Shown: positions 1 to 64,000 of the stretch, in pieces | Position numbering within the stretch: the stretch's first letter is position 1 | How the letters are laid out: the number at the start of each line of letters is the position of its first letter | DNA from: an uncultured Nocardioides sp. | GTDB lineage: Bacteria > Actinomycetota > Actinomycetes > Propionibacteriales > Nocardioidaceae | Direction: 5' to 3' | Assembly: GCF_947489365.1 (NCBI RefSeq) | Contig: NZ_CANLDB010000006.1 | Span: forward strand, 1-64,000 | Length of the DNA: 64,000 bases | The notes under the pieces: model-generated | What the model saw: only the letters and a program-made list of their open reading frames with translations | The model's database searches: none | Told to the model about the DNA's origin: nothing | Position numbers and translations under genes: made by a program

Positions 1-590
1 CGACCACCGGGGAGCCGTGGTCTCGACGACGCGCAGGCGCTGGCGCGCCTGTGCTGCTCGACCAGCTGAGGCCCGAGCCCGTCGTACACCTCACCGGATC
101 TCGTGGCTCGGCCGCGGGCGGCCTCGCACCTCGATCTCCGGTGGGTGACCCACGGTCGTCGAGCGTCGTCGGGACCCGGTGACCCACGGTGGTCGAGCAG
201 CACGCGAGCCCTGAGCGAGCGCGCGTCGTCGAGACCCGGTCGGACTTCTCCGCTTCGGTCTCGACAGCCTCGACCACCGGGGAGCCGTGGTCTCGACGAC
301 GCGCAGGCGCTGGCGCGCCTGTGCTGCTCGACCAGCTGAGGCCCGAGGCCGTCGTACACCTCACCGGATCTCGTGGCTCGGCCGCGGGCGGCCTCGCACC
401 TCGATCTCCGGTGGGTGACCCACGGTCGTCGAGCGTCGTCGGGACCCGGTGACTGTCGCGACGAGCCCGACCACCCGGGATCGATGGTCTCGACGACGCG
501 CAGGCGCTGGCGCGCCTGTGCTGCTCGACCAACTGAGGCCCGAGGCCGTCGCACGCCCTACCGGATCCGCACCCCGATCCCCGGAGGGAG
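1..590. repeat. Long intergenic repeat tract A (270-bp offset)
   Basis: The sequence from 1 to about 183 recurs almost unchanged at 271-453, an offset of 270 bp, and a third partial copy lies at about 486-558. The unit contains CACCTCGATCTCCGG, CTCACCGGATCTCG and GGTCGAGCAGCACGCGAG. Variants of the same blocks form the 135-136 bp tandem array at 49661-50310, and 270 is twice 135. Short reading frames cross it in several frames but none looks like a protein. I see no gene in this stretch, which lies downstream of the DUF3073 gene. Confidence 0.85.
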
Positions 591-604
591 GAGGTGCGGC
601 AGGG

Positions 605-784
605 TCACTCCCGGCGGTCGGACCAGTCGTCGCCGTCGTCGACGGGTGACTCGTCCCTGACGCTGACGTCGTCTTCCCCGCCGTGCAACTCGCGCGCCAA
701 CGCGCCGAAGTCCGTCTCGTGCGTACGGTACTTCAGGTCGCGTGCGACCTTCGTCTGCTTCGCCTTAGCTCGGCCGCGCCCCAT
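605..784 (-). CDS. DUF3073 domain-containing small protein
   Basis: A 59-residue protein that starts MGRGRAKAKQTKVARDLKYR and ends in an acidic tail rich in Asp and Glu. This basic head (GRGRAKAKQTKVAR), a middle containing THETDFGALARELHG and an acidic C-terminus are typical of the actinobacterial DUF3073 family, which is commonly found beside purM. The function is unknown; the charge split suggests a nucleic-acid or protein partner, but that is inference. The ATG is preceded by GAGGGGG about 8 nt upstream. It lies on the same strand downstream of purM, about 165 bp away, so it may have its own promoter. Confidence 0.85.
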   Translation of the reverse strand: MGRGRAKAKQTKVARDLKYRTHETDFGALARELHGGEDDVSVRDESPVDDGDDWSDRRE

Positions 785-949
785 AGGGTCGACCCCCTCG
801 CACGTTGGCCGGGCATGGAGGCCCGGACTGTCCGGTCTGTGTCGTGACGCCCACGCTACCTGTTCGGCGAAGGATCTCGCACAGCGGCTCGGAGGTTTCG
901 GGTGTCGTCTTCGCCTCAGTGCCCGGCCGGGCGCCGCGACAGTCCTGTC

Positions 950-2059
950 TCAGTCCCCGGGGTGCGATCCCACCAGGTGGACGGCGCCGCCGGCGATCTC
1001 GCCCGCCCCGTCGGCCGGGTGTGCTGCGGCGCGGACCTCGCCCGCGACCCAGGCGGGGACGTCGGCGGCCGCGAGGACCTCGAGGGCGCGGTCGGCGTCC
1101 GCGGCGTCCACGACGGCGACCATGCCGACGCCCTGGTTGAGGGTCTGCTCGACGTCCTCGAGGCGTACGCCGCCCAGCTCGCGCACCACGTCGAAGACGG
1201 GCGGCGGCGACCACGTGCCGCGGTCCAGGACGGCCTCGAGCTCGGCCGGCAGCACTCGCTGCAGGTTCGCGGCGAGCCCGCCGCCGGTGACGTGGGCCAT
1301 CGCGTGGGTGCGGGTCTCGGCGGCCAGCTGCAGGCACGGCTTGGTGTAGATCCGGGTCGGGGTCAGCAGGGTCTCCCCCACCGCCTCGCCGAGCTCGTCG
1401 ACGTGGCGGTCGAGACCCCAGCCCGCGTTCGCGAGGACGTGCCGCACCAGCGAGTAGCCGTTGGAGTGCAGGCCGCTGGAGGCCATCGCGACGACGACGT
1501 CACCCGCCCGGACCCGGCCGGGGCCGAGGAGCCGGTCCGCCTCGACGACGCCCGTCGCCGCGCCCGCGACGTCGTACTCGTCGGGCTCCATCAGGCCGGG
1601 GTGCTCCGCGGTCTCGCCGCCGACCAGCGCACAGCCGGCCTCGACGCACGCCTCGGCGATGCCCTTGACGATCGCCGCGACCCGCTCGGGCACGACGCGA
1701 CCGGTGGCGATGTAGTCGGTCATGAACAACGGCTCGGCGCCGCAGACCACCAGGTCGTCGACGACCATGCCGACGAGGTCGAAGCCGATGGTGTCGTGGC
1801 GGTCCATCGCCTGGGCGATCGCGACCTTCGTCCCGACGCCGTCGGTCGACGTCGCCAGCAGCGGCCGGCGGTACGACAGCAGCGCGGAGGCGTCGAAGAG
1901 CCCCGCGAAGCCGCCGAGGCCACCGATCACCTCGGGGCGCCGGGCCTTCTCGACCCACCCCTTCATCAGGGCGACGGCCTTGTCGGCCGAGTCGATCGAG
2001 ACGCCCGCGGCGGCGTACGTCGCGGAGTCGGTCGCGGGCCCGGTCGGGCTGTCGGTCAC
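950..2059 (-). CDS. purM: Phosphoribosylformylglycinamidine cyclo-ligase (AIR synthetase)
   Basis: PurM closes the imidazole ring of FGAM to give AIR, the fifth step of purine synthesis, using ATP in the cytosol. The 369-residue length fits the family. Visible motifs are the glycine-rich GGFAGLFDAS, the STDGVGTK substrate loop near the N-terminus, DLVVCGAEPLFMTDY, VGGETAEHPGLM, and a C-terminal HVTGGGLAANLQRVLP. The start is only 10 bp after the purF stop, so purF and purM form an operon and are probably co-translated. No anomaly was seen. Confidence 0.97.
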   Translation of the reverse strand: MTDSPTGPATDSATYAAAGVSIDSADKAVALMKGWVEKARRPEVIGGLGGFAGLFDASALLSYRRPLLATSTDGVGTKVAIAQAMDRHDTIGFDLVGMVVDDLVVCGAEPLFMTDYIATGRVVPERVAAIVKGIAEACVEAGCALVGGETAEHPGLMEPDEYDVAGAATGVVEADRLLGPGRVRAGDVVVAMASSGLHSNGYSLVRHVLANAGWGLDRHVDELGEAVGETLLTPTRIYTKPCLQLAAETRTHAMAHVTGGGLAANLQRVLPAELEAVLDRGTWSPPPVFDVVRELGGVRLEDVEQTLNQGVGMVAVVDAADADRALEVLAAADVPAWVAGEVRAAAHPADGAGEIAGGAVHLVGSHPGD

Positions 2060-2069
2060 AGGTGGCTCC

Positions 2070-3635
2070 TCAGGGACGGCGGAGGGAGTCGGGGGCGCCG
2101 CCGCCGGCCGCGGAGGCGGCGAGGCCGTCCGGGGAGCGCGGGCCGGTCTCGAGCAGGTCCTTGCCGAGGTGCTCGGGCTCGGGCAGCGGGACGGGGTAGA
2201 CGCCGTCGAAGCAGGCCCGGCACAGGTGGTCGTTCGGCACCGAGGTGGCGTCGACGAGGTCCTCGAGGTCGATGAAGCCGAGCGAGTCGGCGTCGATGGA
2301 GGTGCGGATCTCCTCGATCGTCAGCCCGGTCGCGATCAGCTCGGCCCGGGTCGCGAAGTCGATGCCGTAGAAGCAGGGCCACTTCACCGGGGGCGAGGAG
2401 ATCCGGACGTGCACCTCGCGGGCCCCGGCCTCGCGCAGCATCCGCACGAGCGCGCGCTGGGTGTTGCCGCGCACGATCGAGTCGTCGACGACGACGAGGC
2501 GCTTGCCCTCGATGACGTCGCGCAGCGGGTTGAGCTTGAGGCGGATGCCGAGCTGGCGGATCGTCTGGCTCGGCTGGATGAAGGTGCGGCCGACGTAGGA
2601 GTTCTTGACCAGCCCCATGCCGTACGGGATGCCGGAGGCCTCGGCGTACCCGATGGCCGCGGGGGTGCCGGACTCCGGGACGGGGATGACGAGGTCGGCC
2701 TCGGCGGGGAACGCCTTCGCGAGCCGGCGTCCGATCTCGACGCGCACGCTGTGGACCCGCTGCCCGACCATCCGGGTGTCGGGGCGTGCGAGGTAGACGA
2801 ACTCGAAGAGGCAGTGCTTCGGCGCAGCCTCGGCGAAGCGGTGGGAGCGCAGCCCGTCGACGTCGACGGCGACCATCTCGCCGGGCTCGACCTCGCGGAT
2901 GAACGACGCCCCGACGATGTCGAGCGCCGCGGTCTCGGAGGCGATCACCCAGCCGCGCTCCAGCCGGCCGAGGACCAGCGGGCGGATGCCCTGGGGGTCG
3001 CGGGCGGCGTACAGGGTGTCCTCGGTCATCCAGACGAACGAGAAGGCGCCCTTGACCTGCGGGAGGATCTCGGCGGCCCGCTCCTCGACGGTGCGGCCGG
3101 GGTGGTCGGCGAGCAGCGCGGTCACGACGCTGGTGTCGTTCGTGGCCGTGGGGCCGCGGTCGACCCGCAGGTCGAGCTCGCCGTCCAGCAGGCTGCGGTC
3201 GGCCACCATCTGCACCAGCTCGGCGGTGTTCGTCAGGTTGCCGTTGTGGGCGAGGGCGATCGAGCCGTCCTCGGTGGGGTGGAACGTCGGCTGCGCGTTC
3301 AGCCACGTGCTGGCCCCGGTGGTGGAGTAGCGCGAGTGGCCGACGGCGACGTGACCCTTCAGCGCCTCGAGGGTGGCCTCGTCGAACACCTGCGAGACCA
3401 GGCCCATGTCCTTGTAGACCAGGATCTGGCGGCCGTTGCTGACCGCGATCCCGGCGGACTCCTGCCCGCGGTGCTGCAGGGCGTAGAGGCCGTAGTAGGT
3501 CAGCTTCGCGACGTCCTCCCCGGGAGCCCAGACGCCGAAGACCCCGCAGGCGTCCTGCGGGCCCAGGTCGTGGGGGTCCAGGTCGTGGTTGAGACGGCCG
3601 TCGCCGCCCTTGCGCACGCTGCTGGAGGAGGGCAC
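2070..3635 (-). CDS. purF: Amidophosphoribosyltransferase
   Basis: PurF makes 5-phosphoribosylamine from PRPP and glutamine, the committed step of purine synthesis. The 521-residue protein has a short propeptide before Cys30 (DACGVFGVW), the expected N-terminal nucleophile of the glutaminase domain. The glutaminase motifs SRYSTTG and AHNGNLTN follow. The C-terminal phosphoribosyltransferase domain carries the PRPP loop VVVDDSIVRGNT. The GTG start lies 6 nt from a -10 box TAGACT, so the mRNA is probably leaderless. It is the first gene of the purF-purM operon and is divergent from the histidine kinase. Confidence 0.97.
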   Translation of the reverse strand: MPSSSSVRKGGDGRLNHDLDPHDLGPQDACGVFGVWAPGEDVAKLTYYGLYALQHRGQESAGIAVSNGRQILVYKDMGLVSQVFDEATLEALKGHVAVGHSRYSTTGASTWLNAQPTFHPTEDGSIALAHNGNLTNTAELVQMVADRSLLDGELDLRVDRGPTATNDTSVVTALLADHPGRTVEERAAEILPQVKGAFSFVWMTEDTLYAARDPQGIRPLVLGRLERGWVIASETAALDIVGASFIREVEPGEMVAVDVDGLRSHRFAEAAPKHCLFEFVYLARPDTRMVGQRVHSVRVEIGRRLAKAFPAEADLVIPVPESGTPAAIGYAEASGIPYGMGLVKNSYVGRTFIQPSQTIRQLGIRLKLNPLRDVIEGKRLVVVDDSIVRGNTQRALVRMLREAGAREVHVRISSPPVKWPCFYGIDFATRAELIATGLTIEEIRTSIDADSLGFIDLEDLVDATSVPNDHLCRACFDGVYPVPLPEPEHLGKDLLETGPRSPDGLAASAAGGGAPDSLRRP

Positions 3636-3641
3636 GCGGCC

Positions 3642-3647
3642 AGTCTA
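3642..3647 (-). promoter_or_regulatory. -10 box of purF (leaderless)
   Basis: TAGACT lies 6 nt upstream of the purF GTG, which places the transcription start at or next to the start codon. No Shine-Dalgarno sequence fits in the gap. Confidence 0.55.
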
Positions 3648-3718
3648 GGGCCGGGGGTGACCCTTGGACGTCCACCCCGGGGTACCCCCCGTTGCACGTA
3701 CCATCGGCCGGAAGTCTC

Positions 3719-5542
3719 ATGGGGCAGGGGGTGTCCGGCGTGGATCAGTCGTCGTCCGACGTCACGACGTACCGCATCCATCGTGTGATGGCGGAGGCGT
3801 GGTCGCACACGGCCCTGAAGGACAGCCTGCAGGTCGTGGCCGACGGCGTCGTGGAGGTCGTCGGGTTCGGGGTCGCCGCGGTCAGCGTGCTGCACGACAC
3901 CGGCGAGCTCGAGGTCGTCGCGCTCGCCGGGGACGACGACGCCCGTGACGAGCTGCTCGGCACCTTCAGCCCCCTCGCGGGGCTGATGGAGGAGCTCACC
4001 GTCGCCGAGCACTGGGGCCCGCGGCTGCGGTTCGTGCCCCACGAGCTGCTGGGCGAGAACGTCAGCACCATCGGGTGGGTCCCGGACTACGAGCCGGTCG
4101 ACTCCCCCGACGCCTGGCACCCGATGGACCTGCTGATCGCGCTCATCACCGACGACGCGGGCCAGATCCGCGGGTCGATGTCCGTGGACCTGCCGGACGA
4201 CGGGATGCGACCCGGCCCGGAGCGTCGCCGCCAGCTCGAGCTGTACGCCGAGCAGGCCGCCCGCGCGATCCTCACCGCCGTCGAGCGCGCCCGCCTCGGC
4301 GAGCGCGTGCGCCTCGCGGACACCGCCCGCAAGGTGGTGCGCGAGGCCGCCGCCGAGCTGAGCAGCGGGGCGCTCCTCGACGCGGCGCGCCAGGCCGTCG
4401 TCGACGGCTTCGACATCCAGGGCCTGTGGCTGCGGACGTTCGAGGAGCCGGCGGGCGAGCAGGGTCGGGTCCACTCCAGTGACGGCCTGGAGGTCGTCAT
4501 CCCGCCGGTGATGGTCGCGATGGGCGAGCGGATCGCCCGGGCCTGCTGGGAGCACCAGCGGGGCCTCGTCGTCTCGACCCGGCGGGAGGACTGGCTGCTG
4601 GGCTCCGAGGACCACCAGCAGATCTGCGACTTCCTCACCTCCGTCGACGTCACCTCCACGCTGATCGTGCCGCTGGGCGCCGGGCAGGAGTGCCTGGGCG
4701 TGCTCGCGCTGACCCGCGACGACACCGACCCGGACTGGAGCGACGCCGAGATCACCGCGGCGCTCGAGATCGGCCACGACCTCGGGCGTGCGCTGCTCAC
4801 CGCCCGGCTCTTCGAGCGCGAGCGCCGCCTCGTCGACGAGCTGCAGGCGCTGGACGCCTACAAGAGCCGCCTCATCGCCACCGTCTCCCACGAGCTGAAG
4901 ACCCCGCTCAGCACCGTGATCGGGCACGTCGAGATCCTCGAGATGGACCCCGAGCTCACCACCCGCGGCCGGACGTCGGTCGGCGCCATCGGGCGCGGCG
5001 CGCACCGACTGCACAACCTGGTGAACAGCCTGCTGATGCTGGCGAAGGTCGGCGACCCGCACAACGTCATGGAGCCCGTGCCCGTCGACCTGGGCCGGGC
5101 GCTCAAGGAGGTCGCGGAGCTCCTCGCGATGCAGGCCGAGTCCCGGGGTCTGCGGCTCGACCTCGTGACGCAGCAGGAGGCCGTGGTCGCCCACGGCGAC
5201 CCCTACGAGCTCGACCAGCTCGTGACGAACCTGGCCAGCAACGCGGTGAAGTACAGCGTCGACGGCGGGCGCGTCGAGCTCGGGGTCGAGGCCCACCCGG
5301 GCGCCGGCGTGCTGGAGCTGTGGGTCACCGACGAGGGCCTGGGCATCTCGGAGTCCGACCAGGAGCAGCTCTTCTCCGAGTTCTTCCGCTCCACCAACCC
5401 CCAGGCGCTGAAGCAGCCGGGGACCGGCCTGGGACTGACGATCGTCGCCCGCATCGTCGAGCGCCACCACGGCCGGATCGAGGTCACCTCCGCGCTGGGG
5501 GTGGGCACGACCTTCCGGGTCACGCTGCCGCTGGCCCCGTAG
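3719..5542 (+). CDS. GAF-domain sensor histidine kinase
   Basis: A cytosolic-looking sensor kinase of about 607 residues with no obvious membrane segment. The N-terminal half reads as two GAF-like regions (roughly residues 20-190 and 200-370). The H box SHELKTPLSTVIGHVE follows with His near residue 391, then the ATPase domain with N box LASNAVKYS, G1 VTDEGLGIS and G2 GTGLGLTIV. All catalytic motifs are intact. The start is uncertain: ATG 3719 has GGAAG 4 nt upstream, while GTG 3731 and GTG 3740 are in frame, and 3740 follows AGGGGG at good spacing. No response regulator is adjacent, so the partner is unknown. It is divergent from purF. Confidence 0.9.
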   Translation: MGQGVSGVDQSSSDVTTYRIHRVMAEAWSHTALKDSLQVVADGVVEVVGFGVAAVSVLHDTGELEVVALAGDDDARDELLGTFSPLAGLMEELTVAEHWGPRLRFVPHELLGENVSTIGWVPDYEPVDSPDAWHPMDLLIALITDDAGQIRGSMSVDLPDDGMRPGPERRRQLELYAEQAARAILTAVERARLGERVRLADTARKVVREAAAELSSGALLDAARQAVVDGFDIQGLWLRTFEEPAGEQGRVHSSDGLEVVIPPVMVAMGERIARACWEHQRGLVVSTRREDWLLGSEDHQQICDFLTSVDVTSTLIVPLGAGQECLGVLALTRDDTDPDWSDAEITAALEIGHDLGRALLTARLFERERRLVDELQALDAYKSRLIATVSHELKTPLSTVIGHVEILEMDPELTTRGRTSVGAIGRGAHRLHNLVNSLLMLAKVGDPHNVMEPVPVDLGRALKEVAELLAMQAESRGLRLDLVTQQEAVVAHGDPYELDQLVTNLASNAVKYSVDGGRVELGVEAHPGAGVLELWVTDEGLGISESDQEQLFSEFFRSTNPQALKQPGTGLGLTIVARIVERHHGRIEVTSALGVGTTFRVTLPLAP

Positions 5543-5561
5543 GCGGGTCGTCGCCAGCCCG

Positions 5562-6920
5562 TCAGCGCTGGGCCAGGCGGTCCAGCAGCAGCGCCTCGGC
5601 CAGCACGACGCGCTCGAAGTCGGCGAGGTGCAGGCCCTCGTTGGCGCCGTGGGCGCGGGTGTCGGGGTCCTCGACGCCCGTGACCAGCACGGAGGCGGCC
5701 GGGAAGGCCTCGAGGAACTCGGCGATGAACGGGATCGACCCGCCGACGCCGAGGTCCACCGGGCGGACGCCGTCCCACGCGTCGGCGAAGGCGTCGCGGG
5801 CGACGTCGTACGCCGGACCGGTGGCGTCGATCGCGGTCGCCTCGCCGCCGTCGAGGAAGGTGACCTCGACCTGTGCACCCCAGGGGGCGTGCGCGAGCAG
5901 GTGGGTGCGCAGCGCCTCGGTGGCGGACGCGACCGTGTCGCCGGGGGCGATCCGCATCGACAGGGTGGCCCGGGCGCTGGGGACGAGCGTGTTGGAGGCA
6001 CCCTCCGCGCGGGGCGCGTCGAGGCCGATGACGCTGAGCGCGGGCTTGGTCCACAGCCGCGCCACGGCGCTGCCGGTGCCGACGAACGACACGCCGTCGG
6101 CGAGCCCGGACTCGGCGCGCAGGCGGTCCTCGGGGTAGTCGACGTCCGCGGCGGGACCGGAGACGAGCCCGGCGACGGCGAGGTCGCCCGCGTCGTCGTG
6201 GAGCGAGGCGACGAGGCGCGACAGCGCGATGAGCGCGTCGGGCACGAGCCCGCCCCACATGCCGGAGTGGACGCCGTGGGTCAGGGTGGTGACCTCGACG
6301 GAGACCCTCACCAGTCCGCGCAGGCTGGTCGTCAGCGCGGGGACGCCGACGTCCCAGTTGGTGGAGTCGGCGATGACGATGACGTCGGCGGCCAGGGTGT
6401 CGCGGTGCTCGGCGAGCAGCATCGGCAGCGTCGTGGAGCCGACCTCCTCCTCGCCCTCGACGAAGACGGTGACGCCGACGCCGAGCTCGTCGCCGAGGAG
6501 CCGCAGGGCGCCGAGGTGGGCGACGACGCCGGCCTTGTCGTCGGCCGCGCCGCGCCCGAACAGCCGCGGGCCGGCCGGGGAGTCGCGCTCGGTCGGCTCG
6601 AACGGCGGGGAGTCCCACAGGGCGTGGTCACCCTCGGGCTGGACGTCGTGGTGGGCGTAGAGCAGCACCGTCGGCGCGCCCTCGGGGGCGTGGATCCGGG
6701 CGATCACCGCGGGGGCGCCGCCCTCGGCGGCGGCGATCGAGACGTCGTCGACGCCCTCGGCGCGGAGCAGGTCCGCGACGGCCTCGGCGCTGCGTCGTAC
6801 CTCACCCGCGCGGGCCGGGTCGGCGCTGACGGACTCGATGCGGACCAGGTCCTCCAGGTCGGCGCGCAGGCGCGGGAGGTGGTCGGCGAGACGGGTGCGG
6901 AGGTCGTCGACGGTAGGCAT
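5562..6920 (-). CDS. M20 family metallopeptidase (dipeptidase)
   Basis: A 452-residue zinc peptidase of the M20/ArgE/CPG2 type. Metal-ligand motifs are visible in order: LLYAHHDVQPEG near residue 90, GRGAADDKAG near 125, and the FVEGEEEVGS catalytic Glu pair near 155. The Glu, Asp and His ligands are therefore present, and a dimerisation segment follows (THGVHSGMWGG). The expected activity is cleavage of dipeptides or related amides in the cytosol; the substrate cannot be read. The ATG is 7 nt from the -10 box TAGCCT. The gene converges with the histidine kinase. Confidence 0.9.
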   Translation of the reverse strand: MPTVDDLRTRLADHLPRLRADLEDLVRIESVSADPARAGEVRRSAEAVADLLRAEGVDDVSIAAAEGGAPAVIARIHAPEGAPTVLLYAHHDVQPEGDHALWDSPPFEPTERDSPAGPRLFGRGAADDKAGVVAHLGALRLLGDELGVGVTVFVEGEEEVGSTTLPMLLAEHRDTLAADVIVIADSTNWDVGVPALTTSLRGLVRVSVEVTTLTHGVHSGMWGGLVPDALIALSRLVASLHDDAGDLAVAGLVSGPAADVDYPEDRLRAESGLADGVSFVGTGSAVARLWTKPALSVIGLDAPRAEGASNTLVPSARATLSMRIAPGDTVASATEALRTHLLAHAPWGAQVEVTFLDGGEATAIDATGPAYDVARDAFADAWDGVRPVDLGVGGSIPFIAEFLEAFPAASVLVTGVEDPDTRAHGANEGLHLADFERVVLAEALLLDRLAQR

Positions 6921-6927
6921 GTCTCCG

Positions 6928-6933
6928 AGGCTA
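6928..6933 (-). promoter_or_regulatory. -10 box of the M20 peptidase gene (leaderless)
   Basis: TAGCCT lies 7 nt upstream of the ATG at 6920. The same hexamer at nearly the same spacing precedes several other genes in this window. Confidence 0.55.
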
Positions 6934-6951
6934 TGCCGAGGGTCGGACGCG

Positions 6952-7008
6952 GTGCGTTCGGGCCGACTCGGCGCTCTCAGGGCGTGCGTTCGGGCCGACT
7001 CGGCGTCA
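6952..7008. repeat. 32-bp-period GCCGACTCG repeat, locus 1 (2 copies)
   Basis: Two copies of a block GTGCGTTCGGGCCGACTCGG have their TTCGGG elements at 6957 and 6989, exactly 32 bp apart. The second copy lies inside the 3' end of the sterol-carrier-like gene and encodes its last residues. The block is nearly identical to the units at 28.9 kb. Confidence 0.85.
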
Positions 7009-7360
7009 GCGGGAGGTACGGCGCCAGGTCGGTCCGCTCCCCCGACGCGGCGATGCGGTGGGTGGCGGTCGCGTCGGCCCAGGTCAGGCGCCCGCGGGCG
7101 AGGGCGATCCAGGTGGCCGCGTCGGTCTCGACGACGGCGCGGGGCGTGCCGCGGGTGTGCCGGCCGCCGGCCACGGCCTGGACCGCGCCGTACGGCGGCA
7201 CGCGGACCTCGACGCTGTAGCCGGGCGCGACCTCGGCGAGCTCCTCGAGGTAGTGCTTGACCAGCAGCTTGAGGCTGGCGCGGGCCGGCTCCCCGGCGTC
7301 GAGGTCGGCCAGGGCGGCGGCGAGGGCCTCGGGCTCGGGACGGCGACGACGCGGCGGCAT
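6977..7360 (-). CDS. Sterol carrier family protein (SCP_3-like)
   Basis: A 127-residue protein like the actinobacterial family annotated as bacterial SCP ortholog, often found near purF. The N-terminus is basic (MPPRRRRPEPEAL), the middle is a compact domain with VEVRVPPYGAVQAV and TPRAVVETDAATWIALARGRLTWADA, the signature segment of SCP2-like folds. The ligand is unknown. The last nine residues, TPSRPERTP, are encoded by a copy of the 32-bp repeat, so the C-terminus has probably been altered by repeat insertion. It is divergent from the glycosylase gene. Confidence 0.8.
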   Translation of the reverse strand: MPPRRRRPEPEALAAALADLDAGEPARASLKLLVKHYLEELAEVAPGYSVEVRVPPYGAVQAVAGGRHTRGTPRAVVETDAATWIALARGRLTWADATATHRIAASGERTDLAPYLPLTPSRPERTP

Positions 7361-7392
7361 GGCCTCATCCTCTCGCGGGCACCATGGAGGTC

Positions 7393-8250
7393 GTGCCCGA
7401 GGGAGACAGCGTCTACAAGAACGCGCGGAAGCTCGACCGCGTGCTCGCCGGGCGCGTCCTGGAGCGGGGCGACCTGCGGGTGCCGCAGCTCGCGACGACC
7501 TCGCTCGCGGGCCGGACCGTGCTCGGCCACGACTCGCACGGCAAGCACCTCCTCACGCGCTTCTCCGGCGGGCTGACGCTGCACAGCCACCAGAAGATGG
7601 AGGGGACCTGGAAGACGACCGGGCCCGGCAAGCGGCTGCCGCGCCACTTCATGGACGACGTGCGGGTGCTGCTCGCCGCGGAGGGCGCGGGGACGGCGTA
7701 CGGGCTGCGGCTCGCGGTCGTCGAGCTGGTCGAGACGGCGAAGGAGCACGAGGTGGTCGGTTACCTCGGCCCCGACCCGCTGCGGGAGGACTGGGACGCC
7801 GCCACCGCGGTCGCGAACTTCCGCGCCCAGCCGCAGCGGCAGCTCGCCCCGGCGATGCTCGACCAGCGGATCATGGCCGGCCTCGGCAACCTCTGGGCCA
7901 ACGAGCTGGCCTTCCTGCTCGGCCACTCCCCGTGGACGCCGGTGGCCGACGTGGACGTCGACCGGATGGTCGCGCTGGCCGCGAAGGCGCTGCGGCACTC
8001 CGCGCTGGTCAAGGACGCCTACCAGGTGACGACGGGCGTGAACCGGCCCGGTCAGTCGCACTGGGTGATCGGACGGGGCGGCAAGCCGTGCCGCCGCTGC
8101 GGCACGGAGGTCAGGCAGGTCCAGGCCCTGGTGAACTCCCCCGACCACCGGCGGACGTCGTGGTGCCCGCACTGCCAGCCCGGCCCGGGGCCCGAGACGC
8201 GCGCGGAGGGCGGGAGCGTGCCGCTCCCGCCCTCCGACGCCCGCGCCTAG
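7393..8250 (+). CDS. nei2: Fpg/Nei family DNA glycosylase (endonuclease VIII-like)
   Basis: This enzyme excises oxidised bases and cuts the abasic site. GTG 7393 is preferred over ATG 7384 because it gives the obligatory MPEGDS start, in which Pro2 becomes the catalytic N-terminal amine and Glu3 is essential. The beta-hairpin Lys is in GHDSHGKHLL. The helix-two-turn-helix has the segment ILDQRIMAGLGN-like MLDQRIMAGLGNLWANE. The C-terminal zinc finger is intact (CRRCG, then CPHC). At about 285 residues it fits mycobacterial Nei2. Its TAG stop overlaps the terC stop on the other strand. Confidence 0.92.
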   Translation: MPEGDSVYKNARKLDRVLAGRVLERGDLRVPQLATTSLAGRTVLGHDSHGKHLLTRFSGGLTLHSHQKMEGTWKTTGPGKRLPRHFMDDVRVLLAAEGAGTAYGLRLAVVELVETAKEHEVVGYLGPDPLREDWDAATAVANFRAQPQRQLAPAMLDQRIMAGLGNLWANELAFLLGHSPWTPVADVDVDRMVALAAKALRHSALVKDAYQVTTGVNRPGQSHWVIGRGGKPCRRCGTEVRQVQALVNSPDHRRTSWCPHCQPGPGPETRAEGGSVPLPPSDARA

Positions 8251-9275
8251 GTCCCGGCCGTCTCCAGCGGACACCGCCGGAACGCGGTGGTCACCTCGGC
8301 GTCCTCCTCGGCCGTCGCGACCCGGAACGGCGGGTCCTCGGGCTCGGGGGCCGCGACGCGGGCCTGGCCGCGGGTCCGCCACATGCTGGCGCCGATCGCG
8401 ACGGCGAGGACGGTGGCGATCACCGCGAGCGAGATCGTCGTGGGGACCTTGTAGAGGTCGACCTGGAGGGCCATCTTGATCGCGACCCAGATCAGCACCA
8501 CCGCGAGCCCGAGCTTGAGGTAGATGAAGCGGTGCATGAGGTCGGCGAGCAGGAAGTACATCGCCCGCAGGCCGAGCAGCGCGAAGGCGTTGGCGGTGAA
8601 CACCAGGAACGGCTCGGAGGTCACCGCGAAGATCGCGGGGATCGAGTCGACCGCGAAGACCACGTCGGTCACCTCGACCAGCACGAGGACCAGCAGCAGC
8701 GGCGTCGCCAGGAGGGCACCGCGACGGCGGACGAGGAAGCGCTGGCCGTGGTAGGTGTCCGTCATCGGCACGGCGCGGCGGAACCAGCGCACGACCTTCG
8801 AGGTCGACGGGTCCATGTGGTCGTTGCGCGTGCGGATCATCTGCACGCCCGTGAACGCCAGGAACGCGGCGAAGACGTAGAGCACCGCGCTGAACAGGTC
8901 GATCACCGCGGACCCGGCGGCGATGAACCCGCCGCGGAGCACGAGCGCGCCGACGACGCCGAGGAACAGCACCCGGTGCTGCAGCTCCCGCGGGACGGCG
9001 AAGAACGTGAAGATGATCGCCCAGACGAAGACGTTGTCGACGGCAAGCGACTTCTCGATCAGGTAGCCGGCGAAGTACTGCTGGCCGAGCTCCGCGCCGT
9101 ACGCGAACCAGATCCAGGCGCCGAACCCGACGCCGATGGCGACCCAGACCGCGGACCACGCGGCGGCCTCGCGGACGCCGATGACGTGGGCGCGACGGTG
9201 GGCGAACAGGTCGACGGCGAGCATCGCGACGATGCCGCCGAGGACGGCGAACCAGAGCCACAAGGGCACGTCCAT
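8247..9275 (-). CDS. TerC/Alx family membrane protein (probable Mn2+ exporter)
   Basis: A 342-residue integral membrane protein with about eight or nine hydrophobic helices. Family signatures include the acidic membrane segments AMLAVDLFAH, VDNVFVWAIIFTFF and EVTDVVFAVDSIPAIFAVT, whose Asp residues are the likely ion site. TerC/Alx proteins export Mn2+ or act in metallating secreted enzymes. The start has GGGAGG 5 nt upstream. That Shine-Dalgarno lies in a hairpin fed by a yybP-ykoY type leader, which supports the manganese role. It converges with nei2, sharing CTAG as the stop for both genes. Confidence 0.92.
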   Translation of the reverse strand: MDVPLWLWFAVLGGIVAMLAVDLFAHRRAHVIGVREAAAWSAVWVAIGVGFGAWIWFAYGAELGQQYFAGYLIEKSLAVDNVFVWAIIFTFFAVPRELQHRVLFLGVVGALVLRGGFIAAGSAVIDLFSAVLYVFAAFLAFTGVQMIRTRNDHMDPSTSKVVRWFRRAVPMTDTYHGQRFLVRRRGALLATPLLLVLVLVEVTDVVFAVDSIPAIFAVTSEPFLVFTANAFALLGLRAMYFLLADLMHRFIYLKLGLAVVLIWVAIKMALQVDLYKVPTTISLAVIATVLAVAIGASMWRTRGQARVAAPEPEDPPFRVATAEEDAEVTTAFRRCPLETAGT

Positions 9276-9279
9276 GGGA

Positions 9280-9306
9280 ACCTCCCGGTCGGTGATGACC
9301 GGAGGT
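9280..9306 (-). promoter_or_regulatory. Ribosome-binding-site sequestering hairpin of terC
   Basis: In the terC leader the segment ACCTCCGGTC (9306 to 9297) can pair with GACCGGGAGGT (9290 to 9280), with one bulged G, hiding the GGGAGG Shine-Dalgarno. The first strand is also the 3' end of the riboswitch core GGGGGAGACC. The two pairings should therefore exclude one another, which gives a simple translational switch. Confidence 0.6.
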
Positions 9307-9412
9307 CTCCCCCGGCTGCCCGAGCGACGGGCGGCCCGGCCACACCGGGCGCCGTGGGGCGCCGTACTGACGACGTGGCCGTGGGTGGGGTACTCCCCTC
9401 CACTGCCCCTCC
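9295..9412 (-). promoter_or_regulatory. yybP-ykoY (manganese) riboswitch upstream of terC
   Basis: Reading towards terC, the leader contains GGGGAGTACCCC, then CACGTCGTCAGTACGGC, a GC hairpin (GGCGCC/GGTGTGG region), and finally CCGGGGGAGACCTCCGG about 25 nt before the start. The GGGGAGTA and GGGGGAGACC boxes flanking a hairpin pair are the hallmark of the yybP-ykoY Mn2+ riboswitch, which commonly precedes TerC-type genes. The limits are estimated from these boxes, not from a covariance model. Confidence 0.8.
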
Positions 9413-9438
9413 AGGATGCCGAAGAGGTGGTGGACGCT

Positions 9439-10401
9439 TCAAGCAGATGTGGCGGAGGCCATGCGGTCCGCCGTACGACGCAGCGCCGGGGCGAGCTCGC
9501 CGGCGTCCTCGACCACGTAGTCGGCGTCGAGGGCGGCGAGCAGCATCGCCGGCCACGCGGGCCAGTCGCTGGCGATCACCAGGCGGCACTCGCCCTCGCC
9601 CAACGGCTCCACCTCGGCCTCGCCCCACACCATGCGCCGGACGTCCTCGGCGGGAGCGGCGACGCGGGCACGGACGGCGTACCGCATCGGCATGCGGCTG
9701 ATGCCCTGACGCACGAAGGTGGTGGCGTCCTCGGCGGGCAGCTCCCGGGGCGCGAACCTCGCCCCGGTGGGGGCCGGCTCGCTGATCCGGTCGACGCGGA
9801 AGGAGCGCCAGTCGCGGCGGTCGCGGTCCCAGGCGACGAGGTACCAGCGGCGGCCCAGGGTGACGAGCCGGTGGGGCTCGGCGCGCCGACGGCTGGGCTC
9901 GTCGGCGCCGCGGGCGGTGTAGGCGAAGGTGAGCGTCTCGCCGTCGCGGGCGGCCTGCGCGAGCGTGGTGAGGACGGCCGCGTCGAGCACCGGGCCGGTG
10001 CCCGGTCCGGGCGCGGGGTCGGTCGCCGCCGCCAGCGCGTCGAGGCGGCGCCGCAGCCGGGGCGGCATCATCGCGACCACCTTGCTCAGCGCCTGGACCG
10101 ACGTCTCCTCCAGCCCGCGGACCGCCCCCGCGGCCGACGTCCGCAGGCCCACCGCGATCGCCACGGCCTCCTCGTCCTCGAGCAGCAGCGGCGGCATCGA
10201 CCCGCTGCCCGCCCGGAGCTGGTAGCCGCCGGCCACCCCGCGGGCAGCGTCGACGTCGTACCCGAGGTCGCGCAGGCGCTCGACGTCGCGGCGCAGCGTG
10301 CGGGGGCTGACCTCGAGACGCTCGGACAGCTCGGCGCCCGGCCAGTAGCGGTGGGTCTGCAGCAGGGAGAGCAGACGGAGCATCCGGGCGCTGGTCGACA
10401 T
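9439..10401 (-). CDS. Helix-turn-helix WYL-domain transcriptional regulator (YafY type)
   Basis: A 320-residue regulator. The N-terminus (MSTSARMLRLLSLLQTHRYWPGAELSERL) is an HTH_11/DeoR-like winged helix with SPRTLRRDVERLRDLGY as the recognition region. The centre, near residues 140-210, is a WYL domain with GRRWYLVAWDRDRRDWRSFR, where the name-giving residues appear as WYL. A WCX-like C-terminal extension follows. WYL domains sense small ligands or nucleotides. It is divergent from the DrrAB exporter and shares a 62-bp control region with it, so that operon is the obvious target. A -10 box TAATCT lies 6 nt before its ATG. Confidence 0.9.
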   Translation of the reverse strand: MSTSARMLRLLSLLQTHRYWPGAELSERLEVSPRTLRRDVERLRDLGYDVDAARGVAGGYQLRAGSGSMPPLLLEDEEAVAIAVGLRTSAAGAVRGLEETSVQALSKVVAMMPPRLRRRLDALAAATDPAPGPGTGPVLDAAVLTTLAQAARDGETLTFAYTARGADEPSRRRAEPHRLVTLGRRWYLVAWDRDRRDWRSFRVDRISEPAPTGARFAPRELPAEDATTFVRQGISRMPMRYAVRARVAAPAEDVRRMVWGEAEVEPLGEGECRLVIASDWPAWPAMLLAALDADYVVEDAGELAPALRRTADRMASATSA

Positions 10402-10407
10402 GGTCCG

Positions 10408-10413
10408 AGATTA
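10408..10413 (-). promoter_or_regulatory. -10 box of the WYL regulator (leaderless)
   Basis: TAATCT lies 6 nt upstream of the ATG at 10401. It is 11 bp from the palindrome at 10425-10439. Confidence 0.5.
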
Positions 10414-10424
10414 CGTCCGAAAGA

Positions 10425-10439
10425 GGTCAGAAGCTGACC
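10425..10439. promoter_or_regulatory. Palindromic operator between the WYL regulator and drrA-type genes
   Basis: GGTCAGAAGCTGACC is a perfect 6-bp inverted repeat with a 3-nt centre. It lies exactly 11 bp from each of the two divergent -10 boxes (10408-10413 and 10451-10456), so a bound protein would cover both -35 regions. The WYL regulator is the likely ligand; this is inference from position. Confidence 0.6.
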
Positions 10440-10450
10440 GCTTGTCTTCC

Positions 10451-10456
10451 TAGCGT
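10451..10456 (+). promoter_or_regulatory. -10 box of the ABC exporter operon (leaderless)
   Basis: TAGCGT lies 7 nt upstream of the ATG at 10464, and no Shine-Dalgarno is present. Confidence 0.5.
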
Positions 10457-10463
10457 GGTCGTC

Positions 10464-11489
10464 ATGACGACGACACCAGTGATCCAGACCAGAGGCCTGA
10501 CGAAGACCTTCCGGGCGGGCAGACGCACCGTCGAGGCCGTCCGCGGGCTCGACCTGAGCATCGCGCAGGGCGAGCTCGTCGCGCTCCTCGGCCCCAACGG
10601 CGCGGGCAAGTCGACGACCCTGCGGATGCTCACCACCCTGCTCCCGCCCACGTCGGGGACCGCGCACGTCGCCGGTCACGACGTCGTGGCCGAGCAGTAC
10701 GCCGTCCGCCGGGCCATCGGGTACGTCGGCCAGGGCAACGGCGCCGGGCACCAGCAGCACGGCCGCGACGAGCTCGTCTCGCAGGCGCGGGCGCACGGGC
10801 TGTCCCGCGCCGACGCACGCCGGCGGGCCGAGGAGCTGATCGCCGACCTCGACCTCGGCGCGGTCGCCGACCGCAAGGCGCTGAGCCTGTCCGGCGGCCA
10901 ACGGCGCCGGCTCGACATCGCGCTGGGGCTCGTGCACACCCCGCGGGTGCTGTTCCTCGACGAGCCGTCCACCGGCCTCGACCCGCAGAACCGGGCCAAC
11001 CTGCAGGACCTGGTCCGACGGCTGCACCGCGACACCGGCAGCACGGTCGTCCTCACGACGCACTACCTGGAGGAGGCCGACGCCCTCGCCGAGCGCGTGG
11101 TCGTCGTCGACCACGGGCAGGTCATCGCCGACGACACGGCGTCCGCGCTTAAGTCCGGGCTCGGTGACCTCGTCGTCCTCGGGCTCGCGGACGGCGACGC
11201 CGCCGCGCGGGCCGCCGTCCGGGCGGAGCGGCTGCGGGGCCACGACGGGCAGCGCCCGGTGGTCACCGTGACCGGCGACGAGGTCGCGGTCCGCGTGGCC
11301 CACGGGCGGGAGTCGGCGCCGGGACTGGTCGCCGAGCTGGCCGCCGCCGGGGACGTCGTACGCCGCCTCGAGGTCGTCGGGCCGACCCTCGACGACGTCT
11401 TCCTGGACCTGACCGGGCGCAGCCTGCGCGAGAACCAGTCCACCCCCACCGGCACCCGGACCACCACCAGCGAGGAGATCGCCGCATGA
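10464..11489 (+). CDS. ABC transporter ATP-binding protein, DrrA (daunorubicin-resistance) type
   Basis: A 341-residue ATPase of an ABC-2 type exporter. Walker A is GPNGAGKST, the signature is LSGGQRRRLDIALGL, Walker B is VLFLDEPSTGLD, and the H-loop is TTHYLEEAD. An extra C-terminal domain of about 100 residues is usual for the DrrA subfamily. ATG 10464 is preferred to the in-frame GTG at 10455, which would overlap the -10 box. The stop overlaps the start of the permease gene (ATGA), so they are translationally coupled. The substrate is unknown; drug or lipid export is typical of the family. Confidence 0.92.
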   Translation: MTTTPVIQTRGLTKTFRAGRRTVEAVRGLDLSIAQGELVALLGPNGAGKSTTLRMLTTLLPPTSGTAHVAGHDVVAEQYAVRRAIGYVGQGNGAGHQQHGRDELVSQARAHGLSRADARRRAEELIADLDLGAVADRKALSLSGGQRRRLDIALGLVHTPRVLFLDEPSTGLDPQNRANLQDLVRRLHRDTGSTVVLTTHYLEEADALAERVVVVDHGQVIADDTASALKSGLGDLVVLGLADGDAAARAAVRAERLRGHDGQRPVVTVTGDEVAVRVAHGRESAPGLVAELAAAGDVVRRLEVVGPTLDDVFLDLTGRSLRENQSTPTGTRTTTSEEIAA

Positions 11490-12307
11490 GCACCCTGACC
11501 CCACCCGCCTCCCCGACCACCGGCGACGTCCCCGTCGGCGACGCGCCGTCCCGGACGAGCTGGCTCGCCGACACCCTCAACGTCGCCGTCCGCGAGCTGC
11601 GGCCGATGCTGCACGAGCCCGCGAACGTGCTGTTCGCGATGGTGCAGCCGCTGGTCTTCCTGGGGCTGTTCGCACCCCTGCTGCCCGACGTCCCGGGCGG
11701 CACCTCGGCGCTGCAGTGGTTCGTGCCCGGCATCGTGGTGATGACCGCGCTGATGGGCGCCTCGATGACCGGCGCGAACCTGTCGGAGGAGATGCTCACC
11801 GGCTCCCACGAGCGGCTCCTCGTCTCGCCGCTGCGACGGTCGTCGCTGATGGTCGGCCGGGCCGTGAAGGAGGTCGCGCCGGCGCTCGCGCAGACCGCGA
11901 TCATCGTCGCGGTCGTCACGCCGTTCTCCTTCGACCTCCACCCGCTCGGCGTGCTCACCGGGGTCGCGATGCTCGCGCTGTTCGCGGTCGGGATCGGCTC
12001 GCTGTCGTTCGCGCTCGCCCTGGTCGCTGGCGGTGAGCAGTGGATCTTCTGGACCGTGCAGCAGACGTTCCTCTTCCCGGTGCTCCTGCTCGCCGGGGTG
12101 CTGCTCCCCCTCGAGGGCGCCCCGACCTGGCTGGCCGTGGCCGCCGACCTCAACCCCGTGACGTACGTCGTCGACGCCGAGCGGGCACTCTTCGCCGGCC
12201 AGTTCCCCGCCGCCGACGTCCTCGCCGGGTTCGCCGGCGCCGCCGCGGTCGCCGTCCTCGGCCTCCTCGTCGGTCTCCGCGCCATGCGGCGGTCCGGGAC
12301 GCGCTGA
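11486..12307 (+). CDS. ABC-2 type exporter permease, DrrB type
   Basis: A 273-residue membrane subunit with a hydrophilic N-terminus of about 45 residues (TPPASPTTGDVPVGDAP region) and six predicted membrane helices. The family pattern is visible in ANVLFAMVQPLVFLGLFAPLL, the QWFVPGIVVMTALMGASMTG helix, the cytoplasmic EEMLTGSHERLLVSPLRRS coupling segment and FLFPVLLLAGVLLPLEGAP. It pairs with the upstream ATPase to form the exporter. The start overlaps the upstream stop by 4 bp. A strong hairpin follows the gene. Confidence 0.92.
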   Translation: MSTLTPPASPTTGDVPVGDAPSRTSWLADTLNVAVRELRPMLHEPANVLFAMVQPLVFLGLFAPLLPDVPGGTSALQWFVPGIVVMTALMGASMTGANLSEEMLTGSHERLLVSPLRRSSLMVGRAVKEVAPALAQTAIIVAVVTPFSFDLHPLGVLTGVAMLALFAVGIGSLSFALALVAGGEQWIFWTVQQTFLFPVLLLAGVLLPLEGAPTWLAVAADLNPVTYVVDAERALFAGQFPAADVLAGFAGAAAVAVLGLLVGLRAMRRSGTR

Positions 12308-12313
12308 GGCGCG

Positions 12314-12378
12314 AGTCCCAGGGGCCCCACCCGCCTCGGGTTTCACGGGTCAACCCGTGAAACCCGTGGCCCCTGGGA
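12314..12378. terminator. Nested inverted repeats between convergent genes
   Basis: An outer perfect 12-bp inverted repeat (GTCCCAGGGGCC at 12314-12325 with GGCCCCTGGGAC at 12367-12378) encloses an inner perfect 13-bp repeat (GGGTTTCACGGGT at 12337-12349 with its complement at 12352-12364). There is no T tract. It lies between the permease and the convergent small membrane gene, so a bidirectional terminator is likely. Confidence 0.65.
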
Positions 12379-12416
12379 CGCGTGGGACGAACGCGTGGGA
12401 CGAACGCGTGGGACGA
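12379..12416. repeat. 13-bp tandem repeat (3 copies)
   Basis: GCGTGGGACGAAC occurs at 12379 and 12392 and, one base shorter, at 12405. It extends one arm of the neighbouring hairpin (TGGGACG) and looks like local slippage. Confidence 0.8.
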
Positions 12417-12427
12417 CGCGCGACGGC

Positions 12428-12793
12428 TCAGCGCAGCGTCAGCCAGAGGCCGAGCGGGACGACGGCGACACCGAGGAGGAGCCAGGTCGACAGGGGGTTC
12501 TTGCCGTGGATGACCCGGGCGAGGGCGACGGCGATCACCGCGAAGACGCCGGCCATGACGTTCAGGCCGACCTGGGCGACCAGGGTGGGGCGGTCCAGGA
12601 AGATCGCCGCGAGGATGACGCCGCCGACGAGGTGCAGGAGCGTCGTCACCGCCAGGGCCGAGAGCACCCATTGGCGGACCCGGTTCAGGCTCTCGGCGTC
12701 CCGGCGCTGCTGGTCGAGGCTCGGCCGCGGCGCGTTCAGGTCCAGCAGGTGGCGCTGGCCCCTCTGCGTGCGACGCGGCATGGAGTCGTTCAT
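12428..12793 (-). CDS. Small two- to three-helix membrane protein, unknown function
   Basis: A 121-residue protein with a basic, Gln/Arg-rich N-terminal 40 residues (MPRRTQRGQRHLLDLNAPRP) followed by three hydrophobic segments: VLSALAVTTLLHLVGGVILAA, VGLNVMAGVFAVIAVALA and a C-terminal LLLGVAVVPLGLWLTL. I do not recognise the family. The ATG at 12793 overlaps the stop of the upstream hydrolase (ATGA), and a GGGAG lies 10 nt before it, so the two are co-translated. It converges on the ABC exporter across a strong hairpin. Confidence 0.75.
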   Translation of the reverse strand: MNDSMPRRTQRGQRHLLDLNAPRPSLDQQRRDAESLNRVRQWVLSALAVTTLLHLVGGVILAAIFLDRPTLVAQVGLNVMAGVFAVIAVALARVIHGKNPLSTWLLLGVAVVPLGLWLTLR

Positions 12794-13653
12794 CGACCCC
12801 ATTCTCCCAGCAGGTCCAGGGTGCTCGACCACGCCGGGGAGGTGGGATCGATCACCACGAAGTGGTCGCCCTCCACCTCGAGCAGCTCCGCGTCGGCGCC
12901 GGCGGCGGTCGCGGCGTCGACGTAGTCCACGGACTGCGAGAACGGCACGTTGGCGTCGTCGCGCCCGTGGACGCATCGCACCGGGACGTCGAGCGGCAGC
13001 TGCCGGGTGGGGTCCCACTCGTCGTACGCCGGCCCGGGGGCCTCGCCGACGAAGGCCTCGACGGCTCCGCCGCCCAGGTTCTCGTCGTACGCCGTGGCGA
13101 GGTCGAGGACGCCGGCCTGCGAGACGACGTGGGTCACCGGGACGCGCACGTCGGACCAGCCCCGCGTCCCCGCGCGGCCCGCCGCCCACGTGGCGAGGTG
13201 GCCGCCGGCGGAGTGGCCGAGGGTGATGACCGTCGAGAGGTCGAGGCCGTCGACGTCCGCGAGGGCGTCGATGCCCGCGGCGACGTCGTCGAAGGTCGCC
13301 GGGGCTCCCCCGCCGCCGCCCGGTCCGCCGCCGACGCGGCGGTACTCGAGGTTCCAGGCCGTCCAGCCCTCCTCGGCCAGGCTGAGGGCGAGGGGCCGGC
13401 CCAGCGAGAGGTCGTACTCCGCCCGCCAGAAGCCGCCGTGGATGACCACGACCACCCCGCGGGACTCCCCGTCGGGCCGCGTCAGCTCCGCGAACTGGGA
13501 GGGGTCGTCGCCGTACGCGATGGTCTGCACGCCGTCTCCTTCGGTACGCGGGGCGCCGGCCGGGGCACCCGGTCCGGCGCAGCCGACGAGGGCCGCACCA
13601 CCGAGGGCTCCGCCCAGGGACAACAGGTGACGACGGGTCAGCACACCACCCAT
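12790..13653 (-). CDS. Alpha/beta hydrolase, Tat-dependent lipoprotein
   Basis: A 287-residue secreted esterase/lipase-like protein. The N-terminus carries a twin arginine (LTRRHLLSLGG, Arg7-Arg8) and a lipobox LVGC with Cys25, so it should be exported folded by Tat and anchored by lipid. The fold has the oxyanion motif VIHGGFW, the nucleophile elbow GHSAGGHLA, an Asp in VHGRDDANVPF and a late His in EGDHFVVID, so the catalytic triad is complete. This resembles kynurenine formamidase-like or BD-FAE hydrolases; the substrate is unknown. ATG 13653 is chosen because it gives the signal sequence. Confidence 0.88.
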   Translation of the reverse strand: MGGVLTRRHLLSLGGALGGAALVGCAGPGAPAGAPRTEGDGVQTIAYGDDPSQFAELTRPDGESRGVVVVIHGGFWRAEYDLSLGRPLALSLAEEGWTAWNLEYRRVGGGPGGGGGAPATFDDVAAGIDALADVDGLDLSTVITLGHSAGGHLATWAAGRAGTRGWSDVRVPVTHVVSQAGVLDLATAYDENLGGGAVEAFVGEAPGPAYDEWDPTRQLPLDVPVRCVHGRDDANVPFSQSVDYVDAATAAGADAELLEVEGDHFVVIDPTSPAWSSTLDLLGEWGR

Positions 13654-13669
13654 CGAACCAGGCAGGTCG

Positions 13670-15136
13670 TCAGGAGGTCGGCCAGGCGGGCTTGTCGGCG
13701 TCCAGCACCCAGTCGGCGAAGAAGGCGTCGAGGTCCTCGCCGGACACGTCCTCGGCCAGCGAGCGCAGGTCGGCGGTGCCGTGGCTCCCCCCGCGGTAGG
13801 TGTCCTGCCAGGTGCGCAGCAGCGTGAAGAAGTCCTCGTCGCCGATCGCGAGCCGCAGCGCCTCCCAGAACTGCGCACCGCGGTTGTAGGCCTGGTAGCC
13901 GAACAGGTCGGCGGAGTCGGCCACGGCGCCCGGCGGGATCGTCCAGCGCGCGTCGCCGGACGGCACCCGGTCCCACGCGTCGAACCAGGTCTGCTCGGTG
14001 TCCCGGCCCGCGAGGTACGTCGGCGCCCAGGTCGCCATGCCCTCGTTGACGTAGAGGTCCTGGCCCCAGTCCGGCGGCGAGACGCTGTCACCCCACCACT
14101 GGTGGGTGGCCTCGTGGACGAACGTGTTGCCGTCGATCGAGGACGGGAAGAACGAGCGGTCCTGCGTCTCGAGGGCGTAGTTGACGTCCTTCGGCACCAC
14201 GTCGACGACCGCGCCGGTGCTGACGCCCGGGTAGCGGCCGAAGACCTCCTCCAGCCCGCCGAGGACCTCCTCCCAGCGTCCGAGCTGCCGCTCGGTGGCC
14301 CGGCGGGCGTCCCCGGTGACCTGCGGGTCGACGAAGGACCACTCGCGGACGCTCCGGTCGCCGCCGAGGTCCACGCGCGAGGTGGTCACGTCGTACTGGC
14401 CGATCGAGATCATCGCCAGCTCGCTGGCCATCGGCCTGCGCTGCACCCAGCGCCACCAGGTGCGGTCGCCGTGCCGCTTGCGGTCCGTCAGGACGCCGTT
14501 GCTCGCGGCCTCGAGGCCGCGGGGCACGTCGACGTCGATCGTGTACGTCGCCTTGTCCGCCGGGGTGTTGTTGTTCGGGAACCCCGTCATCGAGCCGATC
14601 GGCTGGTTGAGGAACGTCGCGCCGTCGTCCGTCACGTTCCAGCCCTCGGCCGACCCGTCCTCGTCGACGTGGCGGGTGGGCACCCCGGCGTACGTCACGG
14701 TCGTCGTGAACCGGCCGTCGACCGGGGTCGCCGGGCGCACGACGAGCTTGTGCCGGATCCGCTCGGCGTCGTCCTGCGTGGTGAACCGGGCGGGCTCGCC
14801 GTCCACCGTCACCGACGACACCCGCATGCCGCCGCGCTCGAAGTCGAGGGAGAAGGACCGCAGCGGCGCACCCGTGGCGTCGGCGGTGATGCGGGCCCTC
14901 GCGTCGAGGGTGCTGCGCGCGAGGTCCTTCGCGGGCGTCCACCGGAGGTCCAGGTCGTAGCGCCGGACGTCGTACCCGCCGTTGCCGACGTGGGGGAACA
15001 GGCTGTCCCCCGCGGTCCGTGGCCCGTCGACCGGTCCCGGGACGTCGGCCGCGGCGGCCGAGCCGGTGGGGACGGCGACCGCGAGGCCGCCGGCCAGGGT
15101 CAGGGCGAGCGCGGGGACGACGTGGCGGAGCGACAT
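13670..15136 (-). CDS. Secreted M1 family zinc aminopeptidase
   Basis: A 488-residue metallopeptidase with a Sec signal peptide (MSLRHVVPALALTLAGGLAVAV, ending near AAAADV). It has an M1 N-terminal beta-saddle domain, then the zinc motif HEATHQWWGD near residue 341 with the third ligand in NEGMATW about 18 residues later. The usual exopeptidase GxMEN loop is seen only as an altered segment (ALETQDRSF), so peptide specificity may differ from classical aminopeptidase N. It ends 16 bp before the hydrolase start, which suggests one transcript for secreted enzymes. Confidence 0.9.
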   Translation of the reverse strand: MSLRHVVPALALTLAGGLAVAVPTGSAAAADVPGPVDGPRTAGDSLFPHVGNGGYDVRRYDLDLRWTPAKDLARSTLDARARITADATGAPLRSFSLDFERGGMRVSSVTVDGEPARFTTQDDAERIRHKLVVRPATPVDGRFTTTVTYAGVPTRHVDEDGSAEGWNVTDDGATFLNQPIGSMTGFPNNNTPADKATYTIDVDVPRGLEAASNGVLTDRKRHGDRTWWRWVQRRPMASELAMISIGQYDVTTSRVDLGGDRSVREWSFVDPQVTGDARRATERQLGRWEEVLGGLEEVFGRYPGVSTGAVVDVVPKDVNYALETQDRSFFPSSIDGNTFVHEATHQWWGDSVSPPDWGQDLYVNEGMATWAPTYLAGRDTEQTWFDAWDRVPSGDARWTIPPGAVADSADLFGYQAYNRGAQFWEALRLAIGDEDFFTLLRTWQDTYRGGSHGTADLRSLAEDVSGEDLDAFFADWVLDADKPAWPTS

Positions 15137-15216
15137 GCAGGCCTCTCGACGGCGGTGTGGGCAACCTGTGACGCTAACCGCCGAGCCTGTGCCGAGCCTG
15201 TGGGCCCGCGGCCGGG

Positions 15217-15657
15217 TCAGTCCCAGCCCCCGCGGCGCCCGCGCTTGACGTCGGAGCGGCGCTGCTTGGAGGCGAGGCGGCGCTCGACGGAGCCCCGGGT
15301 CGGTCGCGTCCGGCGGCGGGGCCGGGGCGGCGCGGCGGCGGCGTCGCGCAGCAGGCCGGCCAGGCGCTCCCTCGCGGCGCGGCGGTTGGCCAGCTGGGTG
15401 CGGTGCTCGCTCGCCGCGACGGTGACCACGCCCCCGACGAGCCGGTCGTCGAGCCGCTCCAGCATCCGCGAACGCAGGTCGTCCGGCACGGACGGCGAGC
15501 CGGCGAGGTCGAAGGACAGCTCGACGCGGCTGTCGGCGGTGTTGACGCCCTGCCCGCCGGGGCCCGAGGACCGCGAGAAGCGCTCGGACAGCTCGGCGTC
15601 CGGCACGAGGATGCGGGCGGTCACCCGGAGCCCGGTCCCGCCGCCCGGGGTGCTCAT
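15217..15657 (-). CDS. arfB: Alternative ribosome-rescue factor (peptidyl-tRNA hydrolase domain)
   Basis: A 146-residue class I release-factor-like protein. The GGQ motif is in SGPGGQGVNTADSRVEL, which hydrolyses peptidyl-tRNA on stalled ribosomes. The C-terminal tail is strongly basic (RRRTRPTRGSVERRLASKQRRSD, read in part), as needed to enter the empty mRNA channel. Length and layout match ArfB/YaeJ. The start overlaps the stop of the upstream gene (ATGA), so the two are co-translated. Confidence 0.93.
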   Translation of the reverse strand: MSTPGGGTGLRVTARILVPDAELSERFSRSSGPGGQGVNTADSRVELSFDLAGSPSVPDDLRSRMLERLDDRLVGGVVTVAASEHRTQLANRRAARERLAGLLRDAAAAPPRPRRRTRPTRGSVERRLASKQRRSDVKRGRRGGWD

Positions 15658-16442
15658 CCGACCCGGTCGGGCTCCACCGCGCCGGACGGGTCCTCCGAGG
15701 CGTCCGGCGAGGGCTCCGGGGACCGGGTGACCTCGGGGGCCGCGGGGGCCTTGAGCTGGAACTGCACGCTGCTGGGCTCGCCGGCGAGCGCCGCCGCCTC
15801 GACGGTGTAGTAGCCGGGCAGGGCCCAGTCGGTCGCGGGGCCGCACTCGTCGTCCGAGCGACGCCCGGACCACGGCACGACGACCTTCGTGGTCTTGTCG
15901 TTGCGGACGACGACCTGGCTGACCGGCACCGCGTCCGCGCACTGGCGCGTCGTCCAGATCTCGTCGTCGCCGGAGGTGATCTTCATCGTCAGGCTCTCGG
16001 CCGAGACGTCCCAGTAGCAGGCCGGGGACTCGACGGTGGTCACGTCGAGCCCGATCAGGACCCTGCTGTTGGCCGCCGGACGCCACACCGCGGGCTCCAC
16101 GACGACGTCGCCGGGCTCGCAGTCACCCTCCGGCTCGGCCGGTGGCTCCTTCGTGGGCTTCTCCGACGCGCTCGGCTCCTCGGACGGCTCGCCGTCGCCC
16201 GCCTCCTCGGTGGGCGCCTCGGTCGACCCGGCGCTCTCCGTCTCCTCCGCCTCGGGGGTCGGCTCCGCGCTCTGGCTGGTGTCGGTGCCCACCTGCGCCA
16301 CCGTGTCGCCGCCGTCCCCGCCGGCGCCCAGCAGCCGGGCGATCCCGAACACGAGCACGAAGGCCAGCGAGAGGACGAGCAGCCGCCGGAACCAGTACAC
16401 CCGGGCCGGGAGCGGGCCCCGGGGCGTGGTGAGCGAGCTCAT
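15654..16442 (-). CDS. Membrane-anchored protein with Ser/Glu/Pro linker, unknown function
   Basis: A 262-residue protein. One N-terminal membrane helix (RRLLVLSLAFVLVFGIARLLG) is followed by a linker of about 90 residues rich in Ser, Glu, Pro and Thr, then a compact domain with several Cys and Trp (PACYWDVSAESLTMKI, EIWTTRQCADAV, DWALPGYYTVEAAAL). The topology suggests an extracytoplasmic C-terminal domain, perhaps binding cell-wall material, but I do not recognise the family. ATG 16442 is preferred because a TACCGT -10 box lies 7 nt upstream. It is divergent from mutY. Confidence 0.78.
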   Translation of the reverse strand: MSSLTTPRGPLPARVYWFRRLLVLSLAFVLVFGIARLLGAGGDGGDTVAQVGTDTSQSAEPTPEAEETESAGSTEAPTEEAGDGEPSEEPSASEKPTKEPPAEPEGDCEPGDVVVEPAVWRPAANSRVLIGLDVTTVESPACYWDVSAESLTMKITSGDDEIWTTRQCADAVPVSQVVVRNDKTTKVVVPWSGRRSDDECGPATDWALPGYYTVEAAALAGEPSSVQFQLKAPAAPEVTRSPEPSPDASEDPSGAVEPDRVG

Positions 16443-16449
16443 GGCCGCC

Positions 16450-16455
16450 ACGGTA
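16450..16455 (-). promoter_or_regulatory. -10 box of the anchored unknown protein gene (leaderless)
   Basis: TACCGT lies 7 nt upstream of ATG 16442 and decides that start over the longer reading frame. Confidence 0.45.
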
Positions 16456-16511
16456 GTCAGCCGGAGGCCCCGGATCGTGGTGCCACACCGGGACCCGGCG
16501 AGGTGCCCGAC

Positions 16512-16517
16512 TAGCCT
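16512..16517 (+). promoter_or_regulatory. -10 box of mutY (leaderless)
   Basis: TAGCCT lies 8 nt upstream of the mutY GTG, with no Shine-Dalgarno between. Confidence 0.55.
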
Positions 16518-16525
16518 CGGGCGAC

Positions 16526-17404
16526 GTGGAGGACACCCTGGCCCGCGTGGTCGAGCCGGTGCTGCGCTGGTACGACGAGCACGCCCGCGTGCTGCCCTGG
16601 CGCGAGCCCGACGCGTCGGCCTGGTCGGTGATGGTCTCGGAGTACATGCTCCAGCAGACCCCGGTGGTCCGGGTCCTCCCGGTGCACACCGCCTGGCTCG
16701 AGCGGTGGCCGACGCCCGCGGACCTCGCCGCCGTCCCGACCGGCGAGGCCGTCCGCGCCTGGGGACGGCTGGGCTACCCGCGACGCGCCCTGCGGCTGCA
16801 CGCCGCGGCGGTCGCGATCACCGAGCGCCACGGCGGGGAGGTGCCCAGCGACCTCGACGCGCTGCGCGCCCTGCCGGGGGTCGGGGAGTACACCGCGGCC
16901 GCCGTCGCCACCTTCGCCTTCGGCCGGCGTCACGTCGTGCTCGACACCAACGTGCGGCGCGTGATCGGCCGCGTCGTCACCGGCGTCGAGGCGCCCCCGG
17001 CGTCCCTGGCCCGCGCCGAGCGCGAGCTCGCCGCGGACCTCCTGCCCGACGACGAGCCGACCGCGGCGACCTGGTCGGTGGCGGTGATGGAGCTGGGTGC
17101 GCTGGTCTGCACCGCACGGGCGCCGGCCTGCGGGGCCTGCCCCGTGGCGGACGTCTGCGCGTGGCGCGCCGCCGGCCACCCGTCGTACGACGGACCGCGG
17201 CGGCGGCAGGCCTGGGACGGCACCGACCGCCAGTGCCGCGGCCGGCTCATGGCGGTGCTGCGCGACGCCGACGGTCCCGTGCACCTCTCCGCCCTCGAGG
17301 CCGCCTGGCCCGAGTCCGTCCAGCGCGAGCGCTGCCTCGAGGGGCTGGTCGCCGACGGCCTCGCCGTCCGCACCTCGGCGTCCACCGTCGCGCTCCCCCA
17401 CTGA
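16526..17404 (+). CDS. mutY: A/G-specific adenine glycosylase
   Basis: MutY removes adenine mispaired with 8-oxoguanine. The 292-residue protein shows the SEYMLQQTPVVRV segment, a helix-hairpin-helix LPGVGEYTAAAV near residue 115, the catalytic Asp in VVLDTNVRRVIGR, and the four Cys of the 4Fe-4S cluster in VCTARAPACGACPVADVC. It lacks a full C-terminal NUDIX-like domain, which is usual for the shorter actinobacterial forms. The start is a GTG with a TAGCCT -10 box 8 nt upstream. It converges with clpC across a repeat locus and a hairpin. Confidence 0.95.
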   Translation: MEDTLARVVEPVLRWYDEHARVLPWREPDASAWSVMVSEYMLQQTPVVRVLPVHTAWLERWPTPADLAAVPTGEAVRAWGRLGYPRRALRLHAAAVAITERHGGEVPSDLDALRALPGVGEYTAAAVATFAFGRRHVVLDTNVRRVIGRVVTGVEAPPASLARAERELAADLLPDDEPTAATWSVAVMELGALVCTARAPACGACPVADVCAWRAAGHPSYDGPRRRQAWDGTDRQCRGRLMAVLRDADGPVHLSALEAAWPESVQRERCLEGLVADGLAVRTSASTVALPH

Positions 17405-17406
17405 GG

Positions 17407-17521
17407 GTCGAGTCGGCGTTTTCTCCCTGTCCGACGACGTCGAGTCGGCAGTTTCTCCCGGGATCACCGGGAGGAACCGCCGACTCGACGTCCCTGTTAC
17501 GGGACAAACTGCCGAGTCGAC
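17407..17521. repeat. 32-bp-period GCCGACTCG repeat, locus 2 (two inverted pairs)
   Basis: GTCGAGTCGGC occurs at 17407 and 17439 (32 bp apart). The inverted form GCCGACTCGAC begins at 17479, with GCCGAGTCGAC at 17511 (again 32 bp). The middle forms a hairpin with TCTCCCGG and CCGGGAGG arms around 17455-17474. It lies between the convergent ends of mutY and clpC and starts 2 bp after the mutY stop. Confidence 0.85.
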
Positions 17522-17523
17522 GA

Positions 17524-17557
17524 AGGGCCCGCCACCCCGGGTGGGGTGACGGGCCCT
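17524..17557. terminator. Hairpin terminator between mutY and clpC
   Basis: AGGGCCC (17524-17530) pairs with GGGCCCT (17551-17557), enclosing a second inverted repeat CACCCCGGGTGGGGTG. It is 28 bp beyond the clpC stop. There is no long T run, as is common in actinobacteria. Confidence 0.65.
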
Positions 17558-17584
17558 GCGTCAGACGAGCGGAGGTCGGGGACC

Positions 17585-20170
17585 TCAGCCCTCGTCGGAC
17601 TCCTTGCGGATGTCGACCGGACCGTCGGCGTCCTCGGCGACCGCCTCGGCGGGCTTGTCGAGCTCGACGCCCGCGGTCTCCAGCGGGGGCATGTCGGGCA
17701 CGCCGCCCACCTTCTGGCCGTCGAAGGTGAAGGTGGCCGTCGGCCCCTCGCCCTCGACGTCCACCACGATGATCTGGCCGGGACCGACCTCACCGAACAG
17801 CATCTTCTCGGCGAGGGTGTCCTCGATCTCGCGCTGCACGGTGCGGCGCAGCGGCCTGGCACCGAGCACGGGGTCGTAGCCCCGCTTCGCCAGCAGGTCC
17901 TTGGCGGCCTGCGTGAGCTCGATCGACATGTCGCGGTCCTTCAGGCGCAGCTCGACCGAGGCGATCATGTTGTCCACCATCGCGACGATCTGCTCCTCGC
18001 TCAGCGGCGGGAACACGATGATCTCGTCGACACGGTTCAGGAACTCGGGCCGGAAGTGGTTCTTCAGCTCCTCCGACACCTTCGTCTTCATCCGGTCGTA
18101 CGAGCCGGCCGCGTCACCGGTCTGGGCGAAACCGAGGTTCACGCCCTTCGCGATGTCCCGCGTACCGAGGTTCGTGGTCATGATGATGACGGTGTTCTTG
18201 AAGTCGACCACGCGACCCTGGGAGTCGGTCAGACGACCTTCCTCGAGGATCTGCAGAAGGCTGTTGAAGATGTCTGGGTGCGCCTTCTCGACCTCGTCGA
18301 ACAGGACCACCGAGAACGGCTTGCGGCGCACCTTCTCGGTGAGCTGGCCGCCCTCCTCGTAACCGACGTAACCGGGGGGAGAACCGAACAGCCGCGAGAC
18401 GGTGTGCTTCTCGCCGAACTCGCTCATGTCGAGCTGGATGAGCGCGTCCTCGTCACCGAACAGGAACTCCGCCAGCGTCTTCGACAGCCACGTCTTGCCG
18501 ACGCCGGACGGGCCGGCGAAGATGAACGAGCCGCCGGGACGCTTGGGGTCCTTCAGGCCGGCGCGGGTACGACGGATCGCCCGCGAGAGGGCCCGGACGG
18601 CCTCCTCCTGGCCGATGACCCGCTTGTGGAGCTCGTCCTCCATCTTGAGCAGACGGGTGGACTCGGCCTCCGACAGCTTGACGATCGGGATGCCGGTCGC
18701 CAGGGCGAGGACCTCGGCGATGAGCTCCTCGTCGACCTCGGCCACGACGTCCATGTCGCCGGCGCGCCACTGCTTCTCGCGGTCCGACTTGGCCAGGATG
18801 AGCTGCTTCTCCTCGTCGCGCAGGCGCGCGGCGGCCTCGAAGTCCTGCCCGTCGATGGCGGTCTCCTTGCGCTCGCGCACCTCGGAGATCTTGTCGTCGA
18901 ACTCCCGCAGGTCGTCCGGCGCGGTCATCCGGCGGATGCGGAGGCGGGAGCCGGCCTCGTCGATGAGGTCGATCGCCTTGTCCGGCAGGAACCGGTCGGA
19001 GATGTAGCGGTCGGCCAGGGTCGCCGCCGACACCAGGGCGTCGTCGGTGATGGTGACGCGGTGGTGCGCCTCGTACCGGTCGCGCAGGCCCTTGAGCATC
19101 TCGATCGTGTGGTGGATCGAGGGCTCGGCCACCTGGATCGGCTGGAAGCGGCGCTCCAGGGCGGCGTCCTTCTCGAGGTACTTGCGGTACTCGTCGAGGG
19201 TGGTCGCGCCGATGGTCTGCAGCTCGCCGCGGGCCAGCATCGGCTTCAGGATCGAGGCCGCGTCGATGGCGCCCTCGGCCGCGCCGGCGCCGACGAGGGT
19301 GTGGATCTCGTCGATGAACAGCACGATGTCGCCGCGGGTGCGGATCTCCTTGAGCACCTTCTTGAGGCGCTCCTCGAAGTCACCGCGGTAGCGCGACCCG
19401 GCGACCAGCGCGCCGAGGTCGAGCGTGTAGATGTGCTTGTCCTTCAGCGTCTCCGGCACGGCGCCGCGGACGATGTCCTGGGCCAGGCCCTCGACGATCG
19501 TCGTCTTGCCGACGCCCGGCTCACCGATCAGCACGGGGTTGTTCTTCGTGCGGCGCGACAGGATCTGCATCACGCGCTCGATCTCCTGCTCGCGCCCGAT
19601 GACCGGGTCGAGCTTGCCCTCGCGGGCCGCCTGGGTGAGGTTGCGCCCGAACTGGTCAAGGACCAGCGAGGACGACGGCGCGTCGCCGCTGCCGGACTGC
19701 GAGCCGGTCGCGGCGCCGGCGCTCTCCTTGCCCTGGAAGCCGCTCAGCAGCTGGATGACCTGCTGGCGGACCCGGTTCAGGTCGGCACCGAGCTTCTGGA
19801 GGACCTGGGCGGCGACGCCCTCGCCCTCGCGGATGAGGCCGAGCAGGATGTGCTCGGTCCCGATGTAGGAGTGACCGAGCTGCAGCGCCTCGCGCAGGGA
19901 CAGCTCGAGCACCTTCTTGGCGCGCGGGGTGAAGGGGATGTGGCCGCTGGGCGCCTGCTGGCCCTGGCCGATGATCTCCTCGACCTGGGCGCGCACGGCC
20001 TCCAGCGAGATGTCGAGGCTCTCGAGCGCCTTCGCCGCGACACCCTCGCCCTCGTGGATGAGGCCGAGCAGGATGTGCTCGGTCCCGATGTAGTTGTGGG
20101 AGAGCATGCGGGCTTCTTCCTGCGCCAGCACGACCACCCGACGGGCTCGGTCCGTGAACCGCTCGAACAT
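17585..20170 (-). CDS. clpC: ATP-dependent Clp protease ATP-binding subunit ClpC
   Basis: An 861-residue AAA+ unfoldase that feeds ClpP1P2 and is usually essential in actinobacteria. The start [20 protein letters not shown] is canonical, and GGAGGA precedes it. The N-domain has two Clp_N repeats (each with [12 protein letters not shown]). NBD1 has Walker A GEPGVGKT, a UVR-type middle region ([20 protein letters not shown]) and NBD2 Walker A GPSGVGKT. An acidic C-terminal tail follows. The leader holds a GGAAC-N19-GTT promoter. It lies downstream of lsr2, separated by a terminator. Confidence 0.96.
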
Positions 20171-20224
20171 GTAGTGCTCCTCCGTGCTTGGAGAGAAAAG
20201 TTCTGCGACGTCGTCGGTGAGGAC

Positions 20225-20251
20225 AACGGGGATTGACAGCCTACGTGTTCC
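20225..20251 (-). promoter_or_regulatory. Candidate SigR/SigH-type promoter of clpC
   Basis: On the minus strand GGAAC (20251 to 20247) is followed after 19 nt by GTT (20227 to 20225). This fits the GGAAY-N18/19-GTT pattern of thiol-stress ECF sigma factors, whose regulons include clpC in Streptomyces. The leader to the ATG would be about 45 nt and contains the Shine-Dalgarno. Confidence 0.45.
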
Positions 20252-20287
20252 GTACCCACGAGCGGGGTCCGTGCGCTGACGGCGAAC

Positions 20288-20316
20288 AGGCCCCCGACTG
20301 CGTGAGTCGGGGGCCT
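20288..20316 (-). terminator. Terminator of lsr2
   Basis: AGGCCCCCGACT (20288-20299) and AGTCGGGGGCCT (20305-20316) form a perfect 12-bp stem with a 5-nt loop. It is about 50 bp downstream of the lsr2 stop and upstream of the clpC promoter. Confidence 0.75.
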
Positions 20317-20364
20317 GGGCCGTGCGGGGCCGCCAACCGGCCCCGGGATCGGTCGGTACGGGTG

Positions 20365-20706
20365 TCAGTGCGCGGCGTCGTACGCCTCGCGGACCTCGGT
20401 GGAGACGCGGCCGCGGTCCGGCACGTCCATGCCGTTCTCGCGCGCCCACTCGCGGACGTCCTTCGCGCTGGGGCCGTCGTCGGCGGAGGCGCGACGGGAG
20501 GGGGAGGTCGACTTGCGGGCGCCGCGGGTGCTGCCGGACTTCCGCGCGTGACCGACGTACGGCGCGAGGGCGTCACGGAGCTCGGAGGCGTGGGTGTCGT
20601 TCAGGTCGATCTCGTACGACGTGCCGTCCAGACCGAAGGAGACGGTTTCGACGGCAACCGATTCGTCGATGTCGTCGACGAGGGTGATGCTGACTTTCTG
20701 GGCCAT
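20365..20706 (-). CDS. lsr2: Lsr2 family nucleoid-associated protein
   Basis: A 113-residue H-NS-like protein that bridges and silences AT-rich DNA in actinobacteria. The N-terminal dimerisation domain reads [31 protein letters not shown] (in part). A basic linker follows ([16 protein letters not shown]), then the C-terminal DNA-binding domain with [19 protein letters not shown], where the usual AT-hook-like RGR is present. GGAAGGA lies about 9 nt before the ATG. The 168-bp upstream region is visibly richer in A+T than its surroundings, so autoregulation is plausible. Confidence 0.95.
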
Positions 20707-20874
20707 TGGGGGCAGATCCTTCCGAAAGGTTTGTGGGTGGTGCTCGACCCCATGTCGGAATGACTATGGCAGAAAGCGCTCAGGCGTGCACATCGGAATG
20801 CGGAGAACACCCATGCACCATTTCCGAGACAATTCCCTGGCTTCGGCAATCACTTCCGTGACGCCCACCCGAAT

Positions 20875-21687
20875 TCACCCTTTCGGGCGTCTCCCGGTGT
20901 TGCGACGGTGCACCAGCTCGAGACCGCGCAGCGTCAACCACGGGTCGTGGTCGGTGACGCAGGAGCAGTCGTCGACGACGAGCGGGGCGAGGTGGCCGGT
21001 GGCCACCACCGTGGTGCGGGCGGGGTCGAGACCCTGCTCGGCGACGACCCGGGCGACCAGGCCCTCGACCTGGGCGGCGGCGCCGTACAGGACGCCGGAC
21101 TGCAGCGCCTCCACGGTGTTGCGGCCGACAACCGTCGCGGGCCGGACCAGCTCGACCTCGCGCAGCTGCGCGGCGCGGTGGCGCAGGCCGTCGAGGGAGG
21201 TCCGCAGGCCGGGGGCGATGACGCCGCCGACGTAGGTGCCCTCGCCGGTGACGACCTCCAGGCACGTGGCGGTGCCGAGGTGGACGACGACGACCGGGGC
21301 GCCGTACCGGGTCAGGGCGGCGAGCGCGTCGGCGACGCGGTCGGCGCCGACCTCGCGGGGGTTGTCGGTGCGGACCGGGATGCCCGTGCGCACGCCGGGC
21401 TCGACCACCACGCACGGCACGTCGGCCAGGTGGGTGGCGAGCATCTCCCGCCACTCGGCGAGGATCGACGGCACCGCGGAGCCGACGACCACCCCGGTCA
21501 CGCGTGACCGCTGCTCGGCGAGCAGCCCGGAGACCAGCACCCACCACTCGTCGGCGGTGCGCGCCTCGCTGCTGGTCAGGCGCCAGTGCCCGAGCACCTC
21601 GCCGTCCGCGAGGAGGCCGAGGTCGGTGCGGTCGTTGCCGATGTCTGCGCAGAGCACCGGGCCGTCGGCCGCGGCGACCTGGCTCAC
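20875..21687 (-). CDS. coaX: Type III pantothenate kinase-like protein, altered active site
   Basis: A 270-residue ASKHA-fold protein aligned with CoaX, which phosphorylates pantothenate in CoA synthesis. It keeps ADIGNDRTDLG (usual form DIGNTxT), the NPREVGADRVADALAA motif and YVGGVIAPGL. The phosphate-binding motif, normally DFGTATTFD, reads VHLGTATCLEV, so the conserved Asp is His and the second Asp is Glu. The protein may be weak or inactive; mycobacterial CoaX is also reported to be non-functional. The GTG start overlaps the nadC stop (GTGA), so it is the last gene of the NAD/pantothenate operon. Confidence 0.85.
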   Translation of the reverse strand: MSQVAAADGPVLCADIGNDRTDLGLLADGEVLGHWRLTSSEARTADEWWVLVSGLLAEQRSRVTGVVVGSAVPSILAEWREMLATHLADVPCVVVEPGVRTGIPVRTDNPREVGADRVADALAALTRYGAPVVVVHLGTATCLEVVTGEGTYVGGVIAPGLRTSLDGLRHRAAQLREVELVRPATVVGRNTVEALQSGVLYGAAAQVEGLVARVVAEQGLDPARTTVVATGHLAPLVVDDCSCVTDHDPWLTLRGLELVHRRNTGRRPKG

Positions 21688-22652
21688 GCCGGGGCCCGGA
21701 GGTCCATGGCGATGTCGAGCACGGGCGCGGAGTGCGTGAGCGCCCCGACCGCGAGCAGGTCCACCCCCGTCTCGCCGACCGCGCGGGCAGCGGCGAGGTC
21801 GAGCCCGCCGGAGGCCTCGAGCCGGGCCGGGGCACGGCCGGCGCGGGCGGCCGCCTCACGGTTCAGCCGGACCGCCTCCGCCGTCGTGTCCACGTCCATG
21901 TTGTCGAGGAGCACGTCGGTGCAGTCGGTGCGCTCCACGAGGTCGACGAGCTGCTCGAGTGTGGTGACCTCGACCTGTACCGGGAGGTCGGGGTGGGCGG
22001 ACCGGACCAGCGCGTAGGCGTCGACCACGCCGCCGGCGGCCAGCACGTGGTTGTCCTTCACCAGCCCCTGGTCGGACAGGTCGCGGCGGTGGTTGAGCCC
22101 GCCGCCGGCGCGGACGGCGTACTTGGCGAGCGAGCGGAGGTGCGGGACGGTCTTGCGTGTGTCGCGGACCCGGGCGCCGGTGCCGTCGAGGGCGGCGACC
22201 CACGCGGCGGTCGCGGTCGCGATCCCGGAGAGGTGACCGAGGTAGTTCAGCGCCGTCCGCTCGGCGGTGAGCAGCAGGGCGGTAGCGCCGGTGACGGTGA
22301 GGACGACGTCGCCGCGGACGACCGCCTCGCCGTCGGCGGCACCGCGGACGACCTCCACCTCGGCGCCGAGCACGTGACGGAACACCAGCTCCGCCACCGC
22401 GAGGCCCGCGAGCGTGCCGGGGGCACGGGCGACGAGGTCGGCGGTCTCGACCTGGTCGGCGGGGATGGTCGACCAGCTGGTGACGTCGACGCCGCCCGGG
22501 AGGTCCTCGGCGACGGCGGCGACCACGGAGGCGTGCACCGTCGCGGGGTCGAGCCCCGCGGCGGACAGCTCGTCGAGCAGGGCGGGCGGCAGGGCGTCGT
22601 ACGACGGGGCGGCGATCGCGCGGACCGTCTCGGGCGGGGTCATCGGGCTCAT
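21684..22652 (-). CDS. nadC: Nicotinate-nucleotide diphosphorylase (carboxylating)
   Basis: NadC (quinolinate phosphoribosyltransferase) converts quinolinate and PRPP to nicotinate mononucleotide. The 322-residue protein shows EDLPGGVDVTS near the N-terminus, ERTALNYLGHLSGIAT, the substrate motif RDTRKTVPHLRSLAKYAV, GGGLNHRRDLSD, KDNHV and LLDNMD, all expected. ATG 22652 is chosen because it overlaps the nadB stop (ATGA). The gene overlaps coaX at its 3' end. Confidence 0.95.
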   Translation of the reverse strand: MSPMTPPETVRAIAAPSYDALPPALLDELSAAGLDPATVHASVVAAVAEDLPGGVDVTSWSTIPADQVETADLVARAPGTLAGLAVAELVFRHVLGAEVEVVRGAADGEAVVRGDVVLTVTGATALLLTAERTALNYLGHLSGIATATAAWVAALDGTGARVRDTRKTVPHLRSLAKYAVRAGGGLNHRRDLSDQGLVKDNHVLAAGGVVDAYALVRSAHPDLPVQVEVTTLEQLVDLVERTDCTDVLLDNMDVDTTAEAVRLNREAAARAGRAPARLEASGGLDLAAARAVGETGVDLLAVGALTHSAPVLDIAMDLRAPA

Positions 22653-24409
22653 GTCGGGGCGGCCGGGGTCGGCGCGGTCCGGGCGGCGACGGCGGCAGGG
22701 TCCGTGGGCACGGCGCGGACGACGTCGGTCTCGAGCACCCCGGCGGCGAGGGTGAGGTCGAGGTGGCCGGACCAGTGCTCGTCGTCGCGGTCGGGGTGGT
22801 CCTCGCGCCAGTGCGAGCCGCGGGTCTCCTCGCGGCGGGCGGCGGCCGTGAGCAGGCCCGTGGCGACGGTGAGCAGGTTCGTGGTCTCCCACGCGGCCAT
22901 GTCCGGGGTGACGTCCGGGGCGGGGGCGTCGGCCGCGAGGTCGGCGAGGGCGTCGGCGCCGGCGGCCAGGCCGTCGGCGGTGCGCAGGACGCCGGCCCGC
23001 GCGGTCATCACGGCCTGGAGCTCCGCCCGGACACCGCCGTCGACGAGGCCCGGCTCCCGCGTCTCGGCGGCGGGGGTGCGCCAGGCCCCGAGCTCGCCGG
23101 GCAGCACCTGGGCGATGCGGCGGGAGAACACGAGCCCCTCGAGCAGGGAGTTGGAGGCGAGGCGGTTGGCGCCGTGCACGCCGGAGCAGGCGACCTCACC
23201 GGTCGCGTAGAGGCCGGGGACGCCGGTGCGCCCCCACAGGTCGACCGCCACGCCGCCCGAGGCGTAGTGGCAGGCGGGGGCGACGGGCAGCAGGTCGGTG
23301 ACGGGGTCGATGCCGTGCTCGCGGGCGACCCGGGAGATGGTCGGGAAACGGCGCTCCCACGTCCCGGCGCCGAGGTGGCGGCCGTCGAGCCAGAGGTGGT
23401 CGTGGCCCTCCTCGAGCATCCGCCGGGTGATCGCCTTGGCGACCACGTCGCGCGGGGCCAGGTCGGCCAGGGGGTGCACCCCGGTCATGAGCCGCTGCCC
23501 GGCGTGGTCGACGAGGAACGCGCCCTCGCCGCGGACCGCCTCGGAGACCAGCGGCTGCTGGCCCAGCGCGCCCTCCCCGAGGTGCAGCATCGTGGGGTGG
23601 AACTGGACGAACTCCAGGTCCCGCAGCCGCGCCCCGGCCCGCAGAGCGAGCGCGGTGCCGTCGCCGGTGGCGACGGTGGGGTTCGTCGTCCGGGAGAAGA
23701 CCTGGCCCAGCCCCCCGCTGGCGAGGACGACGGCCCGGCAGCGCACGGCGCCGACGCCGTCGCGCTGCCCCTCCCCCATCACGTGCAGGGTGACGCCGGC
23801 GACGCCGGTGCCGACCCGGCCGACCTCGCCGTCGAGGAGCAGGTCGAGGGCCAGGGCGTGCTCGACGACCTCGATCTCGGGGGCGGCGTGGACGGCGGCG
23901 ATCAGCGCGCGGGAGATCTCGGCGCCGGTGGCGTCGCCGCCCGCGTGGGCGATCCGGTCGCGGTGGTGGCCGCCCTCGCGGGTCAGCGACAGCCCGCCGT
24001 CGGCGTCGTGGTCGAAGACGGTGCCGAGGGCGATGAGCTCCCGGACCGCGTCGGGTCCCTCGACGACGAGCGCGCGGACGGCGTCCACGTCGCAGCCTCC
24101 CGCCCCGGCGGTGAGGGTGTCCGCCTCGTGCTGCGCGGGGCTGTCCCCGGGGCCGAGGGCCGCGGCGATGCCGCCCTGTGCCCAGCGGGTCGAGCCGGCG
24201 TCGAGGACGTCCTTGGTGACCACCAGGACGCGTGGCCCCGGGGCGTCGTCCGGGCGGGGACCCAGCGCCGCGTGCAGCCGCAGCGCCGCGGTGAGGCCCG
24301 CGATCCCCGAGCCGACCACGACCACGTCGGCGTACGTCGTCCAGCCCGGCGCCGGGGCGCTGAGCCGCGCGGGGAGCCGGGCGGGCGGCCGTGCGGCGTC
24401 GGGGGTCAC
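22649..24409 (-). CDS. nadB: L-aspartate oxidase
   Basis: NadB oxidises L-aspartate to iminoaspartate with FAD, the first step of de novo NAD synthesis. The 586-residue flavoprotein has the dinucleotide motif VVVVGSGIAGLTAAL, the flavin loop STRWAQGGIAA, the active-site segments TREGGHHRDRI and FVQFHPTML, and CHYASGGVAVD followed by GLYATGEVACSGVHGANRLASNS (quoted in part). nadA is not next to it, so quinolinate synthase must be elsewhere. The start is a GTG 11 bp after the panD stop. Confidence 0.95.
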   Translation of the reverse strand: MTPDAARPPARLPARLSAPAPGWTTYADVVVVGSGIAGLTAALRLHAALGPRPDDAPGPRVLVVTKDVLDAGSTRWAQGGIAAALGPGDSPAQHEADTLTAGAGGCDVDAVRALVVEGPDAVRELIALGTVFDHDADGGLSLTREGGHHRDRIAHAGGDATGAEISRALIAAVHAAPEIEVVEHALALDLLLDGEVGRVGTGVAGVTLHVMGEGQRDGVGAVRCRAVVLASGGLGQVFSRTTNPTVATGDGTALALRAGARLRDLEFVQFHPTMLHLGEGALGQQPLVSEAVRGEGAFLVDHAGQRLMTGVHPLADLAPRDVVAKAITRRMLEEGHDHLWLDGRHLGAGTWERRFPTISRVAREHGIDPVTDLLPVAPACHYASGGVAVDLWGRTGVPGLYATGEVACSGVHGANRLASNSLLEGLVFSRRIAQVLPGELGAWRTPAAETREPGLVDGGVRAELQAVMTARAGVLRTADGLAAGADALADLAADAPAPDVTPDMAAWETTNLLTVATGLLTAAARREETRGSHWREDHPDRDDEHWSGHLDLTLAAGVLETDVVRAVPTDPAAVAARTAPTPAAPT

Positions 24410-24419
24410 GGTCGGCAGG

Positions 24420-24851
24420 CTAGCGAGCGGCCGTCACGTCGCCGCGCACGAGCGGCGTCCCGGACCCGGTGCCGGGCAGCACCTCGGCCGGGTCGGAGCC
24501 GGTGCCGACGATGCGGTTCTCGGCGTCCACGAACACCACGTGGGGCTGGTGCTCGCGGGCCTCCGCGGTCTCCATGTGGCCGTAGGCGATGAGGATGACG
24601 AGGTCCCCGGGCTGCACGAGGCGGGCGGCGGCGCCGTTGATGCCGATCACGCCGGAGCCCCGCTCGCCCGCGATCGTGTAGGTCTCCAGGCGGGCGCCGT
24701 TGGTGATGTCGACGATGTGCACCTGCTCGCCGGGCAGGAGGTCGGCGGCGTCGAGGAGGTCCTCGTCGACGGTCACCGAGCCGACGTAGTGCAGGTCGGC
24801 CTGCGTGACCGTGGCGCGGTGGATCTTGCTGGTCATCATCGTGCGGAGCAT
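24420..24851 (-). CDS. panD: Aspartate 1-decarboxylase
   Basis: PanD makes beta-alanine for pantothenate. The 143-residue proenzyme has the self-cleavage site YVGSVTVD, where the Gly24-Ser25 bond is cut and Ser25 gives the pyruvoyl cofactor. Other family motifs are [23 protein letters not shown] and [16 protein letters not shown]. The start overlaps the panC stop (TGATG). It supplies the beta-alanine that PanC uses. Confidence 0.96.
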
Positions 24852-25789
24852 CAGGGGGTCTCCTGCTCAGGGGTGGGCTGGCCGGTGGGGTGGTCGGTGG
24901 GGTCGTCCGTGCCGCCGAGGGTGAGCGGCAGGGTGTCGATGAGGCGGGTGGTCCCGACGCGGGCGGCGACGAGGAGCCGGGCGTCCCCGGCCCCCGGTGC
25001 GTCGGACAGGTCCGGGGCGACCAGGGCCAGGTAGTCGAGCTCGACGCCTGGCTCGGCGTCGAGCACGGCGAGGGCCGCGCGCCGGGCGGCGTCGGCGCCG
25101 TGGTGCCCGGCGTCCGCGGCGGCCCGCAGGGCGGTCGAGAGGGCGAGCGCAGCGGCGCGCTGGTCGGGGTCGAGGTAGCGGTTGCGCGAGCTGAGCGCGA
25201 GCCCGTCGGGCTCGCGGCGGGTGGGCACGGTGACGACGTCGACGCCGAGCGCCAGGTCGAGCGACATCCGCCGGACGAGCGTCTGCTGCTGGAAGTCCTT
25301 CTCCCCGAACACCGCGACGTCGGGGCGGACGAGGCCGAACAGCTTGGCCACGACGGTGAGGACGCCGGCGAAGTGGCCCGGCCGCGACGCGCCCTCGAGG
25401 ACGTCGCCCAGCGGGCCGGGGTGCACGGTGACCTGCGGCCGTCCGCCGGGGTAGACCTCGTCGACCGCGGGGGCGAGGACGGCGTCGACGCCGTGGGCGG
25501 CGCAGGTCGCGAGGTCGGCGTCGAGGGTGCGGGGGTAGCGGTCGAGGTCCTCGCCCTCGCCGAACTGCAGCGGGTTGACGAAGACGGTCACGACCACGGT
25601 GCCGCGGGGGCCGGCCAGGGTGCGGGCGTGGTCCATGAGGTCGGCGTGGCCGTCGTGCAGCGCGCCCATGGTCGGCACGAGGACGACGGGCCCCTCGGCG
25701 CGGCGGGGTGCGAGGTGCTCCGCGAGCGCGGCGGCGGTGTCGAGCAGCAGCGGGTCGGTGGTCACCGTGGTGGTCGTCGTGGTGGTCAC
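24851..25789 (-). CDS. panC: Pantothenate synthetase
   Basis: PanC joins pantoate and beta-alanine with ATP. The 312-residue protein has the HIGH-like motif [31 protein letters not shown] and the KMSKS-like [13 protein letters not shown]. The first residues are a run of Thr from a GT-rich segment ([11 protein letters not shown]), so the exact start is unsure. GTG 25789 is chosen for its GTGA overlap with the DUF2520 gene. A long Thr/Pro/Gln-rich tail follows the catalytic domain. Confidence 0.95.
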
Positions 25790-26727
25790 CGGGTCGCCCC
25801 CACGGGCGCGTCGCCCAGCAGCCGGCGCAGGCGGTCGGCGCGGGGGCCGGTGACCCGGCCGTCCGCCTCCGCGCGGACGAGGGTGGCGCGCGCCAGGGCG
25901 GCGTACGACGCCAGCGCCTGCGGGGCGTCCTCGGCGAGCCCGGCGAGGTGGCCGGCGACGGTGCCGGTGTCACCGCGGACGACGGGGCCGGTGAGCGCGG
26001 CGTCCCCGTGCTCCAGCGCGCCCTCGAGGGCGGCGCGCAGCAGCGGGCCGAGCAGGGCGGCCGGGTCGTCGACCCCGGCGGCGGCGAGGGTCTCGCGGGC
26101 CTCGGCGACGAGGGTGACGAGGTGGTTCGCGCCGTGGGCGAGTCCTGCGTGGTAGAGCGTGCGGTGCACCTCGTCGACGTACGTCGCGGTGGCGCCGAGC
26201 GCGGAGACGACCTGCGCGGCGAGAGCGCGCTCCCCCGGACCGGCGGTGACGCCGACGACGGACCCGCGCAGGCGCTCGCGGTCGACGGCGGTGCCGGTGA
26301 AGGTCATGGCGGGGTGCAGGGCCACGGGCCGGGCGCCGAGGGCGGTGGCCGCGTCGAGGACCGCCAGCCCGTGGCGCCCGGAGGTGTGGACGACGTACTG
26401 GCCCTCGCGGACGGAGCCGCCGGCCACCAGGACCTCGACCAGCCCGAGGAGGGCGTCGTCCGGCACGGCGAGCACCAGCACGTCGCAGGCCTCGGCGACG
26501 GCGGCGGGTGCCAGGACGGGCACCCCGGGCAGCAGGTCGCGCGCCCGGGCCTGGGAGGCGGCCGAGTCACCGGAGACGCCGACGACGTCGTGGCCCGCGG
26601 CGGCCAGCGCCGCGCCGAGGACGGCGCCGACACGGCCGGCGCCGACGAGGCCGACGCGGCGGACGGGGCCCCGGTCGGAGCGGGTCGTGGGCGCGGCGGG
26701 GCGCGCGGTGGAGCGGTGGTGCGTCAT
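25786..26727 (-). CDS. Rossmann-like and DUF2520 domain protein (NADP-dependent reductase-like)
   Basis: A 313-residue protein. After about 25 residues comes a nucleotide-binding fold ([19 protein letters not shown]), then [10 protein letters not shown] and LHPAMTFTG, and a helical DUF2520 domain from about residue 150. This two-domain layout resembles ketopantoate reductase and pyrroline-carboxylate reductase. Its position as the first gene of the panC-panD-nadB-nadC-coaX operon suggests a role in pantothenate or NAD metabolism. ATG 26727 has GAGAGG upstream. The reaction is unproven. Confidence 0.85.
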
Positions 26728-26881
26728 CAGGACCTCTCGCTGCAGTCCCTCCGACCACCCCCGACGGCGCCGGGGGCCGGGATGGGTACCGGACGAGCAC
26801 TTGCGTGACGAGTGCGGTGCCAACCGTAGTGCGGCCCTCCGGGAGGGGGTAGGCGGATCCGGTGTGACGCTCGCGACTCCG

Positions 26882-26887
26882 TATCGT
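26882..26887 (+). promoter_or_regulatory. -10 box of the MidA-like gene (leaderless)
   Basis: TATCGT lies 8 nt before the ATG at 26896, and the gap holds no Shine-Dalgarno. Confidence 0.45.
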
Positions 26888-26895
26888 CGTCCGCG

Positions 26896-27645
26896 ATGAC
26901 GACCAGCCTGGGGATGCCGTCGTTGCCCCCGCCGAGCGAGCCCACCTGGAAGCAGGCGTGGGACACCGCGCTGTTCTCCGACGACGGCTGGCTGCGCCGG
27001 CAACCGGCCGTGCTGCGCCACCCGCGCGGGCCGCTGGTGGAGCTCGTCGCCCGCCACACCCCTGACGAGGTGGTGCTGCTCGGCGCGGCCGGCGCGCTGG
27101 CGCCCGACCTGGCCGCGGCCCTGCCGGGGACGTCGGTGCGCTTCGACCTGCCGGAGCGTTTCGGTGGGCTGGTGCTGGCCGTGGACTGGCTGTCCCACGT
27201 GCCCGCCCACGTGGTCCAGGTGGCCGAGGACGGCTACCCGGTCTTCGTCCACGTGGACCCGTTGTCGGGCCGCGAGCGGCTCGGCGGGCGGCTGAACGAG
27301 ACGACGGTGCCGCAGAGCATCGGCCGCTGGCTCACCGACTGGTGGCCGGTCGCCGACCACGGGATCGGCGCCCGCGCCGAGGTCGGCACCGGACGGGACG
27401 CCGCCTGGCGCGACGTCGTACGACGGCTCGCCGGCGGCCGCGCACTCGCGGTCGACCCCGGACACGAGGCCGACTCCCGGCCGCGGCTGGGGTCGCTGCA
27501 CTCCCCCGCACCGGCGCAGGTCGGCTCGCTGGTCCCCGACGGGCAGCGCGACCTCGCCGCCGGCGTCGCGTGGGACGCGGTGGCCGCCGCGGTGGGCGGC
27601 CGGGTCGTCCACGACGGCCCGCTGTCGCGGGTCGAGTCGGCCTGA
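26896..27645 (+). CDS. SAM-dependent methyltransferase-like protein (MidA/NDUFAF7-type, divergent)
   Basis: A 249-residue protein. EVVLLGAAGALAPDLAAAL could be a degenerate SAM site, and the C-terminus (LVPDGQRDLAAGVAWDAVAAAVG) matches the PxGxxDLTAHVAxDA pattern of MidA-like methyltransferases. The family is usually longer (about 350 residues or more), and the classical glycine-rich GEIGAGxG loop is absent, so it may be non-catalytic. It is 20 bp upstream of the glycosyltransferase gene but that gene has its own -10 box. Confidence 0.6.
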   Translation: MTTSLGMPSLPPPSEPTWKQAWDTALFSDDGWLRRQPAVLRHPRGPLVELVARHTPDEVVLLGAAGALAPDLAAALPGTSVRFDLPERFGGLVLAVDWLSHVPAHVVQVAEDGYPVFVHVDPLSGRERLGGRLNETTVPQSIGRWLTDWWPVADHGIGARAEVGTGRDAAWRDVVRRLAGGRALAVDPGHEADSRPRLGSLHSPAPAQVGSLVPDGQRDLAAGVAWDAVAAAVGGRVVHDGPLSRVESA

Positions 27646-27653
27646 CCGGCCGC

Positions 27654-27659
27654 TAGCCT
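27654..27659 (+). promoter_or_regulatory. -10 box of the glycosyltransferase gene (leaderless)
   Basis: TAGCCT lies 6 nt before the GTG at 27666. It overlaps the space just after the upstream stop codon. Confidence 0.5.
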
Positions 27660-27665
27660 CGCCGG

Positions 27666-28778
27666 GTGCGCCTGCTCCCCCGCTCGATGCGCGTCCACCG
27701 CGCGCCCCTGGTGTCCGTCGTGGTGCCGGCGTACGGCGTCGAGGCGTGGCTGGGTGAGTGCCTGGACAGCCTGCTCGCCCAGGAGCACCGGGCGCTGGAG
27801 GTGGTCGTGGTCGACGACGGGTCGCCCGACCGCAGCGCTGCGATCGCGGAGGGCTACGCCGCCCGGGACGACCGGGTGCGGGTCGTCCGCCGACCCAACG
27901 GCGGCCTGGGCGCGGCCCGCAACACGGGCGTCGCGTCGGCGACGGGTGAGTACCTGGCCTTCGCCGACTCCGACGACGTCGTCCCGCCGGCGGCGTACGC
28001 GACGCTCGTGGCGGCGCTGGAGCGGAGCGGGTCGGACTTCGCGACGGGCTCGTGCGTGCGCTGGGAGTCCGACGGCCTGCACGAGCCGCCGTGGATGCGG
28101 CGGCTGCACACCCCGCCGCGGCGCGGCGCCACGGTCGCGGAGCACCCGGAGCTGCTCGGCGACGTCTTCGCGTGGAACAAGCTGTTCCGCCGCTCGTGGT
28201 GGGACGCGCAGGGCCTGTCCTGGCCGGAGGGCGTGCGCTACGAGGACCAGCCGACCACCACCCGGGCGTTCCTGGCCGGGCGCTTCGACGTGCTGGACGA
28301 GGTCGTCTACCACTGGCGGATCCGCGCCGAGGGCACGTCGATCACCCAGCAACGCTCCTCGCTGGCGGACCTACGGGACCGGGCAGCGACCAAGCTCGAC
28401 TCGCTCGCCGCGGTGCGCGCCCACGGCGACCCGGACGTCGAGGCGGTCTTCGTCGACCGGGTGCTCGCGGGCGATCTCCACCGCTACTTCGTGGAGATCC
28501 CCGGCTGCGACGACGCCTGGTGGCACCTGCTGCGCGGGATGGTCGCCGACATCTGGACCGACCGGTCGCTGGTCGACTCCGGGCTGCCGCCCGTCCACCG
28601 CCTCGTCGGCTGGCTGGTCGAGCAGGACCGTCGCGAGGACGCCGCGGCGGTGATCCGGTGGTTCCTCGCCCTCGACGGCCCCGCCCCGCGCGCGGGCCGG
28701 CGGCTCGCCGTACCGCCCGAGGTCCTGGACCCGGCGTCGGTGCCGCCGTCCGCGCTCGCCGTACGCCCCCACGAGTAG
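27666..28778 (+). CDS. Glycosyltransferase family 2 protein
   Basis: A 370-residue GT-A fold enzyme. The domain starts at PLVSVVVPAYGVEAWLGECL; VVVDDGSPDRSAAI and NGGLGAARNTGVASATGEYLAF (in part) follow, with the metal-binding DxD as FADSDD near residue 100. The ED acceptor motif appears in RYEDQPTTTRAFL. It has no membrane helices, so it is probably peripheral. The acceptor is unknown, with cell-envelope glycans or teichoic acid as the usual targets. Its TAG stop is fused to the first core of the adjacent repeat locus. Confidence 0.9.
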   Translation: MRLLPRSMRVHRAPLVSVVVPAYGVEAWLGECLDSLLAQEHRALEVVVVDDGSPDRSAAIAEGYAARDDRVRVVRRPNGGLGAARNTGVASATGEYLAFADSDDVVPPAAYATLVAALERSGSDFATGSCVRWESDGLHEPPWMRRLHTPPRRGATVAEHPELLGDVFAWNKLFRRSWWDAQGLSWPEGVRYEDQPTTTRAFLAGRFDVLDEVVYHWRIRAEGTSITQQRSSLADLRDRAATKLDSLAAVRAHGDPDVEAVFVDRVLAGDLHRYFVEIPGCDDAWWHLLRGMVADIWTDRSLVDSGLPPVHRLVGWLVEQDRREDAAAVIRWFLALDGPAPRAGRRLAVPPEVLDPASVPPSALAVRPHE

Positions 28779-28979
28779 CCGAGTCGGCCCCGGACGCACC
28801 CCCACAGCACGCCGAGTCGGCCCGAACGCCTCTGTCTCGGGCCGACTCGAGCGTCCTCAGGCTCACCTTCGGGCCGACTCGGCACCCTCCTGGCGCACGT
28901 TCGGGCCGACTCGGCGCCCCGACGGCGCACGTTCGGGCCGACTCGGCGCCCTCCCGGCGCACGTTCGGGCCGACTCGGC
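28778..28979. repeat. 32-bp-period GCCGACTCG repeat, locus 3 (7 cores)
   Basis: Two cores in one orientation (GCCGAGTCGG at 28778 and 28811) are followed by five in the other, with TCGGGCCGAC elements at about 28837, 28869, 28901, 28933 and 28965, each 32 bp apart. The unit is CGTTCGGGCCGACTCGGCG plus a variable remainder. The array fills the whole gap between the convergent glycosyltransferase and GNAT genes and touches both stop codons. Confidence 0.9.
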
Positions 28980-30071
28980 TCAGATCCGGACGTCGCGGTG
29001 CCAGGACTGGGTCCGGTACGTCGTCTCCCAGCCCATCGAGGTGTAGAGGCCGTCGGCGCCGGTCGGGGAGTCGGCGTCGACCTCGAGGCCGACCCGGTCG
29101 CGGCCGCGGCGGGCGGCGTCGGCGATGACGGTGCGGAGCAGGCCCTTCGCGACACCGCGGCCGCGGGCGTTCTCGAGGACGCCGATGTAGTCGACGTACG
29201 ACGCGTTCGGGCCGTCGGCGTTCTCCACGATCGTGCCGACCAGGGCCCCCGCGGGGGTGCGCTCCTCGCCGTCGACGATCTCGGCGAGCCACCAGTGGTG
29301 CCAGCGGTGGCCGGGGTCCTCCCGCAGCCGGTGCAGGAACTCCCCGAAGCTCTCCTCCCGGGAGTTGAAGTGGTCGAGGAACGCGCTCTCGAGGACGTCG
29401 TGGACGGCGCGGAGGTCGTCCTCCTCCGGCATGTCGCTGCCCTCCCGGTCGACGAGGCGGACGACGACGCCGCCGTCCTCCCAGTGCGCCGGGTCCTCGA
29501 CGAGGTCGCCCTCCTCGGCGGTGACCGGGCGGCTCATCTGCCACCAGGTGCGGGTGTGGCTGAAGCCGGCGGCGGCGAACCACCGGTGCTGCCGCTCGTC
29601 GTCCACGAACGCGCCGGCGTCGATCTGCTGGACCTCGAGCTCCCGCGCCTCCCCGAGCTTGCGGGCCTGCGCCTCCGCCCAGCCGAGCAGGACCTCGCTG
29701 CAGCGCTCCGCGTCGGCCTCGGCCAGGTCACGGGCGACCACGTGGTCGTAGATCATCCGGTTGACCGCCCGGTCCTGCGCGGAGCCCCAGGCGCGGACCG
29801 CGCCGGTGGGGTCACGCAGCACCAGGTTGGCGTGGGTGAGCTCGCTCGCGGGCGAGCAGCGCATCGCGACGTCGTCCTCGCCCGCGCCGGCGTAGCCGCG
29901 GGCCGCCTCCTCGTGCGCCCGCAGCAGCGCCACGAGCTCGTCGGTCAGCGCGGCCGACCCGGTGCCGGGGTCCTCGACGGTCCACCCGTCGGGCAGCGTC
30001 GGCCGCTCCGGGGTGACCTCGTCGAGGTCCTGGGCGAACCGGGTGTCCTCGGGCAGGTCGTCCGTCGTCAC
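28980..30071 (-). CDS. Tandem GNAT N-acetyltransferase
   Basis: A 363-residue protein with two acetyltransferase folds. The C-terminal one is clear: YVDYIGVLENARGRGVAKGLLRTVI carries the R/QxxGxG/A acetyl-CoA loop as ARGRGVAKG, followed by GLEVDADSPTGADGLYTSMGW. The N-terminal half (about residues 40-190) is degenerate. This layout is like mycothiol synthase MshD and related enzymes, but the substrate cannot be told. The start is a GTG. It ends directly at a repeat array shared with the glycosyltransferase. Confidence 0.82.
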   Translation of the reverse strand: MTTDDLPEDTRFAQDLDEVTPERPTLPDGWTVEDPGTGSAALTDELVALLRAHEEAARGYAGAGEDDVAMRCSPASELTHANLVLRDPTGAVRAWGSAQDRAVNRMIYDHVVARDLAEADAERCSEVLLGWAEAQARKLGEARELEVQQIDAGAFVDDERQHRWFAAAGFSHTRTWWQMSRPVTAEEGDLVEDPAHWEDGGVVVRLVDREGSDMPEEDDLRAVHDVLESAFLDHFNSREESFGEFLHRLREDPGHRWHHWWLAEIVDGEERTPAGALVGTIVENADGPNASYVDYIGVLENARGRGVAKGLLRTVIADAARRGRDRVGLEVDADSPTGADGLYTSMGWETTYRTQSWHRDVRI

Positions 30072-30115
30072 GCCGCACGATCATGCCGTACGGCGTCCCC
30101 GGCCGGGGTCGGGCC

Positions 30116-30820
30116 TCAGGCTCGGCGGCGGCCGCCGGGCTCGGAGCGCCACAGGAGCAGCTCGTGGCGCAGCCCGTCCCGCTCGACCTCGAGGGCGTTG
30201 ATGCGGGTGTTCGCCTCGGCGAGGGACTCGGCGGCGCTGGCCCGCTCGGCGGAGAGCCGGCTCTCGAGCGAGTCGGCGCGGGTGGCCTGCTCGCGGGCGA
30301 GCAGCTCGGTGCCCTCGAGGCGGTCGCGGGTCACGTCGAGCTCGGCCTCGATGGCGGCGAGACGACGCTCGCGGCGGTCGAGGGCTGCCTCGTGGGCGTG
30401 CACGGTGGCGAGGTGCTCGGCGGCGGTGCTCTCCGCGTCGTCGAGGCGACGGCGCATCGAGGCGGTGAACGCGGTGCTCTCGGCGACACGCTCGTCGGTG
30501 ATGCCGCGGTACTCCTTGGCCAGCCGGGCGCGCTCGGCGCCGGCCTCGCGGCGGGACAGCAGCAGCTCGAGGTGGGTGGAGCGGGTCGCGGCGGCGCCCA
30601 GGGCGAGCACCAGCAGGCCGGCGGCGACCGGCCAGGGGGTGGCGGTGTCCAGCACGACCACGGCGACGACGGCGCCCACGGCGACCAGGGTCGCGAGGAC
30701 CAGCAGCACCACGGCCCCGACGAGCCGGCCGCTCCGGGGACGACGACGGGCCGCGGAGGCGGTGGCGGCGGTGGGAGCGGAGGAGGCGGGCTTCCTGGGG
30801 GCGGCGCTGGCGGTGGCCAT
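30116..30820 (-). CDS. Membrane protein with long C-terminal coiled coil, unknown function
   Basis: A 234-residue protein. The Ala/Arg-rich N-terminus precedes two membrane helices (LVGAVVLLVLATLVAVGAVVA and WPVAAGLLVLALGAAA). From about residue 85 to the end it is a charged heptad-like coiled coil (LDRRERRLAAIEAELDVTRD). It could tether or scaffold other proteins at the membrane, but I do not recognise a family. The ATG is 6 nt from a TAGCCT box, so it has its own promoter inside the end of the folate operon. Confidence 0.75.
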   Translation of the reverse strand: MATASAAPRKPASSAPTAATASAARRRPRSGRLVGAVVLLVLATLVAVGAVVAVVVLDTATPWPVAAGLLVLALGAAATRSTHLELLLSRREAGAERARLAKEYRGITDERVAESTAFTASMRRRLDDAESTAAEHLATVHAHEAALDRRERRLAAIEAELDVTRDRLEGTELLAREQATRADSLESRLSAERASAAESLAEANTRINALEVERDGLRHELLLWRSEPGGRRRA

Positions 30821-30826
30821 GCCCGC

Positions 30827-30832
30827 AGGCTA
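30827..30832 (-). promoter_or_regulatory. -10 box of the coiled-coil gene, overlapping the DUF3180 stop
   Basis: TAGCCT lies 6 nt before the ATG at 30820. Its first three bases are also the TAG stop codon of the upstream DUF3180 gene. Confidence 0.5.
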
Positions 30833-31360
30833 GGCGTCCGGGTCCTCGGATCGGACGCGACACGCACGCTCGAGCAGCAGTCCTGCGACCACCACGGCCG
30901 CGGCGGCGACCGCGGCCGCCAGCGACCGCGCGAGGCGCTGGTCGGCCAGCTCGGTGCCGAGGCCGACCCACGACAGCGCGTACCCGGCGTACCCCCCGGC
31001 GACCAGGGCGCCGCCGACGGCGCAGGCACGGGCCATCACGAGCCGGTTCACGGCCCGGTGCGGCTCCAGGCGGCGGCCCGTCCGGTGCGCGTCGGTGAGC
31101 GTACGGCGGGTGGCCACGGCGGTCAGGGCGAGGATGCCGGCGACCACGCCGAGCACCAGGACCGACGCCCAGGGCACGAGGGGCGGGACGACGTCGAGCG
31201 CCGCGGACCCGGGGCGCACCAGCCAGCCGAGGAGCAGGCCCACGGCGACCGCCGAGGCGGGGGCGGCCGGCCCCAGCGGGCGCATGGCCCGCGGGTCGGG
31301 CCCGTCGGGGTCGTCCGGGCCGGGACCTCCGGGACCGGGGGCTCCCGGCGGGAGGCTCAC
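30830..31360 (-). CDS. DUF3180 family membrane protein
   Basis: A 176-residue protein with a Pro/Gly/Asp-rich N-terminus and four membrane helices in two pairs (VAVGLLLGWLV and VLVLGVVAGILALTAVAT; VGGALVAGGYAGYALSW and LAAAVAAAAVVVAGLLLE). The RRLEPHRAVNRLVMARACAV-like segment between them is the family signature. DUF3180 genes commonly follow folK in actinobacteria, as here; the function is unknown. The GTG start overlaps the folK stop (GTGA). Confidence 0.88.
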   Translation of the reverse strand: MSLPPGAPGPGGPGPDDPDGPDPRAMRPLGPAAPASAVAVGLLLGWLVRPGSAALDVVPPLVPWASVLVLGVVAGILALTAVATRRTLTDAHRTGRRLEPHRAVNRLVMARACAVGGALVAGGYAGYALSWVGLGTELADQRLARSLAAAVAAAAVVVAGLLLERACRVRSEDPDA

Positions 31361-31926
31361 TGCAGGTCGAGGACCAGGTCGTCGCGCTTGGTCACGCCGT
31401 GACGGTCGGCCTTGGCCAGCAGGTCGGCGATGGGCCCGGCGTCCGGGATGGTGGCGTCCGGCTCCAGGTCGTGCCAGGGCTGCAGCACGAACGCCCGCTG
31501 GTGCGCCTTGGGGTGCGGCAGGCGCAGCCAGTCCTCGTCGCTGCGCCGGTCGCCCACGACGACCAGGTCGACGTCGAGGGTCCGCGGGGCGTTCTTCACG
31601 TCGCTGCGCTCGCGGTCGAAGGTGTCCTCGATCGCCAGGGCGCGGTCCATGAGACGGGCGGCCGACAGGGTGGTGTCGAAGAGGACGACGGCGTTCAGGT
31701 ACAGCTCGGAGCCCTCGGGGGCGTCGACGGGCTCGGTCTCGTAGACCGGCGAGACGTCGGTCAGCCAGACCTCGGGGGTGTCGGCGAGGGCCTCGACGGC
31801 GCCCTGCAGGCTCGCCAGGCGGTCACCCAGGTTCGAGCCCAGCGCGACCACGGCCCGGCGGATGGGGTGCATCTCGCCGGTCAGGGTGTCGGTGCTGATC
31901 ATGTGCGGGTTGGGGGTCTCGGTCAC
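31357..31926 (-). CDS. folK: 2-amino-4-hydroxy-6-hydroxymethyldihydropteridine diphosphokinase (HPPK)
   Basis: HPPK transfers pyrophosphate from ATP to the pterin before FolP acts. The 189-residue protein has VVALGSNLGDRLASLQ, SPVYETEPVD, YLNAVV, the RPRTLDVDL-type catalytic loop as APRTLDVDLVVVGDRR, and LPHPKAHQRAFVLQPW. The GTG at 31926 is chosen because it overlaps the folB stop (GTGA). It is followed by DUF3180 with the same overlap pattern. Confidence 0.95.
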   Translation of the reverse strand: MTETPNPHMISTDTLTGEMHPIRRAVVALGSNLGDRLASLQGAVEALADTPEVWLTDVSPVYETEPVDAPEGSELYLNAVVLFDTTLSAARLMDRALAIEDTFDRERSDVKNAPRTLDVDLVVVGDRRSDEDWLRLPHPKAHQRAFVLQPWHDLEPDATIPDAGPIADLLAKADRHGVTKRDDLVLDLQ

Positions 31927-32351
31927 GCGTCGGCCCTCTTCCGGGTGATCGTCAGGGCGACGTCGGAGAACGTCGCGTCGATGGGCGCGTCCGGCTTGTG
32001 CACCGTGACCCGCGTCCAGGCGACCGCTCCCGCTGCCAGGCAGAGGTCCGCGACGCGCTGGGCGACGGTCTCGATGAGGTCCACCGGATCGCTTTCGACG
32101 GCGGCCTTGACCGCCGCCACGAGAGTTCCGTAGTCCACGGTGTCGTGCAAGTCGTCGCTCGTCGCGGCGGGCACGGTGTCGAGCCCCAGCGCCAGGTCGA
32201 GCAGGAAACGCTGCCCGTCGCGCCGCTCGTGCTCGAGGACCCCGTGGTGGGCCCAGCACTCGATGCCCAGCACGGCCAGCTCGTCGACCACGCCGGAGGC
32301 GTGGACGGGAGCCGTGACGGGGACCGAGAGCGACGACACAGGCGGCATCAT
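31923..32351 (-). CDS. folB: Dihydroneopterin aldolase
   Basis: FolB cleaves dihydroneopterin to the hydroxymethyl pterin used by FolK. The 142-residue protein has ELAVLGIECWAHHGVLEHER, the expected HGV motif, DTVDYGTLVAAV, a Glu in DLIETVAQRVAD and a conserved Lys in VTVHKPDAPI. The ATG at 32351 overlaps the folP stop (ATGA), and the 3' end overlaps folK. All folate genes in this run are translationally linked. Confidence 0.95.
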   Translation of the reverse strand: MMPPVSSLSVPVTAPVHASGVVDELAVLGIECWAHHGVLEHERRDGQRFLLDLALGLDTVPAATSDDLHDTVDYGTLVAAVKAAVESDPVDLIETVAQRVADLCLAAGAVAWTRVTVHKPDAPIDATFSDVALTITRKRADA

Positions 32352-33232
32352 GCCCTGTCTCCGCCCGCCGCGCGCCAGCGGCGTACGACCGCGACCGCGT
32401 CCAGGCTGGCGCGGACGTCGTGGACCCGGAGCCCCCAGACCCCGGCGCACGCGGCGAGGGTGCTGACGGCGACGTTCGCCGCCTCCCGCTCCCCCACGTC
32501 CCGCGGCGTCGGCGGCTCGGTGGTGGTGTCGGCGAGCAGGGAGCCCAGGAACGACTTGCGGCTCGCCCCCACCAGCAGCGGGCGACCCAGCGCCTCCAGC
32601 GCGGGCAGGGCGGCCAGCAGGCTCCAGTTGTGGTCGCCGGTCTTCGCGAACCCGAGCCCGGGGTCGAGGACGACGCGGTCCTCGCCCACCCCGGCGGCGA
32701 CCGCGGCGGCCAGCCGGTCGCCGAGCTCGGCGACGACGCCCGCGACGACGCCGCCGGGCCCGTCGTACGACGCGAAGCCGGTCATCTCGTGGCTGTGGGC
32801 GCGCCAGTGCATGGCGACGTAGACCAGGTCGGACGAGGCGCGGTGGGCGTCGGCCACGACGTCGAGGACGGCGGGGTCGGCCAGTCCGCCGGAGACGTCG
32901 TTGACCACCTGCGCGCCGGCGGCCACCGCGGCGGCCGCGACCTCGGCCCGCATCGTGTCGACGGAGACGGCGACGCCGTCCGCGACCAGGCCGGTCACCA
33001 CCGGCAGCACCCGGTCGAGCTCCTCGGCCACGTCGGGGCGCCGCGCGCCGGGGCGGGTGGACTCCCCGCCGACGTCCACCAGGTCGGCGCCCTCGGCGGC
33101 GAGGCGCCGGCCGTGGGCCAGGGCCGCGTCGACGTCGGCCCAGCGTCCGCCGTCGGAGAAGGAGTCCGGCGTGACGTTCAGGACGCCCATCACCCGCGGC
33201 GTCCCCCGCGGGTCCAGGAGCGGGTGGCTCAC
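32348..33232 (-). CDS. folP: Dihydropteroate synthase
   Basis: FolP condenses the pterin pyrophosphate with para-aminobenzoate; it is the sulfonamide target. The 294-residue TIM-barrel protein has [71 protein letters not shown] and a terminal RVHDV. All active-site motifs are intact. The GTG start overlaps the folE stop (GTGA). Confidence 0.96.
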
Positions 33233-33843
33233 CGGGCCCGGTGGATGAGCGCCATCGCCTCCGAGCGGGTGGCGGCGCTGTGCATGATGCCGCGGACGGC
33301 CGAGGTGACCGTGCGGGCGCCATGCTTGCGGACGCCGCGCATGGTCATGCACAGGTGCTCCGCCTCGACGACGACGATCGCGCCGCGGGCCTCGAGGACC
33401 TCCATGAGCGCGTCCGCGACCTGGGTCGTCAACCGCTCCTGGACCTGCAGGCGGCGGGCGTACATGTCGACGAGCCGGGCGAGCTTGGACAGCCCGGTGA
33501 TCTTGCCGGACTCCGCCGGGATGTAGGCGACGTGCGCGACCCCGGTGAACGGGACCATGTGGTGCTCGCACAGCGACCACAGCTCGATGTCGCGGACCAG
33601 CACCATCTCGTCGTGGCCGAGGTCGAAGGTCGTGGCGAGCACCTCGGACGGCGTCTGGCGCATGCCGGCGGTCAGCTCGGCGTACGCGCGGGCGACGCGG
33701 GCGGGGGTCTCGCGCAGGCCCTCGCGGTCCGGGTCCTCGCCGATGGCGGCGAGGAGCTCCCGCACGGCGGCCTCGGCGCGCGGGTGGTCGACCGGCGGCA
33801 CGCTGGCCGGGTCGACCGCGGGGGTGTGCACCGGGTCGGTCAT
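33229..33843 (-). CDS. folE: GTP cyclohydrolase I
   Basis: FolE makes dihydroneopterin triphosphate from GTP. The 204-residue type I enzyme has the zinc site [20 protein letters not shown] (quoted in part) with Cys and two His, [17 protein letters not shown] and the second Cys in [15 protein letters not shown]. It starts 8 bp after the ftsH stop and so probably shares its transcript. Confidence 0.96.
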
Positions 33844-33850
33844 CGTGCGC

Positions 33851-35914
<2,064 letters not shown>

Positions 35915-36074
35915 GAAGTTCTTCTCGCCTTGTCAGTACTCAGGACGGGCCCGGGGACCGCACGTCTCGGATGAGGAGGTCGACGGTACCCGGCGCCGAC
36001 GACACAGGCCCATCCTCTCAGGCGGCACTCAGGGTGCGACCCGGAGGCGGGACCGCTCCGGGGACCAGGAGCGC

Positions 36075-36629
36075 TCAGGACGAGTAGACGTGCGGCGCGA
36101 GGGTGCCGATGTCGCGCAGGTTGCGGTAGCGCTCGTTGTAGTCGAGGCCGTAGCCGACGACGAACTCGTTGGGGATGTCCCACCCGACGTACTTCGGCTC
36201 GACCGGCATGGCGAGCGCCTCGGGCTTGCGCAGGAGGGTGGCGATCTCGACGGAGGCGGGGCTGCGGCTCGAGAGGTTCGAGATCAGCCACGACAGGGTC
36301 AGCCCGGTGTCGATGATCTCGTCGACGACCAGCACGTGGCGCCCGGAGATGTCGGTGTCGAGGTCCTTGAGGATGCGGACGACGCCGCTCGACTTCGTGC
36401 CCGACCCGTAGGAGGAGACGGCCATGAAATCCATCTCGAGGTGGCGGTCCAGCGCCCGGGCGAGGTCGGCCATGACCATCACCGCACCCCGCAGCACCCC
36501 CACCAGCAGCAGGTCGCGGCCCTCGTAGTCGGCCTTGATCTGCTCCGCCATCTCGGCCAGCCGGCCCTGGATCTGCTCCTCGGTGAAGAGGACGTGCACC
36601 AGGTCGCCCTCTACGGCGCTCGTGTCCAT
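36075..36629 (-). CDS. hpt: Hypoxanthine phosphoribosyltransferase
   Basis: Hpt salvages hypoxanthine (and guanine) to nucleotides with PRPP. The 184-residue protein shows [28 protein letters not shown] and the PRPP loop [16 protein letters not shown], with [20 protein letters not shown] near the end, as in tilS-linked Hpt proteins. The tilS-hpt-ftsH order is widely conserved. A TAGCCT box 8 nt before the ATG marks its own promoter, although tilS is 11 bp upstream. Confidence 0.96.
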
Positions 36630-36637
36630 GGACGACG

Positions 36638-36643
36638 AGGCTA
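36638..36643 (-). promoter_or_regulatory. -10 box of hpt (leaderless)
   Basis: TAGCCT lies 8 nt upstream of the hpt ATG at 36629, and it overlaps the tilS stop codon region at 36641-36643. Confidence 0.5.
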
Positions 36644-37693
36644 CGGCGTCGGCCCGTCGTCCGTCTGCGGGGTCGTGGGTGGGGTCGTGGGTGGGCTCGC
36701 CAGGTGGATCCTGCCGTCACGCCGCACGACCCTCAGCGGGCCGGGCAGGTCGGCCCAGCGCTGGCCGTGCCAGTCCGTGACGAGGGCCTCCACGCCGAGC
36801 ACGTGGACGTGGGCCAGCTCGGCCGGGGGCGCCCCGGCGACGAGGGCGGCCCGGTGCAGCACCCGGCGGCGCAACGGGCCGGGGGCGGCGGCGAGGACGT
36901 CGACGTCGTACGCGTGCTCGTCGTCCTCGCCCCGGGCGGCTTCGGCGAGGAGGGCGTCGGCGAGGGCGTCGAGCAGCTCCATGTCGCCCCGGAGCTGCTC
37001 GCCGGTGCGGGCCAGCGTCTGCGCGACGCCCGGGCCGAGCTCGGCCTCGAGCACCGGCAGCACCGTGGCCCGCACCCGGGAGCGCAGGAAGCGGGGGTCG
37101 GTGTTGTGGGGGTCGTCCCACCAGGTGAGGTCGAGCGCACGGCAGGCGGCCTCGGTCTGCTCGCGGCCGACCTGGAGCAGCGGGCGCGCCACGAGCACCC
37201 CGTCGGCGTCGTACGACGGGCGCATGCCGGCGACGCTGCGTCCGCCACTGCCGCGGGTCAGGCCCATGAGGACGGTCTCGGCCTGGTCGTCGCGGGTGTG
37301 GCCCAGCAGGACGGCCTCGGCGCCGAGGTGGGTGGCGGCCTGGCCGAGGACGGCGTACCGGGCCTCGCGGGCGGCGGCCTCGGGGCCACGGCCGTCGGGG
37401 GTGACGCTGACGCGGGCGGTCATCGTCTCGTCGACGCCGAGGGCCGCGAGCTGCTCGATGACCCGGGCCGCGCGGGCCTCCGAGCCGTCCTGGAGCCCGT
37501 GGTCGACGGTGATCCCGACGACCCGGAGCGCCAGCCCGCCGGCCTCGGCGACGGTGGCGGCCGCCAGCGCGAGCGAGTCGGCGCCGCCGGAGCAGGCGAC
37601 GAGGACCGTCGCACCGGGGGTGCGGGCGGCGAGCACCCGTCGTACGGCTCCACGGACGGCGGCGACCGCCCGCTCGTCGGGTCCCCTGCTCAC
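36641..37693 (-). CDS. tilS: tRNA(Ile)-lysidine synthase
   Basis: TilS modifies the wobble C of the AUA-reading tRNA(Ile) to lysidine and is essential. The 350-residue protein has the PP-loop [13 protein letters not shown] near residue 30, [26 protein letters not shown] (in part) and the RPLL and [12 protein letters not shown] motifs. A C-terminal substrate-binding region follows, ending in a Thr/Pro-rich tail. GTG 37693 is chosen because the PP-loop then falls at the usual distance. It is 10 bp downstream of the zincin gene. Confidence 0.94.
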
Positions 37694-37703
37694 GGGCGGA
37701 CGC

Positions 37704-38765
37704 TCACAGGACGCGCGAGATCCACGCCTCGGGCGCGGCGAGATCGGCGCGGGTCGGGAGGTTCTCGGGGGACGCCCAGACGGCGTTGAACCGCTCCATG
37801 CCGACGCGGTCGACGACGCCACGGACGAAGGCGGCGCCGTCGCGGTACTGCGCCATCTTCGCGTCGAGCCCGAGCAGGCGGCGCAGCAGCCGGTCGAGGG
37901 TGCCGACGCCGCCGCGGCGGGCGTCGAAGCTCTTCCGGATCTTCCCGACGGTGGGGATGACGGCGGGGCCGACGCCGTCCATGACGACGTCGGCGTGCCC
38001 CTCGAGAAGGGACATGACGGCGGTGACGCGGTCGAGGACCTCCCGCTGCTCGGGGGTGCTGACCAGGTCGAGCAGGCCGGCGCCGGAGCCGCCGCCACGC
38101 AGGGAGTCCGAGAGCCGCTTGAGGCCGTCGCCGGTGACGAGCTCCTTGACCGTCGAGGAGTCCACGGTCTCGCCGAGGCTGCGGACGAGGTCGAACAGGT
38201 GGCCCCGCAGCCACGGCACGGCGGTGAACTGGACGCGGTGGGTCTCCTCGTGGAGGCACACCCAGAGGCGGAAGTCGGCCGGCTTCGCGCCGATCTCGCG
38301 CTCGACGTGGACGATGTTCGGGGCCACGAGCAGCAGGCGGCCGGCGGGCTCGTGGAAGGGGTCGTACTGGCCCAGCACCTTGCCGCCGAGGAAGCCCAGC
38401 ATCACCCCGACCTCGGTGCCGGTGACCCGGGAGCCGACGGCGCGGGCGACCGGCCCGGGGGCGCCCTTCCGCTCGGTGAGGCGGTCGACGAGCGGCTCCA
38501 TCACGGTGGCGAAGCCGTCGGCGGTGGCCTGCACCCAGCTGGCCCGGTCGACGACGAGGACCGGCGGGCCGGCGTCGTGGGTCTCCAGGCCGGTGAAGTC
38601 GGCGACGAGCCCGGTGCTGCGCGCGGCACCCGCCTTCAGCTCGGCGACCGCCGTCCGCGCGTCGGCGGCGTCGACCGTCGGCCCCTCCCCCGCGAGCCGC
38701 GACCCGACGCGGACGGCCAGCTCCCAGTCGACCATCCCCGGCGTCTGCGTCCCCTGTGCTGGCAT
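37704..38765 (-). CDS. Zinc-dependent metalloprotease (DUF2342 / F420-associated zincin)
   Basis: A 353-residue protein of an actinobacterial family of predicted zincins, often annotated as coenzyme F420 biosynthesis-associated. The zinc-binding HEETHRVQF lies near residue 172, preceded by PAGRLLLVAPNIVHVER and followed by a helical region. The true role is unknown; the link to F420 is by co-occurrence only. ATG 38765 is chosen because a TAGGCT box lies 7 nt upstream and repeats begin just beyond. Confidence 0.88.
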   Translation of the reverse strand: MPAQGTQTPGMVDWELAVRVGSRLAGEGPTVDAADARTAVAELKAGAARSTGLVADFTGLETHDAGPPVLVVDRASWVQATADGFATVMEPLVDRLTERKGAPGPVARAVGSRVTGTEVGVMLGFLGGKVLGQYDPFHEPAGRLLLVAPNIVHVEREIGAKPADFRLWVCLHEETHRVQFTAVPWLRGHLFDLVRSLGETVDSSTVKELVTGDGLKRLSDSLRGGGSGAGLLDLVSTPEQREVLDRVTAVMSLLEGHADVVMDGVGPAVIPTVGKIRKSFDARRGGVGTLDRLLRRLLGLDAKMAQYRDGAAFVRGVVDRVGMERFNAVWASPENLPTRADLAAPEAWISRVL

Positions 38766-38772
38766 GACCCCG

Positions 38773-38778
38773 AGCCTA
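38773..38778 (-). promoter_or_regulatory. -10 box of the zincin gene (leaderless)
   Basis: TAGGCT lies 7 nt upstream of ATG 38765. The repeat array begins about 20 bp further upstream, so the -35 region overlaps its edge. Confidence 0.5.
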
Positions 38779-38797
38779 GGGCGCGCCCGTTGGAGCC

Positions 38798-38957
38798 GAG
38801 TCGGCACGAGTGCGCACCCCAGGACCGCCGAGTCGGCACGTCTGCGCACCCCAGGACCGCCGAGTCGGCACGTCTGCGCACCCCACGACCGCCGAGTCGG
38901 CACGTCTGCGCACCCCACGACCCTCGAGTCCGCACGTCTGTGCACCGCGGGTGGCGC
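38798..38957. repeat. 32-bp tandem repeat, locus 4 left array (5 copies)
   Basis: GAGTCGGCACG-type cores at 38798, 38830, 38862, 38894 and 38926 are each exactly 32 bp apart. The unit reads GCCGAGTCGGCACGTCTGCG followed by CACCCCAGGACC or CACCCCACGACC. The array is the reverse complement, in its shared 19-bp part, of the right array at 39.5-39.7 kb. Confidence 0.95.
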
Positions 38958-39474
38958 GGACGACGGTCTTGAGGCGGGCCTCAGTCTCACCGGGTCTCGA
39001 CTCGACCCCTGCCGGCTGCGCAGACGTGCCGACTCGACCCCTCCCAGCTGCGCACACGTGCCGACTCGGGCTCTTCTGCCGGGTGTGTGGGTCGCGTGGT
39101 CCGATCACGGTCGGGAGCCGTGGTCACGGAGTGCGGCTCGTCCACAGCCGGCCGGGTCCGCCCCGGCACTCGCCTGACGAACTGTCGTCCCGGACCTTGC
39201 CGGACAGCAGGACCTCAGGGGACCAACCCTGCAGCTCGCCCGGTCACGGTGGACAACGCCTGGCGACCCCTCGACCACCGGCGCGCCACGCGCGTGGCGC
39301 CGCCACCCTCGACGCGAGGACCCTCCCGGGTCCAGTGCACGAACGCACACAGCTCGACACCCGGCGGCTCCCTCGCCGCCTCACACCGGCACCAGGCCGC
39401 GCACCGGCGCACCCACCGCCGAGGCGAACTGTGTCCCCTCGTGCAGCCTTCACCCGAGCCGACCCCGCACAACT
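38958..39474. other. Gene-free segment between two inverted repeat arrays
   Basis: This stretch has no convincing gene. It holds two further copies of the repeat (GTGCCGACTCG at 39026 and 39058, 32 bp apart, same orientation as the right array). The remaining 400 bp or so is ordinary GC-rich sequence with scattered stops. One long plus-strand frame runs through it from the repeats but has no ribosome-binding site and gives a repetitive, Arg/Pro-rich product. Confidence 0.6.
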
Positions 39475-39476
39475 GC

Positions 39477-39690
39477 GCAGACGTGCCGACTCGACCCCCC
39501 AGGGCTGCGCAGACGTGCCGACTCGACCCGTCAGGGCTGCGCAGACGTGCCGACTCGACCCGTCAGGGCTGCGCAGACGTGCCGACTCGACCCCTCCGGG
39601 CTGCGCAGACGTGCCGACTCGACCCCTCAGGACTGCGCAGACGTGCCGACTCGACCCCCCAGGGCTGCGCAGACGTGCCGACTGGGCGCT
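39477..39690. repeat. 32-bp tandem repeat, locus 4 right array (7 copies)
   Basis: GTGCCGACTCG-type cores begin at 39483, 39515, 39547, 39579, 39611, 39643 and 39675, all exactly 32 bp apart. The unit is GCGCAGACGTGCCGACTCGA followed by CCCSYCAGGGCT. The last copy ends at the dacB stop codon. There are no unique spacers. Confidence 0.95.
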
Positions 39691-41164
39691 AGGGGCCGCA
39701 GGTGCAGGCGGCGAGGTTGGTGACGGCGCGCTCGATGGCGCGGATCGCGAAGGCCGTGCGGTCGAGGGGGATCCGGTCGGCGACGACGGAGTAGAGCAGG
39801 ACGGTGCCGTCGGCGGCGGTGACCACTCCGGCGAGGCCGGAGACGCCGGTCAGGGTGCCGGTCTTGCCCCGGGCGGAGCCGAGGGCGACCGGGTCGACGG
39901 TGTCGAAGCGGAACTCCAGCGACCCGGTGAACCCGGCGACGGGCAGGCCGGTGAGGACGGCGCGGAGCCCGGGTCGGCCGGGGCGACCGGCGACGGCGAG
40001 GGTGTCGAGCAGGGCGGTGGCGGTGAGGCGGTTGTCGCGGGACAGGCCGCTGCCGTCGTTCAGCTCGCTGTCGGCGAGGTCGACGCCGAGGTCGCGCAGG
40101 GTGGCGGTGACCGCGCGGGCGCCGGCGGCGAAGGACCCCTCCCCCTCGACCCCGAGGCCGACCTGGTGGGCCAGGACCTCGGCGGCCTCGTTGTCGCTGG
40201 TCTCGACGAGGTGCTCGACGATCAGGCCGACGGGCGTGCCGACGACCCGCGCCACCTCCTCGGCGCCGTCGGGGGCGGGTCGGGACCGCACCGCGCCGGT
40301 CACGCGGACGCCGGCCTCCCGCAGCGCGCCCGCGAAGGCACGGGCCGCCTCGAGAGCGGGGTCGGAGGCGCGGACGCCGTCCGGGCGGACCCCGCGGTCG
40401 GCCCACAGCGCCGAGATCGGCGACACGACCCCGCTGGTGAGGTAGTCGTCCTCCCAGGTCGGGCTGGCCGCGGGCCCGGAGAACAGCGACGCGTCGTACG
40501 ACAGCTCCACCCGCCGTACGCCGTCCGCGGCGAGCGCCTCGGCGGTCCGCTGCGCCAGCGTCCGCAGGTCCGCCCGCGGGGGGTCACCGACCTCCGCGTC
40601 CGGGTCGGGAACCCGCTCGAGCAGGGGGTCGCCGCCGCCGATGAGGGTCACGCGGCCACGCTGGGGGCTCACGACGCGGGTGGCGAAGCGCCGGTCGGGC
40701 CCCAGCACCTCCAGCGCGGCGGTGGAGGTCAGCAGCTTGGTGGTGGACGCCGGGACGGCGGCGTCGCGGGCGCCGGCGAGCACCGCGGGGCTGCCGTCGA
40801 GCGCGGCGACACCGGCCACGACGTGCGGCCCGAGGGCCGGGTCGGACAGCGGCCGCCGGAGCGCCCCGCGCACGGCGGCCGGGTCCAGGGTGCCCGCGCG
40901 CGGACCGGCGACCGGGTCGGCGACGGGCGCGGGCTCCCGCAGCGGCGGGAGGTCGAGGCCCGCCGGCGGCTCCACCCGGGCCGGCTCGGTCGCCGGGTCC
41001 GGGGGCTCGTCGGCGCGCAGCCGGTCCAGCAGCTCGTCGACGGGGCCGGGGCGCCACCAGAGCAGCCCGGCCACGAGCACGGCCACGACGAGCAGCGCGG
41101 TCGCCACCCACCAGCGGGCGGCTCCCGCCTCGTCGCGGCGGCGTCCGGACTGCTGGCTTCCCAC
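39689..41164 (-). CDS. dacB: D-alanyl-D-alanine carboxypeptidase/endopeptidase (PBP4, S13)
   Basis: A 491-residue penicillin-binding protein that trims peptidoglycan stem peptides outside the membrane. An N-terminal anchor helix (WWVATALLVVAVLVAGLLWW) is followed by the SxxK motif PASTTKLL near residue 139, the SxN motif ETSDNEAAEV and the KTG motif ARGKTGTLTGVSG. All three are intact. A domain of about 150 residues lies between the first two motifs, as in class C PBPs. It is divergent from ppa, the common order in actinobacteria. Confidence 0.93.
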   Translation of the reverse strand: MGSQQSGRRRDEAGAARWWVATALLVVAVLVAGLLWWRPGPVDELLDRLRADEPPDPATEPARVEPPAGLDLPPLREPAPVADPVAGPRAGTLDPAAVRGALRRPLSDPALGPHVVAGVAALDGSPAVLAGARDAAVPASTTKLLTSTAALEVLGPDRRFATRVVSPQRGRVTLIGGGDPLLERVPDPDAEVGDPPRADLRTLAQRTAEALAADGVRRVELSYDASLFSGPAASPTWEDDYLTSGVVSPISALWADRGVRPDGVRASDPALEAARAFAGALREAGVRVTGAVRSRPAPDGAEEVARVVGTPVGLIVEHLVETSDNEAAEVLAHQVGLGVEGEGSFAAGARAVTATLRDLGVDLADSELNDGSGLSRDNRLTATALLDTLAVAGRPGRPGLRAVLTGLPVAGFTGSLEFRFDTVDPVALGSARGKTGTLTGVSGLAGVVTAADGTVLLYSVVADRIPLDRTAFAIRAIERAVTNLAACTCGP

Positions 41165-41283
41165 GTCGCTCCTGAGGTCGGCTTCGGGGCGGGACTCATT
41201 GTGCGCGAGGATGGGGGCACTATGACCCGGGGGCCCGCGGGCTACGAGGGTCCCGACGGTTCGGTGACGCGGTAGGAGTGGAC

Positions 41284-41790
41284 GTGCTGGAGTTCGACGT
41301 GCTCGTGGAGATCCCCAAGGGCGAGCGCAACAAGTACGAGGTCGACCACGAGTCGGGACGGCTCCGGCTGGACCGGATGCTGTTCACCTCGACGCAGTAC
41401 CCGGCCGACTACGGCTACATCGAGAACACCCTCGGTCAGGACGGCGACCCGCTGGACGCCCTCGTCCTGCTGCAGGCGCCGACGTTCCCGGGCTGCCTCA
41501 TCGCCTGCCGCGCGATCGGCATGTTCCGCATGACCGACGAGGCCGGCGGCGACGACAAGGTCCTCTGCGTGCCGGCGCACGACCCGCGCCACACGCACAT
41601 GACCGACATCAGCGACGTCTCCGACTTCGACCGCCTGGAGATCCAGCACTTCTTCGAGGTCTATAAGGACCTCGAGCCCGGCAAGTCCGTCGAGGGCGCC
41701 AACTGGGTCGGCGTCGAGGAGGCCGAGCGCGAGGTCCGCGCGTCGTTCGAGCGGGCCAAGGGCACCAGCCACACCCAGCACCGGGCCTGA
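41284..41790 (+). CDS. ppa: Inorganic pyrophosphatase
   Basis: This soluble family I enzyme hydrolyses pyrophosphate released by biosynthesis. The 168-residue protein has [39 protein letters not shown] (in part), the metal-binding [11 protein letters not shown] and a conserved Lys in [14 protein letters not shown] 41284 is preferred to the in-frame GTG at 41278 because AGGAG (41274-41278) then has a normal 5-nt spacing. It is divergent from dacB. Confidence 0.95.
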
Positions 41791-41802
41791 TCGGCCGGGT
41801 CG

Positions 41803-42477
41803 TCAGCCCTTCGTCGCGCGGAAGTAGACGAGGGCGCCGGAGGTCCGGACGACCACGCGCCGCATCCCGCCGGCACGCAGCCAGCCGTGGAGCTCGGAGC
41901 GCGAGCACATCGGCCCGAGGATGCCCGACGCGCGGCCGATCCGGCGTCCGGCCTCGTAGCGCCAGCCGGTGTCGGTGAGGAACGCGCTGCCGACCAGCTC
42001 GCCACCGGGCCGCAGGACCCGGGTCATCTCGCCGACGGCCTCGCGGGGCGCCGGGAAGCAGTGCAGGCCGGTGAGGCTGACGACGCGGTCGTACGACGCG
42101 TCGTCGTCGGCGAGGTCCGCCACGTCGGTCTCGCGGAACGTGACCTGGTCGGTGACCCCGAGCCGGTCCGCGGCGCGGCGGGCCCGGTCGAGCATGGCGG
42201 GCGAGATGTCCGCGGCGACGTAGTCGAGGCCCTGCCCGGGTCGGACCCCGCGCAGCGCGATCCCGCCCCCGGAGGGCACGTCGAGCACCCGCGAGCCGGC
42301 GGGCAGCGACGACAGCGAGCCCACGGTCTCGTGGAGCAGCCGCTGGTCGCTGCCGAACCCGACGCGCCACATCGGTGCGCCCAGGGTCGGGTGGTTGACG
42401 CTGGCCTCGTAGACGGTCGCCCACAGGGGGTCGGTCTCCCACCCGCCGAGGACCTGCCCGACGACCGGAAGCCTCAT
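41803..42477 (-). CDS. Class I SAM-dependent methyltransferase
   Basis: A 224-residue methyltransferase. Motif I is RVLDVPSGGGIAL, motif II VAADISPAMLDRARRAAD, motif III VTFRETDVADLADDD, and the post-motif VLRPGGELVGSAFL is typical of the UbiE/Methyltransf_11 group. The substrate is unknown. It lies 16 bp downstream of the acyl-CoA oxidase-like gene, so it may belong to the same transcript, and converges with ppa. Confidence 0.88.
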   Translation of the reverse strand: MRLPVVGQVLGGWETDPLWATVYEASVNHPTLGAPMWRVGFGSDQRLLHETVGSLSSLPAGSRVLDVPSGGGIALRGVRPGQGLDYVAADISPAMLDRARRAADRLGVTDQVTFRETDVADLADDDASYDRVVSLTGLHCFPAPREAVGEMTRVLRPGGELVGSAFLTDTGWRYEAGRRIGRASGILGPMCSRSELHGWLRAGGMRRVVVRTSGALVYFRATKG

Positions 42478-42493
42478 GACGCGCCCCCGCCGC

Positions 42494-44533
42494 TCAGCGG
42501 GTCGGCTGCTCGTCGAGCAGCGCGGCGTCGAGCAGGTCGGGCGAGCGCAGCACGGCCTCGGGGACGCCGAACGCCTGCACCAGCGGGACGGCGACCGGGC
42601 GGACCCGGCGGCACAGGGTGCCGACCTCCTTGGTGATCTGCTTGCTGCGCTGCACCGAGAGCCGGCCGTGCTCGATGAACCACGCGCGGTCGGCCTCGAT
42701 GCCGGCGAGGGCGTGCAGGTCGCACAGCAGCCGGAGCACGTCGCGCTCGGGACCCTCGGGCAGGCTGCGGACCTTCGCGACGAAGTCCTCCAGCACCAGC
42801 CGCTCGACGTGGGCGCGGGCGGCGGCGATGACGTGGTCCTGGACCCGGGAGAACACCGCGCCGGCGTTGTGGCCGGCGTCGATGCCGCGCTTGAGGCGGC
42901 GCGCGACGCCGGCGACGAGGTGCTCCTCGCGGAAGCGGTACATCGCGAGCTGGTAGTCGGCGTCGAACAGGTGGGCCTCGTCGGACCAGTCGTCCCCGCC
43001 GGGCAGGACGTCGCGGATCCGCTCCACCAGCTTGTGGACGGCGGTCCGCTCGATGACGGTCTCGACGGCCAGCTCGCCGACGAACCGGGCCATGTCGAGC
43101 TGGTTCATGTCCTCGAACTCGCTGGCGTAACCGGTGAGCAGGCCCTTGGCGACGAGCTGCAGCAGCACGTGGTTGTCGCCCTCGAAGGTGGTGAACACGT
43201 CGGTGTCGGCCTTGAGCGCCGCGAACCGGTTGGCGGAGAGGTAGCCCGCGCCGCCGCAGGCCTCGCGGCACTCCTGGATGGTCCGCGTCGCGTGCCAGGT
43301 CGCCAGCGCCTTCGTGCCGGCCGCGCGGGACTCGAGCTCGCGCTGGCGCTCCTCGGTCTCCGAGGACGGGTCGACGCCGGACATGAGGTGCAGCTCGCCG
43401 GCCAGCCGCTCCTGCGCGAAGTGCAACGCGTAGGTGCGGGCCAGCAGCGGCAGGAGGCGGCGCTGGTGCATGCCGTAGTCGAGGAGCAGCTGCTCGCGCT
43501 CGGGGTCGGAGGCCTCGAACTGGCGACGCAGGTCGGCGTACCGGATCGCGAGGGTCATCGCGACCTTCGAGGCGCCGATGCCGGCGCCGCCGACGGAGAT
43601 CCGGCCCTGCACCAGCGTGCCGAGGGTGGTGAAGAAGCGGCGGTCGGGGTTCTCGATCTCCGAGGAGTAGGCGCCGTCGTCGGTGATGTGCGCGAACCGG
43701 TCGAGCAGCGCGGAGCGCGGCACCCGGACGCCGTCGAACCAGAGCCGGCCGTTGTCGACGCCGTTGAGGCCCATCTTGTGGCCGCAGTCCTCGATGCGGA
43801 CGCCGGGCGCGGTCTCGCCGTCCACACGGATGGGGACGACGAGCGCGTGCACGCCCTGGTCCTCGCCGCCCACGTGGAGCTGGGCGAAGACGACGGCGAG
43901 CTCGCCGTGCGCGGCGGCGTTGCCGATGTAGTCCTTGCGGCCCAGGTCGCCGTCGGTGGTCACGACGATCTCGTCGGTGTCCGCGTCGTACGTCGCGTGG
44001 GTCCGCAGCGCCTGCACGTTCGAGCCGTGGCCCGACTCGCTCATCGCGAAGCAGCCCATCAGCTCGCCGGAGATCAGCGGGCGCAGGTAGGCGTCGTGGT
44101 GGTGCTTCGTGCCGAGGTGCAGGATCGCGCCGCCGAACAGCCCGAACTGCACGCCCGCCTTCACCAGCAGCGACAGGTCGCCGTACGCGAGGGTCTCGAA
44201 GGCCGCGATGGAGGCGCCGACGTCCTCACCGCCGCCGTACTCGGCGGGGAATCCCATGCCGGTCTGGCCCGACTCGGCCATCGTCAGCAGCAGGTCGCGG
44301 ACCCGGTCGCGGTACTCGTCGACACCCAGCGTCTCGGCCTCGGTGAGGATCGAGGCGTGCTCGGCGAGGTTCTCGCGGACGAGGTCGCGGACCTCGGCGT
44401 AGCGGCCGTCGAGGACGGCGCGCAGGGCGGCGACGTCGAACGCGGGCCCGTCGGTCGCCGGGGCTCCCCGCTCGGTCCGGCCTGTCTGGTCGGCCTGGTC
44501 GAACGGCGTGGGCTGGACGGTGTCGGTGGCCAT
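42494..44533 (-). CDS. Acyl-CoA dehydrogenase/oxidase family flavoprotein
   Basis: A 679-residue enzyme of fatty-acid beta-oxidation, closer in length and layout to acyl-CoA oxidases than to 380-residue dehydrogenases. It has CFAMSESGHGSNVQALRTHA (FAD and substrate loop), GRISVGGAGIGASKVAMTLA, QECREACGGAGYLSANRFA and the likely catalytic Glu near residue 451 in TTFEGDNHVL. A C-terminal helical domain follows. A 17-bp palindrome lies 41 bp upstream of its start and probably binds a repressor. Confidence 0.9.
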   Translation of the reverse strand: MATDTVQPTPFDQADQTGRTERGAPATDGPAFDVAALRAVLDGRYAEVRDLVRENLAEHASILTEAETLGVDEYRDRVRDLLLTMAESGQTGMGFPAEYGGGEDVGASIAAFETLAYGDLSLLVKAGVQFGLFGGAILHLGTKHHHDAYLRPLISGELMGCFAMSESGHGSNVQALRTHATYDADTDEIVVTTDGDLGRKDYIGNAAAHGELAVVFAQLHVGGEDQGVHALVVPIRVDGETAPGVRIEDCGHKMGLNGVDNGRLWFDGVRVPRSALLDRFAHITDDGAYSSEIENPDRRFFTTLGTLVQGRISVGGAGIGASKVAMTLAIRYADLRRQFEASDPEREQLLLDYGMHQRRLLPLLARTYALHFAQERLAGELHLMSGVDPSSETEERQRELESRAAGTKALATWHATRTIQECREACGGAGYLSANRFAALKADTDVFTTFEGDNHVLLQLVAKGLLTGYASEFEDMNQLDMARFVGELAVETVIERTAVHKLVERIRDVLPGGDDWSDEAHLFDADYQLAMYRFREEHLVAGVARRLKRGIDAGHNAGAVFSRVQDHVIAAARAHVERLVLEDFVAKVRSLPEGPERDVLRLLCDLHALAGIEADRAWFIEHGRLSVQRSKQITKEVGTLCRRVRPVAVPLVQAFGVPEAVLRSPDLLDAALLDEQPTR

Positions 44534-44574
44534 GGAGCAACGCTACTGCCGGGTGGGCCGGTCCGTCAGTGACC

Positions 44575-44591
44575 TGTAACTCAGAGTTACA
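44575..44591. promoter_or_regulatory. 17-bp palindrome upstream of the acyl-CoA oxidase-like gene
   Basis: TGTAACTCAGAGTTACA is an 8+1+8 perfect inverted repeat 41 bp before the ATG, in a local A+T-rich patch. A further TTTACA half-site lies just beyond. Palindromes of this shape are typical TetR-family sites upstream of fatty-acid genes. Confidence 0.6.
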
Positions 44592-44633
44592 AAAAGATTT
44601 ACAGCCTGTGCGGACGGGGCTGTCGACGGAGTC

Positions 44634-45704
44634 CTAGGCGCTGCTGTCGGCAGGGGTGTCCACCGGGATCCGCGACGTGGTCGTCGTCGGGTGGCTCGAG
44701 CGGCCCTGCCGGTCGAACTTCTGCCCGCTCGCGAGTCCGCCGAGGTAGAACGAGATCAGCGCGATCATCACGCCGCCGATGTCGTCGGCGACGTAGTGCC
44801 AGCCGAAGTACAGGGTCGCGACGACGGTGATGCCGAAGTTGACCCAGAAGATCCAGTGCACGATCCGGCTGCGGACCGTGTACTGCGCCATCAGCGCCCA
44901 GAGCAGCGTGATGGCCGTGTGGAGGCTCGCGAAGCCAGCCACCGACTGGACGGCGTTCTCCACGTCGTTCCACAGGACCGTGGCTCTGCCGTCCGACAAC
45001 GAGTCCATCAACGAGCTCGTGCCCGTGTCGAAGTTGTCGATGTCGCCGTACAGCCAGGAGTACTCGAAGCCCGGGCCGAGCGTCGGCAGGAGGTAGTACG
45101 ACGCCGTGCCGAGCGTCCAGGCGAGCACCTGCGAGGTCGCGAACCAGTAGCCGAACGAGATGTTGCGCGACCAGATCAGCCAGGCGGTCAGCGCGAGCGG
45201 GACCAGCGGCAGGTACCAGAGGTAGATCGCCGAGAGGACCTGCGCGATCCACTCGTAGCCGAGGAAGGTGTGCAGGACGACGGCCGGCTCGTTGCCGAAG
45301 AACAGCAGCTGGTCGATCTGGTGCAGCTCGCGGTCGAACATGTAGTCCGTGCCGAGCACCTCGGGCAGGAACGACTTGAGGTTCCGGTACGAGACGTAGG
45401 TGACGTAGAAGCAGACGACGCCGAGGACGACGAGCACGAGGCGGTCGCGCGTCCAGTGGGTGCGCCACCGCTCCTTGACGATCGCCGGCATCTTGCGGGG
45501 GTCGAGGCGCGAGAGCCAGAGGGCCCGCGGTCCCATGTCGAGCAGCATCGCCCCGAGGATCAGCAGCGGGCCGCGCAGCCAGGCGGGGCCGAGGAAGCCG
45601 TCGGGGTCGACGAAGCTCCGGTCGAGGTGGTGCGCGGTGACGAGCGCCAGGCCCACCATGCCGACGGCGACGCCGACGAGCAGGGCGTAGGCACGGCGGT
45701 ACAC
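44634..45704 (-). CDS. PAP2 superfamily membrane phosphatase (PAP2_3-like)
   Basis: A 356-residue membrane protein with six or more helices and a C-terminal PAP2 core: the SLH motif VAGFASLHTAITLLW and the GWHY motif YFGWHYVADDIGG hold the catalytic His residues and Asp. It resembles inositolphosphotransferase-type PAP2_3 proteins, which act on lipid phosphates or transfer head groups. GTG 45704 is chosen because TACACT lies 7 nt upstream. The hydrophilic tail is Ser/Thr-rich. Confidence 0.88.
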   Translation of the reverse strand: MYRRAYALLVGVAVGMVGLALVTAHHLDRSFVDPDGFLGPAWLRGPLLILGAMLLDMGPRALWLSRLDPRKMPAIVKERWRTHWTRDRLVLVVLGVVCFYVTYVSYRNLKSFLPEVLGTDYMFDRELHQIDQLLFFGNEPAVVLHTFLGYEWIAQVLSAIYLWYLPLVPLALTAWLIWSRNISFGYWFATSQVLAWTLGTASYYLLPTLGPGFEYSWLYGDIDNFDTGTSSLMDSLSDGRATVLWNDVENAVQSVAGFASLHTAITLLWALMAQYTVRSRIVHWIFWVNFGITVVATLYFGWHYVADDIGGVMIALISFYLGGLASGQKFDRQGRSSHPTTTTSRIPVDTPADSSA

Positions 45705-45711
45705 CCGGTGC

Positions 45712-45717
45712 AGTGTA
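45712..45717 (-). promoter_or_regulatory. -10 box of the PAP2 gene (leaderless)
   Basis: TACACT lies 7 nt before the GTG at 45704 and supports that start. Confidence 0.45.
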
Positions 45718-45759
45718 GGGAACCCACCCCGGCTGCCCGCCAACCAGTTCAGGTGTCTC

Positions 45760-46788
<1,029 letters not shown>

Positions 46789-46789
46789 G

Positions 46790-48448
46790 TCAGAACGCTC
46801 CCACGCTCGGCACGCGCAGCCGCTCGACGGCGAGGACGACGAGGGTGGTGACCGCGGCGAGGACGACGGAGGCGGCGAGCGCCATCGCGTAGTTGCCCTC
46901 GCCGGGGCGACCGATGAGCCGGAAGATCACGACGGGCACGGTCGGGGCGTCCTCGCGGAACAGGAACGAGGTGGCCCCGAACTCCCCCAGCGACACCGCG
47001 AAGGCGAACCCCGCGGCGGCGAGCAGGGGCTTCCAGACGACGGGGAGGTCGACGACGAGCAGGGTGCGGAAGGGCCCGGCGCCCAGGGAGGCGGCGGCCT
47101 GGCGCTGCCGGTCGTCGATCGAGGCGAGCACGGGCGCGAGGGTCCGCACCACCAGCGGCAGCGCGACCAGCGCCTGCGCCACGGGGACCAGCAGCGGCGA
47201 GGAGCGCAGGTCGAGCAGGCCGGAGTCGAGCGTGACGAGCAGGCCGAAGCCGAGCGTGACCGCCGAGACCCCGAGCGGCAGCATGAAGAACGCGTCGAGG
47301 CCCGAGCGCACGGTGCGCTCGACGCGGCCCCGGGACCGCTGGGTGACGACGACGGCGACCAGCAGCCCGAGCAGGACCGCCATCCAGGTGGCGTCGACGG
47401 CGGTGCGCAGCGAGACCGCCAGCGCCTCGGTGACCGGGACGGCGAGGGCGCCGGAGCTGCCGCGGGTCTGCAGGGCGACGTAGTTGTCGAGGCCGAACCC
47501 GTCGGGGGTCCGCAGGGACCCGACGACGAGGGTGAGGATCGGGGTGGCGGCCAGGACCAGCGCGACGCCGGTGACGACGAGGGCGGGCGCGTCGGAGCGT
47601 CGTACGGCGCGGGGCCGGGGCGCGACCCGCCGCGCGCGGGGGTCGGGCGTGGCCCGCAGCCGCTGCGCCAGCACGAGCAGGACGGCGACCACCACGAGCT
47701 GGAGGATCGACAGGGCGGCCGCGCCCTCGAGGTCGAGCAGGCTCGTGGTCAGCAGGTAGATCTCGGTCTCGACGGTGGCGTACCGCAGCCCGCCGAGGGT
47801 GAGCACGACCCCGAAGGCGGTCGCGCAGAACAGGAAGACCACGCTCGCCGCGGACACGACGGCGGGGCGCAGCGAGGGCAGGGTGACGGTCCACCACACC
47901 TGCCACGGGGTGGCCCCCAGCGCGGCGGCGGCCTCGGCGGGGCGGGGGTCCAGGGACTCCCAGGCGGCGCCGACCGCGCGGACCACCACGGCCAGGTTGA
48001 AGAAGACCAGGGCGAGGACGACGGCGAACGGGGTGCCGTCGAGCCCCAGGAAGCCCAGCGGCCCGGCCTCGCCCAGCAGCTCGCGGAACGCGACGCCCAC
48101 CACGACCGTCGGCAGCACGAACGGCACCAGCAGCAGCGCCCGCAGCACCCGCGCCCCGGGCAGGGCGAGCCGGTGCAGCACCCACGCCGTCGGCAGCCCG
48201 AGCAGCAGCGAGCCGGCGGTGCCCGCGGCACTGGTGAGCAGCGTGAACGCCAGCACCCGCCCGGTGCGCTCCCGGGTGAGGACGTCGAGGGCGCCGGAGG
48301 GGTCGAAGCTCCCCTGCGGCCACAGCCCGCGTCCGACCATCCCGGCGACGGGCAGGACGAAGAAGACCGCCAGCACCGCCACCGGGACGACGGCGAGCGC
48401 GAGCACGCCCGCCGTACGGCGGACCGCCCCGCCGCGCACGCCGGTCAT
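46790..48448 (-). CDS. thiP: Thiamine ABC transporter permease (fused two-domain)
   Basis: A 552-residue permease with about twelve membrane helices and two binding-protein-dependent transport modules. EAA loops are seen in both halves: EAAAALGATPWQVWWTVTLP and RQAAASLGAGPFRTLLVVDLP (in part). This fused layout is that of ThiP. ATG 48448 overlaps no upstream frame and lies 10 bp after the ThiB stop. It pairs with ThiQ. Confidence 0.93.
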   Translation of the reverse strand: MTGVRGGAVRRTAGVLALAVVPVAVLAVFFVLPVAGMVGRGLWPQGSFDPSGALDVLTRERTGRVLAFTLLTSAAGTAGSLLLGLPTAWVLHRLALPGARVLRALLLVPFVLPTVVVGVAFRELLGEAGPLGFLGLDGTPFAVVLALVFFNLAVVVRAVGAAWESLDPRPAEAAAALGATPWQVWWTVTLPSLRPAVVSAASVVFLFCATAFGVVLTLGGLRYATVETEIYLLTTSLLDLEGAAALSILQLVVVAVLLVLAQRLRATPDPRARRVAPRPRAVRRSDAPALVVTGVALVLAATPILTLVVGSLRTPDGFGLDNYVALQTRGSSGALAVPVTEALAVSLRTAVDATWMAVLLGLLVAVVVTQRSRGRVERTVRSGLDAFFMLPLGVSAVTLGFGLLVTLDSGLLDLRSSPLLVPVAQALVALPLVVRTLAPVLASIDDRQRQAAASLGAGPFRTLLVVDLPVVWKPLLAAAGFAFAVSLGEFGATSFLFREDAPTVPVVIFRLIGRPGEGNYAMALAASVVLAAVTTLVVLAVERLRVPSVGAF

Positions 48449-48458
48449 CGGGGCCGCG

Positions 48459-49541
48459 TCATCGGCTGGTGACGTCGCTCCACTGCGCGAGCAGGTCGGC
48501 CCGCTCGGCGGCGACGGCGTCCGGGTCGAGGGCGTACGGCGAGTCCGGCCGCTCGGCGTACGACGCCCAGTCGCGGGGAAGGTCGACGTCGTCGCGGACC
48601 GGGAAGACGTACATCGACGTCGGCAGCTCGGCCTGGACACGACTGCTGAGCAGCCAGTCGACGACCCGCTCGGCGCCGACGGGGTTCTCGGCGTTCTCGA
48701 GCACCCCGGCGTACTCGACCTGCTGGTAGCAGGTGTCCAGCAGCGCCGCGGTGGTCGTCGCGTCGCCGTCCTCGGTGAGCGTGAACGCCGGGGAGGAGTC
48801 GTAGGACACGACGATCGGCCGGTCCCCGCCACCGCCGCCCGCGGTGAAGTCGACCTGGTAGGCGTCGGACCAGCCGGGGACGATCTCGACGCCGTTGGCG
48901 ACGAGGTCCTCCCAGTACGTCGGCCAGTCGTCGCCGTACTCGTCGACGGTGGCCAGCAGGAACGCCAGGCCGGGGCTCGAGGTGGGGGCGCCGGGGACGA
49001 CGAGCAGGTCGCGGTACGCCGGGTCGGTGAGGTCGTCGAGGCTGGCCGGCGGCTCCTGGTCGCGCTCGGCGAACCACTGCTCGTCGACGTTGACGCAGAC
49101 GTTGCCCTCGTCGACCGGCGCCAGCCGGTCCGCGCCGTCGGGCAGGACGAACTCGTCGGCGCCCGGCGGCAGCTCGGCGTCGTACGGCGCGAACACGTCC
49201 TCCTCGAGCGCGCGGGAGGCGAAGGTGTTGTCGACGCCGAACGCGACGTCCCCGATGGGGTCGTCCTGGGTCAGCACGAGGCGGTTGGTGAGGGACCCGG
49301 CGTCGCCGGAGGCGCGCTGGACGAGGTCGATGCCCGACTCGGCCTCGAAGTCGGCGACCAGCCGCTTCGGCAGCGCGTAGGAGTCGTGGGTGACGAGGAC
49401 GACGCGGCCGGTGCCGTCGCCGCGCTGGGCGTCGGTGACCTCGCCCGGGTCGTCGTCCGCGGCGAGCAGCGTGCAGCCGCTCGCGAGGAGGCCGAGGGTG
49501 ACGACGGAGGCCGTGGTGGTCAGGAGCGTGCGTGCGCGCAC
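48459..49541 (-). CDS. thiB: Thiamine ABC transporter substrate-binding lipoprotein
   Basis: A 360-residue periplasmic-type binding protein held by lipid. The signal ends in the lipobox LLASGC with Cys23. The body has VVLVTHDSYALPKRLVADFE, the GDVAFGVDNTFASRALEE segment typical of ThiB, and DLLVVPGAPTSSPGLAFLL. GTG 49541 is chosen because it follows GGGAG by 7 nt and lies directly behind the TPP aptamer. It is the first gene of thiBPQ. Confidence 0.94.
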   Translation of the reverse strand: MRARTLLTTTASVVTLGLLASGCTLLAADDDPGEVTDAQRGDGTGRVVLVTHDSYALPKRLVADFEAESGIDLVQRASGDAGSLTNRLVLTQDDPIGDVAFGVDNTFASRALEEDVFAPYDAELPPGADEFVLPDGADRLAPVDEGNVCVNVDEQWFAERDQEPPASLDDLTDPAYRDLLVVPGAPTSSPGLAFLLATVDEYGDDWPTYWEDLVANGVEIVPGWSDAYQVDFTAGGGGGDRPIVVSYDSSPAFTLTEDGDATTTAALLDTCYQQVEYAGVLENAENPVGAERVVDWLLSSRVQAELPTSMYVFPVRDDVDLPRDWASYAERPDSPYALDPDAVAAERADLLAQWSDVTSR

Positions 49542-49546
49542 GGGGT

Positions 49547-49640
49547 GACTCCCTTCGCCGGTGTGAACCGGAGCAGGTTCGGAGGGTCTGCGGCTCGCCC
49601 GCACTCTCAGCACGTCACGCGTGCTCCCCTGTCTGGACCT
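49547..49640 (-). promoter_or_regulatory. TPP riboswitch (THI element) of thiBPQ
   Basis: On the minus strand the leader contains GGGGAGCACG, the invariant GCTGAGAGTGCGGG, then CCGCAGACCCTCCGAACCTG and GGTTCACACCGGCGAAGGGA. These are the conserved blocks of the TPP riboswitch in the right order. The last GGGAG is also the thiB Shine-Dalgarno, so regulation is probably at translation. A TAGGCT -10 box lies just upstream at 49642-49647. Confidence 0.92.
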
Positions 49641-49660
49641 CCAGCCTACGACCCGCCCGT

Positions 49661-50310
49661 CTCACCGGATCTCGTGGCTCGGTCGCTGCGCGACGCTCGC
49701 ACCTCGATCACCGGGGGTGCGGACTCCAGCTGGTCGAGCAGCACGCGCGCGCAGCGAGCGCGCGTCGTCGAGACCCCATGACCCGACCGCAGGCCCCTCA
49801 CCGGATCTCGAGGCTCGGTCGCTGCGCGACGCCCGCACCTCGATCACCGGGGTGCGGGCTCCAGCTGGTCGAGCAGCACGCGAGCGCAGCGAGCGCGCGT
49901 CGTCGAGACCCCATGACCCGACCGCAGGCCCCTCACCGGATCTCGAGGCTCGGTCGCTGCGCGACGCTCGCACCTCGATCACCGGGGTGCGGGCTCCAGC
50001 TGGTCGAGCAGCACGCGAGCGCAGCGAGCGCGCGTCGTCGAGACCCCGCAGGCCGACCGCCGTCCCCTCACCGGATCTCGAGGCTCGGTCGCCGCGCGAC
50101 GCTCGCACCTCGATCACCGGCGGTGCGGACTCCAGCTGGTCGAGCAGCACGCGAGCGCAGCGAGCGCGCGTCGTCGAGACCCCGTGACCCGACCGCAGGC
50201 CCCTCACCGGATCTCGAGGCTCGGTCGCTGCGCGACGCTCGCACCTCGATCACCGGGGGTGGCTCGGTCGCTGCGCGACGCTCGCACCTCGATCACCGGG
50301 GTGGTCGGAG
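49661..50310. repeat. 135-136 bp tandem repeat array (tract B)
   Basis: The element CCGGATCTCG recurs with GGAT at 49667, 49803, 49938, 50073 and 50209, giving steps of 136, 135, 135 and 136 bp. Each unit includes CACCTCGATCACCGG and CTGGTCGAGCAGCACGCG and ends in GCGCGTCGTCGAGACCCC. A fifth copy is partial and a sixth fragment starts near 50260. It lies between the divergent thiB and hydrolase promoters and carries no gene. The units share blocks with tract A at 1-590. Confidence 0.92.
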
Positions 50311-50402
50311 GTCGAGGCGCTCCGAGCCCTGGCGAGGAGCCACGAGACCCCGCGAGCCGGAGCCGACCGCACCTCCATCTCCGGGGGCGGCCGTGGCGGC
50401 CC

Positions 50403-50408
50403 TACAGT
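50403..50408 (+). promoter_or_regulatory. -10 box of the hydrolase-GNAT operon (leaderless)
   Basis: TACAGT lies 6 nt before the GTG at 50415, at the edge of the repeat tract. Confidence 0.45.
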
Positions 50409-50414
50409 GACCCG

Positions 50415-51359
50415 GTGCCGACCACGCCCAGCCTCCGACACCAGCTGCTGGCGGAGGTGGTGCCGAGGCTCCGCAAGGCCGCCGAGGTCACCGACGAGCC
50501 GACCGAGCGGGCGCGGGTGCTGGCCCGCAAGGCGACGAAGCGGCCGGGGCTGCCGACGGTGGCCGTGCCCGGTTTCGCGCGACGGTTCTCCGTGGTCGAG
50601 GAGGAGGTCGAGGGCGCGACGACGACGTTCCCGGCGTACTCCTTCAGCCCCCGCGGCCTCGAGCCGGTCCGCACGATCCTCTACCTCCACGGCGGCGGCT
50701 ACGTGCACGGGATCGACCCGTTCCAGGTCCGGTACGCCGCCCGGCTGGCCGCCGAGCTCGGCGCGCGGGTCGTGATGCCGGCCTACCCGACCACCCCGGA
50801 GCACACGTGGCGGGAGTCCCACGAGGCGCTCGTCGCGCTCGCGCAGCGGCTGCTGACCGGACGCGTGCCGGTGGCCCTGGTCGGTGACTCGGCCGGCGGT
50901 GGTCTCGCCCTCGCGCTGGCGCAGAGCCTGCGTGACCGCACGCCCGAGTCCGGCAGCGCGTCCCCGGACCGGCTCGTGCTGTTCTCACCCTGGGTCGACC
51001 TGACGCTCAGCGCCCCCGACACCGAGGCCGTGGCTGCGACCGACCCCTGGTTGTTCCCCGGCAAGGCGCGGGTGTGGGCGCGCTGGTGGGCCGGGTCGGA
51101 CGCCGAGCTGTTCCGCAGCGAGGTCAGCCCCGGCCTCGGCGACCTCGACGGGCTGCCGCGCACGCTCATGGTCTGCGGCGGCCGCGACATGCTCGCCCCG
51201 GGCTGCCGCGCCCTGGCGGACCGGGCCGTGCACGCCGACTGGGACCTCACCTACGTCGAGCGCCCCGACCTCATCCACGTCTTCGGACTCCTGCCCGGCC
51301 TCCCCGAGGCCGGCCAGGCGATGCGGGCCGTCGTCCGCTTCCTCACGGTGCGGCGATGA
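50415..51359 (+). CDS. Alpha/beta hydrolase (HSL-type esterase)
   Basis: A 314-residue cytosolic esterase of the hormone-sensitive-lipase group. The oxyanion hole is YLHGGGYVHG, the nucleophile elbow is VGDSAGGGLALALA, the acid is in CGGRDMLAPG and the catalytic His is in DLIHVFGLLPG. It resembles steryl-acetyl hydrolases. GTG 50415 is chosen over the in-frame upstream region, which is repeat sequence. The stop overlaps the next start (ATGA). Confidence 0.9.
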   Translation: MPTTPSLRHQLLAEVVPRLRKAAEVTDEPTERARVLARKATKRPGLPTVAVPGFARRFSVVEEEVEGATTTFPAYSFSPRGLEPVRTILYLHGGGYVHGIDPFQVRYAARLAAELGARVVMPAYPTTPEHTWRESHEALVALAQRLLTGRVPVALVGDSAGGGLALALAQSLRDRTPESGSASPDRLVLFSPWVDLTLSAPDTEAVAATDPWLFPGKARVWARWWAGSDAELFRSEVSPGLGDLDGLPRTLMVCGGRDMLAPGCRALADRAVHADWDLTYVERPDLIHVFGLLPGLPEAGQAMRAVVRFLTVRR

Positions 51360-51850
51360 GCGGCGGGACCGACCTGCCCGGCGGCCTCCCCGGTCGCCTC
51401 CCCGGTCGCCTCCGCGTCGACGTCCTCGCCTTCACCGACCTCGACGCGGCCACGGCGTACGCCGTCTGGCGGCTGCGGCAGGACGTGTTCGTCGTCGAGC
51501 AGGAGTGCGCGTACGCCGACCTCGACGGCCGCGACGACGAGCCCGGCACCCGCCACGTGCTGCTCCGCGACGGCGAGCCCGGGGCGGACGACCTGCTCGG
51601 CTACCTGCGGATCCTCGTCGAGCCCGACGGGGCGCTGCGGATCGGCCGCGTCCTGCTGCGCCGCGACGCCCGCGGTCGCGGCCTGGCGGGCCCCCTGATG
51701 ACGGCGGCCCTCGACGAGGTGGGCGACCGTCCGTCGCGCCTCGACGCCCAGGCGCCGCTGGCCCGGTTCTACGCCGGCTACGGGTACGACGTCACCGGGC
51801 CGGAGTTCGTCGAGGACGGCATCCCGCACGTCCCGATGTCCCGCCCCTGA
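51356..51850 (+). CDS. ElaA-type GNAT family N-acetyltransferase
   Basis: A 164-residue acetyltransferase. The N-terminus has a Gly/Pro/Leu-rich run (GGLPGRLPGRL). The ElaA features are VWRLRQDVFVVEQECAYADLDGRD (in part), HVLLRDGEP, and the acetyl-CoA loop LLRRDARGRGLAGPLM, with APLARFYAGYGYDV near the end. The substrate is unknown. It is co-translated with the upstream esterase. Confidence 0.9.
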   Translation: MSGGTDLPGGLPGRLPGRLRVDVLAFTDLDAATAYAVWRLRQDVFVVEQECAYADLDGRDDEPGTRHVLLRDGEPGADDLLGYLRILVEPDGALRIGRVLLRRDARGRGLAGPLMTAALDEVGDRPSRLDAQAPLARFYAGYGYDVTGPEFVEDGIPHVPMSRP

Positions 51851-51923
51851 GCCCCGCCCCGGGGACCCGGCGGGTTCGCGCAAAACCCGGCGGCACCCCG
51901 CGTCCCGGTCCGACCATGGACCC

Positions 51924-52793
51924 GTGACACGTCCCCTCGCGCCCACCCTGCTCGGTCTCGCCCTCGCCGGTGGCCTGCTGGCCACCGTCCCCTCCCCCGC
52001 CGTCGCCACAGCCGCCGCGGACGGGCCCGCGCCGACCGTGACCCACCTCGCCGTCCACGCCGAGCAGCTGATCGCCACCGTCGAGGCCGACCCCGGCAGC
52101 ACCGGCGTCGGCGCGGCTTCCGCCGAGGCCCCGACCGGCCGGGTCGTCTTCACGGTCGACGGCGTCCGCCTCGGCGCCGCCCGCCTGGAGGCGGACCCGG
52201 TGCCCGGGGTGGCCCACGCCGTCCTGCCGCGGCGGGTCCGCGCCACGGGGTCCCCGCTCACGATCGATGCGTCGTACGCCGGTGACGCGACCCACGCCTC
52301 CTCCCACGAGGCCTACCGGCGCACCGACCCGGTCGTCGAGGCCCGGGTCACCAGCACCGGACCCGTCGGGCCGCACGGCTGGTACCGCACGCCCACCGAG
52401 GTCACCTTCGCCTGCACCGACGGCTCCGCGCACGCGGTGTGCCCGGCCGCGGTGTCCAAGCGCGCCACGCAGGCGACGTCCGTCCTGCGGCGCACGGTCC
52501 GGGCCGAGGACGGCGGCACGGTCCGCGTCGAGGTCAGCGACCACCGCGTCGACCCGTGGGCGCCGCGACTGGCGGTCTCGCGGGTCGGGGAGGCGCCGTA
52601 CCCGCGCACGGCCCGGCCGGTGCGCTGCACCGCGACGGACTCCCGCTCCGGCGTGGACGGCCGCTGCACCGTGGCGTACGGCGCGGTGCGACGCACCGAC
52701 GGCGGTCGGCTCACGCGGTCGTGGGTCGCGACCGCCACCGACCGGGCCGGCAACGAGCGCACCCGCCGCGGGACCCTCTCCGTCCGCCGCTGA
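51924..52793 (+). CDS. Secreted Ig-like repeat protein
   Basis: A 289-residue protein with a Sec signal (LGLALAGGLLATVPSPAVATAAA) and beta-rich domains. The first, residues 40-135, resembles bacterial Ig-like domain Big_3_5 (GRVVFTVDG, ITIDASYAGDATHASS-like TIDASYAGDATH). The second half has paired Cys (FACTDG and VCPAAV; RCTATDS and RCTVAYG), so two disulphides are likely. It probably works at the cell surface; the partner is unknown. Confidence 0.78.
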   Translation: MTRPLAPTLLGLALAGGLLATVPSPAVATAAADGPAPTVTHLAVHAEQLIATVEADPGSTGVGAASAEAPTGRVVFTVDGVRLGAARLEADPVPGVAHAVLPRRVRATGSPLTIDASYAGDATHASSHEAYRRTDPVVEARVTSTGPVGPHGWYRTPTEVTFACTDGSAHAVCPAAVSKRATQATSVLRRTVRAEDGGTVRVEVSDHRVDPWAPRLAVSRVGEAPYPRTARPVRCTATDSRSGVDGRCTVAYGAVRRTDGGRLTRSWVATATDRAGNERTRRGTLSVRR

Positions 52794-52836
52794 CCTCTGA
52801 CCACTGACCACTGACCGCGGGCCCGCGGGGCACGCC

Positions 52837-54681
52837 TCAGCCGTCGAGCCGGACGGCGAGCACCGCCACGTCGTCCTCGTGCCCGGTCGGCAGCATCGCG
52901 GCCAGCAGGTCGTCGACCATCCGGGGCAGGGGCCGGGAGGCGAGCGGCACCACCGCGTCGCAGAGGCGCTCGAGCCCGGCGTCGAGGCTCTCGCCGCGGC
53001 GCTCGACCAGGCCGTCGGTGAACAGCAGCAGGGTGCTGCCGGGGCGCAGGTCACGCTGCTGCTCCAACCGACGGCGGCCCTCGCCGCCGAGGCCGAGCAT
53101 CAGGCCGCTGGCCGGCAGCAGCAGCGGGCTCCCGTCGGGCTCCACCAGCAGCGCCGGCGGGTGGCCGGCCGCGGCCCAGGTCAGCCGGGCACCCCCCTCG
53201 GGCCTCGAGCGCAGCCGGCAGACCAGTGCGGTCGCGCCGACGTCGAGCCGGAGCCGGTCGACGGCGAGGTCCACCTCGTCGAGCAGCGCGGCCGGGGAGG
53301 CGAAGGCGGTGACGCCGAGCCCGCGGACCATGCTGCGCAGCTGACCCATCGCGGCGGCCGCGGCCACGTCGTGGCCGGCCACGTCGCCGACGACGAGCAT
53401 CGTGGTCCGCTCGCCGAGCGCGAACGCGTCGTACCAGTCGCCGCCCACGTGGGCCGCGTCGGTCGCGGGCGCGTAGCGGGCCTCGACGGTGGCACCGGGC
53501 GGGGTGACCGGCTCGCTCAGCATGCTGCGCTGCAGCTCCTCGGAGGTGCTGCGGTGACGCAGCAGGTCGCGACCGTGACCGAGGACGACGGAGGTGCGGC
53601 GACCGATGTCCAGGGCCGCGGCGGTCTCGACCTCCGACAGCGGCGGGCGGCCCCCGCCGCGGGCGAGGGTGATGGTGCCGTCGATGCGGCCCCGGCTCGC
53701 GAGGGGCACCACGACGACGGAGGTCGGGGCGAGCGTCGCGAGCGCGTCGTACGCCTCGTCGGAGCGCAGCGTCGCCCGGGCCACGGTGAGGACGTCGTCG
53801 GTCACGACGTACGGCGTGTTGGCGTCCAGGGAGGCGAGCGAGCCCGCGGTCTCGGTGCGGCCCAGGAGCCGGTGCCGGGCGAAGACCTCGGTCTCGCCGA
53901 GCATCGCGGGGTCGCGGTGCCACCAGCCGACGTCGCGCGGCGCCCCGTGCTCGTCGAGCAGGGTGACGACCGACCAGTCCGCGAGCGCGGGGACGGTCAG
54001 CCTCACGAGGCTGCGCACCGCGTCGTCGGGTTCCAGGGAGGCGGTCAGCGAGTCGCTGGCGGACGCGACCAGCGCGACGAGGGCCTCCTCGTGGTCGCGA
54101 CCGACGGCGTGCAGCGCCTCCTGCGCCTCGTTGCGCTCTGCCTCCGCGGCGCCGCGCTCGAGCTCCGCGGCGACCGCACCCGCGAGGTCGCGGACCAGGT
54201 CGACGTCGTGGTCGACCCAGTCGCGGGGCTCCTCGTCGTGCACGCAGACGACGCCGACGGCCCGGCCGGCGGAGTCCACGAGCGGGACGCCGAGGTAGGA
54301 GCGCACCGACGGGCCCGAGCCGTCGCCGGCGAGGAGCCGGCGGGTCGCGGGGTCCTCCTCGGCGAGGTCGCGGATCACCAGCGGCCCGCCCCGCGCCGCG
54401 ACCCGCGCGCAGACGGTGGCGGCGCGGTCCAGCGGTGGCGCGTCGACGAGGTCCGCGGCGAGGCCGTGGCCCCCGACCACGGTGGTGTGGGTGTCGACGA
54501 GGGACACGTGGGCCGAGGAGGTCCTGGCCACGTGGGCGGCGAGGGCGGTCAGCCGCGCGAGGACCGGGTTGCCGGTGCCGGCGGGCAGGAGCCGGCGCAC
54601 CGCGGCGCGGCGCGCCGGGTCGTCGAGGTCGGCGTGGGTCTGCACGGGCGCGGACGACGAGGACGTCGTACGACGCTCCAT
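52837..54681 (-). CDS. GAF-domain PP2C-type phosphatase (SpoIIE family)
   Basis: A 614-residue serine phosphatase. Two GAF regions (about residues 35-190 and 210-365) precede the SpoIIE catalytic domain. The metal-binding Asp residues are visible in HVGGDWYDAFAL, LVVGDVAGHDVAAA, LFTDGLVERRG and HEDDVAVLAVRL, so it should be active. Such proteins usually dephosphorylate anti-anti-sigma factors; none is adjacent. It is followed by a plus-strand gene that converges on it. Confidence 0.92.
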   Translation of the reverse strand: MERRTTSSSSAPVQTHADLDDPARRAAVRRLLPAGTGNPVLARLTALAAHVARTSSAHVSLVDTHTTVVGGHGLAADLVDAPPLDRAATVCARVAARGGPLVIRDLAEEDPATRRLLAGDGSGPSVRSYLGVPLVDSAGRAVGVVCVHDEEPRDWVDHDVDLVRDLAGAVAAELERGAAEAERNEAQEALHAVGRDHEEALVALVASASDSLTASLEPDDAVRSLVRLTVPALADWSVVTLLDEHGAPRDVGWWHRDPAMLGETEVFARHRLLGRTETAGSLASLDANTPYVVTDDVLTVARATLRSDEAYDALATLAPTSVVVVPLASRGRIDGTITLARGGGRPPLSEVETAAALDIGRRTSVVLGHGRDLLRHRSTSEELQRSMLSEPVTPPGATVEARYAPATDAAHVGGDWYDAFALGERTTMLVVGDVAGHDVAAAAAMGQLRSMVRGLGVTAFASPAALLDEVDLAVDRLRLDVGATALVCRLRSRPEGGARLTWAAAGHPPALLVEPDGSPLLLPASGLMLGLGGEGRRRLEQQRDLRPGSTLLLFTDGLVERRGESLDAGLERLCDAVVPLASRPLPRMVDDLLAAMLPTGHEDDVAVLAVRLDG

Positions 54682-54754
54682 GTCGGCGCCCCCCGGCCCT
54701 CGAGTCCTGCGGGCTCCGCGCCCAGGTCGCCCGTGATGATAAACGGCCCGCGGC

Positions 54755-56260
54755 TCAGCGTGTGGGGTACGGCGTGAGGAGCTGGTCGGTCGGGGCGAAC
54801 TCGTCGGTCAGCAGGACGGCGTCGCCGGTCCACCGGTCGAGCTCGTCGCCGGTCGCGACCTCCCACCCGGTGTCCCGCTCCGCGAGGGACTCTGACCAGG
54901 CGTCGACGTCGAGCGGGGCGTCGGAGGCCAGGGCGACGAGGTTGCCGCCCTCCTCCCCCGCGAGCGCCGCGGGCGTGGCCGCGAGGGCCACCTCGTCGAA
55001 CACCGTCCCGAGCGTGCGGACCTCCGCCCGCGCGAAGTCGAGCGAACCGTGGTCGATGAGGTTGGCGACGTACACGCCGTCGTCGGCGAGCGTGCGGCGG
55101 ACGTCGCTCATCGCCTCGCGGGTGGTGAGGTGCCACGGGACGCTCACCCCGCCGAAGGCGTCGCCGACGACGACGTCGTGGGCGTCCGTGGGCTGCTCGC
55201 GCAGGCCGAGCCTCCCGTCCTCGACCCTCACCTCCACGCCCTCGGGGTCGAGGCCGAGCTGCTCGGCGTCGATGCGGACGACGCCGGGGTCGACCTCGGA
55301 GACGGTCGAGGTGGTGCCTGGACGGGTGGCGGCGAGGTAGCGCGGCACGCTCAGCGCGCCCGCGCCGAGGTGGTACGCCGACAGCGGCTCCCCGGCCGGC
55401 CGGAAGCTGTCGAGCACCGACGCGATGGCCTGCACGTAGGTGAAGTCGAGCGCCTCGGGATCCTCCTCCACCGAGGAGTTCCGCACGCCGTCGAGCACGA
55501 GCAGCGTCGCGTCCGGGTTCTCGGGGTCGGTCTGCAGGACGGCGCAGTGGTACGTCGTCTCGACGTCGCAGCCGCCCGGCGCCACGGGCAGCACGAGGCC
55601 GCCGGCCACGACGACCAGGGCCGGCACGACCACCCCGCGGGCGCGGTGGGTGCGCCACCCGACCCCCAGGGCGGCGAGGACGAGCAGGACGCCCAGGCCC
55701 ACCAGGATCGAGCTCACGGGCACGGTGCTGACCAGCACGAACCCCGTCACGACGGTGCCGACGATCGCGCCGGCGGTGCCGATGCCGGAGAGCCGGCCGA
55801 CGACGGTGCCGGTCTCGGCGAGGCTGCTCAGCCGCAGCTTCGTCACCATCGGCGTCACCGCCGACAGCAGCGCTCCGGGCACGAAGATCGTGGCCGCGGC
55901 CGCCGGGAGCAGCAGGGCGCCGTCCCCGGTCGCGCCCGTGGCCCGCACCGCGACGGGGGTGAGGGCGACCACCGCGCCCGAGATCGCCAGCAGCGGCGCC
56001 AGGGCGCGCCGCGGGTCGACGGTGTCGGCCGCCCGACCACCGGCCCAGGAGCCCGCCGCGATGGCGGTCAGCGCGATCCCGATGACGATCGTGTTGGTCT
56101 CCAGCGTGAGCCCGAGGTACGGCGCCAGCAGGCGCAGCGCGACGAGCTCGACGACGAGGACGGCCGCCGAGGACCCGAAGACGAGGCCGGCCGCGGACCA
56201 CTCCCCCAGCCCGGCCGTCGGGGCGGTGTCGGCGGGCCCGTCGGCGGTGGGGGTGCTCAC
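54755..56260 (-). CDS. Membrane protein with spermidine synthase-like domain
   Basis: A 501-residue protein. The N-terminal part has about six membrane helices (AAVLVVELVALRLLAPYLGLT, IVIGIALTAIAAGSWAGGRAA), as in the fused MFS/spermidine synthase group. The C-terminal part is a Rossmann-like SpeE domain with AYHLGAGALSVPRYLA, VSEVDPGVVRIDAEQLGL and VVVGDAFGGVSVPWHLTT. The aminopropyl transfer reaction is unproven for this group. The start is a GTG; the region upstream holds a strong hairpin. Confidence 0.88.
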   Translation of the reverse strand: MSTPTADGPADTAPTAGLGEWSAAGLVFGSSAAVLVVELVALRLLAPYLGLTLETNTIVIGIALTAIAAGSWAGGRAADTVDPRRALAPLLAISGAVVALTPVAVRATGATGDGALLLPAAAATIFVPGALLSAVTPMVTKLRLSSLAETGTVVGRLSGIGTAGAIVGTVVTGFVLVSTVPVSSILVGLGVLLVLAALGVGWRTHRARGVVVPALVVVAGGLVLPVAPGGCDVETTYHCAVLQTDPENPDATLLVLDGVRNSSVEEDPEALDFTYVQAIASVLDSFRPAGEPLSAYHLGAGALSVPRYLAATRPGTTSTVSEVDPGVVRIDAEQLGLDPEGVEVRVEDGRLGLREQPTDAHDVVVGDAFGGVSVPWHLTTREAMSDVRRTLADDGVYVANLIDHGSLDFARAEVRTLGTVFDEVALAATPAALAGEEGGNLVALASDAPLDVDAWSESLAERDTGWEVATGDELDRWTGDAVLLTDEFAPTDQLLTPYPTR

Positions 56261-56370
56261 CGCCCGATCCTGACACCCGGACCGAATCCTCTGGATTCGT
56301 GCAAGGCCCTAGGTGGAGTGGACAACCGTTCGCATACTGGATCAGGCCGCCGCAGAGCGGCGGGCTGGGC

Positions 56371-56412
56371 CCGCCGGGACCAAGGTCCGCCCCCCGGTCG
56401 TGGTCCCGGCGG
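56371..56412 (-). terminator. Hairpin downstream of the SnoaL-like gene
   Basis: CCGCCGGGACCA (56371-56382) pairs perfectly with TGGTCCCGGCGG (56401-56412) around an 18-nt loop. It lies 20 bp beyond the SnoaL-like stop. Confidence 0.55.
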
Positions 56413-56432
56413 CAACCCGCACGACGGCGCGC

Positions 56433-56789
56433 TCAGCCGGCGGCGAGGATCCCCCGCGGGTCGAAGGCGACCCGGATGGCCGTGATGTGGCCGTCCTCGA
56501 CGTGGGACCAGTTGGCCGTGGGCGCGGGGGCCGCGATCGTCGTGTGCAGGTCGAACCAGGTGATCACGTCCGGCCCGTCGACCAGGCGCCGGTGGACCTC
56601 GACCCGGTCGAGGACGGCGCCCATCCCGATCAGCCCGGAGACGCAGGCGTCCGCCCCGACCAGGCTCGCCAGCGGGCCGTCGAAGGTGACGTCCTCGGCG
56701 AGCAGCCCGCGCAGGGTCTCGGCGTCGCCCGCCTGCCAGGCGGCGAAGTAGGTCTCGGCGACCTCGGAGGGGGTGCGGTCGGCGGTCAT
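56433..56789 (-). CDS. SnoaL/NTF2-like domain protein
   Basis: A 118-residue protein with the cone-shaped NTF2-like fold signature: VAETYFAAWQAGDAETLRGLLAEDVTFDGP (in part), VHRRLVDGPDVITWFDLHTT and a final HITAIRVAFDPR. Such proteins are ketosteroid-isomerase-like enzymes or ligand binders. GGAGAG precedes the ATG. It is divergent from a LysR regulator, which is the likely controller. Confidence 0.85.
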   Translation of the reverse strand: MTADRTPSEVAETYFAAWQAGDAETLRGLLAEDVTFDGPLASLVGADACVSGLIGMGAVLDRVEVHRRLVDGPDVITWFDLHTTIAAPAPTANWSHVEDGHITAIRVAFDPRGILAAG

Positions 56790-56845
56790 GGTGCTCTCCT
56801 CGCTGCTCGGGGTCCCGGTGGACCTGACACCTCGAGTCTGCGCCC

Positions 56846-56876
56846 GGATGATCCGTCACACCAACAGATGATCCTG
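56846..56876. promoter_or_regulatory. Direct GATGATCC repeats between SnoaL and LysR genes
   Basis: GATGATCC occurs at 56847 and at 56868, 21 bp or two helical turns apart, and a related inverted element TATCATCA follows at 56885. This is a good place for a LysR operator. Confidence 0.4.
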
Positions 56877-56884
56877 CTCCCACC

Positions 56885-56890
56885 TATCAT
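56885..56890 (+). promoter_or_regulatory. -10 box of the LysR gene (leaderless)
   Basis: TATCAT lies 8 nt before the ATG at 56899. Confidence 0.45.
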
Positions 56891-56898
56891 CAACAGTG

Positions 56899-57798
56899 AT
56901 GGAACGGACCCAGCTGCGCTACCTCGTCGCCGTCGCCGACGCCGGCTCGTTCACCGCCGCGGCCGAGCGGCTCCACGTCGCCCAGTCGGGCCTGTCCTCA
57001 CAGGTGGCGAAGCTGGAGCGCGAGCTCGGGCTGCCCCTCCTCGAGCGCCTGCCGCGCGGGGTGGTGCCCACGACGGCAGGGCTGGGGGTGATCCGCGCCG
57101 CGCGCGACGCCCTCGGCGCCCTCGGGGCCGTGGCCGAGGCCGCGGCACGGCACACCGGCCTCCGGACGGGCCGCGTCGACCTGGGGACCGTGCGCGGCGG
57201 GGTCACCGCACTCGTGACCGCGCCGCTGTCCTCCCTCCGGGCGGAGCACCCCGGAGTGGCGGTCCGCGTGGTCGAGGGCGACTCGGGGGAGCTCACCGAC
57301 GCGGTCCGGGCGGGACGCCTCGACCTGGCGCTCGTCGGCTGGTCGGGCCCGGACCCCGAGGGGGTGGCGACGACGACGTTCGTCGAGGAGGGCCTGGCCG
57401 TCGTGGTGCCGGCCGACCACCGGCTGGCCGGCGGCCGGGGCCGGGTGGGCCTGCGGAGCCTCCTCGGTGATCCCGTGCTGGCCCTCTCGACCGGGACGGG
57501 CGCCCGGGCCGCCCTCGATCGCGCGAGCGCGGCCGCGGGCACGCGGGTGGAGCTGGCCGTGGAGAGCGGCGAGCCCGCGACCCTCGTGGCGCTCGTCCGG
57601 CTCGGGCTGGGGGTCGCGGTGATGTCGGTGAGCACGGCGACCGCTCACGCGGGCGGACTCGTCGTCCGCCCCCTCGCGTCGGACGTCACCTCCCGCCTCG
57701 GCCTGGTGCACCGCGACCCGCTGTCCCCCGCCGCGGCCGACCTGCGGCGGCGGATGGTCGCGGCCGGAGCCCCTCCGGTCCCGGTGGGCGCTGTGTGA
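56899..57798 (+). CDS. LysR family transcriptional regulator
   Basis: A 299-residue regulator. The N-terminal winged helix (RYLVAVADAGSFTAAAERLHVAQSGLSSQVAKLE, in part) has the LysR HTH signature. A periplasmic-binding-fold effector domain runs from about residue 90, with VDLGTVRGGVTALV. ATG 56899 is preferred to the preceding GTG because the TATCAT box lies 8 nt upstream. The divergent SnoaL-like gene is its probable target. Confidence 0.92.
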   Translation: MERTQLRYLVAVADAGSFTAAAERLHVAQSGLSSQVAKLERELGLPLLERLPRGVVPTTAGLGVIRAARDALGALGAVAEAAARHTGLRTGRVDLGTVRGGVTALVTAPLSSLRAEHPGVAVRVVEGDSGELTDAVRAGRLDLALVGWSGPDPEGVATTTFVEEGLAVVVPADHRLAGGRGRVGLRSLLGDPVLALSTGTGARAALDRASAAAGTRVELAVESGEPATLVALVRLGLGVAVMSVSTATAHAGGLVVRPLASDVTSRLGLVHRDPLSPAAADLRRRMVAAGAPPVPVGAV

Positions 57799-57953
57799 AC
57801 CTGTGCGCCAGATCTGAGGTCGCTGGCAATGCCGCCCGCTCCCTGGTGCGGGGGCCACCGCGGGTCTCTACTGGACGACAGGACGCGCTTCGAGCGCCCG
57901 AGTGGGGCCGGCCCCGCGATCCGAGTCCGTGGTCGCCGGCCCCGTTGCCGGTT

Positions 57954-57987
57954 CGCCGGCCCGCCACCGACGGGTGGCGGGCCGGCG
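57954..57987. terminator. Bidirectional hairpin between LysR and the alcohol dehydrogenase
   Basis: CGCCGGCCCGCCACC (57954-57968) pairs with GGTGGCGGGCCGGCG (57973-57987), a perfect 15-bp stem with a 4-nt loop. It sits between convergent genes. There is no T tract. Confidence 0.7.
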
Positions 57988-57997
57988 GCCGGGTCCG

Positions 57998-59047
57998 TCA
58001 GGGGCGCAGCACGGTGATGCCGACGCTGCGGCCCGGGGCGTCGAACGCCATCATCTCGGCCGGCCCGTGGGCCAGCCCCACCTCGCGGGTCACCAGCCGG
58101 GTCGGGTCGAGGGAGCCGTCGGCGACGGCCGCGAGGAGCCAGTCGTAGTCGGGCGCGGGCATCCCGTGGCTGCCGAGGACGACGAGCTCGCGCGCGACGA
58201 CGAGGTCCATCGGCACCGTCGGCGTCGCGTCGTCGCCGAACAGCAGTCCCACCTGCACGTGACGGCCCCGCGGCCGCAGCGACAGCAGCGCGTCGCGCAG
58301 GATCGCGGCCGACCCGACGGCGTCGAGGGTGACCGCGGCCCCGCCCCCGGTGAGGTCGCGGACGGCGTCGACCAGGCCCCCGTCGCGGACGTCCTCCGCG
58401 GTGGGGTCGAGCGTGACCTCCGCACCGAGCTCGACGGCCAGGTCCCGTGACGCGGGGTCCGGGTCGATCGCCAGCACCCGCGCCCCGAGCGAGTACGCCA
58501 CCATCACCGACGACAGCCCCACCCCGCCGCAGCCGTGGACGACGACCCAGTCGTCGAGACCGGGGCGGCCCAGGCGGCGGACGGCCCGCGCGGCCGTCGC
58601 GAACCGGCAGCCGAGGGCCGCGGCGGCGCTCATCGACACGGAGTCCGGGAGGCGCACGAGGTTGGCCTGCGCGGCGGGCACGGCGACCAGCTCGGCCCAC
58701 GACCCGTCGCGGGTGAAGCCGGGCTGCTGCTGGTGGGGGCAGACGTGCAGGTGGCCGCGCAGGCACACGTCGCACCGGCCGCAGCCCAGCACGAACGGGA
58801 CGGTGACCCGGTCCCCCACCGCCCAGCGCGAGACCTCGGGGCCGACCTCGGCCACGGTCCCGGCGTACTCGTGACCCGGGACCATCGGCAGCGGGACCGG
58901 GTCGCGGCCGCGCCACGCGTGGTGGTCGCTGCCGCACACGCCGGTGGCCTCGACGCGGACGAGGACGCCGTCGGCCGGGCAGGCCGGCTCGTGGATCTCG
59001 CCGAGGCGGGGCCGCTCGCCGTACGTGAAGTAGCGGACCGCGCGCAT
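57998..59047 (-). CDS. Zinc-dependent alcohol dehydrogenase
   Basis: A 349-residue medium-chain dehydrogenase. The catalytic zinc ligands are in ATGVCGSDHHAW and PGHEYAGTV. The structural zinc motif is LGCGRCDVCLRGHLHVC, four Cys. The cofactor fold has VVHGCGGVGLSSVMVA, and IDPDPASRD suggests NAD preference. The substrate is unknown. The ATG overlaps the MarR stop (TGATG), so the pair is co-translated. Confidence 0.92.
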   Translation of the reverse strand: MRAVRYFTYGERPRLGEIHEPACPADGVLVRVEATGVCGSDHHAWRGRDPVPLPMVPGHEYAGTVAEVGPEVSRWAVGDRVTVPFVLGCGRCDVCLRGHLHVCPHQQQPGFTRDGSWAELVAVPAAQANLVRLPDSVSMSAAAALGCRFATAARAVRRLGRPGLDDWVVVHGCGGVGLSSVMVAYSLGARVLAIDPDPASRDLAVELGAEVTLDPTAEDVRDGGLVDAVRDLTGGGAAVTLDAVGSAAILRDALLSLRPRGRHVQVGLLFGDDATPTVPMDLVVARELVVLGSHGMPAPDYDWLLAAVADGSLDPTRLVTREVGLAHGPAEMMAFDAPGRSVGITVLRP

Positions 59048-59520
59048 CACGGGCGCACCTCGATCGGGCCGCCGAGCCGGGCACCGACCCGCGACGCGAC
59101 GCGGGTCAGCGCGGCGAGGTCCTCGGGGTCCTGGCCGTCCAGGACCAGCTCGCGGACGTGGGCCACGTGGTCCGGGGCGGTCGTGCGGACCAGCGCCAGG
59201 CCGTCGTCCGTGAGCACCGCGACGGTGCGGCGCCCCGGGCCGGGCACCCGCTCCCGCCGCACGAGACCCCGGCGCTCGAGCCGTGAGACCACGTGGGAGA
59301 GGCGGGACAGCGAGCCTGAGGCCAGGCCGGCGAGGTCGCTCATCCGCAGCGTGCCGTCGTCGGTCTCGGAGAGCATCGCGAGCACCGTGTACTCGAAGAA
59401 GGTCAGGCCGGCCCGCTCCCCCAGGTCGGCGTCGAGGGCGGCGGGCAGGCGCATCAGGGTGCCGACCAGCGCGAGCCAGGCCTCGCGCTCCTCGGGGTCG
59501 AGCCATCGGGGTGTCGTCAC
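59047..59520 (-). CDS. MarR family transcriptional regulator
   Basis: A 157-residue winged-helix regulator with the MarR core: GLTFFEYTVLAMLSETDDG, LRMSDLAGLASGSLSRLSHVVSRLE (in part) and GLVRRERVPGPGRRTVAVLTDDGLAL. GTG 59520 is preferred over the TTG at 59556 because GAGGA lies at normal spacing before it. Two TTGA-N4-TCAA palindromes lie in the divergent promoter region. MarR proteins of this kind often sense phenols or quinones, which fits the dioxygenase next door. Confidence 0.92.
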   Translation of the reverse strand: MTTPRWLDPEEREAWLALVGTLMRLPAALDADLGERAGLTFFEYTVLAMLSETDDGTLRMSDLAGLASGSLSRLSHVVSRLERRGLVRRERVPGPGRRTVAVLTDDGLALVRTTAPDHVAHVRELVLDGQDPEDLAALTRVASRVGARLGGPIEVRP

Positions 59521-59533
59521 GGACCCATCCTCA

Positions 59534-59547
59534 CTTGAAACGTCAAG
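59534..59547. promoter_or_regulatory. MarR operator 1 (TTGA-N4-TCAA)
   Basis: CTTGAAACGTCAAG is a 5+4+5 inverted repeat. It overlaps the -35 box of the dioxygenase promoter. Confidence 0.6.
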
Positions 59548-59563
59548 CCCGCTCAACTATGGT
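59535..59563 (+). promoter_or_regulatory. Promoter of the extradiol dioxygenase gene
   Basis: TTGAAA (59535-59540) and TATGGT (59558-59563) have exactly 17 bp between them, a good main-sigma promoter. The start of transcription would be near 59570, inside operator 2. Confidence 0.6.
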
Positions 59564-59565
59564 TG

Positions 59566-59577
59566 TTGATACCTCAA
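59566..59577. promoter_or_regulatory. MarR operator 2 (TTGA-N4-TCAA)
   Basis: TTGATACCTCAA is a 4+4+4 inverted repeat whose centre lies 31 bp, about three helical turns, from that of operator 1. It covers the expected transcription start. Confidence 0.6.
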
Positions 59578-59598
59578 GTTCACCGATCGGAGACCACC

Positions 59599-60453
59599 GT
59601 GTCCGTCCCCCTCGCCGCGTACGACGCGTTCATCCGCACCGACGCCCCGCGCACCCTCACCCAGCCGGCGTGGACCGAGGCCGACGGCGCCCTCCCCGCG
59701 CTCTTCCTCTCCCACGGCGCACCCCCGCTGTACGAGGACGCCCACTGGATCGACCAGCTGTTCTCGTGGTCCACCTCGATGCCGAAGCCGCGGGCCGTCC
59801 TCATCGTCAGCGCGCACTGGGAGTCCGCGCCGCTGGCGATCTCCTCGCCCGCCGCGGGCACGCCGCTGGTCTACGACTTCGGGGGCTTCCACCCCCGGTA
59901 CTTCCAGTTCTCCTACTCGACCCCGGACGCCTCCTGGCTGGCCGAGCAGGTCACCGCGCTGCTGCCGGACACCGAGCCCGTCCACACCACCGGCCGCGGG
60001 CTCGACCACGGCGCGTGGGTGCCGCTGTCCGTGATGTACCCGGACGCCGACGTCCCCGTGATCCAGATGAGCATGCCCACCCACGACCCCGCCCGGCTCA
60101 CCGACATCGGCCGCCGGCTCCGCACGCTGCGCGAGCAGGGCGTCCTCGTCGTCGGCTCGGGCTACGGCACCCACGGCCTGCCGTTCCTCACCCGCGAGAT
60201 GTGGACCGGCGGGGTGGTCCCGGGCTGGTCGAGCGAGTTCGACGCCTGGACCGCCGAGGCGCTCGCCGACGCCGACTGGGACCGCCTCACCCGGTACGCC
60301 GAGGCCCCCGGGATGCCGTACGCCCACCCGACCGTGGAGCACTTCACCCCGATGTTCGTGACCCTCGGCGCCTCGTCGGGCCCCGCGGCGCCGACCACGG
60401 TGATCGACGACTACTCGTTCGGGCTGTCGAAGCGGTCCTTCCAGCTCGCCTGA
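59599..60453 (+). CDS. DODA-type extradiol aromatic ring-opening dioxygenase (LigB family)
   Basis: A 284-residue class III extradiol dioxygenase like E. coli YgiD. The iron ligands are expected in FLSHGAPPLYED (His), VSAHWE (His) and RGLDHGAWVPL (His), all present; a late His is in SGYGTHGL. These enzymes open catechol rings such as DOPA. GTG 59599 follows GGAGA at 5-6 nt and lies downstream of the MarR-controlled promoter. Confidence 0.92.
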   Translation: MSVPLAAYDAFIRTDAPRTLTQPAWTEADGALPALFLSHGAPPLYEDAHWIDQLFSWSTSMPKPRAVLIVSAHWESAPLAISSPAAGTPLVYDFGGFHPRYFQFSYSTPDASWLAEQVTALLPDTEPVHTTGRGLDHGAWVPLSVMYPDADVPVIQMSMPTHDPARLTDIGRRLRTLREQGVLVVGSGYGTHGLPFLTREMWTGGVVPGWSSEFDAWTAEALADADWDRLTRYAEAPGMPYAHPTVEHFTPMFVTLGASSGPAAPTTVIDDYSFGLSKRSFQLA

Positions 60454-60487
60454 GCGCGGCAGCGTCCCACCGCTGGGAGGATGGGCC

Positions 60488-61546
60488 ATGAGCTCATCGA
60501 CGCCGGACGCCCCGCCCGACTCGATGCGGGCGGTGGTGACCACCGGCCACGGCGACCTCGACGTCCTCGCGCTCCGACGGGTCCCCGTGCCGGCGCCCGG
60601 GCCGGGCGAGGTCCTGCTCCGCGTGCTGGCGGCGGGGTGCAACAACACCGACCTGTGGACCCGCGAGGGCGCGTACGGGACGACGACCCCGGCCGGCTGG
60701 AAGGGCGCCGTGGGCTTCCCGCGGATCCAGGGCGGTGACGTCTGCGGCCGGGTCGTCGCCGTCCACCCGGGCGAGCCCGACCACCTCGTCGGCCACCGCG
60801 TCCTCGTCGACCCCGCCCTGTACGACGGGCCCGGCCCCGACGCCCTCGTGGACGACGTCCTCGGCAGCGAGCGCGACGGCGGCTTCGCCGAGCACGTCGT
60901 CGTCCCCGCCGCGTGCGCCCACGACGTCGACGACTCCCCGCTCACCGACGAGGAGCTCGCCGCCCTCCCGATCGCCTACGGCACCGCCCTCGGGATGCTG
61001 GAGCGCGGCGCCGTGGCCGCCGGCCACACGGTGGTCGTCACCGGCGCGTCCGGCGGCGTCGGTCTGGCCGCCGTCCAGCTCGCGCACACCCGCGGCGCAC
61101 GTGTCGTCGCCGTCTGCTCCGCGTCGAAGGCCGACGAGGTACGACGGGCCGGCGCCGACGTCGTCGTCGACCGGGCCGCGGGACCGGTCGCCACCGGGCT
61201 GCGCCGCGCCGCCCCCGACGGCGTCGACGTGGTGGTCGACGTCGTCGCCGGGCCGACCGTCGGCGACGCCCTCGACCAGGTGCGGCCCGGCGGACGCTGG
61301 GTCGTCGCCGGCGCCCTCGACGGCTGGCGGGTGAGCCTCGACGTCCGCACGCTCTACCTCGCGAACGTCGCCCTGGTCGGCTCCACGATGCACACCCGGA
61401 GGGTCTTCGACCTGCTGGTCGACCTCGCCCGTCGCGGCGGGGTCCGCCCCGTCGTGGCCCGCACCTTCGCGCTCGAGGACCTCGCGGACGCCGAGCGCGA
61501 GCTCGGCCGCCGGGTCCACGTGGGGAAGCTGGTCGTGCTGCCCTAG
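60488..61546 (+). CDS. Zinc-binding dehydrogenase / quinone oxidoreductase-like protein
   Basis: A 352-residue MDR-family reductase. It has GEVLLRVLAAGCNNTDLW and IQGGDVCGRVVAV, and an NADPH-binding VVVTGASGGVGLAAVQLA. The zinc-binding Cys cluster of true alcohol dehydrogenases is absent, so quinones or enones are likely substrates. It has GGGAGGA upstream and follows the dioxygenase by 34 bp, probably on the same transcript. Confidence 0.9.
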   Translation: MSSSTPDAPPDSMRAVVTTGHGDLDVLALRRVPVPAPGPGEVLLRVLAAGCNNTDLWTREGAYGTTTPAGWKGAVGFPRIQGGDVCGRVVAVHPGEPDHLVGHRVLVDPALYDGPGPDALVDDVLGSERDGGFAEHVVVPAACAHDVDDSPLTDEELAALPIAYGTALGMLERGAVAAGHTVVVTGASGGVGLAAVQLAHTRGARVVAVCSASKADEVRRAGADVVVDRAAGPVATGLRRAAPDGVDVVVDVVAGPTVGDALDQVRPGGRWVVAGALDGWRVSLDVRTLYLANVALVGSTMHTRRVFDLLVDLARRGGVRPVVARTFALEDLADAERELGRRVHVGKLVVLP

Positions 61547-61559
61547 GGGCCGGGCCCCG

Positions 61560-61916
61560 TCACGGCGTCGGCCCCGACCAGTGCGCGTGGACCACGGCGA
61601 CCTGCGGGTCCTCGGGCGCCCGCGCACCGCGCACGAGGGCGTCCAGGCCCGGCTCGCCGCGACGAGCGCAGTCGGCGGCGAGGGTGTCGAGCACCCGGCC
61701 GACCCCGACCGCCGGGTACGGCAGCTCCAGGTCGCGCACCAGGGCGCCGTACGTCGTGGTGCCGCCCGTGCGGGCCAGCGCGACCAGGTGCGCCCGCACC
61801 CGCGGCAGGCAGGCGTGGGCCTTCTCGCTGATCCTCAGGGCGAGGCCGGACGCGGCCGTGACCGTCTCCCCCACCGCGACCACCGGCTCGTCGTCGTTCG
61901 TCGTCGTCGTCTCCAT
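61560..61916 (-). CDS. Conserved hypothetical protein, possible winged-helix-like fold
   Basis: A 118-residue protein I cannot place with confidence. After an acidic, Thr-rich start comes a domain with RTGGTTTYGALVRDLELPY, then VGRVLDTLAADCARRGEPGLDALV. This TYGxLxxxLxLP and LGxVLxxxxxxCxxxGxPxLxALV layout resembles a small domain found in MGMT-like and restriction-linked proteins, but that is a weak match by eye. It converges with the quinone oxidoreductase gene. Confidence 0.6.
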   Translation of the reverse strand: METTTTNDDEPVVAVGETVTAASGLALRISEKAHACLPRVRAHLVALARTGGTTTYGALVRDLELPYPAVGVGRVLDTLAADCARRGEPGLDALVRGARAPEDPQVAVVHAHWSGPTP

Positions 61917-62002
61917 GGGACGAGGCTGGCAGTCACGACCGGCACCCGTCGGCGGCCGTGCACAGGCGACCGCCGGACGACACGCTGTGGACGCAGACCG
62001 GC

Positions 62003-62740
62003 TCAGCCCGCGAGCTCGGTGCCCGAGCGGTCCTTCAGGTCGACCCCGGAGCGGCCGAGCTCGTCGGCGCCGACCACGAGCGCGGCGGCCACCCGCGCCG
62101 CGCTCTCGTACGTCAGCCCGTCCGGCGGGTGCACGTTGGAGATGCAGTTGCGCTCGGAGTCCGCGCGGCCCGGCCGCGGGTGCATCGTGAGGTAGACCCC
62201 GAGGCTGTCGGCCACCGACAGTCCCGGGCGCTCGCCGATCACCACGACGACGAACCGCGCGCCCAGCGCCTCGCCGACGTGGTCGCCCAGCGCGACCCGC
62301 GCCTGCGTCGCGAGCACCGGCGGGGCGATCCGGCGGCCGTCGAGAGCCTTCGCGAGTGCCCCGAGCAGTGCGGCCCCGTGGTCGGCCACCGCCCGCGAGG
62401 ACAGGCCGTCGGCGAGCACGAGTGCGACGTCCGCCCCCTGCTCGCAGCCCGCGAGCGGCTCGAGCGAGGCCGGCTGCCGGCCGAGGTCGGGGCGGCGCAG
62501 GTAGTCGCCGCGGGTCTCGGCGCGACTGGTCAGCACGACCGGCTCGCCCAGGCCGAGCTCGGCGACCTGGGCGGAGACGGCCTCGACGTCCAGCGGCTCG
62601 TGGACGGCGTCGCGGGCCGCGGCGTGCGCGGTCGCGAACTCCAGCACCCGTCGGGTGGGCAGGGAGTTGCCGGCCCGGCCGAGCCCGATGCGGGCCTGCG
62701 TCGTACGACGCAGCGCGGCCCAGGGGTCCGGCGTGCTCAC
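62003..62740 (-). CDS. eutC: Ethanolamine ammonia-lyase light chain
   Basis: EutC pairs with EutB in the B12-dependent conversion of ethanolamine to acetaldehyde and ammonia. The 245-residue protein has RTTQARIGLGRAGNSLPT, LVLADGLSSRAVADHGAALL (in part), VVVIGERPGLSVADSLG and YLTMHPRPGRADSERNCISN (in part), all family signatures. The GTG start overlaps the eutB stop (GTGA). Confidence 0.95.
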   Translation of the reverse strand: MSTPDPWAALRRTTQARIGLGRAGNSLPTRRVLEFATAHAAARDAVHEPLDVEAVSAQVAELGLGEPVVLTSRAETRGDYLRRPDLGRQPASLEPLAGCEQGADVALVLADGLSSRAVADHGAALLGALAKALDGRRIAPPVLATQARVALGDHVGEALGARFVVVVIGERPGLSVADSLGVYLTMHPRPGRADSERNCISNVHPPDGLTYESAARVAAALVVGADELGRSGVDLKDRSGTELAG

Positions 62741-64000
62741 GGCCGGCCCCCCGACGCGATCCCCAGCAGCGGGGACGCCTCCAGGTCGACGGCGAGCACC
62801 CGGCCGTCCGCGTCGGCCATCCCGAGCCCCGCGAGCCACGCCTCGAACTCCGGCGCCGGCCGCAGGCCGAGCACCTGGCGGACGTACAGCGCGTCGTGGA
62901 ACGACAGCGACTGGTAGCCGAGCATCACGTCGTCCGCGCCCGGCACCGCGATCACGAACGCCGCGCCGGCGACGCCGAGCAGCGTCAGCAGGACGTCCAT
63001 GTCGTCGGAGTCGGCCTCGGCGTGGTTGGTGTAGCAGACGTCGACGCCCATCGGCAGGCCCAGCAGCTTGCCGCAGAAGTGGTCCTCGAGCCCGGCGCGG
63101 ATGATCTGCTTGCCGTCGTAGAGGTACTCCGGGCCGATGAAGCCGACGACGGTGTTGATGAGCAGCGGCTCGAGCACGCGGGCGAGGCCGTAGGCGCGGG
63201 TCTCGAGGGTCTGCTGGTCGACGGGCTTCCCGCCGGTGCCGAGGTGCGCGTCCGCGGACAGCGCCGAGCCCTGGCCGGTCTCGAGGTAGAACACGTTGTC
63301 GCCGACGGTCCCCCGCTGCAGCGAGCGGCCGGCCTCGTTCGCCTCGAGCAGCATCGGCACGGTGACGCCGAACCCGCGGTTGGCGGCCTGGGTGCCGGCG
63401 ATCGACTGGAAGACCAGGTCGACCGGCGCCCCCTGCTCGATCAGGTCGACGGTCGTCGTCACGTGGGACAGCACGCACGACTGCATGGGGATCTCGTAGC
63501 GCTGCCGCATGTCGTCGAGCAGGTGCAGGAGGTCCGCGGTGGTGCGCGGCGAGTCGGTGGCCGGGTTGATCCCGATCACCGCGTCCCCGCAGCCCATGAG
63601 CAGCCCGTCCAGGGTCGCGGCGGCGATGCCGGCGGCGTCGTCGGTGGGGTGGTTGGGCTGCAGTCGCGTCGCGATGCGGCCGGGCAGGCCGATCGTCGTC
63701 CGGAACCCGGCCCGGACCTCGGCGGCGCCCGCGACGAGGACGAGGTCCTGGTTGCGCATGATCTTCGAGACCGCGGCGACCATCTCGGGGGTCAGGCCTG
63801 GCGCCAGCGCGGCGTACGTCGACGCGGCGCCGGGGGTGGTCGCGACCTCGAGGAGGTGGTCGCGGAGGTCGCCGACCGTGAGGTGCGCGACGGGCGCGAA
63901 CGCCTCGGCGTCGTGGCGCTCCAGGATCAGCCGCGTCACCTCGTCGTCCTCGGCGGGCACGACCTGCTCGTCGAGGAACGTCGTCAGCGGCAGGTCCGCC
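62737..64000 (-). CDS. eutB: Ethanolamine ammonia-lyase heavy chain (5' end beyond window)
   Basis: The catalytic large subunit, of which about 421 C-terminal residues are visible; the reading frame is open to position 64000 and the start lies beyond it. Visible motifs are DAVIGINPATDSPRTTADLL, QSIAGTQAANRGFG, FYLETGQGSALSADAHLG and GFIGPEYLYDGKQIIRAGLE (in part). The full family protein is about 450-465 residues, so little is missing. With eutC it forms the enzyme; ethanolamine permease or other eut genes may lie outside. Confidence 0.96.
   Translation of the reverse strand, partial: ADLPLTTFLDEQVVPAEDDEVTRLILERHDAEAFAPVAHLTVGDLRDHLLEVATTPGAASTYAALAPGLTPEMVAAVSKIMRNQDLVLVAGAAEVRAGFRTTIGLPGRIATRLQPNHPTDDAAGIAAATLDGLLMGCGDAVIGINPATDSPRTTADLLHLLDDMRQRYEIPMQSCVLSHVTTTVDLIEQGAPVDLVFQSIAGTQAANRGFGVTVPMLLEANEAGRSLQRGTVGDNVFYLETGQGSALSADAHLGTGGKPVDQQTLETRAYGLARVLEPLLINTVVGFIGPEYLYDGKQIIRAGLEDHFCGKLLGLPMGVDVCYTNHAEADSDDMDVLLTLLGVAGAAFVIAVPGADDVMLGYQSLSFHDALYVRQVLGLRPAPEFEAWLAGLGMADADGRVLAVDLEASPLLGIASGGRP

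Follow-up and report, generated by a model that had tools for sequence, protein, structure and literature searches.

A conserved dyad, very probably the operator of a WYL-domain regulator, between two divergent −10 elements at a DrrAB-like exporter operon of Nocardioides

Described WYL systems and the Nocardioides locus

Three described WYL systems are activators. SiwR of Mycobacterium smegmatis is a WYL homodimer that activates an adjacent dinB-like operon, and according to excerpts of PMC10693628 its site, in an intergenic region of about 60 bp, is a 19-bp imperfect palindrome located between the −35 and the −10, with a requirement for the −26 region. DriD of Caulobacter crescentus, as presented in part of a preprint (PMC12340889), is an activator whose pseudo-palindrome overlaps a poor −35 and keeps a fixed distance to the −10; its own promoter is bidirectional, and the divergent operon is activated but the DriD gene itself is not. 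In mycobacteria, the activator PafBC works by sigma adaptation, which takes the place of −35 recognition, and it employs a −26 motif; arginines of its WYL domains bind ssDNA (excerpts of PMC11804915). BrxR and CapW, on the other side, are WYL repressors (excerpts of PMC10693628), both of phage-defence operons. The earlier note on the DNA studied here held that few WYL operators are well defined, but they are less unknown than it stated, as sites for SiwR and DriD have been published (PMC10693628 and PMC12340889, each in excerpt).

We examined a 64,000-nucleotide stretch of DNA from an uncultured Nocardioides sp. (contig NZ_CANLDB010000006.1), hereafter the window, in which a gene for a WYL-domain regulator and an operon resembling that of the DrrAB daunorubicin exporter diverge from a gap of 62 bp that holds a palindrome and both −10 elements (Table 1). 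The palindrome consists of fully complementary 6-bp arms around a 3-bp centre (centre base 10432), and exactly 11 bp separate it from the −10 hexamer on either side. It had previously been noted as perfect, centred and 11 bp from each −10, a description that is exact to the base. The ATG of the WYL gene (10401) follows its −10 by 6 nt and that of the DrrA gene (10464) follows its own by 7 nt, distances consistent with leaderless transcripts; both genes are probably leaderless, and we infer their transcription starts from these sequence features.

The regulator contains an N-terminal helix-turn-helix (PF08279, HTH_11; 53.3 bits, cut-off 25) and a WYL domain (PF13280; 84.9 bits, cut-off 21.8), and its C-terminus scores 20.9 bits against a cut-off of 23.9 for WCX (PF25583). 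Its predicted structure has a mean pLDDT of 80.5 and a pTM of 0.49, so that the relative positions of the domains are unsure; helix 33-45 is the presumed recognition helix. Chains of PafBC, BrxR, CapW and DriD are the best structural matches. PafBC provides the top whole-model match (9fnd_X, probably the PafB chain; Z 14.3, rmsd 13.1, 269 aligned), and the likeness extends to the arginine pair that PafC uses to bind ssDNA, since R202 and R205 of the window regulator align with PafC R201 and R204 and are invariant in 39 aligned sequences. PafBC differs, as described in excerpts of PMC11804915, in that it is a heterodimer of which only PafB touches the −26 motif, and it does not bind DNA without polymerase. 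For BrxR and CapW the likeness is that of the WYL fold, judged from structures only (Z 13.9 and 13.5), and the C-domain of DriD (7tzv_A) matches residues 130-320 with Z 12.9 and rmsd 4.9. As for the transporter pair, TIGR01188 and TIGR01247, the DrrAB families, are its best NCBIfam matches but both fall under the curated cut-offs (293.5 of 312.45 bits and 94.1 of 223.05 bits, respectively); therefore, the operon can be called DrrAB-like only.

Several further features were seen near the two genes or elsewhere in the window. After the drrB-like gene, at about 12315-12400, lies a long, hairpin-forming inverted repeat (GGGTTTCACGGGT..ACCCGTGAAACCC, with further GC-rich arms), perhaps a terminator, and it is followed by short direct repeats of GCGTGGGACGAAC. 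A partial match to the yybP-ykoY Mn2+ riboswitch (9338-9380, − strand; 20.2 bits, gathering threshold 45, E 0.0008 in a 301-base search) sits just upstream of a TerC-family gene (8247-9275, − strand), and genes of this type are often controlled by yybP-ykoY riboswitches. A TPP riboswitch was detected at 49533-49640 on the − strand (63.5 bits, gathering threshold 54.3).

Table 1. Features of the WYL regulator/DrrAB-like locus, in window coordinates
Feature	Coordinates	Strand	Basis
Core palindrome, GGTCAG-AAG-CTGACC (GGTCAGAAGCTGACC)	10425..10439	none	Sequence; ortholog conservation
25-bp operator frame, AAAGAGGTCAGAAGCTGACCGCTTG here	10420..10444	none	Column profile of 80 divergent ortholog loci; paralogs
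−10 of WYL gene, TAATCT, first base 19 bp from dyad centre	10408..10413	−	Sequence; xANNNT at offset 19 in 70/80 ortholog gaps
−10 of drrA-like gene, TAGCGT, first base 19 bp from dyad centre	10451..10456	+	Sequence; xANNNT at offset 19 in 78/80 ortholog gaps
drrA −35 position at 17-bp spacing, CAGAAG, scarcely like TTGACA; within operator	10428..10433	+	
WYL-domain regulator, 320 aa, probably leaderless	9439..10401	−	HTH_11 and WYL above cut-off, WCX below
Arg38 codon, presumed recognition helix; covaries with half-site ±4	10288..10290	−	
Arg202-Arg205 codons (RVDR), aligned with PafC ssDNA-binding pair R201/R204	9787..9798	−	
DrrA-like ABC transporter ATPase, probably leaderless	10464..11489	+	
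DrrB-like ABC-2 permease, 4-bp overlap with drrA-like gene	11486..12307	+	

Conservation of the dyad and placement of the −10 elements

Taken by itself, the repeat proves little. When the 62-bp gap was dinucleotide-shuffled 4000 times, 2% of the shuffles contained a perfect 6-3-6 repeat and 14% a perfect 6-bp repeat with any spacer of 0-10 bp, and the whole window contains 78 perfect 6-3-6 repeats. The sequence is not enriched either: the 15-mer itself, allowing as many as 3 mismatches, was found twice in the window against 2.19 expected from shuffles, and the core pattern GGNCAGNNNCTGNCC has 30 matches genome-wide against 39 for its reversed control. At three of these 30 matches, which we inspected, no second target was apparent; those at C3:575968 and C6:170500 fall inside open frames of 571 and 357 aa, respectively, and that at C1:991524 lies under several overlapping frames. 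A small regulon in the organism's own genome, beyond these three sites, is possible.

The decisive evidence for the significance of the palindrome is its conservation across orthologs. Our set comprised 118 loci, the window among them, of which 102 have distinct upstream DNA; the 16 whose upstream stretch is identical to that of another locus were left out of de-duplicated counts. These are the best-scoring loci from a family-wide genome search (best 30), a scan of named genomes (best 80 of 322 relatives) and an order-wide search (best 30), and their genera include Nocardioides, Pimelobacter, Knoellia, Prauserella, Thermobifida, Actinoplanes, Jiangella, Actinomadura and Lentzea. A search with the strict pattern GG.CA.....TG.CC matched 109 of these 118 best-scoring loci, window included; loss of the palindrome from orthologous gaps, which the earlier note had named as a refuting result, was therefore not what we found. 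Scored over 10 fixed positions, the best match in the 102 distinct loci reaches 10 in 47, 9 in 45, 8 in 9 and 7 in one, and this last locus (L083), which has no convincing site, was omitted from the conservation profiles and, by its score, from the counts of −10 offsets. Matches of 9 or 10 thus occur in 92/102 loci vs 0/102 in a downstream control, whose maximum is 8, and 1/102 in a reversed control, which hits 9 once. A chance inverted repeat, an idea encouraged by the 78 repeats in the window and the roughly 2% rate in the gap, is made extremely improbable by this cross-genus conservation against two controls.

What is conserved is larger and less regular than the perfect palindrome seen in the window. 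The consensus over the 80 loci in which drrA is divergent is a 25-bp dyad, about ATTGCGGnCAGnnnCTGnCCGCAAT (also given as ATTGCGGtCAGaAACTGaCCgcAag), with a −10 on each flank, and the nearest relative, Nocardioides sp. CFH 31398, whose WYL protein is 91% identical, carries GGTCAGGACCTGACC at the same position. Of the 102 distinct loci, 20 have a match at each of the six arm pairs, 42 at five, 37 at four and 3 at fewer, which rules out perfect symmetry as the key feature. The earlier description of the site as a perfect palindrome therefore stands for the core in this genome, but the site spans about 25 bp rather than 15 and is fully symmetric in only 20/102 loci. Judged from this conservation, the palindrome is very probably a real operator.

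Two variations on the locus were encountered among the orthologs. L030 has tandem operators (GGACAGGAACTGGCC and GGACAGGACCTGACC) upstream of the WYL gene and a longer WYL-drrA gap of 108 bp. Past the 3′ end of the WYL gene in L009 and L019, which come from different genomes, are long, near-perfect hairpins with TAGTCCC..GGGACTA ends, perhaps terminators or a small repeat element.

The −10 elements hold a fixed place relative to the dyad. Counting duplicates, 83 of 96 loci have a drrA-side TANNNT that starts at exactly 19 bp from the dyad centre, and none of the 96 has one at another offset from 13 to 26, the background being 0.0014 per position. With the first base relaxed, xANNNT stands at offset 19 in 78/80 de-duplicated orthologs on the drrA side and 70/80 on the WYL side, and the highest counts at other offsets from 12 to 26 are 16/80 and 11/80, respectively. 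Paralogs with a good operator score show it in 73/94 on either side (4/94 and 12/94 at the best other offset); these xANNNT counts omit paralog operators scoring <14 and the re-fetched loci L267-L286. The stricter TANNNT occurs at offset 19 in only 4/52 and 5/59 paralogs, which had suggested that the WYL-side −10 was exclusive to the exporter clade. We rejected this, as xANNNT at that place in 73/94 paralogs indicates a geometry common to the whole family, in which the first base is weaker; on the WYL side of paralogs that base is often C or G.

Neither promoter has a recognizable −35. No TTG was found at a spacing of 15-19 in any of the 68 drrA-side or 57 WYL-side promoters that have TANNNT at 18-20 bp, from 80 loci. 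A −35 hidden within the palindrome was also considered and rejected, the mean best −35 scores lying below those of shuffles (2.54 vs 2.92 and 2.12 vs 2.84). Given −10s at 19 bp and no visible −35, the dyad occupies the expected −35 position of both promoters. A clear −35 is missing from many actinobacterial promoters, and not finding one is therefore weak evidence for an activator.

The dyad persists where no drrA is adjacent. The 22 ortholog loci so classed (21 distinct ones counted) are those in which tblastn detected no drrA within 600 bp, and in the 21 the dyad is present with xANNNT at 19 bp in 18/21 on the WYL side and 5/21 on the drrA side. Among the five that keep the drrA-side −10, L047 and L052 have weak remnants of a DrrA end (E 0.097 and 0.003), L099 has an exporter-like remnant frame and no intact drrA, and L079 shows no sign of drrA; L076 has just 103 upstream bases, so the presence of drrA there cannot be judged. 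This pattern ties the dyad to the WYL gene and each −10 to the gene that it serves.

Half-site bases and residue 38 of the regulator

Most of the 60 paralog upstream regions, together with later loci, retain the 25-bp frame but differ in the bases at ±3 to ±5. Regions scoring <14 (8 of the 60 and some of the later loci) may lack such a site. Among the four paralog neighbours sampled, DinB_2 and mycothiol-S-transferase genes (L165, L171) have GGACA (GGACAG-type) sites in the same frame, an epoxide-hydrolase-type gene has GGAAG and an MFS gene has GGAAC. These half-site bases track residue 38 in the presumed recognition helix: Arg38 goes with C at ±4, and Thr, Asn, Ser or Ala38 go without it. 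Counted per arm, Arg38 is paired with C at ±4 in 301/302, Asn38 with AAC in 12/20, and Thr, Ser or Ala38 with AAG in 26/34. Across 157 distinct N-termini, 129 combine Arg with C in both arms and 26 combine another residue with C in neither, leaving two ambiguous. In a full-length set of 205 loci, which overlaps these N-termini, 195 agree (166 Arg and 29 non-Arg), and the exceptions are 7 Arg loci with no C and 3 with one. The later-fetched loci L200-L266 (n=67; 20 re-fetched loci excluded) gave 46 + 12 in agreement and 9 in disagreement.

Eight of the ten exceptions score <14, so that L248 and L261 remain, and L248 (Arg38 with GGAAC/GGAAA half-sites and an operator score of 14.9) is plausibly a real exception. 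Twelve of the agreeing Arg rows also score <14, and false sites in GC-rich DNA often have C at ±4, so the agreement of the Arg rows is flattered; the non-Arg rows are not helped in this way. Asn38 also occurs with AAG arms (L220, L226 and L245), making the finer part of the rule loose. The association was not built in by the scoring, which used complementarity and is blind to base identity at ±3 to ±5. On the best trees, built with the helix columns removed, the trait switches 5 and 6 times, of which a single change is required by well-supported branches, and independent origins of the switch are thus unproven. A PDB search with the HTH only returned no DriD match onto which residue 38 could be mapped in a solved WYL-DNA complex.

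The covariation points to the WYL protein itself as the binder and, with the 109/118 ortholog loci, it lends support to the proposal, already made in the earlier note, that the palindrome is a candidate WYL operator. Self-complementary promoter DNA does arise by itself, and the palindrome could in principle be bound by another transcription factor or be a mere by-product of promoters placed face to face. We regard this as very improbable, because the palindrome accompanies the WYL gene also at loci lacking a detected drrA, its sequence varies with residue 38 of the WYL recognition helix, and the conserved half-site bases are unlike −35 or −10 sequence.

Modes of control and their meaning

How a regulator bound at the dyad would act is suggested by the promoter geometry and by analogy with described relatives. 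With no recognizable −35 and both −10s at 19 bp, we think it fairly probable that a WYL homodimer bound at the dyad substitutes for the −35 of both promoters and activates them. One winged helix-turn-helix would occupy each half-site, with half-site centres 10 bp apart, and the dimer would sit where sigma region 4 would seek the −35 of the two opposed leaderless promoters, supplying the missing upstream contact as DriD and PafBC do. The two-fold symmetry of the site would enable one dimer to serve either direction, but, since the polymerase sites overlap, presumably only one direction at a time. The retention of the nucleic-acid-sensing arginines suggests ssDNA, or a related product formed under genotoxic stress, as a possible signal, which would act through the WYL domain to induce the exporter.

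Two traits of DriD- and PafBC-type activators, a fixed −10 distance and a poor or absent −35, are found at this locus. The likeness to DriD, as far as excerpts of PMC12340889 describe it, includes a site that overlaps the −35, a fixed distance to the −10, poor −35s and a bidirectional promoter by its own gene. In our placement of DriD promoters printed in those excerpts, xANNNT starts at +19 from the site centre, with G at +17, in both didA (CAAGGT) and CCNA_03891 (CAATCT); the bapE promoter matches the consensus at 7 of 14 positions and gave no usable placement. DriD differs, in the same excerpts, in its site (ATACGAC-N7-GTCGTAT), in having a regulon of several promoters and in the lack of self-regulation, whereas here −10s stand at both +19 and −19. 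SiwR resembles the window regulator, by description in the excerpts of PMC10693628, in being a WYL homodimer with a palindromic site in an intergenic gap of some 60 bp. The sampled paralogs L165 and L171, with their DinB_2 or mycothiol-S-transferase neighbours, add to this likeness. However, SiwR targets DinB-type genes and here the neighbour is a DrrAB-like operon, and those excerpts mention no symmetric promoter for SiwR's own gene.

The same operator and dimer could instead work as a classical repressor that covers both −35 regions until a ligand releases it, as do TetR-type efflux regulators, BrxR and CapW. Autorepression is usual for divergent regulator-exporter pairs that share one operator, BrxR and CapW are WYL repressors of similar fold, and the strict position of the site could equally reflect occlusion. 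Yet the lack of TTG at spacing 15-19 (0/68 and 0/57) means that unaided polymerase might bind these promoters poorly, the fixed 19-bp distance is the same as that found for the activator DriD in two promoters (printed in the excerpts of PMC12340889), and SiwR, which of the comparable actinobacterial cases is described best, is an activator (excerpts of PMC10693628). Repression is the main alternative to activation and, in our estimation, the less likely of the two.

The symmetry led the earlier note to suggest that one dimer could control both promoters equally; the control may be unequal. In one form of activation, counted within the probability given to it above and itself credible but doubtful, the dimer would activate the exporter and hinder or ignore its own promoter, with polymerase bound one way blocking the other. 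DriD, which activates the divergent operon and not itself (excerpts of PMC12340889), sets a precedent for such mixed control, and it would fit the somewhat better conservation of the drrA-side −10 (TANNNT in 68/80 vs 57/80, xANNNT in 78/80 vs 70/80) as well as the frequent C or G as first base of the WYL-side −10 in paralogs. However, the WYL-side −10 keeps its 19 bp even without detected drrA (18/21), which suggests that the operator matters to the WYL gene too.

The new findings are that the operator is conserved and longer than the palindrome, that the −10s stand in mirror symmetry at 19 bp and that the half-site bases covary with residue 38. Among the matches listed from the open-licence literature, neither a WYL regulator of a DrrAB-like operon nor a residue-operator rule for WYL regulators appeared in titles or abstract openings. 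We tentatively propose, at somewhat below even confidence for the whole, that a large actinobacterial WYL family shares one promoter design, that residue 38 reads the half-site and that the WYL domain senses a damage product. If this is true, a 25-bp dyad would replace the −35 of two opposed promoters with −10s 19 bp from its centre, Arg38 would read C at ±4, with Asn38 mostly paired with AAC and Thr, Ser or Ala38 mostly with AAG, and exporters and detoxifying enzymes would be switched on by damage, not by drug. WYL regulators are very common and few of their operators are defined; this locus offers a testable 25-bp site and a fixed geometry of the promoters, and with a specificity rule based on one residue, targets could be assigned to many WYL regulators that are still uncharacterised. 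It also makes testable the ideas that a single activator dimer may stand in for the −35 elements of two opposed promoters and that exporter-like operons may answer to nucleic-acid damage signals.
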